DNA of 64,000 nt. Source: Demequina aestuarii (GTDB lineage Bacteria; Actinomycetota; Actinomycetes; Actinomycetales; Demequinaceae). A model generated the notes under the pieces. It saw only the letters and a list, made by a program, of their open reading frames with translations. It ran no database searches and was not told the origin of the DNA. This document shows positions 1-64,000 of this stretch, one piece after another. Where the stretch lies: the NCBI RefSeq assembly GCF_000975095.1, contig NZ_BBRD01000001.1:639467-703466 (forward strand), written 5' to 3'. Both the position numbers and the translations under genes were made by a program. How positions within the stretch are numbered: the stretch's first letter is position 1; each line of letters starts with the position of its first letter.

Positions 1-2
1 TC

Positions 3-839
3 AAGGCCGATGTCGCGGTGCTGTACGACTGGGACTCGCTGTGGGCGCAGGACCTTGAGTGGCGCCCGTCGGACGACCTCCAGTTCCGGGAGCGCATGCG
101 GGCCTACTACGAGAGGCTGTGGCGTGACAACGTCACCATCGACTTCGCGCACCCTGAGCACGATCTCAGCGGCTACAAGCTCGTGGTGGCGCCCGCGTCC
201 TACCTGCTCACCGCATCCGCCGGGGAGAACCTCACACGCTATGTCGCGAACGGCGGCACGCTGCTAGTCTCGTGCTTCGCGGGCGTGGTCGACGAGCACG
301 ATGCGGTCCACGAGGGCGGCTTCGGGGCGCCGCTGCGCGACGTGCTCGGGGTGGCGGTGGAGGAGTACCTGCCGCTGCGCGCCGGGCGAGAGATGACTGT
401 GTCCTACGGGGAGCAGTCCCTGGCCGCCGACGTGTGGGCCGAGGACATGACGCTCGCGGGGGCAGACGTGCGTGCGACGTTCGTCGACGGACCCGGCGCG
501 GGCCTGCCTGCGATCACCCGGCACTCGCACGGCGACGGTCACGGCTGGTACGTCGGCACCCGACTGAGCGCGGACGCGCTCGCGACCGTGATGGCAGATG
601 TCTACGCGGACGCGGGCATCACCCCGCCTGGCACGCCGAACGATGTCGAGGTCGTCACGCGCCACGGCGACGCCTTCGACTACGTCATCGCGGTCAACCA
701 CGGCGAGACGCACGCTGATCTACCGATCCGTGGCACCGACCTCATCACCGGTGCCAGGGTCGACGGAAGACTTGAGCTGCAGGCCGGCGACGTCGCCGTC
801 GTGCGGACCTCGCACGCTCGAGAGGGGGGTGGTCGCTGA
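3..839 (+). CDS. ganA: GH42 beta-galactosidase, C-terminal part
   Basis: The gene runs in from before the window, so only about 278 C-terminal residues are seen. The opening (AVLYDWDSLWA) matches the end of the GH42 catalytic barrel. It is followed by the Rossmann-like trimerisation domain (SGYKLVVAPASYLLTASAGE, then a GGTLLVSCFAG segment) and a small C-terminal beta domain typical of GH42 enzymes. GH42 enzymes release galactose from beta-galactosides inside the cell. The genes that follow form a galactan uptake and cleavage cluster, so the likely substrates are galacto-oligosaccharides made by the GH53 enzyme at the other end of the operon, as in the Bacillus ganSPQAB locus. The catalytic glutamates lie upstream of the window and cannot be checked. 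Confidence 0.88.
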   Translation, partial: KADVAVLYDWDSLWAQDLEWRPSDDLQFRERMRAYYERLWRDNVTIDFAHPEHDLSGYKLVVAPASYLLTASAGENLTRYVANGGTLLVSCFAGVVDEHDAVHEGGFGAPLRDVLGVAVEEYLPLRAGREMTVSYGEQSLAADVWAEDMTLAGADVRATFVDGPGAGLPAITRHSHGDGHGWYVGTRLSADALATVMADVYADAGITPPGTPNDVEVVTRHGDAFDYVIAVNHGETHADLPIRGTDLITGARVDGRLELQAGDVAVVRTSHAREGGGR

Positions 840-1004
840 CGTCCGCTCCCACCCGGCGGCACCTGCGCCGCCGATCCACCTCAGAAACCTCCACACCATC
901 GACGCGGCAGCGCCACTGACGGCGATGTCGCACCACACCAGCGGTCGCACCGACGCGATCTCGCCCGAGAGGCGCGATGCGGCCCACTTTCGGAAGGAAA
1001 CATC

Positions 1005-2270
1005 ATGCGCAAGCAGATTGCATGGGGAGCCGCATTCGCGGCGACCGCTGCGCTCGTCGCCGGTTGCAGTTCAGGAGACGCCGAGCCCGCCGAGACGTCG
1101 GCTGGTCCCGACGCCGCAGAGTCCGAGGCGCCCGCCATCGACGGCACCGGCGCTGAGCTCGTCATCTGGACGGACGCCGAGCGCGAAGAGGCGCTGGCGA
1201 CTGCGGCCGAGCAGTTCGAGGCCGACACGGGCGCCACGGTGACGCTGGTCCAGAAGAACTTCGAGGACCTCCGCAACGACTTCATCGCGCAGGTTCCCAC
1301 GGGCGAAGGCCCCGACATCACCGTCGGTGCCCACGACTGGCTGGGCGCGCTCGTGACCGCAGGCGTCGTGGACACCGTGGACATCGGCGACAAGGCGGCC
1401 GAATTCCAGCAGGTCGCTCTCGACGCGATGACCTACGACGGCCAGCTCTACGGCCTGCCGTACTCGACCGAGGCGATCGCGCTCATCCAGAATGCCGACC
1501 TGGTGGGCGACACGGCGCCGACCACCTGGGACGAGTTGATCGAGATGTCCAACGAGGCGGGCTTCGAGGACCGTCCGTTCATCCTGTTCACCAACGGCAC
1601 CGCCGGTGACGGCTACAGCGCCTACCCGCTGCAGACCTCTTTCGGTGCGCCTGTGTTCGTTCAGGACGAGTCGGGCTCGTACACCACCGAGGTCGGCATG
1701 GGCGGCGAGGCTGGAGAGGCCTTCGCGCAGTTCCTGTACGACAACGGCTCGGCCGGCACCGGCGTGTTCTCCGACACGATCGACTACGACACCTCGAACC
1801 AGCTGTTCGCGAGCGGCGAGTCGCCGTTCATCCTGCAGGGTCCGTGGATGCCGTTCTTCGATGAGGGCGACATGAACCTCGTCGTCTCGCCGATGGTCTC
1901 TGCCGGTGGCGAGACCGCCGCGCCCTTCGTGGGAGTACAGGGCTTCTACCTCAGTGCACAGAGTGAGAACGCGCTGCTGGCGAACGAGTTCCTGACCAAC
2001 TACATGGCCACCGAGGACGCCCAGCGCACCCTCTATGAGGCCGACCCCCGCCTGCCCGCGCTGAGCGCGCTGGCAGAGGAGGTCTCCGCCGACCCGATCA
2101 CGGCCGGCTTCGTCGAGTCGGCGTCGGCTGGCGTCCCGATGCCGTCCATCCCCGAGATGGGCAACGTATGGGAGCTGTGGAACGCCGCAGAGATTCAGAT
2201 CATCACGGGTGCTGACCCCGTGTCGACCTGGAACGACATGGTTGCCGAACTCGAAGCGAGCATCGGCTAG
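1005..2270 (+). CDS. ganS: Extracellular solute-binding lipoprotein (maltose/galacto-oligosaccharide type)
   Basis: A 421-residue family 1 solute-binding protein. Basic residues, a hydrophobic stretch and the lipobox LVAGC (Cys21) mark a lipoprotein signal, followed by an acidic Ser/Ala/Glu-rich linker. The MalE fold begins at ELVIWTDAEREEALATAAE. The start is an ATG preceded by GGAAGGAAA. It should capture oligosaccharides at the membrane and hand them to the two permeases encoded just downstream. The GH42 gene before and the GH53 endo-galactanase after suggest beta-1,4-galacto-oligosaccharides, although the protein family alone would allow maltodextrins. A strong hairpin lies between this gene and the permeases, a common way to keep binding protein in excess. 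Confidence 0.85.
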   Translation: MRKQIAWGAAFAATAALVAGCSSGDAEPAETSAGPDAAESEAPAIDGTGAELVIWTDAEREEALATAAEQFEADTGATVTLVQKNFEDLRNDFIAQVPTGEGPDITVGAHDWLGALVTAGVVDTVDIGDKAAEFQQVALDAMTYDGQLYGLPYSTEAIALIQNADLVGDTAPTTWDELIEMSNEAGFEDRPFILFTNGTAGDGYSAYPLQTSFGAPVFVQDESGSYTTEVGMGGEAGEAFAQFLYDNGSAGTGVFSDTIDYDTSNQLFASGESPFILQGPWMPFFDEGDMNLVVSPMVSAGGETAAPFVGVQGFYLSAQSENALLANEFLTNYMATEDAQRTLYEADPRLPALSALAEEVSADPITAGFVESASAGVPMPSIPEMGNVWELWNAAEIQIITGADPVSTWNDMVAELEASIG

Positions 2271-2284
2271 CACCATTGCACGGC

Positions 2285-2320
2285 CCGGTCGCGAGGGCGG
2301 ATCTCCGCCCTCGCGACCGG
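2285..2320 (+). terminator. Intercistronic hairpin after the ganS-like gene
   Basis: A perfect 16-bp stem (2285-2300 pairing with 2305-2320) with loop ATCT lies 14 bp after the binding-protein stop codon. No long T run follows (TTCCCT), and the permease gene starts 37 bp later. It is therefore more likely an attenuator or mRNA 3'-end stabiliser than a full stop. The cellobiose operon has the same arrangement. Confidence 0.75.
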
Positions 2321-2357
2321 TTCCCTGGTTGACTGCAAGAACACGACAGGAGCACTC

Positions 2358-3962
2358 ATGACCGTCGAGACCGGCGCCCCGCGCCAGGAGCCCGACCTGC
2401 GGGAGTCGCACGCGCGCGGCTGGCGCGGCGTCGGGTGGGGCTTCGTGGCGAAGCTCCTCATGATGGCGCTGGTCAACGCGCTGGGGCTGAGCATCATCTT
2501 CGCCGCTCTCAACGTTGAGGCGTGGGGGATCCTCGCCGCCTCGACAACGCTGCTGATCGCCGCGGACGTCATCTACTTCATGAAGCGCACCCTGCCGCTC
2601 AAGTACATCTTCCCTGGACTGGTCTTTCTCCTGGTCTTCCAGGTGTTCGTGCTCGGATACACCGGCTACGTCGCCTTCACCAACTACGGCACCGGGCACG
2701 CCGGCTCGATGCAGCAGGCGGTCGATGCCGCGCTGATTCAGGACGAGCAGCGCGTCGAGGGGTCGCCCACCTACCCGCTGGCCGTCGTCGACAACGGCGA
2801 CGAGATCGGCTTCGCGATCAACGCCGACGGTGAGGTGAGCGTCGGCACCGAGACGCAGCCCCTCGAGCCCGTGGGCGGTGCGGTCGTGGACGACGCCGGC
2901 ACGCCGGTCGAGGTCGAGGGGTGGGAGATCGTTCCCCGCTCGGCGCTGTTCACCGACCAGGACCTGCAGAACCAGGTCGTCGCGCTGCGCGTCCCGGTGT
3001 CCGACGACGCCGAATCCGGGTCGATCCGCACCCGAGACGGGTCGTCTGGCGCGATCTACAGCTCCTCGCTCGACTGGGACCCCGACGCCCGTACCTTGAC
3101 CGACAGCGAGACCGGGACCGTCTACGAGGCCACCGACACCGGCAACTTCGTCGCCGCGGACGGCAGCTCGCTGCCCGCCGGCTGGGTCGTCACCGTGGGC
3201 TTCGACAACTTCGTCGACGCCGTGACCGACACGAACCTGTCCGGGCCGCTCGCCAAGGTCACCGTGTGGACGTTCGCGTTCGCGATCCTGACGGTGCTCA
3301 CGTCGTTTGGCCTGGGCCTGCTGTTTGCGATCATCTACAACGATCCCCGCATTCGCGCCCGGCGCACGCTGAGGACGCTGTTCATCCTCCCGTACGCGTT
3401 CCCCGCGTTCATGTCCGCACTCCTGTGGCGCGGAATGTTCAACCGCGAGTTCGGCATCATCAACGACTGGTTCTTCTTCGGGATGGACATCAACTGGCTC
3501 GGCGACCCGCTGCTGGCCAAGGTGGTGATCCTGTGGGTCAACCTGTGGCTGAGCTACCCGTACTGGTTCCTGGTCTGCACCGGAGCGCTCCAGGCGCTGC
3601 CGGGTGACATCACGGAGGCCGCCCGCATCGACGGCGCCGGCCGCTGGCGCCAGTTCAGGTCCATCACGCTGCCGCTCCTGATGGTCTCGACGGCGCCCCT
3701 CGCCATCGCCTCCTTCGCCTTCAACTTCAACAACTTCACGATCATCTACATGCTGACCGAGGGCGGCCCACCGTTCCCGGGCACGAGCGGGCTCGGATCC
3801 TCGGACATCCTCATCTCCGCGATCTACAGCATCTCCGGCGTTGACGGAGGCGTGGCCAACTACGGGCTCGCATCGGCATTGTCGATCGTGGTCTTCATCG
3901 TCGTGGGCGTCATCTCTGCGATCGCCTTCCGCCAGACCCGCAAGCTCGAGGAGATCCAGTGA
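2358..3962 (+). CDS. ganP: MalF-type sugar ABC permease with large extracellular insert
   Basis: A 534-residue inner-membrane permease, much longer than the roughly 300 residues of most MalF-like subunits. Three predicted membrane segments (about residues 30-50, 57-75 and 83-105) precede an external region of about 180 residues (about 108-290), comparable to the P2 loop of E. coli MalF. The core permease domain follows, with the EAA loop at about 419-440 (EAARIDGAGRWRQFRSITLP), which contacts the ATPase. The ATG is preceded by GACAGGAG. It overlaps the next permease gene by one base, so the two are translationally coupled and form the heterodimeric channel for the upstream binding protein. 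No ATPase gene is present in the cluster. Confidence 0.88.
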   Translation: MTVETGAPRQEPDLRESHARGWRGVGWGFVAKLLMMALVNALGLSIIFAALNVEAWGILAASTTLLIAADVIYFMKRTLPLKYIFPGLVFLLVFQVFVLGYTGYVAFTNYGTGHAGSMQQAVDAALIQDEQRVEGSPTYPLAVVDNGDEIGFAINADGEVSVGTETQPLEPVGGAVVDDAGTPVEVEGWEIVPRSALFTDQDLQNQVVALRVPVSDDAESGSIRTRDGSSGAIYSSSLDWDPDARTLTDSETGTVYEATDTGNFVAADGSSLPAGWVVTVGFDNFVDAVTDTNLSGPLAKVTVWTFAFAILTVLTSFGLGLLFAIIYNDPRIRARRTLRTLFILPYAFPAFMSALLWRGMFNREFGIINDWFFFGMDINWLGDPLLAKVVILWVNLWLSYPYWFLVCTGALQALPGDITEAARIDGAGRWRQFRSITLPLLMVSTAPLAIASFAFNFNNFTIIYMLTEGGPPFPGTSGLGSSDILISAIYSISGVDGGVANYGLASALSIVVFIVVGVISAIAFRQTRKLEEIQ

Positions 3963-4849
3963 TGTCTGCTCACAACGCCGTCGCCCCGCGTCACACCCCG
4001 ACCCGCCGATCCCGGTGGTGGGGAGAGCTCGGCTGGAAGTACCCGGTCGCGGCCGTCATCATCTTCTACTCGATCTTCCCGCTGGTCTACGTGCTCTCGG
4101 CGGCGCTGTCCGATTCGGGCACGCTGTCGAGCGGCGGTGCGCTGTTCAGCGACGTCTCGTTCTCGAACTTCGCCGCGCTCGGCGACACGTCCTATTGGTC
4201 GTGGGTCGCCAACACCCTGATCGTGGGCGGCGCGTCCTCGTTCGGAGCCGTGATCATGGGCGCGGCGGCCGCGTACGCCTTCTCACGCTTCCGCTTCAAG
4301 GGACGACGCCCCGGGCTGACGTCGCTGCTGATCATCCAGATGTTCCCGCAGACGGTCGCCTTCATCGCGGTGTTCCTGCTGCTGACTGCGCTCGGCAACG
4401 TCGCGCCGGCGCTCGGCATCAACTCGAAGATCGCGCTGATCTGCGTGTACCTGGGCGGTGCGCTGGGCGCCAACACGTTCCTCATGTACGGCTTCTTCAA
4501 CTCGATCCCCGTCGAGATCGACGAGGCGGCCAAGATCGACGGCGCGACCCATTCGCAGATCTACTGGCAGCTCATCATGCCCCTGGTCACCCCGATCCTC
4601 GCCGTGGTGGGGCTGCTCGCCTTCATCTCGGCGTTCGGCGACTTCATCCTGGCGAGGATCGTGCTCGTGTCCGAGGATCAATGGACGCTGGCCGTCGGCA
4701 TGTACCAGTGGGTGTCGAACCAGCTGACCAGCAACTGGGGCCTGTTCGCCGCTGGTGCGGTGATCGCCGCGATCCCCGTGCTGGTGCTGTTCCTGTCGCT
4801 CCAGCGCTTCATCGTGGGCGGACTGTCGTCCGGCTCGGTCAAGGGCTAG
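3962..4849 (+). CDS. ganQ: MalG-type sugar ABC permease
   Basis: About 295 residues with six predicted membrane helices and the EAA motif (EIDEAAKIDGATHSQIYWQL), the usual form of the MalG family. The start ATG overlaps the stop of the preceding permease in the sequence TGATG; a GTG three bases earlier is possible but less likely. With the MalF-type partner it should form the pore of the galacto-oligosaccharide importer. Because no ATPase is encoded nearby, the complex probably borrows a multitask ATPase of the MsiK/MsmX type, which is established for many Gram-positive oligosaccharide importers. The C-terminus ends soon after the last helix. Confidence 0.88.
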   Translation: MSAHNAVAPRHTPTRRSRWWGELGWKYPVAAVIIFYSIFPLVYVLSAALSDSGTLSSGGALFSDVSFSNFAALGDTSYWSWVANTLIVGGASSFGAVIMGAAAAYAFSRFRFKGRRPGLTSLLIIQMFPQTVAFIAVFLLLTALGNVAPALGINSKIALICVYLGGALGANTFLMYGFFNSIPVEIDEAAKIDGATHSQIYWQLIMPLVTPILAVVGLLAFISAFGDFILARIVLVSEDQWTLAVGMYQWVSNQLTSNWGLFAAGAVIAAIPVLVLFLSLQRFIVGGLSSGSVKG

Positions 4850-4859
4850 GAGCCCCTCA

Positions 4860-4878
4860 CGCCCTCCGTCGGAGGGCG
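4860..4878 (+). terminator. Small hairpin before the GH53 gene
   Basis: An 8-bp stem (4860-4867 with 4871-4878) and 3-nt loop lie between the second permease and the endo-galactanase gene. No T tract follows. It may moderate read-through or protect the upstream mRNA. Confidence 0.45.
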
Positions 4879-4916
4879 GCATCTCGGAGATCAATGACGA
4901 TCGAAAGGACAATCAC

Positions 4917-7900
4917 ATGACACTGCGACGCAGACTGGGAGCGGTCACGGCCGCGGCGGCCGCCTCTGCACTCGTCGTCACCGGACTGGTGACCACAGCA
5001 TCGGCAGCCGAGGACGGGCCCGTCGATGCGGGGATCACCGTCCCCAAGGTCGAGGGCATGGGTGAGGGGTGGATCAACGGCGTCGACGTCTCGTCGGTGC
5101 TCTCCCTCGAGGAGTCGGGCGTGGTCTTCCGCGACGATTCAGGCGCCGAGGCGGACCTGTTCGAGGTGCTCGCCGACCATGGCGTGAACTGGGTGCGCGT
5201 ACGTGTGTGGAACGACCCGTGGACGGCCGATGGCAACGGCTACGGCGGCGGCAACACGGACGCCGACCGCGCGACGGAGATCGCCGAGCGCGCGACGGCG
5301 GCGGGCATGCGCGTGCTCGTGAACTTCCACTACTCCGACTTCTGGGCGCACCCCGGACAGCAGCAGCTGCCCAAGGCCTGGAAGGATCTCGACACGGTCG
5401 CCGAGCGGGCCGTAGCCGTGCGTGCCTACACCGCCGCCACTCTTCAGCAGATGGACGACGCAGGCGTGGACATCGGCATGGTGCAGATCGGCAACGAGAC
5501 GACGCCGAACGCCAGCGAGCAGATCGTCGAGGTGGGCGGTTGGGACGACTTCGCCACCGTGGTGAGCGCCGGATCCGCCGCGGTCCGCGAGGTGGTGCCG
5601 GACGCTCAGGTCGCGGTGCACTTCACCAACCCCGAGCGGGGCAACCACCCGTCGTTCGCTGCGGCGCTCGACGAGCGAGGCGTGGACTATGACGTCTTCC
5701 TCAGTTCGTACTACCCCTTCTGGCACGGATCGCTCGAGGACCTCACGGGCAGCCTGAACACCATCGCCCAGACGTACGACAAGGATGTCGCCGTTGCCGA
5801 GGTGTCGTGGGCCTACACGCTCGAGGACGGGGACGGCCACCAGAACACGGTCCGCACCCCGTACGACCAGTACTCGATCTCGGTCCAGGGCCAGGCCCTC
5901 GCCATCCGGGACGTGATGCAGGCCGTCGCGAACGTGGAGAACGGTCGTGGCATCGGCACCTTCTATTGGGAGCCCGCCTGGCTTCCGGTGGGGACGCCGG
6001 ACCAGCTCGAGTCCAACCAGGTGCTGTGGGAGCAGTACGGCTCCGGCTGGGCATCGAGCTACGCGGGCGAGTACGACCCGGCCGATGCGGGCGTCTACTA
6101 CGGCGGCAGCTCGTGGGACAACCAGGCGTTGTTCGACTTCGACGGGCGCCCGCTCGAGTCGCTGAAGGTCTACGACTACGCCGTGACGGGATCCGTCGCG
6201 CCGCGTGAGGTCGACTCCGTGTCGTCCCCGTCGATCACGGTCTTCGACGACGAGGCGGTCGCGCTTCCCAGCTCCGTGACCGTGCGCTACACGGACGGCA
6301 CGTCCGAGGCAGCCCCGGTCACGTGGTCGGCCGACGCCACGTGGATCGCCGGCCCCGGCCTCTACACGGTGGTCGGCGCCACGAGCGACGGCACTGAGGT
6401 GACTGCCACCGTCGAGGTGCTCTCGTCGGAGACGACGGGGGAGAACCTCGTCGTCAACGGCGGCTTCGAGGACGCTGACGTGTCGATGTGGGAAGGCACC
6501 GGTTCGGGCTTCACCATTGGTCGGGCGGAGGACCCCTACACCGGCACGCAGTCGACGCACTGGTACAGCGGGAGTGCGAACTCTTTCGAGATCGCCCAGA
6601 CTCTCACCGACGTGCCCGCGGGCACGTACCGTCTCTCGGCGTTCCTGCAGGGTGGCGGGGCCGGCCCCGACGATGCGGTGACGCTGTACGCGCAGCACGG
6701 CATCAGCACGGTGTCCGCCGCGGCGACTCTCGAGGGCTACGAGGTCTGGCAGAACCCCACGACGTCTCTGCTCTCCGTCTCCGACGGCGGCACCGTGGAC
6801 GTCTGGATCGAGTGGGACCTCAGCGCTGGCGCGTGGGGCACGCTCGACGACGTGTCCTTCGTCCTGGGCGCGGAGCTGCCCGACGCTGACACGGGTGCGC
6901 TCGAGGCACTGGTCGACCAGGCCGAGGCCGTCGATCGCGACACATACTCCGCCGTCTCGTTGCTGAGCCTCGACCGGGGACTGCGCCGTGCGTCATTTGT
7001 CCTGGGCTCGCCGGCTCCGTCCCAGCTGGCGGTGGACGGCGCTGTCTCCCAACTGCAGGCCGCGATCGACGGGCTTGAGGAAGGGGACGGCACCATTCCT
7101 GATCCCACGGTCGCGCCGGTGGAGGTCGTAGTCGTGGACGGTGACGCGATCACGCTTCCGGACACGGTCACGGTGGTCGCCTACGACGATTCCACGTCCA
7201 CGGAGTCCGTGGTGTGGGACGACGTTCTGGACGCGATTCCCGGACCGGGCGTCTACGCCGTGGCCGGCGTGACCGAGAACGGTTGGGACGCGACGGCTCA
7301 GATCACGGTGACCACACGCAACTGGATCGCCAACGCGGGCTTCGAGAGCGGCGTGGACGACGTCTCGCCGTGGAGCCTGGTGGCTGACCCGTGGCCATCG
7401 GACGACGGCAGCTACTGGGTGACAGCGGCGGCCGGATCGGAAGGCGACGAGGGAGCGTTCGCACTGAACTACTACGTCCAGGCGGAGCCGTACGAGTTCA
7501 CGGGCTCGCAGGTGATCGACCTGCCCGCGGGAACGTACCGCCTCGAGGCGACGGCGATGGGGGGCAGCGACGCCGGCGGTCCGGCCTCCGTCACGCTCGT
7601 CGCCTCTGTCGACGGCGAGGAGCACGCCGCACCATTCACACTGTCCGGCTGGCCCACGTGGGACCGCCAGGCGATCGAGTTCGCGGTGAGCGAGGATGCC
7701 GTGACCACGGTCGGGGTGCGCGGCAGCGCCGATGACGGGGACTGGGGTTTCATCGACGACTTCTCGTTGGTGGCCGTGGGAGTTGACGCCGCCGATGCCT
7801 CAGCGCTCGAGGATGCCATCGCTCAGGCGGAGGCGCTCGACCCCGATCTCTACACCCCGGAGTCGGTCGCGGCGCTCGCGCTCGCAACCGAGCGCGGCCG

Positions 7901-8327
7901 CATCGTGCTGGCGGCCACGAGTGCGACCAAGGCAGTCGTCGACGCGGCGGCGGCGCAGGTGCGTGCTGCCGTCGACGGCCTTGTCCCCGTGCGCGGTCCG
8001 ATGTGCGAGATCGACTACGCCGTCCATGGCCAGTGGCCGGGGGGCTTCATCTCCCAGGTGTGGATCACGAACGTGTCCGACGAGTCGATCGACGGCTGGG
8101 ACCTGTCCTGGACCTTCGCCGGCGATGAGCGGGTGGCGAACCTGTGGGGCGGCGACGTCGATCAGGATGGCGCCGGTGTCGCGGTGTCGAGCCTGCCGTG
8201 GAACTCCACGATCGATCCGGGCGAGCGCATCACGTTCGGCTTCGTCGGCGCGAGCTCGGGCGGCGCGCTGCCGCTTGACGCGTTCACCATGAACGGGTCC
8301 GCCTGTGAGGTCGCGCCCGAGCAGTGA
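4917..8327 (+). CDS. ganB: Secreted modular arabinogalactan endo-beta-1,4-galactanase (GH53)
   Basis: A 1136-residue exported enzyme. Domains in order: signal peptide 1-30 (cleaved after TASA); GH53 catalytic barrel about 50-420, with acid/base Glu194 (IGNETT) and nucleophile Glu295 (VAEVSW); bacterial Ig-like (Big_4 type) about 436-502; CBM61-like beta-galactan binding module about 509-651; FIVAR helical repeat about 658-722; second Ig-like about 733-800; second CBM61-like about 802-955; second FIVAR about 962-1025; and C-terminal CBM2 about 1030-1132. GH53 enzymes cut beta-1,4-galactan in pectin side chains. The CBM2 would anchor the enzyme on cellulose, so it could work within plant cell walls. 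Start: ATG after GAAAGGA. It is the last gene of the operon. The CBM assignments rest on motif resemblance. Confidence 0.93.
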   Translation: MTLRRRLGAVTAAAAASALVVTGLVTTASAAEDGPVDAGITVPKVEGMGEGWINGVDVSSVLSLEESGVVFRDDSGAEADLFEVLADHGVNWVRVRVWNDPWTADGNGYGGGNTDADRATEIAERATAAGMRVLVNFHYSDFWAHPGQQQLPKAWKDLDTVAERAVAVRAYTAATLQQMDDAGVDIGMVQIGNETTPNASEQIVEVGGWDDFATVVSAGSAAVREVVPDAQVAVHFTNPERGNHPSFAAALDERGVDYDVFLSSYYPFWHGSLEDLTGSLNTIAQTYDKDVAVAEVSWAYTLEDGDGHQNTVRTPYDQYSISVQGQALAIRDVMQAVANVENGRGIGTFYWEPAWLPVGTPDQLESNQVLWEQYGSGWASSYAGEYDPADAGVYYGGSSWDNQALFDFDGRPLESLKVYDYAVTGSVAPREVDSVSSPSITVFDDEAVALPSSVTVRYTDGTSEAAPVTWSADATWIAGPGLYTVVGATSDGTEVTATVEVLSSETTGENLVVNGGFEDADVSMWEGTGSGFTIGRAEDPYTGTQSTHWYSGSANSFEIAQTLTDVPAGTYRLSAFLQGGGAGPDDAVTLYAQHGISTVSAAATLEGYEVWQNPTTSLLSVSDGGTVDVWIEWDLSAGAWGTLDDVSFVLGAELPDADTGALEALVDQAEAVDRDTYSAVSLLSLDRGLRRASFVLGSPAPSQLAVDGAVSQLQAAIDGLEEGDGTIPDPTVAPVEVVVVDGDAITLPDTVTVVAYDDSTSTESVVWDDVLDAIPGPGVYAVAGVTENGWDATAQITVTTRNWIANAGFESGVDDVSPWSLVADPWPSDDGSYWVTAAAGSEGDEGAFALNYYVQAEPYEFTGSQVIDLPAGTYRLEATAMGGSDAGGPASVTLVASVDGEEHAAPFTLSGWPTWDRQAIEFAVSEDAVTTVGVRGSADDGDWGFIDDFSLVAVGVDAADASALEDAIAQAEALDPDLYTPESVAALALATERGRIVLAATSATKAVVDAAAAQVRAAVDGLVPVRGPMCEIDYAVHGQWPGGFISQVWITNVSDESIDGWDLSWTFAGDERVANLWGGDVDQDGAGVAVSSLPWNSTIDPGERITFGFVGASSGGALPLDAFTMNGSACEVAPEQ

Positions 8328-8335
8328 TGGCCGAC

Positions 8336-8378
8336 CGGGTGTGGTGCGGCACACAGCGCGTGTGCCGCACCACACCCG
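8336..8378. terminator. Bidirectional terminator between the GH53 gene and glgX
   Basis: A perfect 18-bp stem (8336-8353 with 8361-8378) with a 7-nt loop lies between two convergent genes, 8 bp after the GH53 stop and 15 bp from the glgX stop. It can fold from either strand. Confidence 0.8.
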
Positions 8379-8393
8379 TCTCGAGGGTGCCGG

Positions 8394-10532
<2,139 letters not shown>

Positions 10533-10720
10533 GGTCCTATTGTGCCTGCCGAGTGTGTCCGTGCGGTGACGGGGACGCCTCGCGTCTCGCGCCGCCGTCG
10601 CGGCGCGCACCGGACTGCCACCATGCTCGTGCCGGATTCCGCCTCCTCGACGCTCACACGCGCCCGCGCGGAGACCAGCGCGCCGACGGCGCACGGCTCT
10701 CCCCCCGCTAGGCTTGGCCC

Positions 10721-11509
10721 ATGCGCATCCTGGTCACTGTCAAGCACGTCCCGGACCTCCAGTCGAACCGATCGTTCACCGACGGCACGGTCACCCGGAC
10801 CGCCGACGATGGATCCATGAACGAGCTCGACGAGCACGCGGTCGAAGCAGCCCTGCAGCTCGTGGAGGCGGCAGGGGAGGGCGAGGTCTACGCGCTCACC
10901 GTCGGCGGGCCCGATGCGATCGCGGCCGTGCGGAAGGCTCTTCAGCTGGGCGCCCACCACGCGATCCACGTGAGCGACGTTGGGATAGCCGGCTCCGACG
11001 TGTTCGGCACCGCGATGATCATCGCCGCAGCGGTGCGGAAGCTGCACGCCGAGGCACCGCTCGACATGGTCGTCACCGGGATGGCCGCCCTCGACGGACT
11101 CACCTCGATGCTGCCCACCGCGCTCGCGGCCGAGCTGGACTGGTCCCAGCTCACCCTCGCATCGGCCGTCAGCGTCGCCGATGGGGAGGCGACGATCGAG
11201 CGTCACCTTCCCGACGCGCACGAGACGGTCGCGGCGTCACTGCCGGCGGTCGTCTCTGTCACCGACGAGGCGAACAAGCCCCGCTACCCCAACTTCAAAC
11301 TGATCATGGCGGCCCGCAAGGCCGAGGTGCCGGTGTGGACCCTCGCTGATCTCGGGATCGATCCCGCACTCGTCGGCGGCGATGCAGCCCGTGCCACCGT
11401 GGTGGAGGCCTCCGAGCGGCCTCCGCGCGAGAACCGCCGTCACGTCACCGACAAGGGTGAGGGTGGCCGCGAACTGGCCGAGTTCCTCATCGAGAAGGGC
11501 CTCGCATGA
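10721..11509 (+). CDS. etfB: Electron transfer flavoprotein, beta subunit
   Basis: A 262-residue protein starting MRILVTVKHVPDLQ and containing the AMP/adenine-binding Rossmann-like fold of the ETF beta family (VGGPDAIAAVRKALQLGAHH and VTGMAALDGLTSMLP). With EtfA it carries electrons from acyl-CoA or other dehydrogenases to the quinone pool through ETF-quinone oxidoreductase. A TAGGCT -10-like hexamer lies 6 bp before the ATG and there is no Shine-Dalgarno sequence, indicating a leaderless transcript. Its last 4 bases overlap etfA (ATGA), so the two subunits are coupled. No acyl-CoA dehydrogenase gene is next to it. Confidence 0.95.
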   Translation: MRILVTVKHVPDLQSNRSFTDGTVTRTADDGSMNELDEHAVEAALQLVEAAGEGEVYALTVGGPDAIAAVRKALQLGAHHAIHVSDVGIAGSDVFGTAMIIAAAVRKLHAEAPLDMVVTGMAALDGLTSMLPTALAAELDWSQLTLASAVSVADGEATIERHLPDAHETVAASLPAVVSVTDEANKPRYPNFKLIMAARKAEVPVWTLADLGIDPALVGGDAARATVVEASERPPRENRRHVTDKGEGGRELAEFLIEKGLA

Positions 11510-12465
11510 GCACCGACACCGTCGCCGTCCTGATCGAGCACCGCGATGGCGCGGTCACGCCGCCGTCGCTCGAGGCGCTCACGCTCGCCCGCTCGCTGGG
11601 CACTCCGATCGCCTTGTGGCTCGGGGATGCGCCTGCGGCCGATGCGGTCGCTCAGTTGGGCGAGTACGGGGCCGCTGAGGTGCGGGTGGTGGGCATCGGC
11701 GACGATGCGCGCCTGCCCGCCAAGGCCGCCGCCGCGATCGCCGCCGCGACGGAGGATGCCCCGGTGCTGGTGGTGATCTCGACCTTCGTCACTAAGGAGA
11801 TCGCGACCCGCCTGGCCGTCCTGAACGGAGCCGGAGTGGTGGTCGACGCTGCTGGAGCGTCGCGGGTCGATGGCCACATCGAGACCTTCCAGACCGTCTT
11901 CGCCGCCACCTGGAACGTCCGCACCCGCATCGACGCCGACCGTGCGATCGTGGGCGTGCGACCGAACACCACCCAGGCCACTCCGGCGGAGTCGCCTGGC
12001 GCTGCGACCCTCACCCAGGTCGAGGCGACGCTGCCGCAGACTCGCGAGCGCATCGTCGCGGTGGAACCCGTGGATCAGGGCGAGGGCGTCCCGCTCGCGG
12101 AGGCGCCCGTGGTGGTCTCGGGTGGGCGCGGCACGAACGGCGACTACACGCTCATCGAGGAGTTCGCCGGGGTGCTGGGCGGCGCCGTCGGAGCGTCGCG
12201 CGACGCGACGGATGAGGGCTGGATCAGCCACGAGCACATGGTGGGCCAGACAGGCACCACGGTGACGCCGGCGCTCTACGTCGCGTGCGGAATCTCTGGC
12301 GCGGTGCACCACCGTGGCGGCATGCAGGCCTCCGGCACCATCGTGGCGATCAACATGGATCCCGATGCGCCGATCTTCGAGATCAGCGACTTCGGCGTGG
12401 TGGGCAGCCTGTTCGACGTGATCCCGCAGGCGATCGAGACCATCAAGGCGCACCGCGGCGAGTAG
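11506..12465 (+). CDS. etfA: Electron transfer flavoprotein, alpha subunit
   Basis: A 319-residue protein. The N-terminal half is ETF-like. The C-terminal half has the FAD-binding domain with its signature stretch (VVSGGRGTNGDYTLIEEFA, VGQTGTTVTPALYVACGISG, then VAINMDPDAPIFEISDFGVV). The start overlaps the etfB stop by 4 bp. It forms the FAD-carrying heterodimer with EtfB. The stop codon abuts that of the convergent SDR gene with no bases between, and no terminator hairpin was found at this junction. Confidence 0.95.
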   Translation: MSTDTVAVLIEHRDGAVTPPSLEALTLARSLGTPIALWLGDAPAADAVAQLGEYGAAEVRVVGIGDDARLPAKAAAAIAAATEDAPVLVVISTFVTKEIATRLAVLNGAGVVVDAAGASRVDGHIETFQTVFAATWNVRTRIDADRAIVGVRPNTTQATPAESPGAATLTQVEATLPQTRERIVAVEPVDQGEGVPLAEAPVVVSGGRGTNGDYTLIEEFAGVLGGAVGASRDATDEGWISHEHMVGQTGTTVTPALYVACGISGAVHHRGGMQASGTIVAINMDPDAPIFEISDFGVVGSLFDVIPQAIETIKAHRGE

Positions 12466-13293
12466 TCAGCCGCGGGTGTCGATCGACAGCCCCAGATCCT
12501 CCCACGTGTCGATCTCCGCCGCGAGACCCTCGGCCTTGCCGCGTCCTTGAGTGATCGCGTGGCGCCCCGCGAGCAGGTGCAGCGGCGGCTCGTCCATCTG
12601 GGAGATCTGCAGCATCACCCGTGCCAGCGCATGCGGGTCGCCGGGCTGGTTGCCGGGAAGAGCGTCGATGCGCCGCCAATACGGCTCCATGACCTCCGCA
12701 TAGTCAGGCAGGCCGTCGTGGACCTTGGCGCCTGACGGGATCCACTGCGACAGGACTGGTCCGGGCTCGACGATGCTGACCTTGATCCCCAGGTGGGCGA
12801 CCTCTTTGCACAGCGACTCCATGAAGCCGGACACGGCCCACTTGGACGCGCTGTAGTAGCCCAGACCGGCGGATCCCCGCACGCCTGCGATCGACGAGAT
12901 GGTGATGATGTGGCCAGCGCGTCGCGCGCGCAAGTGCGGCAGGAATGCGGTGGTGACGGAGGCGGCTCCCCAGAAGTTCGCCTCCATCACCGCCCGCGCG
13001 TCGGCCTGCGGCGTCTCCTCGATCGTGGCGAAGCACCCGATCCCGGCGTTGTTGACCACGACGTCGACGCCGCCGGTGCGGCTCTCGGCCTCGGCGACGG
13101 CCGTCTCGACGGCGGCGGGGTCGGTGACGTCCAGCGCGAGGACGATGGCCCGCTCCGGATGCGCGGCTGCGAGGTCGTCCAGCGTCTCGGGTCGGCGCGC
13201 GGTCGCGACCACGGTGTGGCCGGCGTCTGCCGCGGCCCATGCCGTGGCACGGCCGATCCCCGTCGAGCATCCGGTGATGAACCAGGTGGCCAT
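12466..13293 (-). CDS. SDR family NAD(P)-dependent oxidoreductase
   Basis: A 275-residue classical short-chain dehydrogenase. The cofactor motif TGCSTGIG is at residues 8-15, followed by VVNNAGIG, ISSIAG and the catalytic YSASK. The Rossmann fold binds NAD(P)H and the Tyr/Lys/Ser set carries out carbonyl/alcohol interconversion. The later segment (SIVEPGPVLSQWIPSGAK) resembles oxidoreductases annotated as retinol-dehydrogenase-like or DltE-like, but the substrate cannot be predicted. The ATG is preceded by GAGGAGG at good spacing. It stands alone, converging tail-to-tail on etfA and divergent from the nuclease gene. Confidence 0.9.
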   Translation of the reverse strand: MATWFITGCSTGIGRATAWAAADAGHTVVATARRPETLDDLAAAHPERAIVLALDVTDPAAVETAVAEAESRTGGVDVVVNNAGIGCFATIEETPQADARAVMEANFWGAASVTTAFLPHLRARRAGHIITISSIAGVRGSAGLGYYSASKWAVSGFMESLCKEVAHLGIKVSIVEPGPVLSQWIPSGAKVHDGLPDYAEVMEPYWRRIDALPGNQPGDPHALARVMLQISQMDEPPLHLLAGRHAITQGRGKAEGLAAEIDTWEDLGLSIDTRG

Positions 13294-13477
13294 GAGTCCT
13301 CCTCGAGTGTTCCTGCTCTCACGCTATCGCGGGCGACATCGCGTCGAGCGGGACCCGGGGCCCGCGCCTTGCGCAACACGGTGGACACACAGGCTTCACC
13401 CAGAGTTTCCCCGTCCGTCGTGCGCGGCGCGACGCCGGTCCCTACGGTGGAGTCAACCGGATAAACAGGGAGAATTC

Positions 13478-16400
13478 ATGCGTCGTCGCACCACCGCTTC
13501 TGCTGTCGTGATCGCGTTGGGGGTGACCGCCGCAACGGCGCTTCCCTCCGCTGCGGACACCCCCACCGAGCTGCTCCTCTCCGAGTACGTCGAAGGGTCG
13601 AGCTTCAACAAGGCCGTCGAGATCTACAACGGCACGGGGGAGGCGGTGGACCTCGAGCCCTACGTGCTCACCCAGTACTCGAACGGCAACACCTCGGCGT
13701 CGGTGAACCTCGACCTCACGGGGAGCGTGGCCGCAGGCGACGTCTTCGTCGTGGCGCACTCGAGCGCAGATCCCGCGATCCTCGCTGAGGCGGACCTCAC
13801 GAGCGGTGCGGGCCTGTTCAACGGAGACGACGCGCTGGTGCTGTTCCGTGACGATGCCGTGGTCGACTCCTTTGGTCAGGTGGGGGTGGATCCGGGCTCC
13901 GAATGGCCGGGCGGCGGCGCCGACGACACCCTGCGTCGTCTCCCCACCGTGTGCGCGGGCGACACCGACCCGTTCGCCGCCTTCGACGCCGCGCAGGAGT
14001 GGGAGGTGCTGCCGGTCAACACCGTCGATGGCCTCGGCGCCCACGCCACCACCTGCGACGGCGGGCCCGTCGAGGACGCGGCCCCTGCGGTCGCCTCCAC
14101 GTCGCCCGCCGACGGCGCGCTGGGGGTCAGCCCCTCCGCGCCGCTCGACGTGGAGTTCACGGAGCCCGTGGTGGCCGACGGCGCCTTCGCGCTGGAGTGC
14201 ACGGAGTCAGGAGTGCTCGCGCTCACGGTCGACGGTGGCCCCACCACGTTCACGCTGACGCCGGACGCGGAGCTCGTCGAGGGCGAGGAGTGCGTGCTGA
14301 CCGTCGCCGCATCGGCCGTCACGGACGTGGACACGAACGACCCGCCGGACGCCATGCTGGAGGATGTCGCGGTGACGTTCACCATCTCGGACGGCCCCGT
14401 GACCATCAGCACGATCCAGGGCGAGGGCGACACCTCCCCGCTCGACGGGCAGACGGTGACGTTCGAAGGAGTCGTCGTGGGCGACTACGAGGGCGCGAGC
14501 CCGAACCTTCGCGGCTTCTACGTGCAGTCGCGCGATGAGGACGCTGATGACGACCCCGCGACCTCGGAGGGCATCTTCGTCTTCAACGCAGGCGCCGACG
14601 AGGTCGACCTCGGCGACGTCGTCTCGATCACGGGCGAGGTCTCCGAGTACCAGGGCCAGACGCAGGTGAGCTTCGCCGACGTCGAGGTGCTCGACACCGG
14701 AGCATCCGTCACGTCCGCCTCCGTCTCGCTGCCCTTCGCCGATGCGGCGGAGGCGGAGCGCTACGAGGGCATGGCGGTCGAGTTCAGCCAGGAGCTGTTC
14801 GTCACCGAGTTCTACCTCCTCGGCCGGTTCGGTGAGATCACCGTGTCGAGCGGGGACCGGCTGGACCAGCCCACGACGGTCGCCGAGCCCGGCACCGAGG
14901 CCAACGAGGTGCAGGCAGCGAACGACCTCAACCGCATCACGATCGATGACACCCTCAACAGTCAGAACCCCGACCCGATCATCTTCGGCGGAGCGGGAGA
15001 CCCGTTGGCCGCGGACAACCCGCTGCGCGGCGGCGACTCCGTGACCGGGCTCACCGGCGTCATGACCTACACCTGGGCGGGCAACTCGGCCTCGGGCAAC
15101 GCCTGGCGCGTGCGCCCGGCCTCGCCGACGGCCGACGCCCCGGTGTTCGAGTCGAACAACGCGCGTCCCACCAGCGCGCCCGAGGTGGGTGGCAGCCTCA
15201 AGGTCGCGAGCTTCAACGTTCTCAACTACTTCACCACGATCGACGGCGACGGTCCCATCTGCGGGCCGGTCGGATTCGAGCAGTTCTGCCGCGGTGCGGA
15301 CTCGGAGCTGGAGCTGGAGCGCCAGACCGAGAAGCTGGTCGCGGCGATGCTGGAACTGGACGCTGACGTGATCGGCATCATGGAGATGGAGAACACGCCG
15401 GGGGCCGAGCCGCTGGCCTACCTCGCCGACGCTCTCAACGCGGAGGTCGGCGCGGGCACCTACTCGTACGTCGACTCCGGGGTCATCGGCACCGACGTGA
15501 TCCGGGTGGGGATGCTGTACGACACCACGGCCGTGGTCGAGGAGGGTGAGATCGCGGTGCTGGACTCCGGCGTCGACCCGCGATTCGACGACGACAACAA
15601 CCGCCCCGCGCTCGCCCAGACGTTCGAGGAGATCGCCACCGGCGAGACCTTCACGGTGGTGGCGAACCACTGGAAGTCGAAGGGCTGCGGCTCCGCCACC
15701 GGCGCGAACGCCGATCTGGGCGACGGTGCGTCGTGCTGGAACGAGACCCGCACCCTCGCGGCCGAGGCCATCGTGGACTGGGTGGCCACGTCGCCCACCG
15801 GCGTCGAGGACCCGGACGTGTTCATCCTCGGGGACCTCAACTCCTACGCGCAGGAGGACCCGATCGACGTGCTGCGCGACGCCGGCTACGTGGACATGGC
15901 GGCGGACGGCTACGGCTACGTCTTCGACGGGCAGTGGGGATCTCTGGACTACATGTTCGCGTCCTCGAGCCTGGCCGACCAGGTGACGGGTTCGGCTCAC
16001 GTGAACATCAACGCCGACGAGCCGTCGGTGCTGGACTACAACACCGACTTCAAGTCGGAGGCGCAGATCGAGTCCCTCTACTCGCCCGACTGGTACCGCA
16101 CCTCGGACCACGATCCGGTGCTGGTGGGACTGAACCTCGACTCCGGCCCGGAGCCCACTCCGATCTGTGAGATCAGCTACGAGATCCACGGGCAGTGGAC
16201 GGGCGGCTTCATCTCGCAGGTCGAGGTGACGAACACTTCGGACGAGACCATCGACGGCTGGGACGTCGCGTGGACGTTCGCTGGAGACGAGCAGGTGTCC
16301 AACCTCTGGGGCGGTCAGGTGACCCAGTCGGGAGCGGACGTCTCCGTGGAGTCCATGTCCTGGAACGGCACCATCCGGCCTGGGAAGAGCACCACGTTCG

Positions 16401-16825
16401 GCTTCGTGGGAACGACTGGCGGCCGCGCGCTCGACATCGCGGAGTTCGCGCTCAACGGATCGCCGTGTGACGTGGACGTCGAGCCCGTACCGGAGCCCAC
16501 CCCCATCTGCGAGGTGGACTACACGGTTCACGGGCAGTGGCCGGGCGGCTTCATCTCGCAGGTCGAGGTGACGAACATCGGCGACGAGCCGATCCACGGC
16601 TGGGACGTGGCGTGGAGCTTCGCCGGAGACGAGCAGGTGGCGAACCTGTGGGGCGGCCAGGTGACGCAGACGGGCGCAGACGTGTCCGTGGCGTCCATGA
16701 GCTGGAACGGGACGATCAAGCCGGGCAAGCACACCACCGTCGGGTTCACCGGCTCGACCGGTGGCGGAGCGCTCGACGTGGGCGAGTTCACGCTGAACGG
16801 CACTCCCTGCACCGTCACCCCCTAG
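13478..16825 (+). CDS. Secreted ExeM/NucH-type nuclease with lamin-tail domain and two CBM2 modules
   Basis: A 1115-residue exported protein. Order: signal peptide about 1-27; lamin-tail domain about 30-140 (LLLSEYVEGSSFNKAVEIYN); SbsA-like Ig domain about 203-305; an ExeM/YhcR-type OB-fold region about 308-410; endonuclease/exonuclease/phosphatase domain about 573-886; and two C-terminal CBM2 modules about 897-998 and 1011-1113. Nuclease residues visible: FNVLNYF, Glu636/Glu638 (MEMEN), His731 (NHWKSKG), Asp786/Asn788 (GDLNSY), and Asp877-His878-Asp879 (SDHDP). ExeM/NucH enzymes cut extracellular DNA and remodel biofilm matrix. Cellulose-binding modules on such an enzyme are unusual. The ATG follows AGGGAG; the open frame extends upstream but there it is low-complexity and overlaps the SDR gene. 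It has its own promoter region and terminator, so it is probably monocistronic. Confidence 0.92.
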   Translation: MRRRTTASAVVIALGVTAATALPSAADTPTELLLSEYVEGSSFNKAVEIYNGTGEAVDLEPYVLTQYSNGNTSASVNLDLTGSVAAGDVFVVAHSSADPAILAEADLTSGAGLFNGDDALVLFRDDAVVDSFGQVGVDPGSEWPGGGADDTLRRLPTVCAGDTDPFAAFDAAQEWEVLPVNTVDGLGAHATTCDGGPVEDAAPAVASTSPADGALGVSPSAPLDVEFTEPVVADGAFALECTESGVLALTVDGGPTTFTLTPDAELVEGEECVLTVAASAVTDVDTNDPPDAMLEDVAVTFTISDGPVTISTIQGEGDTSPLDGQTVTFEGVVVGDYEGASPNLRGFYVQSRDEDADDDPATSEGIFVFNAGADEVDLGDVVSITGEVSEYQGQTQVSFADVEVLDTGASVTSASVSLPFADAAEAERYEGMAVEFSQELFVTEFYLLGRFGEITVSSGDRLDQPTTVAEPGTEANEVQAANDLNRITIDDTLNSQNPDPIIFGGAGDPLAADNPLRGGDSVTGLTGVMTYTWAGNSASGNAWRVRPASPTADAPVFESNNARPTSAPEVGGSLKVASFNVLNYFTTIDGDGPICGPVGFEQFCRGADSELELERQTEKLVAAMLELDADVIGIMEMENTPGAEPLAYLADALNAEVGAGTYSYVDSGVIGTDVIRVGMLYDTTAVVEEGEIAVLDSGVDPRFDDDNNRPALAQTFEEIATGETFTVVANHWKSKGCGSATGANADLGDGASCWNETRTLAAEAIVDWVATSPTGVEDPDVFILGDLNSYAQEDPIDVLRDAGYVDMAADGYGYVFDGQWGSLDYMFASSSLADQVTGSAHVNINADEPSVLDYNTDFKSEAQIESLYSPDWYRTSDHDPVLVGLNLDSGPEPTPICEISYEIHGQWTGGFISQVEVTNTSDETIDGWDVAWTFAGDEQVSNLWGGQVTQSGADVSVESMSWNGTIRPGKSTTFGFVGTTGGRALDIAEFALNGSPCDVDVEPVPEPTPICEVDYTVHGQWPGGFISQVEVTNIGDEPIHGWDVAWSFAGDEQVANLWGGQVTQTGADVSVASMSWNGTIKPGKHTTVGFTGSTGGGALDVGEFTLNGTPCTVTP
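16166..16813 (+). repeat. Tandem CBM2-coding repeat
   Basis: Two back-to-back copies of a CBM2 sequence (about 16166-16477 and 16508-16813) share long identical DNA stretches, for example around HGQW-GGFISQVEVTN and SFAGDEQV-NLWGGQVTQ. A third, more diverged copy ends the GH53 gene (about 8004-8315). The likeness suggests domain duplication within this genome. Confidence 0.85.
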
Positions 16826-16837
16826 CGCCATGACGAC

Positions 16838-16877
16838 GCGACGGCCGACGCGCGCTCACCCGCGCATCGGCCGTCGC
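16838..16877 (+). terminator. Terminator after the nuclease gene
   Basis: A 17-bp stem with one mismatch (16838-16854 with 16861-16877) and loop CTCACC follows the nuclease stop by 12 bp. The right arm contains the over-represented word CGCATCGGCC. Confidence 0.7.
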
Positions 16878-16932
16878 GCTGTCCCGCTTCCCGGCCGGGC
16901 GGCCGCGCCGCACGCTGGCTAGACTGCCCGAC

Positions 16933-18129
16933 ATGCCCCCGCACTACCTCGACCACGCCGCGACGACGCCGATGCTGGACGCTGCGCGTGCCGCCTACGT
17001 CGCGGAGTTGGCGAGAGTGGGCAACCCGTCGGCGCTGCACAAGTCGGGCCGGCTGGCCCGGTCCGTGGTCGAAGACGCGCGCGAGCGCATGGCGTCGGCG
17101 CTTGGTGCGCACCCCACCGAGGTGATCTGGACCTCGGGCGGCACGGAGGCGGACAACCTCGCCCTGAAGGGCCTGTTCTGGGCCCGTCACCAGGCGGACC
17201 CTCGCCGCACCCGCATCGTCACCTCGGCGATCGAGCACCACGCGGGCCTCGACCCGGCGCACTGGCTCGAGTCCGAGCACGGCGCGGTCACAGTGGTGCT
17301 GCCGGTGGATCCCGAGGGCCGCGTCGACCTCGACGCGCTGCGGGCCGAAGTCGCCGCCCACTTCGACGAGATCGCGCTGATCTCCGTCATGTGGGCGAAC
17401 AACGAGGTGGGCACGGTGCAGCCGGTGCGCGAGATCGTGAACATCGCCACTGAGCACGAGATCCCGGTGCATGCCGACGCGGTGCAGGCGGTCGGGCACA
17501 TCCCCGTGGACTTCCGCGCATCCGGTCTGGCCACGATGGCGGTCAGCGCGCACAAGTTCGGCGGGCCCGTGGGCGTCGGCGCTCTCGTGGCGAGGCGCGA
17601 CCTCACCATCACCCCGCTCACCCACGGCGGGGGCCAGGAGCGCAGGGTGCGTTCGGGCACGCTGAACGCGGCCGGCTTCCATGCCGCGTCGGTGGCGGCC
17701 ACCGAGGCGGTGGCGACCCTCGAAGCAGAGGCGGACCGCCTGGGTGTTCTCCAGCGGCAGCTGATCGCGCGCGTGCGTGACGCGGTGCCGGAGGCGCGCC
17801 TGTCCGGGCCCGAGCCCGGGCCAGAGCGGCTGCCTGGCAACGTGCACTTCGTGTTCCCCGGCTGCGCGGCCGAGGCGCTGATGTTCGTCCTCGACTCCCA
17901 TGGCGTGGAGGCCTCCAATGGCTCCGCGTGCTCGGCGGGTGTCGCGCAGGCGAGCCACGTGCTGATCGCCATGGGCAGGCCCGAGCGCGACGCGGCCTCC
18001 ACCATGCGCTTCTCTTTGGGGCACACCAGCACACAGGACGACCTTGATGCGCTGATCGCGGTGCTGCCCGAGGCCGTGACGCGCGCTCGCACGGTGGCGG
18101 GCGTCTTCGACGCCAGCGTGTTCGGGTAG
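16933..18129 (+). CDS. Cysteine desulfurase (NifS/IscS family)
   Basis: A 398-residue class V aminotransferase-fold enzyme. The PLP lysine is Lys208 in SAHKFGGP, and the persulfide-forming cysteine is Cys333 in NGSACSAG. Other family marks are LDHAATTP at the N-terminus, TSGGTEADNLA, and HADAVQAVG. It transfers sulfur from cysteine to an acceptor. mnmA lies about 1 kb downstream on the same strand, as in many actinobacteria, which suggests that this desulfurase feeds tRNA 2-thiolation. A TAGACT box 7 bp before the ATG and the absence of a ribosome-binding site indicate a leaderless mRNA. Confidence 0.93.
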   Translation: MPPHYLDHAATTPMLDAARAAYVAELARVGNPSALHKSGRLARSVVEDARERMASALGAHPTEVIWTSGGTEADNLALKGLFWARHQADPRRTRIVTSAIEHHAGLDPAHWLESEHGAVTVVLPVDPEGRVDLDALRAEVAAHFDEIALISVMWANNEVGTVQPVREIVNIATEHEIPVHADAVQAVGHIPVDFRASGLATMAVSAHKFGGPVGVGALVARRDLTITPLTHGGGQERRVRSGTLNAAGFHAASVAATEAVATLEAEADRLGVLQRQLIARVRDAVPEARLSGPEPGPERLPGNVHFVFPGCAAEALMFVLDSHGVEASNGSACSAGVAQASHVLIAMGRPERDAASTMRFSLGHTSTQDDLDALIAVLPEAVTRARTVAGVFDASVFG

Positions 18130-18132
18130 CGA

Positions 18133-18222
18133 GTGCGGGCCCTCATCGCGGGAGGCCCGCGCGGCACGGACATCCTGGTGGCGGCCGCAACGGCCGTCGA
18201 CGCTGGCGTCACGCAGGTCAGG
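18133..18222 (+). other. Possible 29-codon leader ORF or gene remnant between desulfurase and phosphatase
   Basis: A GTG-started frame (VRALIAGGPRGTDILVAAA and so on) ends 7 bp before the phosphatase start. Its composition is coding-like (GC-rich third positions), but it is too short to assign, and a GCGGGCC/GGCCCGC hairpin (18135-18141 with 18154-18160) lies inside it. It may be a remnant or a small translated leader. Nothing recognisable was found. Confidence 0.25.
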
Positions 18223-18229
18223 TGACGGG

Positions 18230-18994
18230 GTGAGGCGCCTCCGGGGCCTGTTCGCGTGGGGCGCGGTGTACCTGCGTCATCGGGTGCTGAGTCGACCGAC
18301 GCCTCGGCTCGCGAACGTGCGCGATCTTGCCGACGCGGGTCCGGGAATCGTCCGCGACGTCGCGTACCGGTCCGACGCGCCGATGGAGGGCGACGCGGCC
18401 CCCGGTGGAGCGTTGCGCTGGCCTCCGGCGACCGTGGTCGACCTGCGTGGGGCGGGGGAGAAGGCGCCGATCCACCCCCTCGCGGGCGAGTCCCGCATCG
18501 TGGCCGTCGATGTGCTCGACGCGGCGGCGTTCGCGGGTGGTGAGCGGGACTCCATGAGTTCGTTGGCGGAGCTGTACGCCGTGATGACGGCTCCCACGGC
18601 CGCGCCAGGGCTCACGCGAGTGGTCGGTGAGGTCGCGTGGGGTGAGGCCCCCGTCCTGGTGCACTGCTCCGCCGGAAAGGACCGCACCGGAATCGTCGCC
18701 GCGCTCACCCTGCGCCTGCTCGGAGTGGAGCGCGACCGCGTGGTCGCCGATTACGTGCTGACCCAGCACCACATGCCGCGTGTCCTCGCGAGGATGCTGT
18801 CCGGGAGCCGCAGCTCGATCGGTGGCACTCCGCTCACGTCGGTGCCGCACGAGATCCTCACCGCCCCGGCCGCAGCGATCGAGACCGTCCTGCGCGCGTG
18901 GGACGACCACGACGGCGGCGTCGAGGGCTGGTACCTCGCCCACGGCGGGGACAGCGAGACGCTCGCCGCGCTGCGCCGCCGTCTTCTCGCCTGA
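18230..18994 (+). CDS. Tyrosine/serine protein phosphatase (CX5R type)
   Basis: About 254 residues with the phosphatase P-loop HCSAGKDRTG (Cys146, Arg152) and upstream family features LANVRDLAD and RSDAP, as in the actinobacterial PtpB/Y_phosphatase3 group. These enzymes hydrolyse phosphotyrosine and sometimes phosphoserine or phosphoinositides through a cysteinyl-phosphate. The GTG start is uncertain; an internal start would remove the basic N-terminal 20-25 residues. No signal peptide or membrane segment is evident. It sits between the cysteine desulfurase and mnmA, which may be operonic, but the function does not obviously relate to tRNA thiolation. Confidence 0.85.
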   Translation: MRRLRGLFAWGAVYLRHRVLSRPTPRLANVRDLADAGPGIVRDVAYRSDAPMEGDAAPGGALRWPPATVVDLRGAGEKAPIHPLAGESRIVAVDVLDAAAFAGGERDSMSSLAELYAVMTAPTAAPGLTRVVGEVAWGEAPVLVHCSAGKDRTGIVAALTLRLLGVERDRVVADYVLTQHHMPRVLARMLSGSRSSIGGTPLTSVPHEILTAPAAAIETVLRAWDDHDGGVEGWYLAHGGDSETLAALRRRLLA

Positions 18995-19111
18995 ACCGCC
19001 CGCGCATCGGCCCGGCGGGCGCGCGGATGCTCACGAGGTGCCGCGAGCGCCCGAGCGCTGAGCGCGCCGCGTACCATGGACGGGTCCCACGCCGCCGTCC
19101 CCGAGGTACTC

Positions 19112-20197
19112 ATGCGTGTTCTTGCCGCCCTGTCCGGTGGAGTCGACTCCGCCGTCGCCGCCGCGCGCGCCGTCGAGGCGGGACACGACGTGGTGGGAGT
19201 GCACATGGCGCTCAGCCGCAACCGGGACGAGTTCCGCTCTGGTTCGCGAGGCTGCTGCTCCATCGAGGACTCCCACGATGCTCGCCGTGCCGCCGACAAG
19301 CTGGGGATCCCGTACTACGTGTGGGATCTGTCAGAGGAGTTTCACGACACCGTGGTGAAGGACTTCCTGTCCGAGTACTCTGCGGGGCGCACGCCCAATC
19401 CGTGCGTGCGCTGCAACGAGCACATCAAGTTCGACACTCTTCTGGAGCGGGCTCAGGCTCTCGGCTTCGACGCCGTGTGCACCGGCCACTACGCGCGCAT
19501 CGAGATCCGTGACGACGGTGTCCGAGAGCTTCACCGCGCGGCCGATGCGGCCAAGGACCAGTCGTACGTGCTCGCGGTGATGGGGCCCGACAAGCTCGCG
19601 CGCTCGATGTTCCCGCTCGGGACCGCGGAGACGAAGTCGGACGTGCGCGCCGAGGCCGCGGCCCGGGGCCTGGGAGTGTCGAACAAGCCCGACTCGTATG
19701 ACATCTGCTTCGTCGCCGACGGTGACACCAAAGGTTTCCTGCAGCGCGCGCTCGGCGAGAGTCCAGGCGAGATCCAGGACGAGTCCGGAGCCGTCGTCGG
19801 TGAGCACACGGGCGCCTACTCCTACACGGTGGGCCAGCGCAAGGGACTCGGGATCGGCCGACCCGCCGCCGATGGGGCGCCGCGCTACGTCACCGGCGTC
19901 GACACGGCCCGCAACGTCGTGACCGTGGGTCCAGAGACGCTGCTGTCCGTGTCCACCCTCGAAGCCGATGCGGCCGTCTGGCTCGCGCCCGACGTGTCTG
20001 CAGACGCGCCCACGCGCTGCGAGGCCCAGGTGCGCGCGCACGGCATGCCGGTGCCGGGAACGGTGACGAGGGACGGCGACCGCATCGTGGTCGAGCTCGA
20101 CGAGCCGATGCGCGGTGTGGCCGCAGGCCAGTCGCTGGTGGTCTTCGACGGCACCAGGGTGCTCGGGCAGGCGACGCTCGCCAAGCGCGAGGCCTGA
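19112..20197 (+). CDS. mnmA: tRNA 2-thiouridylase MnmA
   Basis: A 361-residue enzyme that adds the 2-thio group to U34 of Lys, Glu and Gln tRNAs. The ATP pyrophosphatase PP-loop SGGVDSAV lies at residues 8-15. The catalytic cysteines are Cys101 (NPCVRCN) and Cys199 (DICFV), and GHYARI and KDQSYVL are also family marks. The start follows CCGAGG at good spacing; an in-frame ATG 36 bp upstream (TACCATGG) is less likely because the family begins at [13 protein letters not shown]. The sulfur donor is probably the cysteine desulfurase encoded just upstream. Confidence 0.96.
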
Positions 20198-20433
20198 CGA
20201 CGGGGTCTCGCTGGGCCCCACGTCCTGGACGTCGCTCCGGTGTCAGTGTGCACCGCCCGCACGACGGGTCCTGAGGAGACTGCGTCTGTCCCCACGCTGC
20301 AGATGGCTCGACAGCCACAGGCGCTCATGGTCGCGGCGGCCCGGCCTCGGGTGCGTCACGCGCCCGCGTGCGGCACGGACCTCGTGCCCCGATTGTGGCG
20401 CATGACGGTCCATATTTCGCATCAAGCAGCGCT
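20198..20433. other. Intergenic region before the cellobiose operon promoter
   Basis: The 416 bp between mnmA and the binding-protein gene is mostly regulatory at its right end. The left 236 bp contain nothing recognisable apart from a drop in GC towards 20410. Confidence 0.5.
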
Positions 20434-20484
20434 ATCGTAACGTTTTGATCAGTGTTGGTAACGAATCGGTATCGAAACGTTTTG
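20434..20484 (+). promoter_or_regulatory. Direct repeat of a LacI-type operator half (ATCGwAACGTTTTG)
   Basis: ATCGTAACGTTTTG (20434-20447) and ATCGAAACGTTTTG (20471-20484) differ at one base and lie 37 bp apart, just upstream of the -35 box. Each has an AACGTT centre typical of LacI-family operators, but differs from the CebR-type boxes downstream. This suggests a second regulator or a distal CebR-independent input. Confidence 0.55.
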
Positions 20485-20500
20485 CAAGCGCGTACGGAGT

Positions 20501-20530
20501 TTGACACTGCGGGGGCGGGGGGCATAGCGT
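20501..20530 (+). promoter_or_regulatory. Promoter of the cellobiose uptake operon
   Basis: A perfect TTGACA -35 box (20501-20506), 18 bp spacer and TAGCGT (20525-20530) as -10. The predicted transcription start is near 20537, immediately before the tandem operators. Confidence 0.6.
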
Positions 20531-20542
20531 GAACGCGATTCG

Positions 20543-20576
20543 TGGGAGCGCTCTCACGCAGGGGAGAGCGCTCTCA
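20543..20576. promoter_or_regulatory. Tandem CebR-type operators
   Basis: TGGGAGCGCTCTCA (20543-20556) and GGAGAGCGCTCTCA (20563-20576) closely match the actinobacterial CebR operator TGGGAGCGCTCCCA. Their centres are 20 bp apart, about two helical turns, just downstream of the predicted start site, so a bound repressor would block transcription. Confidence 0.85.
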
Positions 20577-20613
20577 TGGGTCCGATAAGAACCCTCATCA
20601 CAAAGGAGTGGAC

Positions 20614-21957
20614 GTGAGTTTCACGCGACGTAAGAAGACGCTGGCCCTGACCGCAGGTGCCGCGATCTTCGCTTTGACCCTCGCTGGCTGTGCCAGCGGC
20701 GACGAGCCCGAAGAGGGCTCGACTACCGACAACACTGCCGAGGCTGGCGACGGCACCAGCAACGAGCCCGTATCGCTGACGATCGCGACCTTCAACACGC
20801 CGGGCCTCTCGAACTCTGAGACTGACGCTGAGTACGAGTTCGACCTCATCGAGGAGTACATGGAGCTCAACCCTCACGTTGACATCACGTACAACCGCGC
20901 TGCGGAGTCGGGTGACGCTCGTGAGAACTTCTTCACCAAGCTCGGCCCCGGCGGTCTCGCCGACGTCGAGATGGTCGAGGTCGACTGGATGCCCGAGGTC
21001 ATGCAGTACTCGGACCTCCTGACCGACCTGTCGTCCGACGCCGTCGAAGGCCGTTGGGTCGACTACGTCGAGGCCGGCGCTACCGACGCCGATGGCCGCC
21101 TGATCGGCTACGGCACGGACACGGGCCCCCAGGGCGTGTGCTACCGCGCCGACCTGTTCGAGGCGGCTGGCCTGCCGACCGACCCCGCGGAGGTCGCCAC
21201 GCTTCTCGAGGGTGACTGGGACAACTTCTTCGCGGTGGGCGATGACTACGTCGACGCCACCGGCTCCGCGTTCTACGACTCGGCCGCCGGCGTGTGGCAG
21301 GGCATGATCAACCAGCTCGGAACCGCGTACGAAGACGCGGACTCCGGCGAGATCGTGGTCCTGGACAACCCCGAGGTCAAGGCGCTCTACGACCAGGTGA
21401 CCGCAGCGTCCGAGACGCAGTCGTCGCACTTCGGTCAGTGGTCTGAGGACTGGTTCGCCGGTCTCTCGAACGGTGCCTTCGCGACGATGCTGTGCCCGCC
21501 GTGGATGCTCGGCGTCATCGAGGGCAACGCCCCCGACACCACCGACTGGAACCTCGCCAACGTCTACCCGAACGGTGGCGGCAACTGGGGTGGATCCTGG
21601 CTGACCGTTCCCGCCTCCGGCGCGAACATCGAAGAGGCCACCAAGCTTGCCGAGTGGCTGACCGCCCCCGAGCAGCAGGCCAAGGCGTTCGCCAACGCCG
21701 GCACCTACCCGAGCCAGGTCGCCGCGTACGACGACCCGGCCGTGACCGGCGCCGTGAACGCGTACTTCAACGACGCACCGATCGGTGAGATCTTCGCCGA
21801 ACGTGCGGAGGCCGTCGTGCCGTCGCCGTTCAAGGGAGAGTTCTACTTCCAGGTGAACGATGCGATCAACAACGCGCTGACTCGCGTCGAGGAGGGCACG
21901 GATGACCCGGCCGCCTCGTGGGAGAAGGCTGTCGCTGACATCGAGGCGATCGGCTAA
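20614..21957 (+). CDS. cebE: Cellobiose/cellooligosaccharide-binding lipoprotein
   Basis: A 447-residue family 1 solute-binding protein. The GTG start at 20614 is chosen because AAAGGAG lies 5 bp upstream; an in-frame GTG at 20608 overlaps that ribosome-binding site. The N-terminus is SFTRRKKTLALTAGAA with lipobox LAGC, followed by an acidic linker. Binding-protein features include the family core and a Trp-rich ligand region (GQWSEDWFAGLSNG, CPPWMLG). Assignment to CebE rests on context: CebR-type operators upstream, paired permeases and a LacI regulator downstream, as in the Streptomyces ceb cluster. Other beta-oligosaccharide ligands are possible. No beta-glucosidase gene is adjacent. Confidence 0.82.
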   Translation: MSFTRRKKTLALTAGAAIFALTLAGCASGDEPEEGSTTDNTAEAGDGTSNEPVSLTIATFNTPGLSNSETDAEYEFDLIEEYMELNPHVDITYNRAAESGDARENFFTKLGPGGLADVEMVEVDWMPEVMQYSDLLTDLSSDAVEGRWVDYVEAGATDADGRLIGYGTDTGPQGVCYRADLFEAAGLPTDPAEVATLLEGDWDNFFAVGDDYVDATGSAFYDSAAGVWQGMINQLGTAYEDADSGEIVVLDNPEVKALYDQVTAASETQSSHFGQWSEDWFAGLSNGAFATMLCPPWMLGVIEGNAPDTTDWNLANVYPNGGGNWGGSWLTVPASGANIEEATKLAEWLTAPEQQAKAFANAGTYPSQVAAYDDPAVTGAVNAYFNDAPIGEIFAERAEAVVPSPFKGEFYFQVNDAINNALTRVEEGTDDPAASWEKAVADIEAIG

Positions 21958-21971
21958 CACCGATGCATGAG

Positions 21972-22005
21972 GTCCGGGCCGCCTCCTCCGGGAGGCGGCC
22001 CGGAC
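21972..22005 (+). terminator. Intercistronic hairpin between cebE and cebF
   Basis: A perfect 15-bp stem (21972-21986 with 21991-22005) and loop TCCG, extended by a few more pairs past one bulged G. It has no T tract. Its position and strength parallel the hairpin in the galactan operon, and it probably sets the binding protein to permease ratio. Confidence 0.75.
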
Positions 22006-22041
22006 TCATCCCCCCTGCTCCTGACCCTGCAAAGGAACCTC

Positions 22042-22995
22042 ATGGCATCGACACACGTGGACGCGCCAGCGCAGAAGCACACCCTGCGCCAGCGTCTCGG
22101 CCGCTTGGACGTCAAGGCTTCGCCTTACCTCTACATCGCGCCGTTCTTCCTCATCTTCGGCATCTTTGGCTTGTTCCCGATCGCGTACACCGCGGTCATC
22201 TCCCTGATGGACTGGGACACCATCCGCAACTCTGGCGAGTTCATCGGCTTCGGCAACTTCGAGTACGTGCTCAACGACCGCAAGTTCTGGATCGCGATCC
22301 GCAACACCTTCTCGATCTTCGCCCTCTCGACGATCCCGCAGCTCATCATCGCGACGTTCATCGCCGCGATGCTGGACCACCACCTCAAGGCCAAGACGTT
22401 CTGGCGCATGTCAGTGCTGCTGCCTTACGTCGTGATGCCCGTTGCGGTCGCCCTGATCTTCTCGCAGCTGTTCGCTGACGAGTACGGCATCTTCAACCAG
22501 TGGCTGGGCATGATCGGCATCGACGCCGTGCAGTGGCACAAGGACCCGTTGGCCTCGCACTGGGCGATCGCCACCATGGTCAACTTCCGCTGGACCGGCT
22601 ACAACGCGCTGATCCTGCTGGCGGCGATGCAGGCCGTGCCCCGCGAGCTCTACGAGGCCTCCGCGATCGATGGCGCGGGCAAGCTCCGCCGCTTCTTCTC
22701 GATCACCCTGCCGCAGATCCGTCCCACCGCGATCTTCGTGATCATCACGTCGACCATCGGTGGTCTGCAGATCTTCGACGAACCCCGGATGTACGACACC
22801 ACGGGCAACGGCGGCGCGGACCAGCAGTGGCTCACGGTCGCGCTCCACATGTACAACACGGGTTGGGGCGAGCTGAACTTCGGTCGCGCGTCCGCGATCG
22901 CGTGGCTGCTGTTCCTGCTCATCGTCGTCTTCGGCCTGCTGAACTTCTGGCTGACCCGACGACTGGTTTCTTCTGACAAGACGGAGGGCAAGTGA
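22042..22995 (+). CDS. cebF: Cellobiose ABC permease, MalF-type
   Basis: A 317-residue permease with six predicted membrane helices and the EAA loop (ELYEASAIDGAGKLRRFFSI). The ATG follows AAAGGA at 5 bp. Unlike the MalF-type protein of the galactan operon, it lacks the large extracellular insert, so the two importers are built differently. Its stop overlaps the next permease by one base (TGATG). With the partner permease it forms the channel for the cebE-type binding protein, and an unlinked MsiK-type ATPase is expected to power it. Confidence 0.88.
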   Translation: MASTHVDAPAQKHTLRQRLGRLDVKASPYLYIAPFFLIFGIFGLFPIAYTAVISLMDWDTIRNSGEFIGFGNFEYVLNDRKFWIAIRNTFSIFALSTIPQLIIATFIAAMLDHHLKAKTFWRMSVLLPYVVMPVAVALIFSQLFADEYGIFNQWLGMIGIDAVQWHKDPLASHWAIATMVNFRWTGYNALILLAAMQAVPRELYEASAIDGAGKLRRFFSITLPQIRPTAIFVIITSTIGGLQIFDEPRMYDTTGNGGADQQWLTVALHMYNTGWGELNFGRASAIAWLLFLLIVVFGLLNFWLTRRLVSSDKTEGK

Positions 22996-23849
22996 TGGCC
23001 CGCACACGTAAGCAGGGCGCTGCCAACATCCAGCGTCCCACCTGGTTCGTATACGGGGCACTGGCCGCGGTCCTCGTGGCCTCGCTCTTCCCGTTCTATT
23101 GGACGCTGCTGATCGGTTCGGGTGACGCGGGAACGCTCCGTGACCCGAACATGTCGTGGATTCCCGGCGGCAACTTCATCGACAACGCGATGAGGGTCAT
23201 CGAGAACCCGGCCGTGAACTTCTGGAAGGCGCTCGGCAACTCGGTCATCGTCTCGACCACGGTGGCGCTGAGCACGGTCGTGCTCTCGACGCTTGCTGGC
23301 TTCGCCTTCGCGAAGCTGCGCTTCAAGGGCAGCAGCGTGCTGTTCGTCGCCGTCATCGCCACCATGGCCGTACCGGTGCAGCTCGGCATCGTCCCGCTGT
23401 ACATCCTGATGGCCGAGTACGGCTGGACGGGCACCCTCGGAGCGGTCATCGTTCCGGCGCTGGTGACCGCGTTCGGCGTCTTCTGGATGACGCAGTACCT
23501 GCAGCAGGCGCTGCCGAATGAGCTCATCGAGGCCGCGCGTGTGGACGGGTGCAACATGATCCGCACGTTCTGGCACGTGGCCGTCCCGGCGGCGCGACCG
23601 GCTGCGTCGATGCTGTTCCTGTTCACGTTCGTGACAGCATGGAACAACTTCCTCTGGCCACTCATTATCCTGGACCAGTCGAATCCGACCCTGCCCGTCG
23701 CGCTGTCGATGCTGCAGGCGAACTACTTCGTGGACTTCTCGCTGGTCCTCGCGGGCGTGCTGTTGGCCACCGTGCCACTGCTCATCCTGTTCGTCTTCAC
23801 CGGTCGCCAGCTCGTGACGGGCATTATGCAAGGTGCCTTGAAGGGCTAG
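22995..23849 (+). CDS. cebG: Cellobiose ABC permease, MalG-type
   Basis: A 284-residue permease with six predicted helices and an EAA motif (ELIEAARVDGCNMIRTFWHV). The ATG overlaps the upstream stop codon; a GTG 3 bp earlier is less likely. The final residues (QLVTGIMQGALKG) resemble the usual MalG tail and its ATPase contact. It is the second half of the heterodimeric channel. The regulator gene starts 4 bp after its stop, so importer and repressor are probably co-transcribed. Confidence 0.88.
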   Translation: MARTRKQGAANIQRPTWFVYGALAAVLVASLFPFYWTLLIGSGDAGTLRDPNMSWIPGGNFIDNAMRVIENPAVNFWKALGNSVIVSTTVALSTVVLSTLAGFAFAKLRFKGSSVLFVAVIATMAVPVQLGIVPLYILMAEYGWTGTLGAVIVPALVTAFGVFWMTQYLQQALPNELIEAARVDGCNMIRTFWHVAVPAARPAASMLFLFTFVTAWNNFLWPLIILDQSNPTLPVALSMLQANYFVDFSLVLAGVLLATVPLLILFVFTGRQLVTGIMQGALKG

Positions 23850-23852
23850 TTC

Positions 23853-24953
23853 ATGACACAGGTCCCAAGCGTCGACCCAAAGGTGGGCAGGCGTGAGCCA
23901 TACGTGAGTGCTCGTCCCGCGCGCACCACGGGCAAGGACCGAGCCTACGTCCGGGCCGCTGCCCCCACTCTGGAGGCGGTGGCGGCCCGGGCGGGCGTGT
24001 CCCGCGCGACGGTGTCGCGTGTGGTGAACGGCTCACCCAAGGTGCATCCTGACAGCCGCGAGGCGGTGCGTCAGGCGATCGCTGAACTGGGTTACGTGCC
24101 CAACCGCGCGGCGCGTTCGCTCGTGAGCCAGCAGTCTCACGCGATCGCACTGGTCGTTCCCGAGGACATCACGCGGTTCCTGGGCGACGTCTATTTCGCG
24201 TCGATCGTGGCGGGCATCACCAGCAGGCTGGAACAGTCCGACTATGTGCTGAGCCTGATGGTCGCCAGCCAGGCGCCCGAGGGTAAGATGCTGCGCTACC
24301 TCGCCGGTGGAGCCGTCGACGGCGTGGTGGTGGTGTCGCACCACACGAGCAACCACTCGCTGCGCCAGATCAGCGAACTGATGCCCATGGTGTTCGGCGG
24401 GCGCTCGGCCATCCCTGGCGTGGACGCCTACGTGGTGGACGTCAACAACGTCGACGGCGCGGCCAAGGCCACCCAGCGTCTGATCGACCGCGGCTGCACC
24501 AGCATCGCAACCATCTCCGGACCGCTCTCGATGCACAGTTCACTGGACCGAGTCGAGGGCTGGCGGCGGGCGCTCCACGACGCCGGTCTGATGCCGGGAC
24601 CCGTGGTCGACGGCGACTACTCGATGCTCGGCGGCGCCCGCGCGATGCGCGAGGTGCTGGCCACCTACCCCGAGGTCGACGGCGTGTTCGTCGCGTCCGA
24701 CCTGATGACCAGCGGCGCGATGCCGGTGGTCCTCGAGAGGGGACTGCGAATCCCCGATGACATCGCGCTGGTCGGCTACGACGACAGCCCCGCCGTCGAA
24801 GCGTGCGAGATTCCCCTCACGACTGTGCGGCAGCCCTCGGAGGAGATGGGGCGCGAGATGGCGGACATTCTGCTGGCCGTGCTGTCGGGAGACACTGACC
24901 GTCCGCGCACCACGATCATGCCCACCACGTTGATCGTCCGAGAGTCGGCCTAG
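23853..24953 (+). CDS. cebR: LacI-family transcriptional repressor (CebR-like)
   Basis: A 366-residue regulator. An unusual basic N-terminal extension of about 36 residues precedes the LacI helix-turn-helix (TLEAVAARAGVSRATVSRVV, about 38-58) and hinge (PNRAARSL). The periplasmic-binding-protein-like effector domain fills the rest (LALVVPED-type start, VGYDDSPAVEACEIPLTTVR near the end). The ATG follows AAGGG by 7 bp. Located directly after the permeases, it is the best candidate to bind the two GAGCGCTC palindromes in front of the operon and to be released by cellobiose, as shown for CebR in Streptomyces. A shorter start inside the extension is possible. Confidence 0.85.
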   Translation: MTQVPSVDPKVGRREPYVSARPARTTGKDRAYVRAAAPTLEAVAARAGVSRATVSRVVNGSPKVHPDSREAVRQAIAELGYVPNRAARSLVSQQSHAIALVVPEDITRFLGDVYFASIVAGITSRLEQSDYVLSLMVASQAPEGKMLRYLAGGAVDGVVVVSHHTSNHSLRQISELMPMVFGGRSAIPGVDAYVVDVNNVDGAAKATQRLIDRGCTSIATISGPLSMHSSLDRVEGWRRALHDAGLMPGPVVDGDYSMLGGARAMREVLATYPEVDGVFVASDLMTSGAMPVVLERGLRIPDDIALVGYDDSPAVEACEIPLTTVRQPSEEMGREMADILLAVLSGDTDRPRTTIMPTTLIVRESA

Positions 24954-25879
24954 ACCGTCACGACGATCTTGCCGCGGACGTGCCCGCCTTCGAGCTCGCG
25001 GTACGCCTCCACCGTGTTCTCGATCGGGTACGTGCCGGCGATCTCGACCCGCACGTGGCCCTCGTCGATGAGGGTCGCGAGCTCAGCGAGGTCGTCCGCA
25101 TCGGGGCGCACCCAGATGTAGTGACCGCCGAACTCCGTCGCCGCGCGCGGATCCGCGACCGACGCCACCACGCCCTCCGGGGCGAGCAGCGCGACCGTTC
25201 CGTCGAGCGACGCGCCGCCCGCGAAGTCGATGATGGCGTCGTAGCCGTGCGGTCGCGCCTCGAGGGCTCGCTCGACCAGGCCGTCTCCGTACTCGAGGTG
25301 CGTCGCGCCCAAGTCGCAGACGTAGTCGTGGTTGCGGGCCGAGGCCGTGCCCACCACGTCGGCGCCGAGGTGTCGCGCGATCTGCACCCCGAAGCTGCCC
25401 ACGCCGCCGCTCGCGCCGTGGATCAGCACGGTCGATCCGTGTCCCACTCCGGCGCGACGCAACGCCTGCAGCGCGGTGAGTCCGGCGAGCGGCACGGCTG
25501 CAGCCTGCGCGTGCGAGAGCGACGACGGCTTGCGGGCGGCGGTCCTCACCGGCACGGCGACGCGCTCGGCCAACGTTCCGCCTGACACCACGTCGGTGCG
25601 CGCGTAGGCGTACACCTCGTCGCCCACGGAGAACTCGGGCGTGTCGAGCCCGGCCTTCACGACCACCCCTGACACGTCCCACGCGGGAACCACGGGGAAG
25701 CGCGCGTCCAGCAGCCCCTCGAGATGCCCCTGCCTGATCTTGTAGTCCACCGGGTTCAGGCCGGCGGCATGCACCTCCACGACCATGACGTCAGGGCCGA
25801 TGTGCGGCTCAGGGTGGTCGGTCAGGGCCAGAACGTCGGCACCGCCGAACTTGTCGTAGGTGATGGCTCGCATGGTCAT
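24950..25879 (-). CDS. NADPH:quinone reductase-like zinc-independent alcohol dehydrogenase (MDR)
   Basis: A 307-309 residue medium-chain reductase. The GroES-like N-terminal domain (ITYDKFGGADVL, AGLNPVDYKIRQG) is followed by a Rossmann domain with the NADPH motif HGASGGVG (about 152-159). Catalytic-zinc ligands are absent, as in quinone oxidoreductases. It probably reduces quinones or enones. Two ATGs six bases apart (25879 and 25873) are equally plausible and neither has a strong ribosome-binding site. The gene overlaps the end of the LacI regulator by 4 bp tail-to-tail and is divergent from an aldo/keto reductase, with which it may share a control region. Confidence 0.9.
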   Translation of the reverse strand: MTMRAITYDKFGGADVLALTDHPEPHIGPDVMVVEVHAAGLNPVDYKIRQGHLEGLLDARFPVVPAWDVSGVVVKAGLDTPEFSVGDEVYAYARTDVVSGGTLAERVAVPVRTAARKPSSLSHAQAAAVPLAGLTALQALRRAGVGHGSTVLIHGASGGVGSFGVQIARHLGADVVGTASARNHDYVCDLGATHLEYGDGLVERALEARPHGYDAIIDFAGGASLDGTVALLAPEGVVASVADPRAATEFGGHYIWVRPDADDLAELATLIDEGHVRVEIAGTYPIENTVEAYRELEGGHVRGKIVVTV

Positions 25880-25993
25880 GGCAACGCGCGGTGACCGCGC
25901 CCCCATTCCTGGGAGCACCGATCGCCGGAATGCGCGTATGATCCGGCCAGTTGTTGACGGTGGAACGACCGCACCCGACTGAGGAGACCCACG

Positions 25994-27034
25994 ATGACGT
26001 ACGTCGCCCATCCCGCCCGCTATGACGGCCCCATGCAGTACCGCAGGACCGGCCGCTCGGGGCTCGACCTTCCGGTGCTGTCGCTCGGGCTGTGGCACAA
26101 CTTCGGGGACGATCGCCCGCGCGAGACTCAGCGCGAGATCCTGACCCGGGCCTTCGACATGGGTGTGACCCACCTGGACCTGGCGAACAACTACGGTCCC
26201 CCGTACGGCTCCGCCGAGCGCAACTTCGGCGAGATCATGAAGAGCGACCTCAAGCCGTACCGTGACGAGCTGGTGATCTCGACCAAGGCGGGCTGGGACA
26301 TGTGGCCCGGTCCCTACGGTCAGGGAGGCGGCGGCCGCAAGTACGTGCTCGCCAGCCTCGACCAGTCGCTCGAGCGCATGGGGCTCGACTACGTCGACAT
26401 CTTCTACTCGCACCGGTACGACGCGACCACGCCGCTCGAGGAGACCGCCGCCGCCCTCGACACCGCAGTGCGATCGGGCCGTGCGCTGTACGTGGGCATC
26501 TCGTCGTACGACGCCGAGCACACCCGCGAGATGGCGGGATTGCTGCGCGATCTCGGCACTCCGCTGCTCATCCATCAGCCCAGCTACAACATGCTCAACA
26601 GGTGGGTCGAGCACGAGGGGCTGCTCGATGCCGCGGATGAGGTGGGCGCTGGCGTGATCGCGTTCACCGCGCTCGCGCAGGGCATGCTCACCGACAAGTA
26701 CCTCAACGGGATCCCCGAGGGCTCGCGTGCGGCGGAGGGCTCGTCCCTCGACAGCGCGTGGCTCACGGACGACGTGGTGCGGAGACTGCGGGCGCTCCAC
26801 GACATCGCTGCGTCCCGCGGCCAGTCGCTCGCCCAGATGGCGCTGGCGTGGACGTTGCGCGACCCTCGCGTCACGTCGATCGTCATGGGCGCCAGCTCGG
26901 TGCGTCAGCTCGAGGACAACGTGGGCGCTCTCGACCGTCTCGACTTCAGCGACGCCGAGCTGGCCGCGATCGACGAGCACGCGACCGATGCGGGCGTCGA
27001 CCTGTGGGCCGATGCGCGCAAGGGCGCTCTCTAG
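25994..27034 (+). CDS. Aldo/keto reductase, YghZ (AKR14) type
   Basis: A 346-residue (beta/alpha)8 reductase. The catalytic tetrad is visible: Asp in HLDLANNYG, Tyr in the same motif, Lys in STKAGWDMWPGPYG, and His in YSHRYD. The N-terminus (YVAHPARYDGPMQYRRTGRS) and the WDMWPGPYG segment are characteristic of YghZ/Gpr, which reduces L-glyceraldehyde 3-phosphate and methylglyoxal with NADPH, so a detoxification role is likely. The ATG follows GAGGAG by 7 bp. TATGAT at 25937-25942 is a candidate -10. Its last 4 bases overlap the convergent TetR gene (CTAG). Confidence 0.92.
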   Translation: MTYVAHPARYDGPMQYRRTGRSGLDLPVLSLGLWHNFGDDRPRETQREILTRAFDMGVTHLDLANNYGPPYGSAERNFGEIMKSDLKPYRDELVISTKAGWDMWPGPYGQGGGGRKYVLASLDQSLERMGLDYVDIFYSHRYDATTPLEETAAALDTAVRSGRALYVGISSYDAEHTREMAGLLRDLGTPLLIHQPSYNMLNRWVEHEGLLDAADEVGAGVIAFTALAQGMLTDKYLNGIPEGSRAAEGSSLDSAWLTDDVVRRLRALHDIAASRGQSLAQMALAWTLRDPRVTSIVMGASSVRQLEDNVGALDRLDFSDAELAAIDEHATDAGVDLWADARKGAL

Positions 27035-27609
27035 GGCTCCGCCCGCGGGGCTTCGCCCCGAAGTCCCGGAGCGAGCAGGTGCCACGCGCGCTCGGCGACG
27101 GCGTGGCGCTCGGAGCGCGGCGCGTGGCTGACCGCCATGGCCACCATGGCCACCGCGAGCATCAGGTCGTCCACCGAGGCGCCGGGAGCGCGGCCGACAC
27201 CTGAGGCGGCGGCTTCTGACCATTTGCGCGCCAGGACCGCGCGCAGGCGCGCGTCGAACCCGGCGACGCGCGCATCGGCCCTCGCCACGGCGATGGTCTC
27301 GATGAAGGCCGATGCGGCCTCGGCCTGGTGCGTGACGAGGTCCAGGACGTCGCGCATCGTCGAGCCGGGCCTCTCTGAGAGCCGCTCGATCTCCACGAGG
27401 TTCTCCTCGAAGACCGCCACCGTGAGCGAGATGCGGTCGGGGAAATGTCGGTAGAGGCTGCCCTGGCCCACCCCGGCGAGCTTTGCGACGGCGGAGAGCG
27501 GAGCGTCGACGCCGCGCTCATCGAACACGGTCCGTGCCGCAGCGACGAGGGCCGCGCGGTTCTGCGGGCCCGCGCTCGGTCCGCGGTTCGTGCCTCGTGG
27601 GGTGGCCAT
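27031..27609 (-). CDS. TetR family transcriptional repressor
   Basis: A 192-residue regulator with an N-terminal TetR helix-turn-helix (LSAVAKLAGVGQGSLYRHFP, about 38-57) and a variable C-terminal ligand-binding domain. TATCCT lies 6 bp before the ATG without a Shine-Dalgarno sequence, so its mRNA is probably leaderless. An 18-bp inverted repeat lies 17 bp upstream, in the divergent control region shared with the flavoprotein gene, so it likely represses both itself and the flavoprotein-SDR operon. The inducer is unknown. Confidence 0.9.
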   Translation of the reverse strand: MATPRGTNRGPSAGPQNRAALVAAARTVFDERGVDAPLSAVAKLAGVGQGSLYRHFPDRISLTVAVFEENLVEIERLSERPGSTMRDVLDLVTHQAEAASAFIETIAVARADARVAGFDARLRAVLARKWSEAAASGVGRAPGASVDDLMLAVAMVAMAVSHAPRSERHAVAERAWHLLAPGLRGEAPRAEP

Positions 27610-27614
27610 AGCCT

Positions 27615-27643
27615 TAGGATAGATACCGGACAGCGTTGTCCGG
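27615..27643. promoter_or_regulatory. TetR-type operator and overlapping divergent promoter
   Basis: CCGGACAGCGTTGTCCGG (27626-27643) is a perfect inverted repeat with 7-bp arms. Next to it, TAGGAT (27615-27620, + strand) and TATCCT (27621-27616, - strand) are opposed -10 boxes that overlap by five bases. The + strand start would fall at the edge of the operator, and the operator would cover the -35 region of tetR. Confidence 0.75.
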
Positions 27644-27668
27644 AGTCGAGTGCATGGGAGGCACGCCG

Positions 27669-29321
27669 ATGGTAGAGCAGACGTGGGATGAAGAAGTCGA
27701 TCTCCTGGTCGCAGGGTCGGGGGCCGCGGCGATGAGCGCGGCGATCGCCGCTGCGGACGAGGGCCTGACGGTCTTGATCGTGGAGAGCACCGACAAATGG
27801 GGTGGCACCACGGCGATCAGCGGCGGCGGTCTGTGGATGCCGAACCATCCCGACATGGGCAAGGTGGGCAAGTCCGACTCGCGCGAGAAGGTGCTCGAGT
27901 ACATGGACGCCGTCATCGGCGACGTGGGGCCAGCGTCGAGCGATGAGCGCAGAAGCGCGTACGTGGACGCCGTCCCCGAGGTGTTCAATGCCTGGCGGCG
28001 CTTGGGCATTCGGTGGGCGCTCAGCAGCGACTACCCGGATTACTACCCGGACAAGCCCGGCGGCATGGACGGCGGCCGGGCCATCGAGACTGAGCCCTTC
28101 GACTCCAAGCGGCTGGGCGGCTGGTTCTCCGCGTCACGGGCTCAGATCCCCGCGCCGCTCAAGACCGACGACATCTGGCTCCTGACGCGCGCATGGTCCT
28201 CGCGCACCGGGTTCGTGCGCGGTGCGCAGGTGGTGGGCCGCACTCTCAAGGGAGTCCTCGCAGGCAAGCGTCTCTACGGTCTCGGCGGCGCGTACGCCGG
28301 TCACCTGATGATGACCGTGCGCAAGCTCGGCGTCGAGGTGCGGCTGCGCACGCCGATCACGACCATCCTGAAGGACGAGCGTGGCGCCGTGGTCGGAGCG
28401 GAGGTGGCGGCTCCCGGAGGCACGATGCGCATTCGCGCCCGGGCGGGCGTCATGCTCGGCACCGGAGGTTTCGCGCGCAACACCGCGTGGCGCCAGAAGT
28501 ACCACGGCGTTCCCGGCTACACGTCGGCGCCGGAGGGTGACCTGGGCACCGGCATCCAGGCGGGCATCGATGCGGGCGGCGACGTTGCACTGATGGACGA
28601 CGCATGGTGGGGAGCCTCGGTGCCGATGCCGAACGGCGAGGCGCAGTTCGTCCTGAACGAAAGGTCCGACCCCTACTCGATCATGGTGGATCAGTCGGGC
28701 CGCAGATTCTGCAACGAGTCGGCGAGCTACATCGACGTGGGCCACGCGATCCTCGAGCGCGACAAGGAGGTCCCGGCAATCCCCAGCTGGCTGATCCTGG
28801 ACCGCCGTCACCAGAAGAAGTTCCTCAACAACGTCGCGCTCACGGGACTGAAGAAGCTCAAGAAGGCAGGCATCGTCGTCGAGGCGGAGTCGCTCGAGAC
28901 CCTCGCGGCTCGGCTGGGCATGGAGCCCGACGTGCTACGCGGCACCATCACGCGATTCAACGGGTTCTGTCAGACCGGGGTGGACGAGGACTTCGACCGC
29001 GGTCGCACCGCGTACGACAACTACTACGGCGACCCGTCGCTCAAGAACCCCAACCTCGGTCCCATCGAGAGAGGGCCGTTCCTCGCCTTCCAGATCGTGC
29101 CGGGAGACCTGGGCACCAAGGGCGGGCTGCTCACCGACGAGCACGCGCGCGTGATCGACACGGAGGGCGCACCCATCGAGGGTTTGTACGCGGCCGGCAA
29201 CGCCTCCGCATCGGTGATGGGGCGCACGTATCCTGGCGCGGGGTCGACCATTGGCCCCGCCACCGTCTTCGGCTACCTGGGCGCGCGGCATGCGGCCGCC
29301 CGGGTGCGCAGCACAGTCTGA
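27669..29321 (+). CDS. FAD-dependent oxidoreductase, 3-ketosteroid-delta1-dehydrogenase-like
   Basis: A 550-residue flavoprotein of the FAD_binding_2/KstD family. The N-terminal dinucleotide motif is AGSGAAAMSAAIAAADEG, followed by DKWGGTTAISGGGLWMPNH. The C-terminal FAD site includes GLYAAGNASASVMGRTYPGA and STIGPATVFGYLGARHAA. The ATG at 27669 is chosen because GGGAGG lies 7 bp upstream. KstD enzymes desaturate the steroid A ring, but related enzymes reduce other enoates or ketones and no steroid cluster is present here, so the substrate is open. It is controlled by the divergent TetR and followed 18 bp later by an SDR, which may act on the same compound. Confidence 0.87.
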   Translation: MVEQTWDEEVDLLVAGSGAAAMSAAIAAADEGLTVLIVESTDKWGGTTAISGGGLWMPNHPDMGKVGKSDSREKVLEYMDAVIGDVGPASSDERRSAYVDAVPEVFNAWRRLGIRWALSSDYPDYYPDKPGGMDGGRAIETEPFDSKRLGGWFSASRAQIPAPLKTDDIWLLTRAWSSRTGFVRGAQVVGRTLKGVLAGKRLYGLGGAYAGHLMMTVRKLGVEVRLRTPITTILKDERGAVVGAEVAAPGGTMRIRARAGVMLGTGGFARNTAWRQKYHGVPGYTSAPEGDLGTGIQAGIDAGGDVALMDDAWWGASVPMPNGEAQFVLNERSDPYSIMVDQSGRRFCNESASYIDVGHAILERDKEVPAIPSWLILDRRHQKKFLNNVALTGLKKLKKAGIVVEAESLETLAARLGMEPDVLRGTITRFNGFCQTGVDEDFDRGRTAYDNYYGDPSLKNPNLGPIERGPFLAFQIVPGDLGTKGGLLTDEHARVIDTEGAPIEGLYAAGNASASVMGRTYPGAGSTIGPATVFGYLGARHAAARVRSTV

Positions 29322-29339
29322 TCGGATCGGGAGGGAACC

Positions 29340-30485
29340 ATGTTCGGCAAGAAGGACAGCAAGAAGGACAGCGACACGCAGGCGCCCGTCTCCGAGACTG
29401 AGCCGGGCCAAGCCGCTGGCGTCCCGGGCACCACCGGCCTCGGCGGTGACACCAAGATCAAGGACTGGCTGGCGCATCCTCAGGGCGGGCCGGTGCTCCG
29501 GGAGATGCTCGCTCAGGCGGGCTCCGACGAGTCACAGCTCAAGCCGGTGCGGAACTTCGCCATGAAGCGGCTCATTCCCATGAGCAAGGGTCAGTTCACG
29601 GAGGAGAAGATCGCCCAGCTGGTGGTGAAGGCGGAAGCCTACGATCCGTCCACTGCCCCTGCTGAACCAGCCCACGCATCGGCCGCATCGGAATCGGACG
29701 AGGACGACGAGTTCGACCTTCCCGAGTTCGTAGAGGTCGTCACTGAGGGCAGGTTCGCCGGCAGGACCGTGATCGTGACGGGGGCGGGATCGGGCATCGG
29801 GCGTGCCACTGCATCGCGCATCGCTCGTGAGGGCGGGCGGGTGATCGCCGCAGATATCGACGGCTCGCGGCTCGCAGCGCTCGCGGAGGAGCTCAAGGGA
29901 GCCGATCTCGTCACGGTGGTCGCGGACATCACGCGACAGTCGGACGTGGATGCGCTCGTGGCCGCCGCTGGCGAGCGCATCGACGGCTTGGCGAATGTCG
30001 CCGGGATCATGGACGACATGACCCCGCTCCACGAGGTCAGCGACGAGGTGTGGGATCGCGTGATGGCCGTCAACGCGACCGGCATGTTCAAGCTGTCACG
30101 CGCCGTGCTGCCAGTGATGCTCGCGGCACATGCGGGCTCGATCGTGAACATCACCTCCGAGGCTGGCCTGCGCGGGTCTGCGGCGGGCCTGGCCTATACG
30201 ACGTCCAAGCACGCGGTGGTGGGACTCACCAAGTCGAGCGCGTTCATGTATGGGCCGCAGGGGATTCGTGTCAACGCGGTCGCGCCCGGACCGGTCATCA
30301 CGGGGATCGAGGCGAGCTTCGGCTCGGACCTGGGGGGCAGTCGCATCCGCACGGCGATGGCGGCGATGCCCGGCCCCGTCGGCCCCGAGTCGCTCGCAGC
30401 CTCGATCACGTTCCTGCTGTCCGACGACGGGCACAACGTCAATGGGGCGATCCTGCCCTCGGACGGCGGGTGGTCGGCGGTCTAA
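29340..30485 (+). CDS. SDR oxidoreductase with extra N-terminal domain
   Basis: A 381-residue protein. The C-terminal 250 residues are a classical SDR: TGAGSGIGRA (about 147-156), NVAGIMDD, NITSEAG and YTTSK. The first 135 residues are additional: a charged lysine-rich start (FGKKDSKKDS), a helical region about residues 38-103 (KIKDWLAHPQGGPVLREMLA, then MKRLIPMSKGQFTEEKIAQL), and an acidic linker. I do not recognise this N-terminal region with certainty; it may be a small helical interaction module. The ATG follows GGGAGG. It probably shares an operon and substrate with the preceding flavoprotein under TetR control. Confidence 0.85.
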   Translation: MFGKKDSKKDSDTQAPVSETEPGQAAGVPGTTGLGGDTKIKDWLAHPQGGPVLREMLAQAGSDESQLKPVRNFAMKRLIPMSKGQFTEEKIAQLVVKAEAYDPSTAPAEPAHASAASESDEDDEFDLPEFVEVVTEGRFAGRTVIVTGAGSGIGRATASRIAREGGRVIAADIDGSRLAALAEELKGADLVTVVADITRQSDVDALVAAAGERIDGLANVAGIMDDMTPLHEVSDEVWDRVMAVNATGMFKLSRAVLPVMLAAHAGSIVNITSEAGLRGSAAGLAYTTSKHAVVGLTKSSAFMYGPQGIRVNAVAPGPVITGIEASFGSDLGGSRIRTAMAAMPGPVGPESLAASITFLLSDDGHNVNGAILPSDGGWSAV

Positions 30486-30534
30486 GGCGGTGCGCACGAG
30501 CCGTGCGGGGTGTGCCACGGCCGTGACGCACGAA

Positions 30535-30570
30535 GGCCCCGACGGTCGGCCGGAGCCGGCCGTCGAGGCC
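30535..30570. terminator. Terminator between the SDR and hsp20 genes
   Basis: A 16-bp stem (30535-30550 with 30555-30570) with two imperfect pairs and loop CGGA, between convergent genes. Confidence 0.65.
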
Positions 30571-30587
30571 CTGAGTGGAGTCGCGCC

Positions 30588-31034
30588 CTACGAGGTCGCG
30601 ACCTGGATGCGGCGGGGCTTGGCGGACTCGGCCTTGGGCACCGTGATGGTGAGCAGGCCGTCGCGGTACGCCGCCTCGATGTGGTCGGGGTCCACGCGGT
30701 CGGGGAGCCGCACCGCGCGGTGGAACCGCCCGAACCTGCGCTCCACGCGCTTGAAGCCGTCCGGGTTGGACTCCTCGTAGAAGTCGCGCTGGCCGGCCAC
30801 GGTCAGCACGTTCTCCTCGATCGAGACGTCGACCTGATCGGGTGAGACCCCGGGGATCTCGACGTGAAGGGTGAACCCTTCCTCGTTCTCCTCGACGTCG
30901 AGGGCGGGGCTGAAGGCGCCCGCGAGCGCAGTGTCCGAGTCCCCGAAGAACTGGCGGACCATCCGGTTGAAGTCGTCCTGCCACAGCGACTGAGCCGTCG
31001 CCGGGACCGTCTGACGAGTGACCTCTCGTGCCAT
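30588..31034 (-). CDS. Small heat shock protein, Hsp20 family
   Basis: A 148-residue alpha-crystallin-type chaperone. The core domain (about residues 42-140) has the beta strands FTLHVEIPGVSPDQVDVSI and ENVLTVAGQRDF, the VERRFGRFHRAVRLP stretch typical of actinobacterial Hsp18/Acr proteins, and the late GLLTITVPKAE strand. These proteins hold unfolding proteins in ATP-independent oligomers. The ATG is preceded by AGGAGG at ideal spacing. A HAIR-like element lies 56 bp upstream of the start, suggesting HspR control and heat induction. Confidence 0.95.
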   Translation of the reverse strand: MAREVTRQTVPATAQSLWQDDFNRMVRQFFGDSDTALAGAFSPALDVEENEEGFTLHVEIPGVSPDQVDVSIEENVLTVAGQRDFYEESNPDGFKRVERRFGRFHRAVRLPDRVDPDHIEAAYRDGLLTITVPKAESAKPRRIQVATS

Positions 31035-31089
31035 GGTGAACCTCCTGAAAGTGTCGTGTCACCGCCTCCTCGGCGGCGTCGGCGTCAAA

Positions 31090-31123
31090 GTTGAGCCGAT
31101 GCCACTCATGTTAAGACTTGAGT
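31090..31123 (-). promoter_or_regulatory. HAIR-like (HspR) element upstream of hsp20
   Basis: GTTGAGC-N7-ACTCATG (31090-31110) matches the HspR box CTTGAGT-N7-ACTCAAG at 11 of 14 positions, and an exact half site CTTGAGT follows at 31117-31123. HspR represses heat-shock genes in actinobacteria. Confidence 0.5.
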
Positions 31124-31315
31124 CGGGGGCGCGCAACTCTTGCAGGGGCATGTTCGCTGAGGGAGATCGTGCTCGCGTGAACGACGAACCACTTCCGGTC
31201 GCGACACCCCGTCAGGGCAGGGTGTCGCGGTTCCCGGAGCGGCGTGTCGAATGAAAAGTGGTTCGCACTTCACGGGTGGGGCGGCCGATGCGCGGGCCGG
31301 CTGGGGGCCGCGCAG

Positions 31316-32020
31316 CTACAGTCCGGTGGCCTCGGACAGATCGCCTGGCTTGGGTCGCGACACGTGGCCCACGATGGTGACGGTCACGGTGATGAGCGCG
31401 CTCGCGAGCATGCCCACGGAGATGTCCACCTGCAGCAGCAGCGCCCCCACGCACGCGCCCGCGCCGATGAGCAGGATCGCGCCCATGCGACGCTTCCAGA
31501 AGTTGAGGCCCTCGCCGCCGGCGAACGAATCCGCAGCCAGCCCCGTGATGGTGGACGTGACCACCACGGTGGTGACGTCCTTGACCGCGATGTGACGGGC
31601 GACCGCGGCCTGCAGCCCCATGGCGGCGCCGAGCGCAGTGGTGATCGCGAAGGTGAGCACGTGCGGGAGCTCGGACTCGATGGCGGCGGTGATGGCCGAG
31701 GCGACCAGCACGGCCGAGACGATCGAGAACAGCACCGTGGTCTTGTGCGACCAGCCGGCGTCGAAGGTGCGCAGCGTGCGTCCGCCGACGGCCGCTCCGA
31801 GGAGGAACCCGACGAGAGCGAGCACAGGGCCCAGCACGGGCAGGCCGTCCACGCCGGTGAGGGCCATGCCGAGGATCACGACGTTGCCGGTCATGTTGCC
31901 GGTGAAGACGCGGTCGAGGCCGAGGTAGCCCACCGCGTCGATCACGCCGGTGGAGAACGTCAGGGCGAGCATCAGCCCCAGGTGCGTGCGGGCGACGTCT
32001 CGTCGCAGGGCGTCGCGCAT
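31316..32020 (-). CDS. DUF1275 (YoaK-type) membrane protein
   Basis: A 234-residue protein with about six predicted membrane helices. Family marks are GVIDAVGYLGLDRVFTGNMT near the N-terminus and GLQAAVARHIAVKDVTTVVV in the middle. The function of DUF1275 is not established. The start is taken at the ATG at 32020 because GAGGAGG stands 5 bp upstream; longer frames extend into a proline/arginine-rich, non-coding-like region. It is divergent from the purine/ureide operon but has no known link to it. Confidence 0.88.
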   Translation of the reverse strand: MRDALRRDVARTHLGLMLALTFSTGVIDAVGYLGLDRVFTGNMTGNVVILGMALTGVDGLPVLGPVLALVGFLLGAAVGGRTLRTFDAGWSHKTTVLFSIVSAVLVASAITAAIESELPHVLTFAITTALGAAMGLQAAVARHIAVKDVTTVVVTSTITGLAADSFAGGEGLNFWKRRMGAILLIGAGACVGALLLQVDISVGMLASALITVTVTIVGHVSRPKPGDLSEATGL

Positions 32021-32135
32021 GGCGGCCTCCTCGTGGATGATGGCCCCGCACCGGAAATGCGGTGGAGCCATCCTTGGCCGGGGCGCCGGTAGTCTCGAAC
32101 AAGAGTAGGGCACCGACCAGGCGGGAGGCGTGAGG

Positions 32136-33233
32136 ATGGGCGATTTCGCGGGCGTGCTGCAGCGGGGGGAACGGGTGCCGGAGGGTGCGGTCTACCTGCC
32201 GGCGGGACGCGACACCGCGCTGTGGGGTCGGATCCCCGCGAGGGGTGACGCGCCGGTGCTGACGGTCGATCCCGGCACCACGGTGGTGGTGGACACGCTC
32301 TCTCACGAGGGCCTGCTGCCGGATCAGGGTTCGGACCCGCGCGCCTTCTTCGGCAGCCACGGCGTGACGGCCGATGCGGTGCTGGCCGAGGTGTCCGAGT
32401 TCGCCGGGGCAGGGGGCCGCTCGGCGGAGGACGGCCCTCACGTCGTGACCGGTCCGATCGCCGTGCGTGGCGCGAAGCCCGGCGACCTGCTGGTCATCGA
32501 CCTTCTCGACTTCACCCCGCGCGTGCCGTACGGCGTGATCTCGAACCGGCACGGCCGAGGTGCGCTTCCTGGCGAGATGCCAGCGGGGCCGGACAGCGTC
32601 AGCGTATTCACGCGCATCGGGAAGGACACCGCCGGCACGTGGCGCGGCTGGCTCCCGGGGCGTGACGGGGGGCGGCCGACCACGGGCTTCCCGCTGGCGC
32701 CGTTCATGGGCATTATGGGCGTCGCCACCGACACCGACGAGCGCGCCCATTCCGTGCCGCCGGGAGCGCACGGCGGCAACCTCGACATCAAGGAGCTGGT
32801 GGCCGGCACCCGGCTCTACCTGCCGGTTCAGGTGCCCGATGCGCTCGCGTATCTTGGCGACCCGCACTTCGCCCAAGGCGACGGCGAGGTCGCACTGACG
32901 GCGCTGGAGGCCTCGCTTCGCGCCACGGTGCGGTTCGATGTGGTGCCGGAACGTGAGGCGCTGAGGTCCTTCGGCGAGCTGGCGAGCCCACTCGGTGAGT
33001 CGACTGACTATCTGATGCCCACCGGACTCGACGCGGATCTGGACGAGGCCATGCGCGCGTGCGTGCGGCAGTCCGTGGCGATCCTCGCCGCGCGCTACGG
33101 CATGGAGCCTCACCTGGCGTACGCGTATCTGAGCGCGGCGACCGACTTCCGCATCTCCCAGGTGGTGGACCTCGTGCAAGGAGTGCATGCGATGATCCGT
33201 ACGAGCGACTTCGAGGCGGTGCCCGGTGAGTGA
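32136..33233 (+). CDS. Acetamidase/formamidase family protein
   Basis: A 365-residue enzyme of the FmdA/AmdA family. Recognisable segments are the early VYLPAGRDTALWGRIPARGD region, VTGPIAVRGAKPGDLLVIDL, FMGIMGVA, and PPGAHGGNLDIKELVAGTRL with the conserved Gly-Gly-Asn-Asp segment. These enzymes hydrolyse short amides such as formamide. The ATG at 32136 is preferred over a GTG 6 bp earlier because GGGAGG then sits 7 bp away. It is the first of four tightly coupled genes whose other members belong to allantoate/ureidoglycine breakdown, so the substrate may be an amide released there, such as oxamate or formamide. This is inference. Confidence 0.87.
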   Translation: MGDFAGVLQRGERVPEGAVYLPAGRDTALWGRIPARGDAPVLTVDPGTTVVVDTLSHEGLLPDQGSDPRAFFGSHGVTADAVLAEVSEFAGAGGRSAEDGPHVVTGPIAVRGAKPGDLLVIDLLDFTPRVPYGVISNRHGRGALPGEMPAGPDSVSVFTRIGKDTAGTWRGWLPGRDGGRPTTGFPLAPFMGIMGVATDTDERAHSVPPGAHGGNLDIKELVAGTRLYLPVQVPDALAYLGDPHFAQGDGEVALTALEASLRATVRFDVVPEREALRSFGELASPLGESTDYLMPTGLDADLDEAMRACVRQSVAILAARYGMEPHLAYAYLSAATDFRISQVVDLVQGVHAMIRTSDFEAVPGE

Positions 33234-34851
33234 CCCGAGCGAGCACCCTGCAGAGGACATCGCTCACGACCTCCAGGGGGTTGTGGGCCTGCCGGACGGC
33301 GTCGAGCCGCCCCCGCAGTTGTTCGACGCGTTCTGGGCCTACGAGGCCGCGCTGATGGACGACGACCTCGAGCGCCTGGGTGCGTTCTTCGCGACCGGAC
33401 CCGACGTGATGCGCGGCGATGCCAGCGGGCTGCTGGTGGGACGCGAGAACATCGACCGGTTCCGGACCGGCCGCGGGGGAGCGCCCGCGCGCACGGTCAC
33501 CGAGATCCAGGTGCGTCCCATCACGGAGACCCACGCGTACGTGACGTCGGTCAACGCACCGGACAAGGGCGGTCGCGGGCTCGTGACGCAGCTGTGGGAG
33601 CGCTGCGGGGACCAGGACGCCACCCCTGGCGGCTGGGTCATCACCGCCGCGCACGTGAGCGCGCCGCCGCCCGCGATGGACACGCGGATCTGGCGCGTGC
33701 TCGGATCGCCGCTGGTGCCAGCGACCACCTCCGACGGCCCCCTCGCGGGCGTGACCGTCGCGGTCAAGGACATCGTCGCCGTGCCAGGCCAGCGCATCGG
33801 CGCCGGGGTCCCGGCCTACCTCGCCGAGGCGACGGTCGAACAGCGCCCGGCCGATGCGCTCGCCGCGCTGCTCAGCGCCGGCGCCTCCGTGCGGGGCATC
33901 GCCCAGACCGATCAGTTCGCGTACTCGATCGCGGGCAAGAACGCCGCGTACGGAACGCCCTCGAACCCGGCCGCACCAGGGTCCATCCCTGGCGGCTCGT
34001 CGTCTGGCCCGGCGACCGCCGTGGCAAGTGGCCAGGCGGACCTGGGGCTCGGCACGGACACGGCGGGCTCGATCCGCGTGCCGGCGTCCTACCAGGGGCT
34101 CTGGGGCCTCCGGCCCACGCACGGCGCAGTCTCGCTCACCGGCGTGCTCCCGCTCGCCCCCTCGTACGACACCCCTGGATGGCTCGCACGGGACGGGCGC
34201 GTGCTGCTCGAGGCTGCTCGTGCGTCCCTGCCCTCGGCGTCGCAGCGGCCCCTGGCCTCTCGCCGGGCCCTCGTCGACCCCCGCCTGTTCAATGCCGTAG
34301 ACGACGAGGTGGGCATCACGCTGCGCAGCGTCGCGCACGATAGCGCTGACCGTCGCATTCTCGACCCGCTCGAGCACGTCGAGCTGCCCGCCCCCGACGA
34401 GCTGTTCCGCATCTTCCGGTACACCCAGTCCGCGGAGGCCGCGAGGTCATGGCAGGAGTGGATCGACCGCCACCCGGGCGCGCTCGCGCAGGACGTCGCC
34501 GAGCGATTCGCCTGGGCCGCATCGGTCACGCCCGAGCAAGAAGAGGAGGCGCTGGAGGCCAAGCGCCAGGCTCGCGAGGCCATCGACGCCGCGCTGGGCG
34601 ACGCGATCCTGCTGCTCCCCTCGGCGAGCTCCGTCGCACCGCCGCTGGACGCGTCGGTCGAGCGCCTGCAGGAGGTGCGCGAAGCGACCCTCGGGATCAC
34701 CGCCGTCGCCGGGATCACCGGGCGGCCCGCGCTGTCCGTGCCGCTGCTCCAGTGCGACGGAGGGCCCGTGGGACTCAGCCTGGTGGGCCCGCGCGGCAGC
34801 GACCTCGTGCTGATCGACATCGCGCTGGAGTGGGTCGACGCGCTCAGGTGA
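33226..34851 (+). CDS. Fused AtzH-like/amidase protein (HpxZ-HpxY-type fusion)
   Basis: A 541-residue protein. Residues about 20-148 form an AtzH-like (DUF3225, SnoaL-type) domain (PPPQLFDAFWAYEAALMDDD, MRGDASGLLVGRENI, GRGLVTQLWER). Residues about 155-541 form an amidase-signature domain with the catalytic triad Lys181 (AVKD), a Ser near 258-260 (GGSSSG) and nucleophile Ser282 (DTAGSIRVPA). In Klebsiella hpx and in cyanuric-acid loci these two parts are encoded by separate genes. There the amidase is implicated in oxalurate or carboxybiuret hydrolysis. The following PucG/HpxJ and AllC/HpxK-type genes support an oxalurate role. The GTG start overlaps the previous gene by 8 bp. Confidence 0.85.
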   Translation: MSDPSEHPAEDIAHDLQGVVGLPDGVEPPPQLFDAFWAYEAALMDDDLERLGAFFATGPDVMRGDASGLLVGRENIDRFRTGRGGAPARTVTEIQVRPITETHAYVTSVNAPDKGGRGLVTQLWERCGDQDATPGGWVITAAHVSAPPPAMDTRIWRVLGSPLVPATTSDGPLAGVTVAVKDIVAVPGQRIGAGVPAYLAEATVEQRPADALAALLSAGASVRGIAQTDQFAYSIAGKNAAYGTPSNPAAPGSIPGGSSSGPATAVASGQADLGLGTDTAGSIRVPASYQGLWGLRPTHGAVSLTGVLPLAPSYDTPGWLARDGRVLLEAARASLPSASQRPLASRRALVDPRLFNAVDDEVGITLRSVAHDSADRRILDPLEHVELPAPDELFRIFRYTQSAEAARSWQEWIDRHPGALAQDVAERFAWAASVTPEQEEEALEAKRQAREAIDAALGDAILLLPSASSVAPPLDASVERLQEVREATLGITAVAGITGRPALSVPLLQCDGGPVGLSLVGPRGSDLVLIDIALEWVDALR

Positions 34852-34929
34852 CAGCGCGGCGCGACTCCGCCCGCGCATCGGCCGCATTCAGGAAACCCGT
34901 AGGTAACCCGGGCTTGGCATGATGGGCAG

Positions 34930-36156
34930 GTGACCATACCTGGATCGATCAACCCACCGCCGCGACTGCTCATGGGGCCCGGCCCCATCAACGCGGATCC
35001 GCGCGTGCTGCGAGCCATGTCCGCGCAGCTGGTGGGCCAGTACGACCCGTGGATGACGGACACCATGAACGAAGTCATGGACCTCTACCGGCAGGTGTTC
35101 GTCACTGACAACCTGCACACGATGGTCGTCGACGGCACCTCCCGCGCCGGCATCGAGGCATCGCTGGTGTCGCTGCTCGAGCCGGGGGACAGGGTGCTGG
35201 TGCCGATCTTCGGGCGGTTCGGGCACCTGCTCGCGGAGATCTGCCGCCGTGCGGGCGCCGATGTCCACACCATCGAGACCGAGTGGGGTCGCGTGTTCAC
35301 GGAAGAGGCGCTCGAGGCGGCGATCTCCGATGTCAGCCCCAAGGTGGTCGCGATCGTTCACGGCGACACGTCCACCACCGTGGCGCAGCCGCTCGAAGGG
35401 CTGGGCGACCTGTGCGAGAAGCACGGCGCGCTGCTCTACACCGACTGCACCGCGACGCTGGGCGGCAACGAGTTCCGCGTCGACGAGTGGGGCATCGACG
35501 TCGCCACGGCTGGCCTGCAGAAGTGCCTGGGTGGCCCGTCGGGCTCCGCGCCCGTGACGTTCTCCGAGCGCGCCGCCGCGGTCATCGAGGGGCGCAAGTC
35601 CATCGAGGAGGGAATCCGCGACGAGGGCGACCCCGTCTCGGCGCACCCCATCCGCTCCAACTACCTCGACATGGCGCAGATCTTCGATTACTGGTCCGAG
35701 CGGCGCCTCAACCACCACACCGAGGCGACCACCATGCTGTTCGGGGCGCGCGAGTGCGCCCGGATCCTGCTCCAGGAGGGCCTGGCCGAGTCCTGGACCC
35801 GGCATCAGCTGCACGGCCGCGCGATGCTGGACGGCACGAGCGCCCTGGGGCTGGAGCCGTTCGGTGAACTCGCCTACAAGATGACCAACGTCGTGGGAGT
35901 GAAGATCCCTGACGGAGTGAACGGGGATGCCGTGCGGGGCGCGATGCTCGAGGACTTCGGCATCGAGATCGGCACCAGCTTTGGCCCCTTGCACGGCAAG
36001 ATCTGGCGCATCGGCACCATGGGCTACAACGCGAGGACCGATGCGGTGCTGCAGACGCTCGCGTCGCTCGAGGCTGTGCTCAGGCGAGCCGGGCATCGGG
36101 CGCCTGCCGGTGCTGGCGTGGATGCGGCGTACGAGGTGTACGGGGCATCAGCGTGA
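34930..36156 (+). CDS. pucG: Ureidoglycine-glyoxylate aminotransferase-like protein (class V)
   Basis: A 408-residue PLP enzyme of the alanine-glyoxylate/PucG group. Visible are LLMGPGPINADPRVLRAMS, VVDGTSRAGIEASLVSLLEP, the aspartate region YTDCTATLGGNEF, and the PLP lysine in AGLQKCLGG (about residue 198). PucG transfers the amino group of S-ureidoglycine to glyoxylate, giving oxalurate and glycine. Conserved MGPGP and QKCL segments and the coupled allantoate hydrolase support this over a plain alanine-glyoxylate role. CATGAT lies 6 bp before the GTG start without a ribosome-binding site, suggesting an internal leaderless promoter. It overlaps the next gene by 4 bp. Confidence 0.85.
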   Translation: MTIPGSINPPPRLLMGPGPINADPRVLRAMSAQLVGQYDPWMTDTMNEVMDLYRQVFVTDNLHTMVVDGTSRAGIEASLVSLLEPGDRVLVPIFGRFGHLLAEICRRAGADVHTIETEWGRVFTEEALEAAISDVSPKVVAIVHGDTSTTVAQPLEGLGDLCEKHGALLYTDCTATLGGNEFRVDEWGIDVATAGLQKCLGGPSGSAPVTFSERAAAVIEGRKSIEEGIRDEGDPVSAHPIRSNYLDMAQIFDYWSERRLNHHTEATTMLFGARECARILLQEGLAESWTRHQLHGRAMLDGTSALGLEPFGELAYKMTNVVGVKIPDGVNGDAVRGAMLEDFGIEIGTSFGPLHGKIWRIGTMGYNARTDAVLQTLASLEAVLRRAGHRAPAGAGVDAAYEVYGASA

Positions 36157-37385
36157 GTCAGCACGACGCGGCGGAGGTGCTCGCGCGCTGCGACACGCTT
36201 GCGGACATCTCGGCTGCAGTCGACGGCATCGAGCGCAGCTACCTGACGCCCGAGCACGCGCGCGCCAACTGGACCGTGGGCGAGTGGATGGCCGATGCGG
36301 GCCTCACGGCCTGGCAGGATGCAGCTGGCAATCAGCGGGGCACCTTGGCGGGGCCCACGGCCGATGCGCCGGTCCTGCTGCTGGGGTCTCACCTGGACAC
36401 CGTTCCCGGCGCCGGTCGCTACGACGGCGTGCTGGGCACGCTGATGGCCATTGCGGCCGTGGGGCGGCTGAGGGCGCGGGGTGTCGCGTTGCCGTTCGGC
36501 ATCGAGGTGCTCGGCTTCGCGGATGAGGAGGGGACCCGCTTTGGTCGGACCCTGCTGGGATCGTGCGCCGTGGCAGGCACCTGGGAGGACGGGTGGTGGG
36601 GGCTGCAGGACGCGCACGGAGTGACGTTGCATGACGCCTTCATCGCCTTCGGGCTGGACCCGTCGCGCGTGGGCGACGCCTCGTTGGTGGGGCGTCCGAT
36701 CGTGGGGTACCTCGAGGCGCACATCGAGCAGGGACCGCTGCTGCAGGACGCCGAACGGCCGTTGGGTGTGGTGCGCGGCATCATGGGCGCGCGACGGTTC
36801 GAGCTGGAGATGATCGGCGAGGCGGGTCACGCGGGCGGCATGCCCTACGGGCGCCGGCGCGACGCCCTCCTGGGGGCGTCCGAGGTCGTGACTGCGGTCG
36901 AACTGCTGGCGCGCGACGCCCGTGCGGTCGGCACCGTGGGCCGGTTGCAGGCGTTCCCCGGGGCCATGAACGTGATTCCAGGCCGCGTGGAGTTCTCCCT
37001 GGATCTGCGTGCCGAGACCGACGCGGTGCGCGACCGGGTGTGGAACGAGATCGCGGAGATGGGACTCAAGGCGGCGGCCGCGCGCCAGCTGTCCTTCGGC
37101 GTGCAGCAGGTGCATGAGGCGCGCGCCACACAGGTGGGGGAACGGCTGGCACTCGCGGTCGAGGCCGGCATCCGTTCGACGGGCGACGCTGAGCCGATGT
37201 GGCTGCTGTCCAAGGCCGGCCACGACGCCATGGCGATCGCGGACCTGTGCGACTACGCCATGCTGTTCATCCGTTGCAAGGACGGCATCTCGCACCACCG
37301 CGACGAGGCCGTCCGCGCGGACGACGTCGAGATCGCGCTGGACGCGTTCGAGGCCGCGATCCTCGCGCTGGCGTCTACGGCGTAG
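36153..37385 (+). CDS. allC: Allantoate amidohydrolase/ureidoglycolase family M20 hydrolase
   Basis: A 410-residue M20/AllC-family metallohydrolase. Dinuclear metal ligands are visible: GSHLDTVPGAGRYDGVLG (His/Asp), LGFADEEGTRFG (Glu-Glu), and LEAHIEQGP (His). The C-terminal SKAGHDAMAIADLCDYAMLF and GISHHRDE close the active site. The family removes carbamoyl groups from allantoate, ureidoglycolate or N-carbamoyl amino acids. Coupling to the PucG-type gene (4-bp overlap, GTG start) favours allantoate to ureidoglycine. Its end overlaps the convergent histidine kinase gene by 11 bp. Confidence 0.87.
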   Translation: MSQHDAAEVLARCDTLADISAAVDGIERSYLTPEHARANWTVGEWMADAGLTAWQDAAGNQRGTLAGPTADAPVLLLGSHLDTVPGAGRYDGVLGTLMAIAAVGRLRARGVALPFGIEVLGFADEEGTRFGRTLLGSCAVAGTWEDGWWGLQDAHGVTLHDAFIAFGLDPSRVGDASLVGRPIVGYLEAHIEQGPLLQDAERPLGVVRGIMGARRFELEMIGEAGHAGGMPYGRRRDALLGASEVVTAVELLARDARAVGTVGRLQAFPGAMNVIPGRVEFSLDLRAETDAVRDRVWNEIAEMGLKAAAARQLSFGVQQVHEARATQVGERLALAVEAGIRSTGDAEPMWLLSKAGHDAMAIADLCDYAMLFIRCKDGISHHRDEAVRADDVEIALDAFEAAILALASTA

Positions 37386-39390
37386 CGGGAGAGCGCTGGG
37401 GCTCGGCGACCCGGGGCATCTCGAGGATGGCGGTGGTGCCGCTGACGCCGTCCGATTCGAGGCGCACCGCGAAGTGGTGTCGACCGGCGAGCTCGCGCAC
37501 CATCGCCAGTCCCAGCCCCACCCCGGGAACCTGGTTCTCTGTCGCGAACGTGCCGCGGTGGAAGCGCTCGAACACCCCGTCCAGCTGGTCGGGGGGGATA
37601 CCGGGTCCCTGGTCGGTGATCGCGATGCGCACCACGGAATCGGTGAGTTCGACCTCGACCTCGACGGATGCACCTTGGGGACTGAACTTGACCGCGTTGC
37701 TCAGCAGGTTGATCAAGATCCGCTCGAGGTCCGCCCGCACGCACACCACGTATGCGGGCACAGTGTCGTGCATCCGCAGGCGCACGCCCCGATGGAGTGC
37801 TCCCGTGTGGACGTCCTGCACGGCCTCCTCAGCCACCGTGGTGACGTCGCACGGTCCCGGCTGGGAGCGCGAGGTGGTGGTGATCGCGAGGATGTCCTCG
37901 ACCAGCCCGCCGAGCCTGCGTGCGTTGCGCTCCACGATCTCCAACTGGCTGCGTTCGGCCGGCTCGAGTTCCGCCTCGTCCAGGAGGATCTCCACGAATC
38001 CCAGGATGCTGGTGATGGGTGTTCTCAGCTCGTGGCTGACCGAGGCGACGAAGTCGTCACGCTCGCGGTCGACGGCACGCAGCCGCTCTGCCGCCTCCCG
38101 CTCGTCCTGCAGCGCCCGTTGGAGTGCCCGTTCGCTGTGGAGACGCTCCGTGACGTCCTGGACCTGCACCGTCACGAGCGTCTCGTCGTCGTCGGAGGAG
38201 GTGCGCGTCACCGTCAGGCGGAGCGTGCGGTCGCGCACCGTGACCTCGACGCTTGTGGGGTCGTGGGTGGGGGATCCGATGGACTCCTCCACCGCATCGA
38301 GCACCGACCGGGTGGCATCGTCCACGGGCAGCAGTGGGACGGCTGTCGTCGAGGCGGGGTTCGGCGCGCTGGCGACGTGCTCGCCGAGCTCCAGGACGGC
38401 GCGGGTGTTGCTCTGGATCACTGACACGTTGCCCGCTCGGTCCTCGCGCAGCATGAGCATGCCGATGGGAGCCCCCACGATGCCGGTGCGAAGCAGCTGC
38501 TCGCGACGCTCCGCACGGGCGGCACTCACCATCTGCTCCAGTCGCGCCGCAGAGACGTACAGCGAGGACCCCACGAGCGTCAGGAGAAAGGCCTGCACGA
38601 CGAACCGCCGGTTGAGCTCCTGCCACGACGGGTCGGCGAAGGGCCCACCCCCAAAGATCGTCAACGTGGTGGTGGCGGCGACCACCAGCACGAGCTCGAT
38701 CGCCAGCGCTCGCGTCGAGAGCGTGAACGCCGCCCACATGAGCACGGGGAAGAGTACGAACTCGAGGGGCAGCTGGTTCGCCGGTGAGAAGACGAAGGCG
38801 ACGACGGCGGCGAGGACGACGGGTTGGACCCAGCGGTAGGCGGGGCCGCGAGACCGGGCCTCTGGCCCCCATGCCAGCGCCATGGGCACGATCGCCAGGA
38901 TCGCGGAGACGTGACTCGTGAACACCGAGAGCGCGGTGGAGCCAAAGTCGTCGACTGACAGGATGGCCACCGAGAGGCCGGCGAGAATCGCGCCCACGAG
39001 CGCTCCCGCCGAGGCGGCGATGACGAGCGACGACACCTCACGCACCGAGGTGAGCCGAGGCGTGCGTGCCTGCCGGGTGAGCACCAGCACCACGAGGTAT
39101 GTCTCGATGGCGTTCGCGATTCCAAAGGCGATCGACAGGTCGACGGCCCGTCCCGCGACCATGTTTGACAGCGATGCCACCACCGCGACGCCCACGGCGG
39201 CGACGATCCGCCATCGCCGTGGCATCATCAGGATCGCGATCGTGGCGGCGCCCGCGGCTGGCCACCACGCGGACGTGCTCTCTCCGAGAGTCGCCAGCTC
39301 CACGGCGGCGACGCCGAGCACGAAGGTCACGGCCAGCATCGCTGCATAGCGGGATGCCCCCAGGCTGCGACTGCGGGTTGCGACTGCCAT
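37375..39390 (-). CDS. Membrane sensor histidine kinase (MASE1-like sensor)
   Basis: A 671-residue kinase. About eight membrane helices (residues 15-285) resemble the MASE1 sensor domain (ELATLGESTSAWWPAAGAAT). A PAS-like region (about 300-415) and a short coiled coil follow. The HisKA domain carries the phospho-acceptor His453 in SHELRTP, and the ATPase domain shows NLLSNAVKFSP, DQGPGIP and GVGLGLA. The start ATG at 39390 is chosen because GGAGG sits 8 bp upstream; an ATG 15 bp further up overlaps that site. It is divergent from a single-domain response regulator whose operon ends in a glycosyltransferase, so it probably controls polysaccharide production. Confidence 0.9.
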   Translation of the reverse strand: MAVATRSRSLGASRYAAMLAVTFVLGVAAVELATLGESTSAWWPAAGAATIAILMMPRRWRIVAAVGVAVVASLSNMVAGRAVDLSIAFGIANAIETYLVVLVLTRQARTPRLTSVREVSSLVIAASAGALVGAILAGLSVAILSVDDFGSTALSVFTSHVSAILAIVPMALAWGPEARSRGPAYRWVQPVVLAAVVAFVFSPANQLPLEFVLFPVLMWAAFTLSTRALAIELVLVVAATTTLTIFGGGPFADPSWQELNRRFVVQAFLLTLVGSSLYVSAARLEQMVSAARAERREQLLRTGIVGAPIGMLMLREDRAGNVSVIQSNTRAVLELGEHVASAPNPASTTAVPLLPVDDATRSVLDAVEESIGSPTHDPTSVEVTVRDRTLRLTVTRTSSDDDETLVTVQVQDVTERLHSERALQRALQDEREAAERLRAVDRERDDFVASVSHELRTPITSILGFVEILLDEAELEPAERSQLEIVERNARRLGGLVEDILAITTTSRSQPGPCDVTTVAEEAVQDVHTGALHRGVRLRMHDTVPAYVVCVRADLERILINLLSNAVKFSPQGASVEVEVELTDSVVRIAITDQGPGIPPDQLDGVFERFHRGTFATENQVPGVGLGLAMVRELAGRHHFAVRLESDGVSGTTAILEMPRVAEPQRSPATP

Positions 39391-39499
39391 GCGCGTGACC
39401 TCCATTGACCGGGCTCACGTCAGTCTAGGGTTGATGGCGAACGCTCAAGCCAGACGCCGCCCGACGGCGTGGCACGACGTGACGACTGAGGAGTGACGC

Positions 39500-39865
39500 A
39501 TGGCGACGGTGATCGTGATCGAGGACGATCCGGACATCTCTCTGCTGGTCGCCCACAAATTGAGGGCTGCTGGACACCGTGTTGAGGTGGAGGCGGATGG
39601 CAGGGCAGGTCTTGCGGCCGTGGTGCAGGTGCGGCCCGACCTTGTGGTGCTGGACTGGATGATGCCCCGCATGAACGGGATCGAAGTGTGTGAGGCGATG
39701 CGTGCAGACCCCGAGCTCGCGGGGACCCCGGTGCTCATGCTGACGGCCAAGGCACAGGAGGCCGACCTCGAGCGTGCGTACTCCGTGGGCGTGGACGAGT
39801 ACATCCAGAAGCCCTTCTCGACCCGTGAATTGGCAGTGCGTGTGGAGCGACTGCTGGGAGCCTGA
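39500..39865 (+). CDS. Single-domain response regulator (CheY-like)
   Basis: A 121-residue receiver with no output domain. The phospho-acceptor is Asp52 (VVLDWMMP), the acidic pocket is EDD near residues 8-10, the switch Thr lies in MLTAKA, and the Lys is in IQKPFS (about 104). The ATG follows GAGGAG. It should be phosphorylated by the divergent histidine kinase and act by protein contact, since it has no DNA-binding part. The next gene overlaps or abuts it, and encodes a HEAT-repeat protein that could be its partner. Confidence 0.93.
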   Translation: MATVIVIEDDPDISLLVAHKLRAAGHRVEVEADGRAGLAAVVQVRPDLVVLDWMMPRMNGIEVCEAMRADPELAGTPVLMLTAKAQEADLERAYSVGVDEYIQKPFSTRELAVRVERLLGA

Positions 39866-40745
39866 GATCGTCACCCCGGGAGTCGAGACCGTCGCAACGG
39901 TCATCCTCGTCGCTTCCACCGTGCTGGTGCTCGTGTTGGTGCTGGCCGTCGTGTCCCTGCGTGCGCTGAGCGCGGTGAAAGGGGTGGTCACGAGCCGGCG
40001 CACGGCGGCCGCCAGGGCCGTCATCTTCGCGGTGATCGACGGAGACCCACCGCGCGCCCCTCGGGGTCCCGTGCGTCGGGCCGCCGTGGCTGCCACCGCA
40101 GTGAGGCTGTCCACCAAGCTGCGAGGCGCGGACCGTGCCGCACTCGCACGATGGTTGACCGATGAGGGTTTTCGCCACCGTGCCACGGTGATGATGCATG
40201 CGACCTTCGCGATCTCTCGTGCACGCGGCGCACGGCTGTTCGTCGCGTGCCTGGCGGACCGTGAAACCGGGCCGCTGCTGGACCTGCTCCACGACAGAGA
40301 TGTGCGGGTGCGCGCCGTCGCCGCCCGAGCGCTGGGGGAGTGCGGAATCTCAAGCGCCGTGCCATTCCTGGTGCGCGCCGCCGCCTCCCACGAGAATCCC
40401 CTGCCGGTGTCGGCGGCGGCGATGGCGATCGTGCACACCGCTCCGCGCTCGGCGAGAGGGCTGGGCATGGCATGGGGCAGTGGTGATCCGGCCGTGGCGT
40501 CGATGGCGGCGGACGTGGCGGGCTACCTTCACCTCACTGATGCGCGGGAACGTCTCGAACGGCTTCTGAATTCAGGCGAGCCCGAGGTGGTCGCCAGCGC
40601 CGCACGCGCCCTCGCGCGTCTGGGCGATCCCCGGTCAGCAGCCGCGATCTCGACGCGCCTCGTGGACGGGGACCTGCCGGCCCAGGTGCGCAACGGACTC
40701 CACGTCGCGTTCGCTGACCTGCACCACGTGAGGTTCGAATCATGA
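39840..40745 (+). CDS. Membrane-anchored HEAT-repeat protein
   Basis: About 301 residues. A strongly hydrophobic segment near the N-terminus (VATVILVASTVLVLVLVLAV) predicts a membrane anchor. The rest is helical with HEAT-like repeats (DRDVRVRAVAARALGECG, GEPEVVASAARALARLGDP). HEAT repeats bind proteins; a bridge between the receiver and the glycosyltransferase is plausible but inferred. The start is uncertain: the GTG at 39840 overlaps the receiver gene by 26 bp, and no ATG precedes the membrane segment. Its end overlaps the glycosyltransferase start by 4 bp. Confidence 0.75.
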   Translation: MWSDCWEPEIVTPGVETVATVILVASTVLVLVLVLAVVSLRALSAVKGVVTSRRTAAARAVIFAVIDGDPPRAPRGPVRRAAVAATAVRLSTKLRGADRAALARWLTDEGFRHRATVMMHATFAISRARGARLFVACLADRETGPLLDLLHDRDVRVRAVAARALGECGISSAVPFLVRAAASHENPLPVSAAAMAIVHTAPRSARGLGMAWGSGDPAVASMAADVAGYLHLTDARERLERLLNSGEPEVVASAARALARLGDPRSAAAISTRLVDGDLPAQVRNGLHVAFADLHHVRFES

Positions 40746-42163
40746 GCATCCTCGAAGTCACGTTCACGACCGTCACCGCGGTGGCCATCGTGTATTACGC
40801 CGTGCATCACCTGATCTTCGGCTCGGTGGTGATCCGCGCAGCGCTGCACGTGGGCCGTGAGCAGCGGTGGGCGGACGAGACCGCGCAGTCACTCACCTTC
40901 GCGAATCCGCTCGCCCCCGGGGTCTCGGTGATTGTCCCCGCGCACAACGAGGAGGCGGGGATCCTGCCGTCGGTGCGCTCGCTTCTCGACGCGCACTATC
41001 CCACGCTCGAGATCATCGTGGTGGACGACGGCTCCACGGACGCGACCGCACAGCTGCTCATCGACGAGTTCGAGCTCGAGCCGCGCGACGTGCCGGTGGT
41101 CGACTCCCGCGTGAAGCAGGTGGGCCACATGATCGCCACGTATCGGTCGCGCCGTCACCCGGGTCTGGTGCTGCTGCGGAAGGAGTCCGTGGGAAGGCGG
41201 TCCGACGCCGTCAACGCGGGCTTCGCGCGCTGCACCCAGCCGCTGGTGTGCATGATCGACGGTGACTCGATCCTGGAGCCCGATGCGCTGCTGCGGGTGG
41301 CGCAGCCGTTCGTGGATGACCCGCGCGTGGTGGCGGCAGGCGGCGTGGTGCTTCCCTCGAACGGCTCCTCGGTCGAGCGCGGACGGGTCGCCGATGCGCG
41401 CGTGCCTCGCACCTGGCTCGAGCGCACTCAGGTGCTCGAGTACATGCGGGCATTCCTGGTGGGCCGTGCGGGGTGGTCGGCCTCGAACGGGCTGATGATC
41501 ATCTCGGGCGCCTTCGGGGTGTTCCGGCGCGAGGCGATCGCCGAGGTGGGCGGTCTCGACGAGCAGTCTCTCGCCGAGGACGCGGAGCTGGTGGTGGCAA
41601 TCCATCGCAGTCACCGGGCGCGAGGCGAGGGATACCGCGTCGTGTTCCTCGCGGATCCCGTGTGCTGGTCCGAGACGCCTTCCACGGTCAGCGTGCTGGC
41701 CAAGCAGCGGCGGCGGTGGTCACACGGACTAGGGGAGATGCTCGAGAAGCATCGCTCGATGATCCTGCGGCCTCGCTACGGGCGCCTCGGAATGGTCACC
41801 ATGCCCTACTTCTGGCTGTTCGAGCTGTGGGGTCCCTTGGTGGAGGTGCTGGGTCTCACTGCTGCGGTCACAGGCGTGCTGACGGGGTGGGTCGACCCGT
41901 GGGTGTTCTGGCTATTCATCGCCGTGTCGTTCCTGCTGTCGATCGCGGTGTCGCTCGCGGCCCTGCTGGTCGAGGTTGTCGCCTTCGGCCGCTATCAGCG
42001 GGTCAGGGACACGTCCCGGCTGGCGGCCGCAGCCATCCTTGAGCCCTTCTGGTTCCGGCCGATGCACTGGTGGTGGCGCATCCGCGGGCTGTGGGCGTCG
42101 CTGCGGCACGAGCGGGCGTCGTGGGGAGAGATGAAGCGCACGGGCTTCGGCGGCGAGGCCTGA
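40742..42163 (+). CDS. Membrane family 2 glycosyltransferase (polysaccharide synthase type)
   Basis: A 473-residue processive-type GT2. One N-terminal membrane helix precedes the catalytic domain with VDDGST (about 94-99), IDGDS (172-176), the AEDAE acidic pair (Glu279-Asp280) and QRRRW (322-326), the D,D,D,QxxRW set of cellulose, hyaluronan and poly-GlcNAc synthases. At least three helices follow (about 345-435), then a basic cytoplasmic tail. It should make and extrude a beta-linked polysaccharide, identity unknown. No PilZ domain, deacetylase or secretion gene is adjacent. The upstream receiver and HEAT-repeat genes are translationally linked, suggesting phosphorelay control. Confidence 0.88.
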   Translation: MSILEVTFTTVTAVAIVYYAVHHLIFGSVVIRAALHVGREQRWADETAQSLTFANPLAPGVSVIVPAHNEEAGILPSVRSLLDAHYPTLEIIVVDDGSTDATAQLLIDEFELEPRDVPVVDSRVKQVGHMIATYRSRRHPGLVLLRKESVGRRSDAVNAGFARCTQPLVCMIDGDSILEPDALLRVAQPFVDDPRVVAAGGVVLPSNGSSVERGRVADARVPRTWLERTQVLEYMRAFLVGRAGWSASNGLMIISGAFGVFRREAIAEVGGLDEQSLAEDAELVVAIHRSHRARGEGYRVVFLADPVCWSETPSTVSVLAKQRRRWSHGLGEMLEKHRSMILRPRYGRLGMVTMPYFWLFELWGPLVEVLGLTAAVTGVLTGWVDPWVFWLFIAVSFLLSIAVSLAALLVEVVAFGRYQRVRDTSRLAAAAILEPFWFRPMHWWWRIRGLWASLRHERASWGEMKRTGFGGEA

Positions 42164-42585
42164 ACACCCGTCTAGAGAGGCCACGCATTGCGAGGCGGGG
42201 GCACAAAAGGGTTCCGTTGGTGGACCTGCTTGGCCCGTGGGGCACCGCGGGCTTCACCTGGACCCCGTCTTGTCACGCACTTCTGTATGTCGCGGCGCGG
42301 AACTCCCCGTGATCGCTCGCCCCCGGAGGCACTCCCGCAACGTCGGGCGGCGTCGTGGTTCGCACCAATTGGCGCGAAGACGTCACCAACGCGCTCTTGC
42401 CGACGATGGGGGATGTAGCCGGCCGAGCACGGTCGGCTGATCGGCCTGAGTGCAGAGAGGCGTCAGTCTCATGGAGCGACACGCGTACACCGGCATCTCC
42501 GCCGGGCATCGCTCCGAGGACGCGCGCCCCTCCGTGCCCAGGTGGGCCGCCGATCCCACCTCCTCACGCCACCTGGCAGGACCCT
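42164..42585. other. 422-bp intergenic region before the sortase-like gene
   Basis: A long GC-rich gap after the glycosyltransferase. It contains a 20-bp near-palindrome (listed separately) and several local inverted repeats in the 42480-42570 part that could fold in a 5' leader. I compared it by eye with actinobacterial ydaO and other riboswitches upstream of cell-wall genes and saw no convincing match. Confidence 0.4.
42359..42378. promoter_or_regulatory. Near-perfect 20-bp palindrome, possible operator
   Basis: TTCGCACCAATTGGCGCGAA is palindromic except for one mismatched pair (A/C). It lies 208 bp before the sortase-like gene in otherwise unstructured DNA, so it is a candidate regulator site. 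Confidence 0.5.
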
Positions 42586-43428
42586 ATGAACCGCGCCCGC
42601 ATCGCGAAGGCCTTCGCACCCACCTCTGCTCTCGCCGCCGCCGTGATCGCCACGGTGGCCGTCTCGTCAGGCACCGCGCCCACGGCGCTGGCTGACGAAG
42701 CTCTCGCGGCCCCCGTGGTCGCGCCGATCGTCCGGAACGTTCCGGCGGTCACCGCTCCCGCGGACATCGAGTTCGTGACTGGTGACGTGACGGTGATCGA
42801 TGTTGAGCGCTGGGAGACCGTCAACCTGATCCGCTTCGCCTCCAAGGACGGCATGCAGACCTACGCGAGCCCGCGCGACGATGCGGACAAGACGGGGACG
42901 CTGAAGACGGGCGACCGTCTCGCGATCGACCGGACCACTCAGGAGGACGCGTGGTCACGGACTACCGGCGGCGCCTGGGTCAAGACCGCGCTCATCTCCT
43001 CCTCCGACCCCACGTACGTCGCGCCGCCCACCCGGTCGTACTCGTCGCCGGCGCGAGGCAGCTCCACGCCAGGCGCGGCCTCCTCGACGCTGAGCGCGAA
43101 GCGCATCGTCACCCAGCACGTGTACACCTCGGGCTCCGGCACCAGCCAAGCCAAGGTCGATGCGTGCAGGGGTGCGGTGTGGAGCGACTTCGGAGCAAGC
43201 GGTGTGGCGATCGCCGAGCACGTGCACTGCGGCGGGGCGTGGATCCTCGACGTCAAGGTCGGCGACACCATCAAGCTCACCGGCGTCGGCGCGGGCACCT
43301 ACACGGTGACGGGGTCCAAGTCGGTGCCCAAGAACTCGAGCGCGAGTGTGCTCAACGGCGGGCTGTGGCTGCAGACCTGCTATCGGAGCGGCAGCCAGAT
43401 GCGACTGGTCGCGATCTCGAGGATCTAG
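42586..43428 (+). CDS. Secreted protein with SH3-like and sortase-like domains
   Basis: A 280-residue exported protein. A signal peptide (about 1-36, cleaved near ALA-DE) is followed by an SH3-like region (about 62-138) and a Ser/Pro linker. The C-terminal domain (about 172-280) has a sortase-like order: His in IAEHVHCGGAWI (212/214), a VGDTIKLTG strand, Cys265 in WLQTCYRSG and Arg273 in MRLVAIS. Sortases join surface proteins to the wall, but true sortases keep a membrane anchor, which is not evident here after cleavage. A helper or divergent transpeptidase role is therefore only a suggestion. The start ATG follows GGCAGG by 5 bp; the frame upstream is not coding-like. Confidence 0.75.
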   Translation: MNRARIAKAFAPTSALAAAVIATVAVSSGTAPTALADEALAAPVVAPIVRNVPAVTAPADIEFVTGDVTVIDVERWETVNLIRFASKDGMQTYASPRDDADKTGTLKTGDRLAIDRTTQEDAWSRTTGGAWVKTALISSSDPTYVAPPTRSYSSPARGSSTPGAASSTLSAKRIVTQHVYTSGSGTSQAKVDACRGAVWSDFGASGVAIAEHVHCGGAWILDVKVGDTIKLTGVGAGTYTVTGSKSVPKNSSASVLNGGLWLQTCYRSGSQMRLVAISRI

Positions 43429-43539
43429 CCGGCGCCCTCCTCGGTACCGGGGGAAGTGCCGGGGCCCCGGCCGTGTTGACGCAGGCCCGGGCCGGGACCA
43501 CCATTGCTCCCAGGCCACATCTGAAGAGGGAGCCTCGCG

Positions 43540-44496
43540 GTGAGCGCAGCGCACGTCGGAATCATTCTGAATCCATCGAAGACCAGCAAGGCCGACCTCG
43601 AGAAGGCGATGGCTTCGGCGATCGCGGAGCACCCCGACGCCACGGTGTCGTGGTTTGAGACCACCGTCGAGGACCCCGGTCGGGGCATGGCCAAGGATGC
43701 GCTCGAGGCGGGCGTCGACCTCGTCATCGCCGCGGGCGGTGACGGCACGGTGCGCGCGGTCGCGGAGTATCTGGCGGAAGTCAAGTCCTCGGCAGACCTC
43801 GGGATCATCCCGATGGGCACCGGCAACCTCCTCGCGCGCAACCTTGAGGTCCCGCTGAACGACATCGAGAAGGCGATGGAGGCGGCCCTGAACTCTCAGG
43901 CCCGGACCATCGACCTGGGCTGGGCCGACATCACCACGGCGGACGGCACCGAGAAGCTGGCGTTCACGGTGATGGCGGGGGTCGGGATCGATGCCCACAT
44001 GATCATCGAGACGGCGGAGGGCCTCAAGGACAAGGTGGGCTGGCTCGCCTACATCGAGTCCCTGGGCCGCGCACTGTCCGCGAGCGACGTGATCGACATG
44101 GACATCACGGTCGATCAGGGAAAGGTCTCGAAGGAGCAGGCCCACACCCTCATCGTGGGCAACTGCGGCATGCTTCAGGGCGGCGTCACGCTGCTGCCTG
44201 ATGCGGACCCCGCCGACGGCGAGCTGGACATGCTCGTGCTGCGCGCGGACGGCGTCGCAGGCTGGCTCGAGACGTTCAAGACCATGATCTGGGACAACGG
44301 GATCAAGCGGCTGTTCGGCCGCAAGGGAAAGGCCTCGAGCAGCGACTCCGTCACCAACCGTCAATTCTCGGAGGCGACCCTCGGCCTCGGCAAGCCGCGC
44401 GTCCTTGAGCTCGACGGCGACGAGGTGGGCGAGTGCACGCGCGTGGAGTTCAGCATTCAGGCGGAGGCCATCCGTGTACGGTCGCCCCAGGCATAG
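43540..44496 (+). CDS. Diacylglycerol/sphingosine kinase family lipid kinase
   Basis: A 318-residue protein of the DAGK_cat family. The nucleotide-binding motifs are NPSKTS near the N-terminus, AAGGDGTVRAVAEYL (about 65-79) and IPMGTGNLLARNL (about 87-99). The C-terminal lipid-kinase domain ends LELDGDEVGECTRVEFSI. Actinobacterial relatives phosphorylate diacylglycerol or similar lipids, or act in mannosylated lipid metabolism. The GTG start is preceded by AGAGGGAG. It may be co-transcribed with the secreted sortase-like gene, 111 bp upstream. Confidence 0.88.
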   Translation: MSAAHVGIILNPSKTSKADLEKAMASAIAEHPDATVSWFETTVEDPGRGMAKDALEAGVDLVIAAGGDGTVRAVAEYLAEVKSSADLGIIPMGTGNLLARNLEVPLNDIEKAMEAALNSQARTIDLGWADITTADGTEKLAFTVMAGVGIDAHMIIETAEGLKDKVGWLAYIESLGRALSASDVIDMDITVDQGKVSKEQAHTLIVGNCGMLQGGVTLLPDADPADGELDMLVLRADGVAGWLETFKTMIWDNGIKRLFGRKGKASSSDSVTNRQFSEATLGLGKPRVLELDGDEVGECTRVEFSIQAEAIRVRSPQA

Positions 44497-44502
44497 GCGC
44501 CG

Positions 44503-45060
44503 TCAGGCGTCGACGTCCGCCCCGCCGCCCAGGTCTGAGCAGTCCACCTCGACGGTGAGGTGCCGCACCAGGTAGTCCCGTGCACCCATGTCGCCCACCA
44601 CGGTGGCGGCGATGTCGCCCCAGTGGTCGCGGCCCATCAGGACCGGGTGCCCGGGCTCGCCGTCGTAATGCGCGCGGGCCAGCGTGCCGCGCGGGTCGTC
44701 GAGAGCGGCATCGAGCACCCGCCGTCCGGCGGCGGCGGTCTGCCCGGGCAGGTCGACCAAGGTGAGCAGCACCGCATCGGTGCTGGACGTGGCAGCCGCG
44801 GCGAGCCCCACGCGGAGCGACGCGGCCTGGCCGTCCTGCCAATCCGTGGCGACCACGGGGAGGGCTCCGCGCGGCACCAGAGCGAGTGCCGCATCGGCCT
44901 CCGCGCCCAACACGATGATGACCTCACGGCACCCCGCGTCGTGCAGCGCCGCGCACGCGATCTCGAGCCACGGCGTGCCGTCCTCGGTCCGGCGCAGTGC
45001 CTTGGGCCCGCCCGCGCGGCTTCCCGCTCCCGCAGCGAGTACGACTCCCGTGACATCCAT
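44503..45060 (-). CDS. MobA-like NTP transferase (MocA type)
   Basis: A 185-residue nucleotidyltransferase of the MocA/NTP_transf_3 family. The nucleotide-binding motif is VVLAAGAGSRAGGPKAL (residues 6-22), followed by the metal-binding LVDLPGQ. MocA makes molybdopterin cytosine dinucleotide for xanthine-dehydrogenase-type enzymes. Placement head-to-head with urate-breakdown genes supports a link to purine oxidation, although no xanthine dehydrogenase gene is in the window. TAGGGT lies 6 bp before the ATG with no Shine-Dalgarno sequence. The start is 23 bp from the divergent OHCU decarboxylase start. Confidence 0.85.
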   Translation of the reverse strand: MDVTGVVLAAGAGSRAGGPKALRRTEDGTPWLEIACAALHDAGCREVIIVLGAEADAALALVPRGALPVVATDWQDGQAASLRVGLAAAATSSTDAVLLTLVDLPGQTAAAGRRVLDAALDDPRGTLARAHYDGEPGHPVLMGRDHWGDIAATVVGDMGARDYLVRHLTVEVDCSDLGGGADVDA

Positions 45061-45085
45061 GCCCCCACCCTACGATGGGGGCATG
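45058..45085. promoter_or_regulatory. Palindromic bidirectional promoter between mocA-like and uraD genes
   Basis: Two 10-bp inverted arms, CATGCCCCCA (45058-45067) and TGGGGGCATG (45076-45085), contain both start codons. Opposing -10 boxes TAGGGT (- strand, 45072-45067) and TACGAT (+ strand, 45071-45076) share their TA step. Each is 6 bp from its start codon, so both genes should be leaderless and start from one symmetric site. Confidence 0.75.
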
Positions 45086-45550
45086 CGGCTGGAACGGGAT
45101 CGACTGTTGGAGTGCCTGCGCGTGGAGCGCTGGGCCGATGCGCTTGCCGGCAAGGACTTCCAGACGGCCGATGCGCTGGTGGCGGCGGGCATCGGCGCGG
45201 CGACCCCGCTCTCCGAGGCCGAGGTGGACGAGGCGCTCGCGGCGCACCCGCGCATCGGCGACAGGGCCGAGGGCGAGGGAGCGGAGGCCTCGTTCTCGCG
45301 TGCCGAGCAGGCCGCGAGCCAGGACCCGGACGAGCAGCTCGAGGCGCGCCTGCGCGAGGGCAACGCCGCGTACGAGGCGCGCTTTGGCCGAGTGTTCCTC
45401 ATCCGCGCCGCCGGCCGAGATCGCCGCGAGATTCTCGAGGAGCTGGACCGGCGACTCATGAACGACCCCGGCGTCGAGACTCACGAGGTCGCCGAGCAGC
45501 TCCGGCAGATCGCCGCGCTGCGTCTGCAGCAAGTCTGGGAGGATGCATGA
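45083..45550 (+). CDS. uraD: OHCU decarboxylase
   Basis: A 155-residue helical enzyme that decarboxylates 2-oxo-4-hydroxy-4-carboxy-5-ureidoimidazoline to S-allantoin, the last step of urate to allantoin. Marks are the His-Pro-Arg-Ile-Gly segment (AAHPRIGD), SRAEQA, and the glutamate-rich GNAAYEARFGRVFLIRAAGRD. The start is the leaderless ATG; the same frame stays open upstream but overlaps the divergent gene. It overlaps the HIU hydrolase gene by 4 bp (ATGA). The allantoate-processing genes lie about 9 kb away in the same window; urate oxidase and allantoinase are not seen. Confidence 0.92.
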   Translation: MRLERDRLLECLRVERWADALAGKDFQTADALVAAGIGAATPLSEAEVDEALAAHPRIGDRAEGEGAEASFSRAEQAASQDPDEQLEARLREGNAAYEARFGRVFLIRAAGRDRREILEELDRRLMNDPGVETHEVAEQLRQIAALRLQQVWEDA

Positions 45551-45879
45551 GCCACGTCACCACACACGTGCTGGACGCCGTCCGCGGCACGCCCGCCGCA
45601 GGGGTCTCCGTGACCCTGTCGGAGCGTGGGGGAGAGGGGTGGGAGCCGCTCGCGTCGGCGGTGACCGACGACGACGGGCGGGTGAGCGCCTTCGGCCCCG
45701 ATCGCCTCGACGACGGCGTCTATCAGGTGCGATTCGACACCGGCATGTACTTCTCGCACCTGAACGTCGAGACCTTCTACCCCGAGGTGGTCATCACGTT
45801 CGAGGTGGACGGCGGCGACCATTATCACGTGCCGCTGCTGCTCAGCCCGTTCGCGTACTCGACGTACCGCGGTTCCTGA
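45547..45879 (+). CDS. hiuH: 5-hydroxyisourate hydrolase (transthyretin-like)
   Basis: A 110-residue transthyretin-like protein with N-terminal HVLDAVRGTPAAGV and the C-terminal YRGS tetrapeptide that distinguishes HIU hydrolases from transthyretin. His in HVLD and HYHVPLL complete the site. It opens 5-hydroxyisourate to OHCU, the substrate of the enzyme encoded just before, with which it overlaps by 4 bp. The active enzyme is a tetramer. Confidence 0.95.
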   Translation: MSHVTTHVLDAVRGTPAAGVSVTLSERGGEGWEPLASAVTDDDGRVSAFGPDRLDDGVYQVRFDTGMYFSHLNVETFYPEVVITFEVDGGDHYHVPLLLSPFAYSTYRGS

Positions 45880-45909
45880 CCCCGTTCGGCACTGACGGCC
45901 GCGTCGGCC

Positions 45910-45944
45910 TTGACAATCGATAGAAATCTATCGATTATCAATAC
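45910..45944 (+). promoter_or_regulatory. Promoter with embedded 20-bp perfect palindrome
   Basis: TTGACA (45910-45915) and GATTAT (45933-45938) are spaced by 17 bp. The perfect palindrome ATCGATAGAAATCTATCGAT (45916-45935) fills the spacer. The ATG begins 6 bp after the -10 and no Shine-Dalgarno sequence is present, so the mRNA should be leaderless. The downstream XRE protein is the obvious candidate ligand. Confidence 0.8.
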
Positions 45945-46421
45945 ATGAACTCACCTGTGCGCGGCACGCTCCGCCTCCTCCTCGTCCTGCTGTTCCTCGG
46001 AGCTGTGGGGGGTCAGGCCCTCGTGCCGCTCGCGGCATCTGTGATGGGCGAGGACTATCCCGAGGTCGACCACCTCGTCCTGCCCTACTCGATCGCCGGC
46101 ATCGCGGCCATCGCCTGCTTCCAAGTCGCGATCGTGGTGGTGTGGAGGCTGCTCACCATGGCCGCCACGGGCGAGGTGTTCACCGCCAAGGCGCTCCGAT
46201 GGGTCGAGGTCATCGCGTGGAGCGGAGCGATCGCCGCTCTGATCTGTGGGGGTGTCACCTCCCACATGATGGTCGCGGAGAACATCGGAGGGCCGCCGGC
46301 CATCTTCTTGTGGATCGGCTCGCTGGTGGGCGGCACGGCCTTCGTGTTGCTGATGGTCGTCATGCGCGGACTCCTCGCCGTGGCGATCGCGGACCGCAGC
46401 GAGCTGGCCGAGGTGATCTGA
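45945..46421 (+). CDS. DUF2975 membrane protein
   Basis: A 158-residue protein with four predicted membrane helices (about 8-30, 45-67, 85-105, 115-142), matching DUF2975 (MAATGEVFTAKALRWVEVIAW; MVAENIGGPPAIFLW). Its function is unknown. It overlaps by one base the gene for a small XRE-type DNA-binding protein, the usual pairing for this family. The leaderless promoter with a palindrome in its spacer suggests tight control, probably by the XRE partner. Confidence 0.85.
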   Translation: MNSPVRGTLRLLLVLLFLGAVGGQALVPLAASVMGEDYPEVDHLVLPYSIAGIAAIACFQVAIVVVWRLLTMAATGEVFTAKALRWVEVIAWSGAIAALICGGVTSHMMVAENIGGPPAIFLWIGSLVGGTAFVLLMVVMRGLLAVAIADRSELAEVI

Positions 46422-46639
46422 TGCCGATCGTGGTCGACATCGACGTCATGCTCGCGAGGCGCAAGATGTCCGTGGGGGACTTCGCCGCCGCAGTCGGGAT
46501 CACGCCAGCGAACGTCGCGGTGCTCAAGAACGGCCGGGCGAAAGCGATCCGATTCACCACCTTGGAGCGCATCTGCGCGGTGTTGGAGTGCCAGCCTGGC
46601 GACCTGCTGCGCTGGGAGGAAGCCGAAGCGCGCGACTGA
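46421..46639 (+). CDS. Small XRE-family regulator (DUF2975 partner)
   Basis: A 72-residue protein made almost only of a Cro/CI helix-turn-helix (MSVGDFAAAVGITPANVAVL, then TTLERICAVLECQPGDLLRW). The ATG overlaps the DUF2975 stop (TGATG). Members of this family are often paired with DUF2975 proteins. It is the likely ligand of the perfect palindrome in the operon's promoter and would then regulate itself. Confidence 0.9.
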   Translation: MPIVVDIDVMLARRKMSVGDFAAAVGITPANVAVLKNGRAKAIRFTTLERICAVLECQPGDLLRWEEAEARD

Positions 46640-46690
46640 GCACGCGCGTCGGCCGGGAATCATGTGCCGCCGTGTGGGGTTGGCCCCGAC

Positions 46691-47527
46691 ATGATTCCCT
46701 CCACGAAACTCAACGACGGAACGACCATCCCCCAGCTCGGATTCGGCACCTACCTGGTGCCGCCCGAGGAGACCGCCGCCACGGTGGGCACCGCGCTGGA
46801 GGTGGGCTACCGCCACATCGACACGGCGCAGGGGTACCACAATGAGGCCGAGGTGGGCGAGGCGATCGCCGAGTCCGGGCTCGCGCGCGACGAGGTATAC
46901 GTCACCAGCAAGCTCACCAACAGCGAGCACAAGCCCGACGACGTCTACCGCTCCTTCGACGAGACTCTCGAGAAGCTGCGCGTCGACAAGCTCGACCTGT
47001 TCCTCATCCACTGGCCGCTGCCGACCCGCTACGACGGCGATTTCGTGTCGACGTGGAAGGCGATGGTGGACCTGGTCCAGCAGGGGCGCCTCGCGTCGGC
47101 CGGCGTGTCGAACTTCCAGCCCGACCACCTCGAGCGGATCGTCGGCGAGACCGGAGTCGCGCCCGTCGTGAACCAGATCGAGGCTCACCCGTACTTCCGC
47201 AACGACGAGGCCCGCAAGGCGTCGCACGAGCACGCCATCGCCGTGGAGGCGTGGGGCCCGCTCGGCCAGGGCGCCGTGCTGAAGGACGAGACCATCGGCG
47301 GCATCGCGACCGCAATCGAGCGCGCTCCGTCGCAGGTCATCCTGCGCTGGCACCTCCAGCGCGGCGACATCATCTTCCCCAAGTCGATGCAGCGTGAGCG
47401 GATGGTCGAGAACTTCCAGATCTTCGACTTCGCGCTGACGGACGAGCAGATGGCGCAGATCGATGCGTTGGACCGTGGACCCGAGGGGCGCGTGGGCCCG
47501 GACCCGGACACCTTCGACAGGATCTAG
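46691..47527 (+). CDS. Aldo/keto reductase (2,5-diketo-D-gluconate reductase-like)
   Basis: A 278-residue AKR5-type reductase. The tetrad is visible in YRHIDTAQGYHNE (Asp and Tyr), VTSKLTN (Lys) and FLIHWPLP (His). NADPH-binding residues lie in IIFPKSMQRERMVENFQIFD. Enzymes of this type reduce diketogluconate, methylglyoxal and other small carbonyls. The start at MIPSTKLNDG is the family start; the frame stays open 27 bp upstream. It is monocistronic, ending in a strong terminator. Confidence 0.92.
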   Translation: MIPSTKLNDGTTIPQLGFGTYLVPPEETAATVGTALEVGYRHIDTAQGYHNEAEVGEAIAESGLARDEVYVTSKLTNSEHKPDDVYRSFDETLEKLRVDKLDLFLIHWPLPTRYDGDFVSTWKAMVDLVQQGRLASAGVSNFQPDHLERIVGETGVAPVVNQIEAHPYFRNDEARKASHEHAIAVEAWGPLGQGAVLKDETIGGIATAIERAPSQVILRWHLQRGDIIFPKSMQRERMVENFQIFDFALTDEQMAQIDALDRGPEGRVGPDPDTFDRI

Positions 47528-47536
47528 CGTGCGACG

Positions 47537-47670
47537 GGCCGATGCGCTCGTGGCGTGACGCTCGACGGGGACCCGGCCAGCAGGCCGGGTCCCCTTTCCA
47601 TGTGCGCAGCCCGCGTGGTGTGGGTCACCCGGCCCTCGCCTTGGGATGTGCCCGAGCGTAGGTTGAGGGG
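47537..47670 (+). repeat. Upstream segment duplicated with the diguanylate cyclase genes (copy 1)
   Basis: From the word GGCCGATGCG at 47537 through the terminator hairpin to the GTAGGTT -10 box, this segment is repeated in diverged form at 48929-49062. In both copies the word starts exactly 134 bp before the GTG start codon. Confidence 0.7.
47567..47597 (+). terminator. Rho-independent terminator after the AKR gene
   Basis: A perfect 12-bp stem (47567-47578 with 47583-47594), loop AGCA, followed by TTT. A diverged copy recurs at 48962-48985 in front of the second diguanylate cyclase. Confidence 0.8.
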
Positions 47671-48924
47671 GTGCTCGACGATCAGACCATGCGCATCGTC
47701 CTCGGCGGCGTGACGCTGACGGTCCTCGTACTGTTCCATCTGGGCGTCTACCGGCCCACTCGCTCGAGTTTCTCCGGCTGGTGGAGCTTGTCCTTGTTCT
47801 GCGCGGCCCTCGCGCGCCTTCTTCTGCTGTTCAACGGACGCGACCTGCAGATGATCGCGAACCCGGCGTCGATCACGCTGGCCGCCATCGGTGTCACCTG
47901 CGTCTGGTTTGCGACGCGGTCGCTGCGCGGTGAACGACTGCCGCTGTGGCTGCTCGGCGTGGCCCCCGTCGCCATTGTGGTGCCGAAGCTCCTCGACGGG
48001 GCTGCTGGTGGCGTCTTGGCCGGGAACGGTCCGTTGTTCCTCTACATGTCCGTGATGTTCGGCGCGGGATCCGTGGAGACGTGGCTGGCGTGGAGGGCAC
48101 GGCGCGCTCTCGCCCAGTCCGCTCGCAGTGGCGAGGCGGTGGTCGCTCTTCTGGTGACGGCCATGGCAGGAACCGTGCTCGCCACGTTCTACGCGCTCCG
48201 CGCGGTGACGCACGTCGTGGCACGTCCGAGCAGCGGTGGCTTCGAGCTGGCCGGGTTCTCCGGCGCGGACAGCATCGTTCTGTTGGTCTGTCTCGTGGGG
48301 GTCACGTTCAGCGTGTCGGCCGTGAGCTGGGACCAGCAGTCGCAGGAACTGCGCCGCCGCGCGATGCACGACGACCTCACCGGGCTCCTGGACCGTACGG
48401 AGTTTCGTCGTCAGGCCGGGCGGGCCTCCGAGAACGCGCGGTCGAGCGGCGTGGCGGCATTGGTGGTGGTGGCCGATCTCGACCGATTCAAGGCAGTCAA
48501 CGACGTTCACGGTCACGCGGCGGGCGATGGCGCGCTCGTGGCATTCGCCACCGCGCTGAAGGACTCCGTCCGGGCCGGAGAAGTGGCAGGACGGCAGGGT
48601 GGCGACGAGTTCGGCATGGTTCTCCTCGACGTGGATGACGCCGGTGCGTTCGCGCGCCTGAAAGCCATCAGCGACGCGTATGCCGCACATGCGAACAGCG
48701 TCGACTTCCCGCTGCCCACGGTGAGCTTTGGGTTTGCCGCATTCGACGACGGCAGTTCGCTGTCGGAGGTGCACGAGCGGGCAGACCTGGCGATGTACGT
48801 GGCCAAGGCGCAGGGTCGCGACCGAGCGGTGAGGTATTCCACCGACATCGTGTCGCGGGAAAGGCGCGGGCCGAGCACCCCGGACCTTCCGGACGGTGCG
48901 CCTCCGGTCGTGGCGCTTCCGTGA
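47671..48924 (+). CDS. Membrane diguanylate cyclase, copy 1
   Basis: A 417-residue protein. Six predicted membrane helices (about residues 5-225) form an unassigned sensor domain. The GGDEF domain (about 235-395) has MHDDLTGLLDRTEFRR, DLDRFKAVNDVHGHAAGD and an intact GGDEF at 310-314, so it should make cyclic di-GMP from GTP. The inhibitory I-site RxxD is RAGE here (301-304). The GTG start lies 6 bp after TAGGTT, a leaderless arrangement. It is the first of three tandem paralogues; the tail after residue 395 differs from the other two. Confidence 0.92.
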   Translation: MLDDQTMRIVLGGVTLTVLVLFHLGVYRPTRSSFSGWWSLSLFCAALARLLLLFNGRDLQMIANPASITLAAIGVTCVWFATRSLRGERLPLWLLGVAPVAIVVPKLLDGAAGGVLAGNGPLFLYMSVMFGAGSVETWLAWRARRALAQSARSGEAVVALLVTAMAGTVLATFYALRAVTHVVARPSSGGFELAGFSGADSIVLLVCLVGVTFSVSAVSWDQQSQELRRRAMHDDLTGLLDRTEFRRQAGRASENARSSGVAALVVVADLDRFKAVNDVHGHAAGDGALVAFATALKDSVRAGEVAGRQGGDEFGMVLLDVDDAGAFARLKAISDAYAAHANSVDFPLPTVSFGFAAFDDGSSLSEVHERADLAMYVAKAQGRDRAVRYSTDIVSRERRGPSTPDLPDGAPPVVALP

Positions 48925-48928
48925 CGGC

Positions 48929-49062
48929 GGCCGATGCGTGCGTCGGCAGAGCGAAGGAGGGGGACCAGGCCAACAGGCCGGGTCCGCTTCATGCATGAGG
49001 GCGCGCGCGGCATGCCTCACCGGTTGCGCCTGGTACGGGGTGCACCCGCGTAGGTTGGGCGG
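48929..49062 (+). repeat. Upstream segment duplicated with the diguanylate cyclase genes (copy 2)
   Basis: The counterpart of 47537-47670. It keeps the GGCCGATGCG word, an imperfect copy of the terminator hairpin (48962-48971 with 48976-48985) and the GCGTAGGTT promoter box. Confidence 0.7.
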
Positions 49063-50310
49063 GTGCTCGATGATCAGACCATGCGCGTGGCGCTCGGCGC
49101 CGTCGCCTTCACGGTGCTGGTCCTGTTCTACCTGGGCGTCTATCGCCCCACGCGGTCCAGCTTCTCTGCCTGGTGGAGCCTCTCGCTGCTGGTGGCGGGG
49201 CTCGCGATCACCCTCCTGCTGTTCAACGACACTCCCGCGCGCATAGCGACCTATCCGGTCGCCACCGCGCTCGCCGCGGCAGGGTCGACCTGCGTCTGGT
49301 TTGCGATGAGGTCGCTGCGGGGCCGGCGGCTCCCACGCTGGCTCCTGATCGTCGGCCCGATGCTGATCCTGATCCTGGCATCGCTCGCGACTCCCGACGA
49401 GAACGGCAGGGCCACCACAGGGCCGGTGTCCCTCTACATGGCGGTGATGTTCGTCGCGGGGGCGGTCGAGGCCTGGAACGCATGGCAGGCACGGCGCGCG
49501 AGCAAGGACGGTCACCCCAACGGCGAGGCACTCGTCGCACTCCTCGTGATCGCGCTCGCGGCCACTGCCCTTGGCACGTTCTACGCGTTCCGCTTCCTCA
49601 TCCTCATGACGGTCGGCTCCGACAGCGGCACCTTCGAGCGCACGGCGGGTTCCGGACCCGAGGACGTCACGCTGCTCGTGTGCATGGTGGCCGTCACCTT
49701 CAGCGTGTCGGCAGTGGGGTGGGACCAGCAGAAGCGCGCGCTGCGGCGCCTGGCGATGAAGGATGACCTGACCGGGCTGTGGGGCAGATCCGAGTTCCGT
49801 GCGCAGGCCACGCGTGCCCGGGCAGGCGCGGGCTCCAGAGGGGATCGCGCGCTGCTCGTGGTCGCGGACCTCGACCACTTCAAGGACATCAACGACACTC
49901 ATGGTCACGCTGCAGGGGACGGGGTGCTTGTGGCCTTCGCCGCGGTGCTGACGAGTCACCTCCGCCCTGGGGAGCCCGCCGGACGGCTCGGCGGCGAGGA
50001 GTTCGGCATGGTGCTCCTCGACGGCGACGACGCCGATGCGCTGGTGCGGCTGCGCGCCATCAGCGATGACTTCGCGGAGCGCACGAGAGGGCTCGATCTC
50101 CCGGTTTCCACGGTCAGTTACGGCTTCGCAGGCCTCCACGACAGTGATGCGGTGGATCAGGTCTTCGAACAGGCCGACCAGGCGATGTACGTGGCCAAGG
50201 CGCAAGGCCGCGACCGGGCCGTGCGGTACACCGAGGAGATCGGGCGCCGGCCCAGTAACCTGCTGCGCCGGAGGCAGAGCGATTGGGAGGACGTGGAGGA
50301 GCCGCTGTAG
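49063..50310 (+). CDS. Membrane diguanylate cyclase, copy 2
   Basis: A 415-residue paralogue of the preceding gene, with the same six-helix N-terminal domain (YRPTRSSFSAWWSLSLLVAG) and a GGDEF domain with DLDHFKDINDTHGHAAGD and GGEEF at 310-314. The I-site position reads RPGE. It is closest to copy 3, including the C-terminal GRRPSNLLRRRQSD tail. TAGGTT lies 6 bp before its GTG start, so it too appears leaderless and separately transcribed. Confidence 0.92.
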   Translation: MLDDQTMRVALGAVAFTVLVLFYLGVYRPTRSSFSAWWSLSLLVAGLAITLLLFNDTPARIATYPVATALAAAGSTCVWFAMRSLRGRRLPRWLLIVGPMLILILASLATPDENGRATTGPVSLYMAVMFVAGAVEAWNAWQARRASKDGHPNGEALVALLVIALAATALGTFYAFRFLILMTVGSDSGTFERTAGSGPEDVTLLVCMVAVTFSVSAVGWDQQKRALRRLAMKDDLTGLWGRSEFRAQATRARAGAGSRGDRALLVVADLDHFKDINDTHGHAAGDGVLVAFAAVLTSHLRPGEPAGRLGGEEFGMVLLDGDDADALVRLRAISDDFAERTRGLDLPVSTVSYGFAGLHDSDAVDQVFEQADQAMYVAKAQGRDRAVRYTEEIGRRPSNLLRRRQSDWEDVEEPL

Positions 50311-50341
50311 CGCGCCGTAGCGCGCTCTGAGGTTCGCGAGC

Positions 50342-50395
50342 TCAGCAGTCGAGGACGGCGAGCGGTGCCGCGCGGTCATCGCGGTCGCGAGTGCC
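50342..50395 (-). pseudogene. 17-codon remnant of the thiamin-precursor ABC ATPase 3' end
   Basis: On the minus strand this stretch reads GTRDRDDRAAPLAVLDC-stop. The intact ATPase gene ends GTHERYDRAALLDALDC-stop at 51776. Eleven of 17 residues and the stop match, and DNA similarity is clear (CTCAGCAGTCGAGG, GCCGCGCGGTCAT). It sits right after copy 2 exactly as the true gene end sits after copy 3, so it is a leftover of the duplication that made the second and third cyclase genes. Confidence 0.8.
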
Positions 50396-50512
50396 GGACG
50401 GCGCACGGTGCTGGCGCACCACGCGGCCGCATCCCCTCTCCACGTGCGGCGCCCGGGTGAGGTACGTCACGCGCTCTACGTGGTTGGCCCCGCGTCAGCG
50501 TAAATTGGCCCA

Positions 50513-51760
50513 ATGTTGGACGACGAGACGATGCGCATCGCCCTGGGCGCGGTGTCGCTGGTGGTTCTCCTGTTGTTCTACCTGGGTGTGTATCGGCCCA
50601 CCCGATCCAGTTTCTCCGGCTGGTGGACGCTGTCGCTGTTGAGCGCGGGAACCTCGAGCACGCTGCTGCTGTTCAACCACGGCGAGCTGCAGCTCGTCGT
50701 CACTTCGGGGTCGATGGCGTTGGCTGCGGTCGGCGCCACGTGTGTGTGGTTCGCGACGCGGTCGCTGCGGCGTGAGCGGCTGCCGTTGTGGCTGCTGGGC
50801 GTGGCGCCCGTCGCGATTCTGGTGTCAGCGATCGGGTATGAGCCTGACGGAGACACGTGGGTCGATCACGGCCTGCTCAGCCTCTATATGGCCGTGATGT
50901 TCGTCGCGACCGCCGTGGAGATGTGGATGGCGTGGAGGGTGCGTCGCGCCATGGCGGAGCACGCACTGAATCGTGAGGCACTCGTGGCGCTCCTGGTGAT
51001 CGCCATCGCGGGGAGCGTGCTCGCCGCGTTCTACGTGCTGCGCACCGTGATGAACGTCATCGTCGGACCGGGGAGCGATGCCTTTCAGTTGACCGTGGGT
51101 TCCAGCGCGGAAGACGCGCTCTTGTTGGTCTTCTTGGTGGCCGTCACGTTCAGTGTCTCCGCGATCGGGTGGGACGAGCAGGCACACGACCTGCGGAGCA
51201 GGGCCATGCACGATGACCTCACCGGACTCCTGGGACGGACGGAGTTCCGCGCACAGGCCAAGCTCGCGCTGGCCGGCGGGGACTCCAGCGATGATCGCGC
51301 GCTGCTGGTGGTGGCTGACCTCGACCACTTCAAGGACATCAACGACACTCATGGTCACGCCGCGGGGGACCGGGCGCTCGTGACCTTCGCGACGGTCCTG
51401 ACCGACCACCTCCGGCCGGGGGAGTGCGCGGGACGGCTCGGCGGCGAGGAGTTCGGCATGGTGCTGCTGGACGTGGATGACGCTGGTGCGCTGGTGCGGC
51501 TGCGCGCCATCAGCGATGACTTCGCGGCACGGACGAGCGGTGTCGATTTCCCTCTTCCCACGGTCAGTTACGGCTTCGCTCGGCTCCGCGACGGTGATGC
51601 GGTGGATCAGGTCTTCGAAGAGGCGGATCAGGCGATGTACGTGGCCAAGGCGGAGGGTCGCGATCGGGCGGTGCGGTACACCGAGGAGACCGGGCGGCGG
51701 CCCAGCAACCTGTTCCGGCGCCGACACAGTGACCGGGACGACGCGGCCGAGTCACCGTAG
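50513..51760 (+). CDS. Membrane diguanylate cyclase, copy 3
   Basis: A 415-residue paralogue with six predicted helices and a GGDEF domain (DLDHFKDINDTHGHAAGD; GGEEF at 310-314; I-site position RPGE). The C-terminal tail GRRPSNLFRRRHSDRD is nearly that of copy 2. TAAATT lies 6 bp before its ATG start, so the promoter -10 and start codon have changed from the TAGGTT/GTG of the other copies. It converges on the ABC ATPase gene, 15 bp apart. Confidence 0.92.
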   Translation: MLDDETMRIALGAVSLVVLLLFYLGVYRPTRSSFSGWWTLSLLSAGTSSTLLLFNHGELQLVVTSGSMALAAVGATCVWFATRSLRRERLPLWLLGVAPVAILVSAIGYEPDGDTWVDHGLLSLYMAVMFVATAVEMWMAWRVRRAMAEHALNREALVALLVIAIAGSVLAAFYVLRTVMNVIVGPGSDAFQLTVGSSAEDALLLVFLVAVTFSVSAIGWDEQAHDLRSRAMHDDLTGLLGRTEFRAQAKLALAGGDSSDDRALLVVADLDHFKDINDTHGHAAGDRALVTFATVLTDHLRPGECAGRLGGEEFGMVLLDVDDAGALVRLRAISDDFAARTSGVDFPLPTVSYGFARLRDGDAVDQVFEEADQAMYVAKAEGRDRAVRYTEETGRRPSNLFRRRHSDRDDAAESP

Positions 51761-51775
51761 CCCGACGCAGCGCGC

Positions 51776-52609
51776 TCAGCAGTCGAGGGCGTCGAGCAGC
51801 GCCGCGCGGTCATAGCGCTCGTGAGTCCCCGCCTGGACGCGCTCCTCGTGCACGACTCGGCCGGGCCGGTCCGAGAGCACCAGGATGCGGTCAGCGAGCA
51901 TCATCGCCTCGTCGATGTCGTGCGTGACCAGCACCACCCCGGAGCCCGGGGCGGCCGCGAGGCTGGTGCTGTCGCGCGTCGTGGCGTCGGCCGCCCGCTC
52001 GGTCAGGCGGACCGATGCGAGCCAGGCATTCATGCGACGGCGGGTGACCGGGTCGAGCCCCCCGAACGGCTCGTCGAGCAGGAGCACAGGGCGCTCGGCG
52101 AGACACGTGCGCAGCAGCGCCAGTCGCTGCCTCATCCCTCCTGACAGCTCGTGCGGCCACGCCCGCTCGAACCCGCCGAGACCGAACTCGTCGAACAGCC
52201 GCCGCGCACGCGGGAGTGCTCGCTCCCCGGGGATCCCAGCCGCGATGGCTCCGACCATCGCGTTCGGCAGCGCCCGGCGCCAGGGCAGCAGGCCATCCCG
52301 TTGGGGCATCCACGCGGTGGCGCGGCGACCTGCGCCGTCGCGCGGCACCACGATCTCGCCGGACACCCGCGCACGCGGATCCATCAGCCCTCCGAGCGCA
52401 CGCAGCAGCGTGGACTTGCCGCACCCAGAGGGGCCCAGGACAGCGACGAACTCGCCGTCTCCCATCTCGAGGTCCAGCCCGTCGAGCACCTCGAGATCGC
52501 GCGCGCCACGGCTCATCGCGGGAAAGGAGATCCTCAGGTCTCGCACTGCCAGGACGGGCGCGGGGATCGACCCGGCCCGCGCATCGGCCCTCCTGGCGGT
52601 GACGTCCAT
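51776..52609 (-). CDS. thiZ: ABC ATPase for thiamin precursor import
   Basis: A 277-residue ATPase of the nitrate/sulfonate/taurine type. Walker A GPSGCGKST, signature LSGGMRQR, Walker B VLLLDEPFGGLD and the switch VTHD are intact. A Q-loop variant MPQRDGLLPW is typical of this subfamily. The start is the ATG overlapping the binding-protein stop (TGATG); longer frames are arginine-rich and not coding-like. It is the last gene of an operon behind a TPP riboswitch. An extra segment (TERAADATTRDSTSLAAAPG) lies between Walker B and the switch. Confidence 0.9.
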   Translation of the reverse strand: MDVTARRADARAGSIPAPVLAVRDLRISFPAMSRGARDLEVLDGLDLEMGDGEFVAVLGPSGCGKSTLLRALGGLMDPRARVSGEIVVPRDGAGRRATAWMPQRDGLLPWRRALPNAMVGAIAAGIPGERALPRARRLFDEFGLGGFERAWPHELSGGMRQRLALLRTCLAERPVLLLDEPFGGLDPVTRRRMNAWLASVRLTERAADATTRDSTSLAAAPGSGVVLVTHDIDEAMMLADRILVLSDRPGRVVHEERVQAGTHERYDRAALLDALDC

Positions 52610-53637
52610 CACGGCTGCGAGGGCAGGAACGCGTTCGTCCATGCCCCCTCCACGTCGGGGTCGCCGTCGAGCATGCCGCCGTCGGCGAGCCACTGGGAGA
52701 AAGCGGACCAGGTGGACGCCTCCTGGATGCCCCACGCCTCGGACGACGCGGCGTACTCGTCCGCGAGCCACCGGGCGCTCGCGGTCACGAGCTCCTGGTC
52801 GAGCTCGGGAGCGACGTCCATGAGCGCATCGGCCGCCGCCTCGGGATCGTCCATGGCCATGGCGTAGCCACGCGCGGTCACCTCGACGAACGCGCTCACG
52901 GTCTCCGGCGACTCGTCGATCGTCTCTGCGGTGGTGGCGAGCAGCGGCGTGTACCAGTCCGGAATGCAGTCGAACCAGTCACGGAAGGCGATCGTCGACA
53001 CGTCCAGGCCGTCTACCGTGCCCAGCCGCACCGTGTCCCACGCGTCGAAGACCCACGTCGCGTCGAACTCGTCCTGGGTGAGCCCGATGCGGAAGTCGTT
53101 GCTCACCAGCGGAGCGTGCTCGACGAGGGCGGGGTCGCCGCCGTCGCACGCGACCAGGCTGGAGATGATCGCCTGTTCCAACTCGGACCCGTACGAGCCG
53201 TACCGCTTGCCCTCGAGGTCGCGCGGGCGGGTGATGCCGTCCTCCGTGAGAGAGAGGAGCGACGAGGTGTTGTGCTCGACGACGGTGGCGACCGACACCA
53301 CGTCGGCGCCAGCGGCACGGGCGGGGAGCAGCCCCTCGGCCACGGAGAACGCGAAGTCTGCCTGCCCGGCGGCGATCAGTTGCAGGCCCGAGGTCTCGCC
53401 GGGCTCGATGACGGTGACATCCAGTCCGGCGTCCGCGTACCAGCCGTTCTCGAGAGCGAGGTACAGGCCGGAGTGGTTGGTGTTGGGCGTCCAGTCGAGC
53501 ACGACGGTCACGGGCGTCGGCTCGGCTGAGGCATCGGTCGGGTCGACCTCGACCGGAGCGCTGGAGCAGGCGGCCAGCGTGGTGGCCGTGACGGCGGCAA
53601 CGGCCGCGAGCGATGCTGTTCGGACAGTGGGGGTCAT
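52609..53637 (-). CDS. thiY: Thiamin pyrimidine precursor-binding lipoprotein (ThiY-like)
   Basis: A 342-residue NMT1/THI5-like binding protein. Lipobox LAACSS (Cys24) marks it as a lipoprotein. The segment VVLDWTPNTNHSGLYLALEN is the hallmark of ThiY-type proteins that bind formyl-aminopyrimidine or HMP, and GETSGLQLIAAGQADFAFSV follows. The ATG follows GGAGAAACCCTC. With the permease and ATPase it forms an importer for the pyrimidine moiety of thiamin, consistent with the TPP riboswitch at the head of the operon. Confidence 0.92.
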   Translation of the reverse strand: MTPTVRTASLAAVAAVTATTLAACSSAPVEVDPTDASAEPTPVTVVLDWTPNTNHSGLYLALENGWYADAGLDVTVIEPGETSGLQLIAAGQADFAFSVAEGLLPARAAGADVVSVATVVEHNTSSLLSLTEDGITRPRDLEGKRYGSYGSELEQAIISSLVACDGGDPALVEHAPLVSNDFRIGLTQDEFDATWVFDAWDTVRLGTVDGLDVSTIAFRDWFDCIPDWYTPLLATTAETIDESPETVSAFVEVTARGYAMAMDDPEAAADALMDVAPELDQELVTASARWLADEYAASSEAWGIQEASTWSAFSQWLADGGMLDGDPDVEGAWTNAFLPSQP

Positions 53638-53692
53638 GAGGGTTTCTCCTAGGTCGGGGGTGGAGCGGATTTGGGGTGGTGGGGGAGGGGTG

Positions 53693-54463
53693 TCAGTGGT
53701 GAGCGGCGGCGCTCTGCCACGGGGTGGCGACGCGTCGCAGCAGCGTGATGGCCGCGACCATCACTGCGGAGAGCAGCGCGATGAGCAGGATTCCGACGAA
53801 GATCTGATCGACGGCGTAGGCCTTGCGCGAGCGCTGGATGAAGACGCCGATGCCGGACTCGCCCGCGAGGTACTCCGACACCACGGCGGCGCCCACGGCG
53901 TAGGTGGCCGCGATGCGCAAGCCCGCAAGCGCGCCCGGGATCGAGGCCGGCAGCCGCACCAGCCACAGTTGATGCACGCGCCCGCCGCCGAGCCCTGCCA
54001 CCGTGTCCGAGTACTCGGCGTCCACATTGCGAATGGCGGCGGTGGCGGCGACCAGCACGGGAAAGAACACCGTGAGCGCGACCAGCACCACCTTCGACGT
54101 GAGGCCGAAGCCCGCCCACAGGATCATGAGCGGCGCGAGCACCACCGTGGGGATGGTCTGGCTGAGCAGCACGACGGGTCGGGTCGCGTGGCCGACGGAG
54201 GCCACGGCCGAGGCAAGCACGGCCAGCAGCCAGCCGAGTGCGGTGCCGAGAGCGAGGCCCAGCACCGCCTCCGTGGCCGTCGTCGCGATGTGCTGGCCCA
54301 GCGACGGGGCCTGATCGATGGCTGCGGCCGCCACCTGGGAGGGGCTGGGCAGCACGAACTCGGGCAGATCGCCCAGCCGCACCGACGCTTCCCAGGCGAC
54401 CAGCAGCAGCCCGACGGTGGCGGTCCCGATGAGCGCGGCGCGCCCGCGAGTGCCGCGCGTCAT
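53693..54463 (-). CDS. thiX: ABC permease for thiamin precursor (ThiX-like)
   Basis: A 256-residue binding-protein-dependent permease with six predicted helices and the EAA-like loop (YSDTVAGLGGGRVHQLWLVRLP). It resembles SsuC/ThiX proteins (LLVAWEASVRLGDLPEFVLPSP at the start, LAGESGIGVFIQRSR later). Its ATG overlaps the preceding thiamin-binding gene by 4 bp. A 55-bp gap separates it from the binding-protein gene. Longer frames on this strand in another phase are arginine/proline-rich and are not genes. Confidence 0.9.
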   Translation of the reverse strand: MTRGTRGRAALIGTATVGLLLVAWEASVRLGDLPEFVLPSPSQVAAAAIDQAPSLGQHIATTATEAVLGLALGTALGWLLAVLASAVASVGHATRPVVLLSQTIPTVVLAPLMILWAGFGLTSKVVLVALTVFFPVLVAATAAIRNVDAEYSDTVAGLGGGRVHQLWLVRLPASIPGALAGLRIAATYAVGAAVVSEYLAGESGIGVFIQRSRKAYAVDQIFVGILLIALLSAVMVAAITLLRRVATPWQSAAAHH

Positions 54464-54753
54464 CGGCGGTGCTTGCCCACCAGATCGTGGACGCTCGGCC
54501 CACCGTCGCCGGCCGCGCCGGACACCTTGATGACGGAGAGGCAGCCCTCGGCGCCGGCATCAATGGTGGCCTCGTGCACCCGGCGAAGCAGGTGCCAGAC
54601 CTCGTCGGGCGTTCCCTCGATGGTGGTCCCCAGCGCACCCACCTCGTAGGACAGGCCGGACGCCTCGATGGTGGCGATGGCGGCGTCGACGTGGGCGTAG
54701 TGGTCGTCGGGGGTGCCGACGGGGCGGGGAAGGACTTGGATCTCGGCGATCAC
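54460..54753 (-). CDS. Thiamine-binding protein (MTH1187/DUF77 family)
   Basis: A 97-residue protein of the DUF77/YkoF-like family, starting VIAEIQVLPRPVGTPDDHYA and containing YEVGALGTTIEGTPDEVW and the late VIKVS strand. Such proteins bind thiamin or its pyrimidine part in the cytoplasm. The GTG start follows AAGGAG by 6 bp. It is the first gene after the TPP riboswitch and overlaps the permease by 4 bp, an arrangement seen in other thiamin-precursor operons. Confidence 0.9.
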   Translation of the reverse strand: MIAEIQVLPRPVGTPDDHYAHVDAAIATIEASGLSYEVGALGTTIEGTPDEVWHLLRRVHEATIDAGAEGCLSVIKVSGAAGDGGPSVHDLVGKHRR

Positions 54754-54880
54754 GGGTGACTCCTTGGCGTCGGACCTGGGGTCCGCACGGCGCACAGTCA
54801 GCCGTCGACGGCTCTTGCGGGCGGGTGCGCTCCGGAGCCATGGCAGGCCCCACGATGCTCACGCCCGTGCCGTCGACACG

Positions 54881-54967
54881 TCCTTACGCTGGCATTACCC
54901 AGGTCAAGTTCTCGGGTCGACGGCGCGCTGGTGGCCGTCCTCTCAGCTCGGTTGCCCCGAGCTCCCC
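54881..54967 (-). ncRNA. TPP riboswitch
   Basis: Read on the minus strand, the conserved parts are GAGCTGAGAGG (P2/J2-4 side), GACCCGAGAACTTGACC and CTGGGTAATGCCAGCGTAAGG, which is the Thi-box. It precedes a thiamin-precursor transporter operon by 127 bp. The intervening leader has a 14-bp palindrome (AGCCGTCGACGGCT, 54800-54813) and another GTCGAC repeat that could form the terminator or sequester the start. Confidence 0.95.
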
Positions 54968-55037
54968 GCGTTTGCCCTTGCATCGTAGCCACATCGCGGC
55001 GGTGGGGTCCAACGCTGTCCGGTGGTGAGCGCGGCTG

Positions 55038-55406
55038 CTACGACGGATCGTCGCTGTAGTGGGCGATCTTGTCGTCGAGCACCGTGATCGCCGCCGCCAG
55101 CGCATCGGCCTGGCGCACCAGCTCGGCCCGGCGCTGTCGCAGGAACTCGGAGCGCTCCGTGGCGACGCCATCAGCCCTGAGGAGGCTGGTGAACCGTCGC
55201 AGGTCCGCGATGCCCAAGCCGGCCTCCCGCAGACAGGTCACGACGCCGATCCATGCCACCTCGTTGTCGCCGTAGCGCCGGTGGCCGGACGCGTCTCGAT
55301 CGATGGGCCCCACGAGGCCCTCGCGCTCGTAATACCGCAACGTGTCCTCGGTCAGCCCCGTGGAGTGGGCGACGTCGCCGATGGTGCGCCCCTGTCTCAC
55401 TGTCAT
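55038..55406 (-). CDS. MerR family transcriptional regulator
   Basis: A 122-residue regulator. The winged helix-turn-helix begins at TIGDVAHSTGLTEDTLRYYEREGLV (in two parts: DVAHSTGLTEDTLRYYEREG and GHRRYGDNEVAWIGVVTCLR). A coiled-coil dimerisation helix (about 80-117) follows, and there is no long sensor domain and no metal-binding cysteine pair. It resembles AdhR/NmlR-type regulators of aldehyde or oxidative stress. The start overlaps the aldo/keto reductase stop by 4 bp, so both are co-transcribed. The MerR-type promoter in front of the reductase is the likely target. Confidence 0.92.
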   Translation of the reverse strand: MTVRQGRTIGDVAHSTGLTEDTLRYYEREGLVGPIDRDASGHRRYGDNEVAWIGVVTCLREAGLGIADLRRFTSLLRADGVATERSEFLRQRRAELVRQADALAAAITVLDDKIAHYSDDPS

Positions 55407-56350
55407 GACACCGAGTTCAGCACGTGCAGCGACTCGGCGTCCAGGGCGAGGTGGCGGGCCTCCATGGCCTCGTTCAGCTGGGCGACGGAGGAGACGCCCA
55501 CGATCGGCGTGATGGGAGGGGTGCCGCCCAGCAGCCACGCCAGCACCACCTGGTTGCGCGTCGCGCCCGTGGACGTCGCCACCCGATCCAGGGCCGCGAG
55601 GCGTCGGTCGGAGTCGGCATGCGCGTAAGGGTCCGGGAGCGGGCGGGCCGGGCGCGCGTATGAGCCCGCCATCAGCGTGTTGTATGCCCAGAAGGCCAGG
55701 CCCTCGCTGCTCGCGTAGTCCAGCGCATCTGGGGTGGCTACGACGTGGCCGCCGTCGGGCAGCGGTGCGAACGGCACCGGCTGCAGGTACGTGTGGCGCA
55801 GCTGCATCGCCGAGTACGGCGGGACTCCGGCGGCCGATGCGGTGGCGCGCGCTCGCTCGACGCGCCAGATCGCATGGTTCGACGCGCCCAGCTGACGCAC
55901 GCGGCCGTCGGCGACCGTGGCGCCCAGTGCGGCGACCTGGTCGTTCAGGGGCACGGACCTGTCCTCGACGTGAGCCCACAGCAGCTCGACGTGATCGGTG
56001 CCGAGTCGGTCGAGCGACCCGGTCAGCGCGGAGTCGATCGCGGCCAAGGACAGGCCTTCCATCGACTCGGGCCAGTGGCCGACGACGAGGGGCTCGGCGC
56101 CCAGCTTGGTCGAGACCCACATCTGCTCGCGGAGGCCGGGGTTGGCGGCGAACCACTCGCCGAGCATGCGTTCGCTCGCGCCGCCGTGACCCGTGGCGCT
56201 CTCCCAGAAGCTGTAGTTGTCCGCGGTGTCGAGCCAGCGCCCGCCGAGCTCCGCGAAGCGGTCAAGGATCGCGAATGACTCGTCGCGGTCCTGGCGAGTG
56301 CCGAAGTACATCGCGCCGAGCGCGATCTGTCCCTGGTGAATGGTGTTCAT
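55403..56350 (-). CDS. Aldo/keto reductase under MerR-type promoter
   Basis: A 315-residue reductase. Asp/Tyr in WLDTADNYSFWES, Lys in STKLGAEP and His in LLWAHVED complete the tetrad. Compared with YghZ-type enzymes it has a diverged substrate region. The ATG at 56350 lies 6 bp after TTGCCT, with no ribosome-binding site, so the mRNA should be leaderless. It is coupled to the MerR gene downstream, and the heliorhodopsin gene ends 33 bp upstream on the same strand. A carbonyl-stress role is likely. Confidence 0.9.
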   Translation of the reverse strand: MNTIHQGQIALGAMYFGTRQDRDESFAILDRFAELGGRWLDTADNYSFWESATGHGGASERMLGEWFAANPGLREQMWVSTKLGAEPLVVGHWPESMEGLSLAAIDSALTGSLDRLGTDHVELLWAHVEDRSVPLNDQVAALGATVADGRVRQLGASNHAIWRVERARATASAAGVPPYSAMQLRHTYLQPVPFAPLPDGGHVVATPDALDYASSEGLAFWAYNTLMAGSYARPARPLPDPYAHADSDRRLAALDRVATSTGATRNQVVLAWLLGGTPPITPIVGVSSVAQLNEAMEARHLALDAESLHVLNSVS

Positions 56351-56356
56351 GCCGCC

Positions 56357-56387
56357 AGGCAACACCCTGGAGCGCGCTCCAGGTCAA
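56357..56387 (-). promoter_or_regulatory. MerR-type promoter with perfect 18-bp palindrome
   Basis: On the minus strand TTGACC (56387-56382) and TTGCCT (56362-56357) are 19 bp apart, the lengthened spacing typical of MerR-activated promoters. The perfect palindrome CCTGGAGCGCGCTCCAGG (56366-56383) fills the spacer. The -35 box overlaps the heliorhodopsin stop codon. Confidence 0.8.
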
Positions 56388-57142
56388 GCCGCGAGAGCTC
56401 CTGAGAACACCTGCCACGCAAGCGCTGTCTTGGCGACGAGGCTGAGGACGATGTACGCACGCTCTCCGCGCAGGTAGTTCGCCCACTTGCCCTTCGCGCG
56501 GTACTGCAGCCACTGCACCACCGCGAAGGTGTTGAAGAACACGAACAGCGAGATGATGATGCCCCACACGAAGCCGGGCACTGCCTGGTCGCTGGTGTTG
56601 CCAGGGCCGGTGAGGGTGATGGCGATGATGAGCCAGGGGACGATGCCGACCATGCTGCCGAAGATGAACGGCAGCAGATCGCCGTCGCCGGGAGTCGCAT
56701 AGCGCTCCTGCAGCCAGCCGAACAGGATCATGCTGGCGTTGACGGTGAACAGCCCCGCGAGCGCCGCGAACTCGGAGATCCCGTTGAGCTGCAGGATCAG
56801 CACGATCATGATGGACGACGACAGTGAGTACTCGACCCAGCGGAACGTGTTCCGGTTCTCGCGCAGGCCCGCCGTGTAGCGCGGGAAGGAGGCCGGCGAG
56901 ATCACGAGGAAGTGGAACACCGCCGAGAGCAGCAGGAACCCCGCCACCGCGTAGGCGATGTTGATGTCCAGCAGAGTCACCGGTTCGCCGAACGCGTCCG
57001 AACCGGGAGGTCCGTTGAGGTAGGTGGCGCGCACGGGCAGGGTGGCGTCGTTGGCGAGCAGCACGATGCCCACGAAGGACGCGAGGTGAAGCAGGCCGGC
57101 GATCAGGTTGAACGGGCGGAGCTTGGCGAGCGCGGTGTCCAT
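56384..57142 (-). CDS. Heliorhodopsin
   Basis: A 252-residue, seven-helix retinal protein. The third-helix motif RWVEYSLSSSIMIVLI carries the expected counterion Glu104, and the seventh helix SLVAKTALAWQVFSG carries the retinal Schiff-base Lys238. In the founding protein 48C12 these are Glu107 and Lys241, the same separation. Heliorhodopsins have inverted topology, do not pump ions well, and are thought to be light sensors. The start MDTALAKLRPFNLIAGLLHL follows AGGGAC; the frame stays open upstream but is not coding-like. Neighbours are an AKR-MerR pair downstream and a divergent ABC exporter. Confidence 0.93.
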   Translation of the reverse strand: MDTALAKLRPFNLIAGLLHLASFVGIVLLANDATLPVRATYLNGPPGSDAFGEPVTLLDINIAYAVAGFLLLSAVFHFLVISPASFPRYTAGLRENRNTFRWVEYSLSSSIMIVLILQLNGISEFAALAGLFTVNASMILFGWLQERYATPGDGDLLPFIFGSMVGIVPWLIIAITLTGPGNTSDQAVPGFVWGIIISLFVFFNTFAVVQWLQYRAKGKWANYLRGERAYIVLSLVAKTALAWQVFSGALAA

Positions 57143-57321
57143 GGTGTCCCTCTTCGTCGAGTGGTGAACCGACCTGTTGTCCGCGCATAACCTCGCTGAT
57201 ACGCGTCCCATTCCCGCCGTCCGCCTCCCGGACGCCGGGGTTCTCCCGGAGGCCGAATCAGGGGACTGGTCATCCACGCGGAGGACGGGCGAGGCACGGA
57301 CGTCGCGGTAGGTTCGGTCCC

Positions 57322-58242
57322 ATGCCCGCCATCGCCACGCAAGGCCTGACGAGGTCCTTCGGCCCCGTGACCGCGCTGTCACAGCTCACCGTCGAGATGC
57401 CCACCGGGGTGGTCGGACTGGTCGGCGCCAACGGAGCCGGCAAGTCGACCTTCATCAAGATTCTTCTGGGGCTGCTTCCCCCCACGTCGGGAACGGCGAC
57501 CGTGCTCGGAATGGACTGCCTCACGGACGGTCTCGCGATCCGTGAGGTCGTGGGGTACATGCCCGAGAGCGAGTGCCTGCCGCCCGACGTCTCGGCCACC
57601 GAATTCATCGTGCACATGGCGCGCATGTCCGGGCTGCCGACTGATGTGGCGCGGGAGCGCACCGCGGACACGCTGAGGCACGTGGGTCTGTACGAGGAGC
57701 GATACCGCCCGATCGGCGGCTACTCCACGGGCATGCGTCAGCGCGTCAAGCTGGCCCAGGCGCTCGTGCACGACCCCCAGCTGGTGCTGCTCGACGAGCC
57801 GACGAACGGGCTCGACCCCGCGGGCCGCGACGACATGCTCGAGCTCATCCGGCGCATCAGCGCGGACTTCGGCATCTCCGTGGTGGTGACGTCGCACCTG
57901 CTGGGAGAGCTGGAACGCATCGCCGACCACATCGTGTCCATCGAGGCGGGCGTGCTCCAGCACTCCACCTCGACGGCGGCCGCGACGGAGTACAGCGGTG
58001 TGGTGCTGGTCGAGGTGACCGACCGCGGACCGGAGGTCGCCGAGCGGCTGAGGGCCATCGGAGCCGCCGTGACCCCCAGCGCTCAGGCGAACAGCTTCGC
58101 GGTGGCGATCAGGGACGAACAGGTGCTCGACGACGTGCGGTCCGTGGTGGTGGACCTCGGCGTCGGCCTCATCCGCATGCAGCGCGGCCGTCATCACCTC
58201 ACCGAGATGTTCTCGACCCCGCAGGAGGCGCGCCATGGCTGA
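57322..58242 (+). CDS. ABC-2 exporter ATPase, first of two
   Basis: A 306-residue ATPase. Walker A GANGAGKST, signature YSTGMRQR, Walker B LVLLDEPTNGLD and the switch TSHLLGELERI are intact. A C-terminal extension of about 90 residues after the core is typical of CcmA/NatA-like exporters. TAGGTT lies 7 bp before the ATG with no ribosome-binding site, so the operon mRNA probably begins at this codon. It overlaps the next permease gene by 8 bp. Substrate unknown. Confidence 0.9.
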   Translation: MPAIATQGLTRSFGPVTALSQLTVEMPTGVVGLVGANGAGKSTFIKILLGLLPPTSGTATVLGMDCLTDGLAIREVVGYMPESECLPPDVSATEFIVHMARMSGLPTDVARERTADTLRHVGLYEERYRPIGGYSTGMRQRVKLAQALVHDPQLVLLDEPTNGLDPAGRDDMLELIRRISADFGISVVVTSHLLGELERIADHIVSIEAGVLQHSTSTAAATEYSGVVLVEVTDRGPEVAERLRAIGAAVTPSAQANSFAVAIRDEQVLDDVRSVVVDLGVGLIRMQRGRHHLTEMFSTPQEARHG

Positions 58243-59176
58243 CCACACGCCGCCGCTCACATCGGCCACCGCTGGGGGCGCGGAGCCCGCCGCCCCGCAG
58301 TCGCAGAGCGTCATTCACGACATCGGCTTCCGGCACTACGACGGCCCGCGCCTGGGCCGCGGCTGGATCGTCCGATCGCTGCTCGTGGAGACCTTTCGCG
58401 GCGTGTTCGGCTTCGGTCGCCCGGCCAAGGCCAAGATCATGCCGTGGGTGCTCGTCGGCATCCTGATGGCGCCGCCGCTGATCTTCGCACTCATCGCGGT
58501 GCTGCTCGGCCTGGACGAACTGCCGACGTCCTACACCGAGTACCTGCCGACCATGGGATTCGTGGTGTCGCTGTTCGTCGCCAGCCGGGCCCCGTACTGC
58601 GTCTCCCGCGACCTTCGCCACGGCGTCATGCCGCTGTACCTGTCGCGGCCCATTCGCCGCAACGACTACGTGCTCGCCAAGTTCGCGGGCCTGGCATTGG
58701 GTGTGTTCACAGTGCTGGCCGCCGCGCAGACTCTGCTGTTCGTAGGCGCACTGCTGGCGAAGCTCTCCGTGGGCGCTCAGATTGCGGGCTACGCGCAGGG
58801 CCTCATCGCATCGGCAGTGCTGTCGCTGGTGCTCAGCGCCATCGGCCTGGTCCTCGCGGCCTTCACCCCTCGCCGGGGAATGGGCGTGGCCGCGATCATC
58901 ACGGTGCTCGTGGTGCTGGGGGGCATCGGGTCCGTCGTGTCGACGCTGCTGACCCAGAACGGGAGCGCCACCCTCGGCGGGTACCTCGCGGCGATCGATC
59001 CGTTCCTCCTGGTCGACGGCATCGCCATGTCGTGGTTCGGCGTCGACTCGGCGATCGGTGTCGAGGCTGGCCTTGGGGCCCTGGGCGGCGTGATCTTCAC
59101 GGCCGCGGCCGCTGCGATCGTCGGCGGTGGCATCGCCCTGCTGATGCGCCGCTACACGAAGGTGGGTATCGCATGA
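58235..59176 (+). CDS. ABC-2 exporter membrane subunit, first of two
   Basis: A 313-residue membrane protein. A 65-residue cytoplasmic N-terminus (with GFRHYDGPRLGRGWIVRSLL, a motif common to actinobacterial ABC-2 permeases of this type) precedes about six predicted helices. It is coupled to both flanking ATPase genes (8-bp and 4-bp overlaps). Together with the second permease it presumably forms the exporter channel. The exported compound is unknown. Confidence 0.87.
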   Translation: MADHTPPLTSATAGGAEPAAPQSQSVIHDIGFRHYDGPRLGRGWIVRSLLVETFRGVFGFGRPAKAKIMPWVLVGILMAPPLIFALIAVLLGLDELPTSYTEYLPTMGFVVSLFVASRAPYCVSRDLRHGVMPLYLSRPIRRNDYVLAKFAGLALGVFTVLAAAQTLLFVGALLAKLSVGAQIAGYAQGLIASAVLSLVLSAIGLVLAAFTPRRGMGVAAIITVLVVLGGIGSVVSTLLTQNGSATLGGYLAAIDPFLLVDGIAMSWFGVDSAIGVEAGLGALGGVIFTAAAAAIVGGGIALLMRRYTKVGIA

Positions 59177-60084
59177 GCACGCTTCAGCTGACTGGCGTCT
59201 CCCGCTGGTACGGCGACGTGGTGGCGGTCAACGACGTCACGATGACCGTCGGCCCCGGCGTCACCGGGCTTCTCGGCCCCAACGGCGCGGGCAAATCGAC
59301 TCTGATCTCGATGATGGGCGGCTTCCTTCCGCCCTCGGCAGGCACCGTCACGCTCGACGGCGCACCCGTGTGGCGCCACACGGAGGCCTACCGCTCGATC
59401 GGTCTGGTGCCGGAGACCGAGGCGATGTACGACATGGTCTCGGGGTGGGAGTTCGTGCTCGCCAACGCGCGACTGCACGGGCTCGCCGATCCCGTCGCCG
59501 CCGCGCGTGCCGCCGTCGAGCAGGTGGACATGATGGACGCGAAGGACCGTGACATCTCCGGCTACTCCAAGGGCATGAAGCAGCGCATCAAGATGGCGAC
59601 CGCCCTGGTCCACGACCCCGCCGTGCTGCTGTTGGACGAGCCCTTCAACGGCATGGACCCGCGCCAGCGCCTGCACCTCATGGAGTTGCTGCAGGCCCTC
59701 GCGGCGCAGGGGCGCACCGTGCTGTTCAGCAGCCACATCCTCGAAGAGGTCGAGGAGATCGCGGGCACCATCGAGGTGGTCGTCGCAGGACGGCACGCCG
59801 CGTCTGGTGACTTCCGGCGCATTCGCAAGCTCATGACTCAGCGGCCGCACCAGTACACGATCCGGTCGAGCGACGACCGCGCGCTCGCGGCCGCCATCAT
59901 CGCGGACGGCTCGGCGGACAGCGTCGACGTCTCGTCCGGGTCGCTCGCCGTCCAGGCATCCGACTTCGGTCGGTTCGTGGAGGCGCTGCCCAGGCTCGCC
60001 CAGGACGGCCAGGTGCGGCTGCTGGAGGTCACTCCGGCCGACGAGTCTCTCGAGAGCGTGTTCGCGTACTTGGTGGCGCGATGA
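59173..60084 (+). CDS. ABC-2 exporter ATPase, second of two
   Basis: A 303-residue ATPase with Walker A GPNGAGKST, signature YSKGMKQR, Walker B LLLDEPFNGMD and the switch SSHILEEVEEI. The start is the ATG overlapping the permease stop (ATGA). The signature differs from that of the first ATPase, so the two are distinct paralogues that may form a heterodimer or pair with separate permeases. A C-terminal regulatory domain of about 80 residues follows the core. Confidence 0.9.
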   Translation: MSTLQLTGVSRWYGDVVAVNDVTMTVGPGVTGLLGPNGAGKSTLISMMGGFLPPSAGTVTLDGAPVWRHTEAYRSIGLVPETEAMYDMVSGWEFVLANARLHGLADPVAAARAAVEQVDMMDAKDRDISGYSKGMKQRIKMATALVHDPAVLLLDEPFNGMDPRQRLHLMELLQALAAQGRTVLFSSHILEEVEEIAGTIEVVVAGRHAASGDFRRIRKLMTQRPHQYTIRSSDDRALAAAIIADGSADSVDVSSGSLAVQASDFGRFVEALPRLAQDGQVRLLEVTPADESLESVFAYLVAR

Positions 60085-60109
60085 TCGCGCACGGAATGGG
60101 GTCCTCACG

Positions 60110-60838
60110 ATGAACGTCACCGTCATGCGACTCACCGCACGCGGTCTGCTGGGACGGCGCCGGGCGCTGCTGCTGGTGATCCTGCCGGCGCTGCTGCTCG
60201 TGCTCGCCGCGCTCACCCGGTGGGCGTCAGACGCGTCCCCGAGTGCGTCGAGTCTTCTGGGAAGCGGCTTCGCCATGGGCACCCTGCTGCCGCTCATGTG
60301 CCTGCTGGTCGCCACCGGCGTGATCAGCGCGGAGATCGACGACGGCTCGATCGTGTACATGCTCGCCAAGCCGCTCAAGCGACGGGTGATCCTGTTCTCG
60401 AAGCTCGCGGTCGGGTTGGCCGCTGTGATCGTGTTCGCGGTGCTGCCCACCATGGCCGCCGTCGCGATCGCGGGAGACGAGGGCGGCCAGCTCACGCTCG
60501 CCTATGGGGCCTCCGCCTTCTTCGCGGCGATCGCCTACACCGCGATCTTCGTGACGCTCGGCATCGTCTCCCGGAACGCCGTGGTGTTCGGGCTGCTGTA
60601 CGCCCTGCTGTGGGAGAACGTGCTCGGGGGGTACGTGCCCGGCGTCCGCGCCGTGAGCGTCCGGCAATGGGCGATGTCGGTGGGAGAGCAGATGCTCGGC
60701 TCGCAGGCAGCCGAGTGGTCGTTCACGGCCGAGGTGGGCATGGCGACGGGCCTGATCCTGCTCGCGCTCACCACGGCGGGGGCCGTGTACCTGGGCGTGC
60801 GCAAGCTGAGCACGCTCACCCTGAGCTCGGTCGACTGA
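60110..60838 (+). CDS. ABC-2 exporter membrane subunit, second of two
   Basis: A 242-residue membrane protein with six predicted helices. The segment ISAEIDDGSIVYMLAKPLKR is the cytoplasmic loop typical of NosY/ABC-2 permeases. It begins 25 bp after the second ATPase gene and completes an ATPase-permease-ATPase-permease operon. It is shorter than the first permease and lacks its N-terminal cytoplasmic part. Confidence 0.87.
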   Translation: MNVTVMRLTARGLLGRRRALLLVILPALLLVLAALTRWASDASPSASSLLGSGFAMGTLLPLMCLLVATGVISAEIDDGSIVYMLAKPLKRRVILFSKLAVGLAAVIVFAVLPTMAAVAIAGDEGGQLTLAYGASAFFAAIAYTAIFVTLGIVSRNAVVFGLLYALLWENVLGGYVPGVRAVSVRQWAMSVGEQMLGSQAAEWSFTAEVGMATGLILLALTTAGAVYLGVRKLSTLTLSSVD

Positions 60839-60910
60839 CCGGGCCGCGCTCAGCCCAGCGACCGCATCGGCCGCACCTCAGGAGACGAGCGATGGGAACG
60901 CTGACGCGCG

Positions 60911-60940
60911 AAGGGGCCCAGCCAACCGGCTGGGCCCCTT
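60911..60940. terminator. Bidirectional terminator between the exporter operon and pgi
   Basis: A perfect 13-bp stem (60911-60923 with 60928-60940), loop AACC, starting with AA and ending with TT, between convergent operons. Confidence 0.8.
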
Positions 60941-60956
60941 CGTGTGCGTCGTGGTG

Positions 60957-62636
60957 TCAGTTGCGGTGCGCCTGGTAGTACTCGATCAGCGACTGGGTTG
61001 AGGCGTCCTGAGCGGCGAACGCCCACTGGTCGCCCTCGACGGCGGGCGCGATCTGCACGGCGAGCTGCTTGCCGAGCTCCACGCCCCACTGGTCAAAGCT
61101 GTTGACGCCCCAGATCACGCCCTGGACGAACGTGATGTGCTCGTACAGCGCGATGAGCTGACCGAGCACCGCAGGGGTCAGCGACGGCGCGAAGATCGAC
61201 GTGGTGGGCTTGTTGCCCGCAAACGTCCGCGCTGCCACCAACGCGCCAGTGGTGCCCTCCTCCTCGACCTCCTCGGCGGTCTTGCCGAACGCCAGCGCCT
61301 TGGTCTGCGCGAGGAAGTTGGCGAGGAACAGGGCGTGGACGTCCTGATCGCCGTCCTTGAGGTCGTAGGCCGGGTTGACCACCGCGATGAAGTCCGCGGG
61401 GATCAGTTTGGTGCCCTGGTGAATGAGCTGGTAGAAGGCGTGCTGGCCGTTGGTGCCGGGTTCGCCCCAGAAGATCTCGCCGGTCTCGGTGGTCACCGGA
61501 GAGCCGTCCCACCGCACGGACTTGCCGTTCGACTCCATGGTCAGCTGCTGCAGGTACGCAGGGAAGCGGTGGAGCTGCTGCGCATAGGGCAGCACGGCGT
61601 GCGACTGCGCGCCCAAGAAGTTCACGTACCAGATGTTGAGCAGCCCCATGAGGACGGGGACGTTCTGCTCGAGCGGGGTCTCGGCGACGTGCTGGTCCAC
61701 CGTGTGGAAGCCGTCGAGCAGCTCGCCGAACACGTCCGGTCCGAGCGCGATCGCGAGAGAGAGGCCGATGGTGGAGTCGACGCTGTAGCGGCCACCCACC
61801 CAATCCCAGAACCCGAAGGCGTTCGTGGGATCGATGCCGAATGCCTCGACCTTGTCGAGCGCGGTGGAGACGGCGACGAAGTGGTGCGCGACCGCATCGG
61901 CCCTCTCCTCGTCGGTGCCCACCGAGACGCCTGCCGCGCCCAGCTGCTCCCAGAGCCACGTCCGTGCCAGGCGCGCGTTGGTGAGCGTCTCGAGCGTGGT
62001 GAACGTCTTGGACGCGACGATGAACAGCGTGGTCTCGGGGTCGAGTCCCTTGACCTTCTGGCCCATGTCGGTGGGGTCGATGTTGGACACGAACCGCGCC
62101 GAGATGCCGGCGTTGGCGTAGGGCTCGAGCGCCTCGTAGACCATCACAGGGCCCAGGTCGGAGCCGCCGATGCCGATGTTGACGATGGTCTCGACGCGCT
62201 TGCCGGTGACGCCGGCCCATTCGCCGGAGCGCACGCGGTCGGCGAACTCGTTGACGCGGCCCAGCACCTCCTGGACGTCCTCGTCGATGTTCTGGCCGTC
62301 GACGACCAGCTCAGGTGTCGCATCGGCCGGGCGGCGCAGCGCGGTGTGGAGCACGGCGCGGTCCTCGGTGGTGTTGATGTGCTCGCCCGCGAGCATGGCC
62401 TGGTAGCGGTCGGCGACGCCGGTCTGCTCCGCGAGCTTGACGAGCGACGCGATGACCTCGTCGGTGACGAGGTTCTTCGACAGGTCGACGTGGAGATCGC
62501 CCAGGGGGAGGCTCATGCGGCCCACGCGGCCGGCGTCAGCGGCGAACCAGCCGCGCAGGTCGGGCGCGAAGTCGCGGTGGTGGGCCTCGAGTTCGGCCCA
62601 GGCGGAAGTGGCGGTGGCATCAATGGGAGAGTTCAC
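60957..62636 (-). CDS. pgi: Glucose-6-phosphate isomerase
   Basis: A 559-residue enzyme that interconverts glucose 6-phosphate and fructose 6-phosphate. Family signatures are present: [51 protein letters not shown], the catalytic [18 protein letters not shown] and [17 protein letters not shown]. The GTG start ([13 protein letters not shown]) is chosen because TAGCCT lies 7 bp upstream, the leaderless pattern common in this window; the overlapping GGGAGG is too close to act as a ribosome-binding site. It is convergent to the ABC exporter. Confidence 0.97.
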
Positions 62637-62715
62637 GCCTCCCAGGCTAGTGCCGTTCGCGGGCTCCGTCACCGGGACGGTGGGCCCGCCTGGGCTGCGC
62701 GGTCGATCGCCCCCC

Positions 62716-62763
62716 GAGTGCATGAGTGCACGCCCTTGCCCCGAACCGTGCACTCATGCACTC
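62716..62763. repeat. 17-bp perfect inverted repeat
   Basis: GAGTGCATGAGTGCACG (62716-62732) and its exact reverse complement (62747-62763) are separated by 14 bp. Each arm itself holds nested TGCA/GTGCAC repeats. It lies between pgi and the small unknown gene, just 20 bp after the latter's stop, and may be its terminator or a protein-binding site. Confidence 0.7.
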
Positions 62764-62783
62764 ACAGCGCGCAGGGGCACCCG

Positions 62784-63062
62784 CTACGCGCGACCGAACT
62801 GAGCGTCGATGCGGTCCGGCCAGTCAGCATCGGCGAGATTCGCGCGATCGAGCAGGTCGCGCCAGTCGTCGCGTGCGTGCTCGATGGCGTCATCGAACAG
62901 GCTGAGGTTGCCGCGGGCTGCGATCAGGACGCCGGCGTGGAGTCGCTCGGGGTCGACTCCCGTGCCCACCGGAAGGCGCTCGAGACGGCTCTGCACTCCG
63001 GGCGCCGATGCGCGGAACGCCTCGACCAGGTGCTCGCGAATGCGATCGGTGATGACGGCCAT
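62784..63062 (-). CDS. Small protein of unknown function (92 aa)
   Basis: A 92-residue soluble protein starting MAVITDRIREHLVEAFRASA and continuing with the segment VQSRLERLPVGTGVDPERLH; no membrane segment or known motif is seen. Codon use is coding-like. The ATG is preceded by AAGAAT at 7 bp, again fitting leaderless transcription. Its start codon overlaps a possible ATG for the divergent lipoprotein gene. Not recognised. Confidence 0.6.
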   Translation of the reverse strand: MAVITDRIREHLVEAFRASAPGVQSRLERLPVGTGVDPERLHAGVLIAARGNLSLFDDAIEHARDDWRDLLDRANLADADWPDRIDAQFGRA

Positions 63063-63879
63063 GGACGCGATTCTTCCACGTGGACGAGGCGACACTGAGT
63101 GCTCGCCAGGAGACGCGGGGCCGCCGAAACCGACACTGAGCGCCCCCTGGGACGCTCAGGCGGGGACACGGACGGCGCGCGCCTTCCCGTCCGTCATCTT
63201 CGCCACCGCGGTCGCTCTTGTCGCTGCCGGATGCTCGGGCTCCGGGGAAGAGGAGAGCGTCGATCCCTCTCCGGGTGCCGATGAACCCACTGTCACGTCA
63301 TCCATCCGGGCAGACCCATCTGCGAGTGCCCCCGCTGGTGGTCCAGATGTGACGGTATCGACGGCTCCGTCGGCTGACCCTGAGCCGCCAGCGGTCGATC
63401 CCGAGACGGGCGAGTGGCTGGTGAGCTCTGCGGGCATCGGTCCGGTGGAGATTGGCGAGCCGTTCTCCGCCTACGAGGACCAACTCGACGACGATGCGCG
63501 GGAACAGCTCGAGTGGTGTCCTGTCCTCTTCCTCGATGAGTGGGACGACGAGGTCCACGAGGGGTGGGGCATGGTCGCCGAAGGGGACTCGGAGGACGAG
63601 CGGGTGATCGCCCAGATCGTCGTCGGCGAAGGCGGCCAGAACGTGGCGCAGGCAGCTACCGCCGAGGGTGTGGGGCTGGACTCGACCGCTGACGACGTAC
63701 GCGCCGCCTATCCCTCTGCGCGGCGTACGGAGGGTGAGATCCTGGACTCCCCGCCGCCGTACAACCTGGTGATCGAGCGAGATGGCGTGCCCATCGCATT
63801 TGAGATCTCCTCCGATAGCGACGAGGTCATTGGCGTGGCAGTGGGCACCGAGGTGCCCGCGTACGAGTACTGCGGCTAG
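63061..63879 (+). CDS. Putative lipoprotein of unknown function, start unclear
   Basis: A hydrophobic stretch and lipobox (SVIFATAVALVAAGC) are followed by a Ser/Pro/acidic linker and a domain (about the last 150 residues) with two cysteines (EWCPVLF and EYCG) that could form a disulfide. No family is recognised. The start is a problem: the only in-frame ATG (63061) gives an atypical 40-residue run before the signal peptide and overlaps the divergent gene's start codon. No ATG or GTG occurs nearer the signal peptide; one in-frame CTG does (about 63139). The start may have been lost or be a rare codon. Confidence 0.6.
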   Translation: MDAILPRGRGDTECSPGDAGPPKPTLSAPWDAQAGTRTARAFPSVIFATAVALVAAGCSGSGEEESVDPSPGADEPTVTSSIRADPSASAPAGGPDVTVSTAPSADPEPPAVDPETGEWLVSSAGIGPVEIGEPFSAYEDQLDDDAREQLEWCPVLFLDEWDDEVHEGWGMVAEGDSEDERVIAQIVVGEGGQNVAQAATAEGVGLDSTADDVRAAYPSARRTEGEILDSPPPYNLVIERDGVPIAFEISSDSDEVIGVAVGTEVPAYEYCG

Positions 63880-64000
63880 GCGTCCGCCTCAGGCCTTGGC
63901 GCCCCACCCAGCCCATGCTCGGGCGGGGTGGTCAGTAGTAGAGGGGCGGCCTTGTGGCGCGGTCCTGGGGTACCGCATGAAGGCGGGGGACGGCGAGGAG
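63880..64000. other. Window end, no gene called
   Basis: The last 121 bp hold a short possible minus-strand frame ending near 63889, too short to judge. It may be the 3' end of a gene outside the window. Confidence 0.3.

Follow-up and report, generated by a model that had tools for sequence, protein, structure and literature searches.

Demequina aestuarii encodes an ExeM/NucH nuclease that ends in two tandem CBM2 modules, each carrying the three tryptophans of a known cellulose-binding domain, and the gene is preceded by conserved direct repeats that resemble PHO boxes. On balance, we consider it somewhat probable that this protein is a secreted, non-specific nuclease that belongs to the phosphate-starvation (Pho) response and is tethered to cellulose through its two CBM2 modules. 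As a rule, discussions of carbohydrate-binding modules concern enzymes that break down polysaccharides. The gene lies in a stretch of 64,000 nucleotides (the window) from contig NZ_BBRD01000001.1, and positions below are numbered from its first nucleotide.

The nuclease gene and its product

The initial annotation had placed the feature exactly, and our analysis confirmed it. The features of the gene are as follows:

13467..13472, + strand: probable ribosome-binding site, AGGGAG (read off the sequence, unscored)
13478..16825, + strand: ExeM/NucH extracellular nuclease gene, 1115 aa (open reading frame, profile searches)
13478..13558, + strand: probable Sec signal peptide, about residues 1-27 (by eye in the translation: RRR, a hydrophobic stretch, small residues)
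13559..13882, + strand: lamin tail domain (LTD), residues 28-135 (PF00932, 56.5 bits, cut-off 34.3)
14075..14383, + strand: bacterial Ig-like domain Big_5, residues 200-302 (PF13205, 42.5 bits, cut-off 23.6)
14465..16138, + strand: ExeM/NucH nuclease region (OB part and EEP domain), residues 330-887 (NF033681, 595.9 bits, cut-off 300)
16166..16468, + strand: CBM2 copy 1, residues 897-997, W-W-W (profile and alignment)
16508..16810, + strand: CBM2 copy 2, residues 1011-1111, W-W-W (profile and alignment)

Profile searches bore out the LTD, OB-fold and EEP domains and the two tandem CBM2 modules that had been read from the sequence earlier, and they added the Big_5 domain, which was absent from that description. 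The nuclease region scored above the curated cut-off of the ExeM/NucH model; against the ExeM-GG exonuclease model (NF033680), the protein reached 323.1 bits, below the curated cut-off of 1300. Structure comparison assigned residues 574-886 to the DNase I fold, and the OB part aligns with residues 2-94 of 9sf8. Eight catalytic positions of the EEP domain are present and are invariant across 30 sequences, in agreement with the intact active site that the initial annotation had described. By these sequence and fold criteria the protein is an ExeM/NucH nuclease, and it is predicted to cleave DNA.

The protein resembles Shewanella ExeM and Corynebacterium glutamicum NucH in its LTD, OB part and EEP nuclease, and it has the same types of putative metal- and phosphate-binding residues (E, D; H, N, H) that are reported for ExeM, an enzyme described as degrading both DNA and RNA (PMC6085458, excerpt). 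It differs from the ExeM/NucH family at its end, which consists of two CBM2 modules and not of a membrane or GlyGly anchor. We recognised no C-terminal anchor in the translation, which stops four residues past the second CBM2. Both linkers contain the motif PEPTPIC. Export would run through the probable N-terminal signal peptide, which was read by eye.

The two CBM2 modules

Against a cut-off of 24, the Pfam CBM_2 profile matched the two modules together with 181.4 bits, and taken one by one they scored 102.6 and 101 bits. For both copies, the best match in sequence and in fold was the cellulose-binding domain of Cellulomonas fimi (1exg, 6qfs). The copies share the fold, the terminal cysteines and three tryptophans with Cex CBM2a; W-W-W stands in both at the positions that we take to be W17, W54 and W72 of the Cex binding face. 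The exposed aromatic residues, whose lack would have counted against the initial annotation, are retained in both copies. What differs from Cex is the setting, since here the module sits in tandem on a nuclease and not on a cellulase or xylanase. The chitin-binding domain of Streptomyces ChiC (2rtt) was also among the CBM2 matches, and in the predicted structure the confidence of copy 2 is below that of copy 1. The best matches and the intact tryptophan triads suggest that the nuclease may be held on cellulose through its CBM2 pair.

We found aromatic residues at all three positions of the nuclease CBM2 in 17 of the 20 Demequina genomes that carry the fusion. The triad has been lost in the other three, G009, G017 and G037 (first position outside the extracted stretch), which suggests that cellulose tethering is dispensable in those genomes. 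In D. aestuarii, CBM2 also occurs on the GH53 enzyme and on one GH9 and one GH5 protein, both cellulase candidates. Across the genus, carrying CBM2 on the nuclease was not associated with how many other CBM2 genes a genome has, the mean being 1.8 others in the 20 genomes that have the fusion and 1.6 in 13 that lack it (hand count, broken G010 excluded); these counts therefore do not show that the fusion goes strictly with cellulose degradation.

Origin of the CBM2 pair

The two copies are 77% identical in protein and 77% identical in DNA, and of 114 codons compared, 26 differ synonymously only and 29 are changed. In the CBM2 tree, the two nuclease copies pair with each other (98/88), and the nuclease CBM2 of G015 joins them in a larger clade (98/93); the GH53 module of D. 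aestuarii groups with the GH53 modules of G030 and G001 (89/85). The tree was built from 33 short domains; 13 of its forks are open and some branches are long, so that its deep relations are unsure. We relied only on the two groups that contain the D. aestuarii (G000) copies and on the GH53 group supported at 89/85. The pair thus arose by tandem duplication inside the nuclease gene of the D. aestuarii lineage, or was homogenised. At 77% DNA identity, the duplication is not very recent.

The initial annotation had instead proposed recent domain shuffling with the CBM2 of a neighbouring enzyme:

4917..8327, + strand: GH53 galactanase, a syntenic neighbour separate from the nuclease, with its own CBM2 at 8004-8306

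The nuclease copies are 63-64% identical to this GH53 CBM2. On these identities and the placement in the tree, we rejected a recent exchange between the two genes.

The galactanase belongs to a galactan-use cluster at the left edge of the window (18-839, 1005-2270, 2358-3962, 3959-4849 and 4917-8327), which contains the C-terminal part of a GH42 beta-galactosidase, a solute-binding protein, two permeases and the GH53-CBM2 galactanase. The GH53 CBM2 lacks the aromatic triad in six genomes (loci L094, L096, L098, L102, L123 and L125), which form one fast-evolving clade.

Distribution of the nuclease-CBM2 fusion

A nuclease match was present in 34 of 44 Demequina genomes. In 20 of the 34, one open frame encodes both the nuclease and CBM2 (the G012 gene is split between contigs), and in 13 the gene lacks CBM2; in the remaining genome, G010, it is broken. 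Among these 34 genomes, only D. aestuarii has two CBM2 modules on the nuclease. Similarly, among 121 proteins (the query and the best 120 matches listed), 37 carry CBM2 and the query alone has two. The closest named protein among the matches listed, P0002 of Demequina muriae, is a single-CBM2 ExeM that is 91% identical and matches the D. aestuarii protein in domain order as far as its first CBM2. The single-CBM2 ExeM genes of other Demequina share the gene neighbourhood of the D. aestuarii gene, but encode one CBM2 and not two.

At least four further fusions occur among the matches listed (P0122, P0123, P0124 and P0207), including the CBM2-bearing nuclease P0123 of Demequina capsici. The named carriers among the matches listed are all Demequina save P0122, from an Ilumatobacteraceae MAG (6-kb contig). 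The single-CBM2 form proved to be common within the genus, and among the named matches listed it occurred once under another name, in P0122. Among 80 named loci, the fusion was found in 12 of 15 titled Demequina and in 0 of 65 others, with loci L127-L146 incomplete at the end, where a CBM2 further downstream would escape. The ExeM relative P0242 likewise combines LTD and EEP nuclease with C-terminal carbohydrate-binding modules, but its three modules belong to another family, CBM5/12, which binds chitin or cellulose.

We also searched broader genome samples for single matches spanning both parts (E <= 1e-30), a search that recovered 12 of the 14 known Demequina fusions in the order sample and can miss those with long spacers or divergent parts. 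In the order sample (297 genomes), a spanning match was found in 12 Demequina genomes and, after G047 had been checked, in 0 of 274 others. G047 was a candidate fusion outside Demequina (model positions 1-206), which we rejected, as its frame contains no CBM2. In the class sample (394 genomes), the only confirmed fusion was that of the D. aestuarii genome, so that no other genus of the genomes sampled yielded one.

The initial annotation had named an already widely described architecture as grounds for its refutation; in the open-licence literature searched, we found no description of a nuclease-CBM2 protein. The available excerpt of a Clavibacter secretome study (PMC7839047) has nuclease and cellulose-binding proteins as separate entries. 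Together, these results indicate that the nuclease family and the binding module are both known, and that their combination is uncommon overall and common within one genus.

PHO-box-like repeats upstream of the nuclease gene

Upstream of the nuclease gene lies the following element:

13383..13411, + strand: PHO-box-like direct repeats, three 7-base units with an 11-base period (GGACACA-CAGG-CTTCACC-CAGA-GTTTCCC), starting 95 bases upstream of the ATG

In 33 Demequina genomes (L148-L180), pstS follows a strong triple PHO box near GTTCACC-N4-GTTCACC-N4-GTTCAGA; these boxes have an 11-base period and are usable as a genus-specific matrix. The scoring matrix was built only from these 33 pstS promoters (a pstS-family match was present in 43 genomes), with GTTCACC as our assumed start motif. 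It replaced a Streptomyces PHO consensus, with which, at two units, p <= 0.05 against shuffles was reached by 9 of the 33 regions before nuclease genes, too weak a test by itself.

With the Demequina pstS matrix, the site at 13383-13411 had the highest score among the 127,942 positions of the window, both strands included. Its three-unit score was 3.3, compared with a 99% shuffle level of 2.4, and its units depart from the consensus of the strong pstS boxes. The signal extends across the genus: with three units, 31 of 33 nuclease upstream regions exceeded 95% of shuffles, compared with 0 of 126 control regions, which lie upstream of NifS, GH53, ETFb, GlgX and ABC genes and are partly coding. 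With two units, the counts were 30 of 33 and 1 of 126. The 33 species in this test are related; nuclease start codons were set by a simple rule, G013 has two nuclease genes of which one was entered, and two genes whose frame gave no LTD match (that of G018 and the second one of G028) were left out. In a scan of periods, 29 of 33 regions responded at 11 bases, and periods of 7-10 and 12-16 bases gave 2 to 6 of 33; the small gap between 29 and the 30 of the two-unit test at the same period comes from rounding of the level. PHO boxes of Streptomyces consist of direct repeat units of 11 bases (PMC7866108, excerpt). These putative PHO-like repeats suggest that the nuclease gene is under PhoP control.

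In C. glutamicum, phosphate starvation is reported to induce nucH and ushA, and PhoR to bind their promoters; NucH presumably breaks down DNA and RNA outside the cell, and UshA is a 5'-nucleotidase (PMC3353115, excerpt). The putative phosphate-starvation control of the D. aestuarii gene would match that reported for C. glutamicum nucH.

A conserved locus with a variable C-terminus

ETF genes, NifS or both adjoin the nuclease in 35 of 36 loci with a nuclease match; the exception is L115, the second gene of G028. The usual gene order is ABC-GH53-GlgX-ETF-ETF-SDR-nuclease-NifS, with losses and rearrangements. The nuclease C-terminus at this locus takes several forms: one CBM2, or two in D. aestuarii; a 5'-nucleotidase (Metallophos and 5_nucleotid_C) in L094 and L107; a 5'-nucleotidase together with CBM2 in L118; and S-layer domains in L097. 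In L111, L116, L112 and the first gene of L102, Pfam recognises nothing at the nuclease C-terminus.

The proteins of L094, L107 and L118 share the locus, the nuclease part and the upstream PHO-like repeats with the D. aestuarii nuclease, but unlike it they carry C-terminal metallophosphatase and 5_nucleotid_C domains. In the nuclease tree, the gene of G031, which has both the 5'-nucleotidase and CBM2, is sister to six long-tailed genes without CBM2 (100/99), of which L094 is confirmed as a 5'-nucleotidase by Pfam. This topology fits a history in which a nucleotidase was inserted ahead of CBM2 and the latter was lost afterwards; other histories are possible. The fused 5'-nucleotidases would join the steps of NucH and UshA and so complete the conversion of DNA to phosphate.

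Two genomes have two ExeM-like genes each, G013 (L102) and G028 (L114/L115); those of G013 are in tandem, with CBM2 on one only. The nuclease frames of L099 (G010) and L108 (G022) are in pieces; the G010 assembly is 50% complete and sequencing error is possible.

Discussion

The best explanation combines computed features, namely the domains, catalytic residues, fold, aromatic triads, duplication history and conserved promoter repeats, with export, DNase activity, cellulose binding, PhoP control and an ecological role, all of which we infer. Under phosphate shortage, PhoP bound to the upstream direct repeats would induce the nuclease gene. The enzyme, exported via its probable signal peptide and lacking a recognisable C-terminal cell anchor, would settle on cellulose in plant debris or in a biofilm that contains it, alongside the CBM2-bearing GH9, GH5 and GH53 enzymes of the cell. 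There its EEP domain would cut DNA, and probably RNA, from lysed plant and microbial cells, and phosphatases could then free phosphate and nucleosides near the attached cells. The initial annotation had already put forward this release of phosphate and nucleosides, an idea for which the PHO-like repeats now provide independent promoter evidence. In sediments, extracellular DNA is reported to be a large source of phosphorus (PMC8289736, excerpt), and Demequina capsici, which comes from the pepper rhizosphere, is reported to degrade cellulose (PMC11233565, excerpt).

The CBM2 modules might instead put the nuclease on cellulose fibres mainly to cut the extracellular DNA of rival biofilms or of the cells' own, letting cells reach or leave a fibre, with phosphate being secondary. 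Shewanella ExeM is required for normal biofilm formation (PMC6085458, excerpt), and the intact CBM2 triads suit such a role; the conserved PHO-like repeats and the 5'-nucleotidases fused to the nuclease within the genus, however, point to nutrition. We regard a primary role in biofilms or competition as unlikely, although both functions may hold together. The target of the pair may also be another polymer, such as chitin or a cell-wall or matrix glycan, so that the enzyme would be tethered to fungal walls, animal debris or the cells' own matrix. The ChiC domain among the matches and the three CBM5/12 modules of P0242 lend this some weight, but both modules match the C. fimi domain best and keep all three tryptophans, and the same genome has CBM2 on GH9 and GH5 cellulase candidates. 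This makes a different ligand rather improbable.

It is more doubtful still that the CBM2 tail contributes little to a nuclease that works freely secreted, and drifts near neutrality as the module is lost, swapped or duplicated by chance. Such drift would agree with the triad losses in three of 20 genomes, with the 13 of 34 nuclease-bearing genomes that lack CBM2 on the gene (one more, G010, being broken) and with the missing association with other CBM2 genes. Against it, 17 of 20 genomes keep all three aromatics across CBM2 domains that are as little as about half identical, and D. aestuarii has duplicated the module with both triads intact.

Returning to the cellulose-held Pho nuclease, we tentatively suggest a broader possibility, which we hold with less than moderate confidence: in Demequina, one Pho-controlled nuclease gene at its conserved locus may serve as a chassis whose C-terminal module (CBM2, S-layer domains, 5'-nucleotidase, or nucleotidase plus CBM2) determines the place or mode of action of the enzyme. 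The form tethered to cellulose would then target plant cell walls, with the tandem CBM2 as a high-avidity version. If so, CBM2 would place the enzyme on cellulose, S-layer domains would place it on the cell, and a 5'-nucleotidase would allow conversion of DNA to phosphate by one protein. The alternative C-termini at one locus would offer natural material for testing tethering against nutrient capture, and the D. aestuarii protein is a possible biotechnological part, as a DNase for immobilisation on cellulose. A cellulose-tethered Pho nuclease, if real, would link phosphate starvation to attachment to plant litter, and would mean that litter bacteria mine DNA for phosphorus where they mine sugar for carbon.
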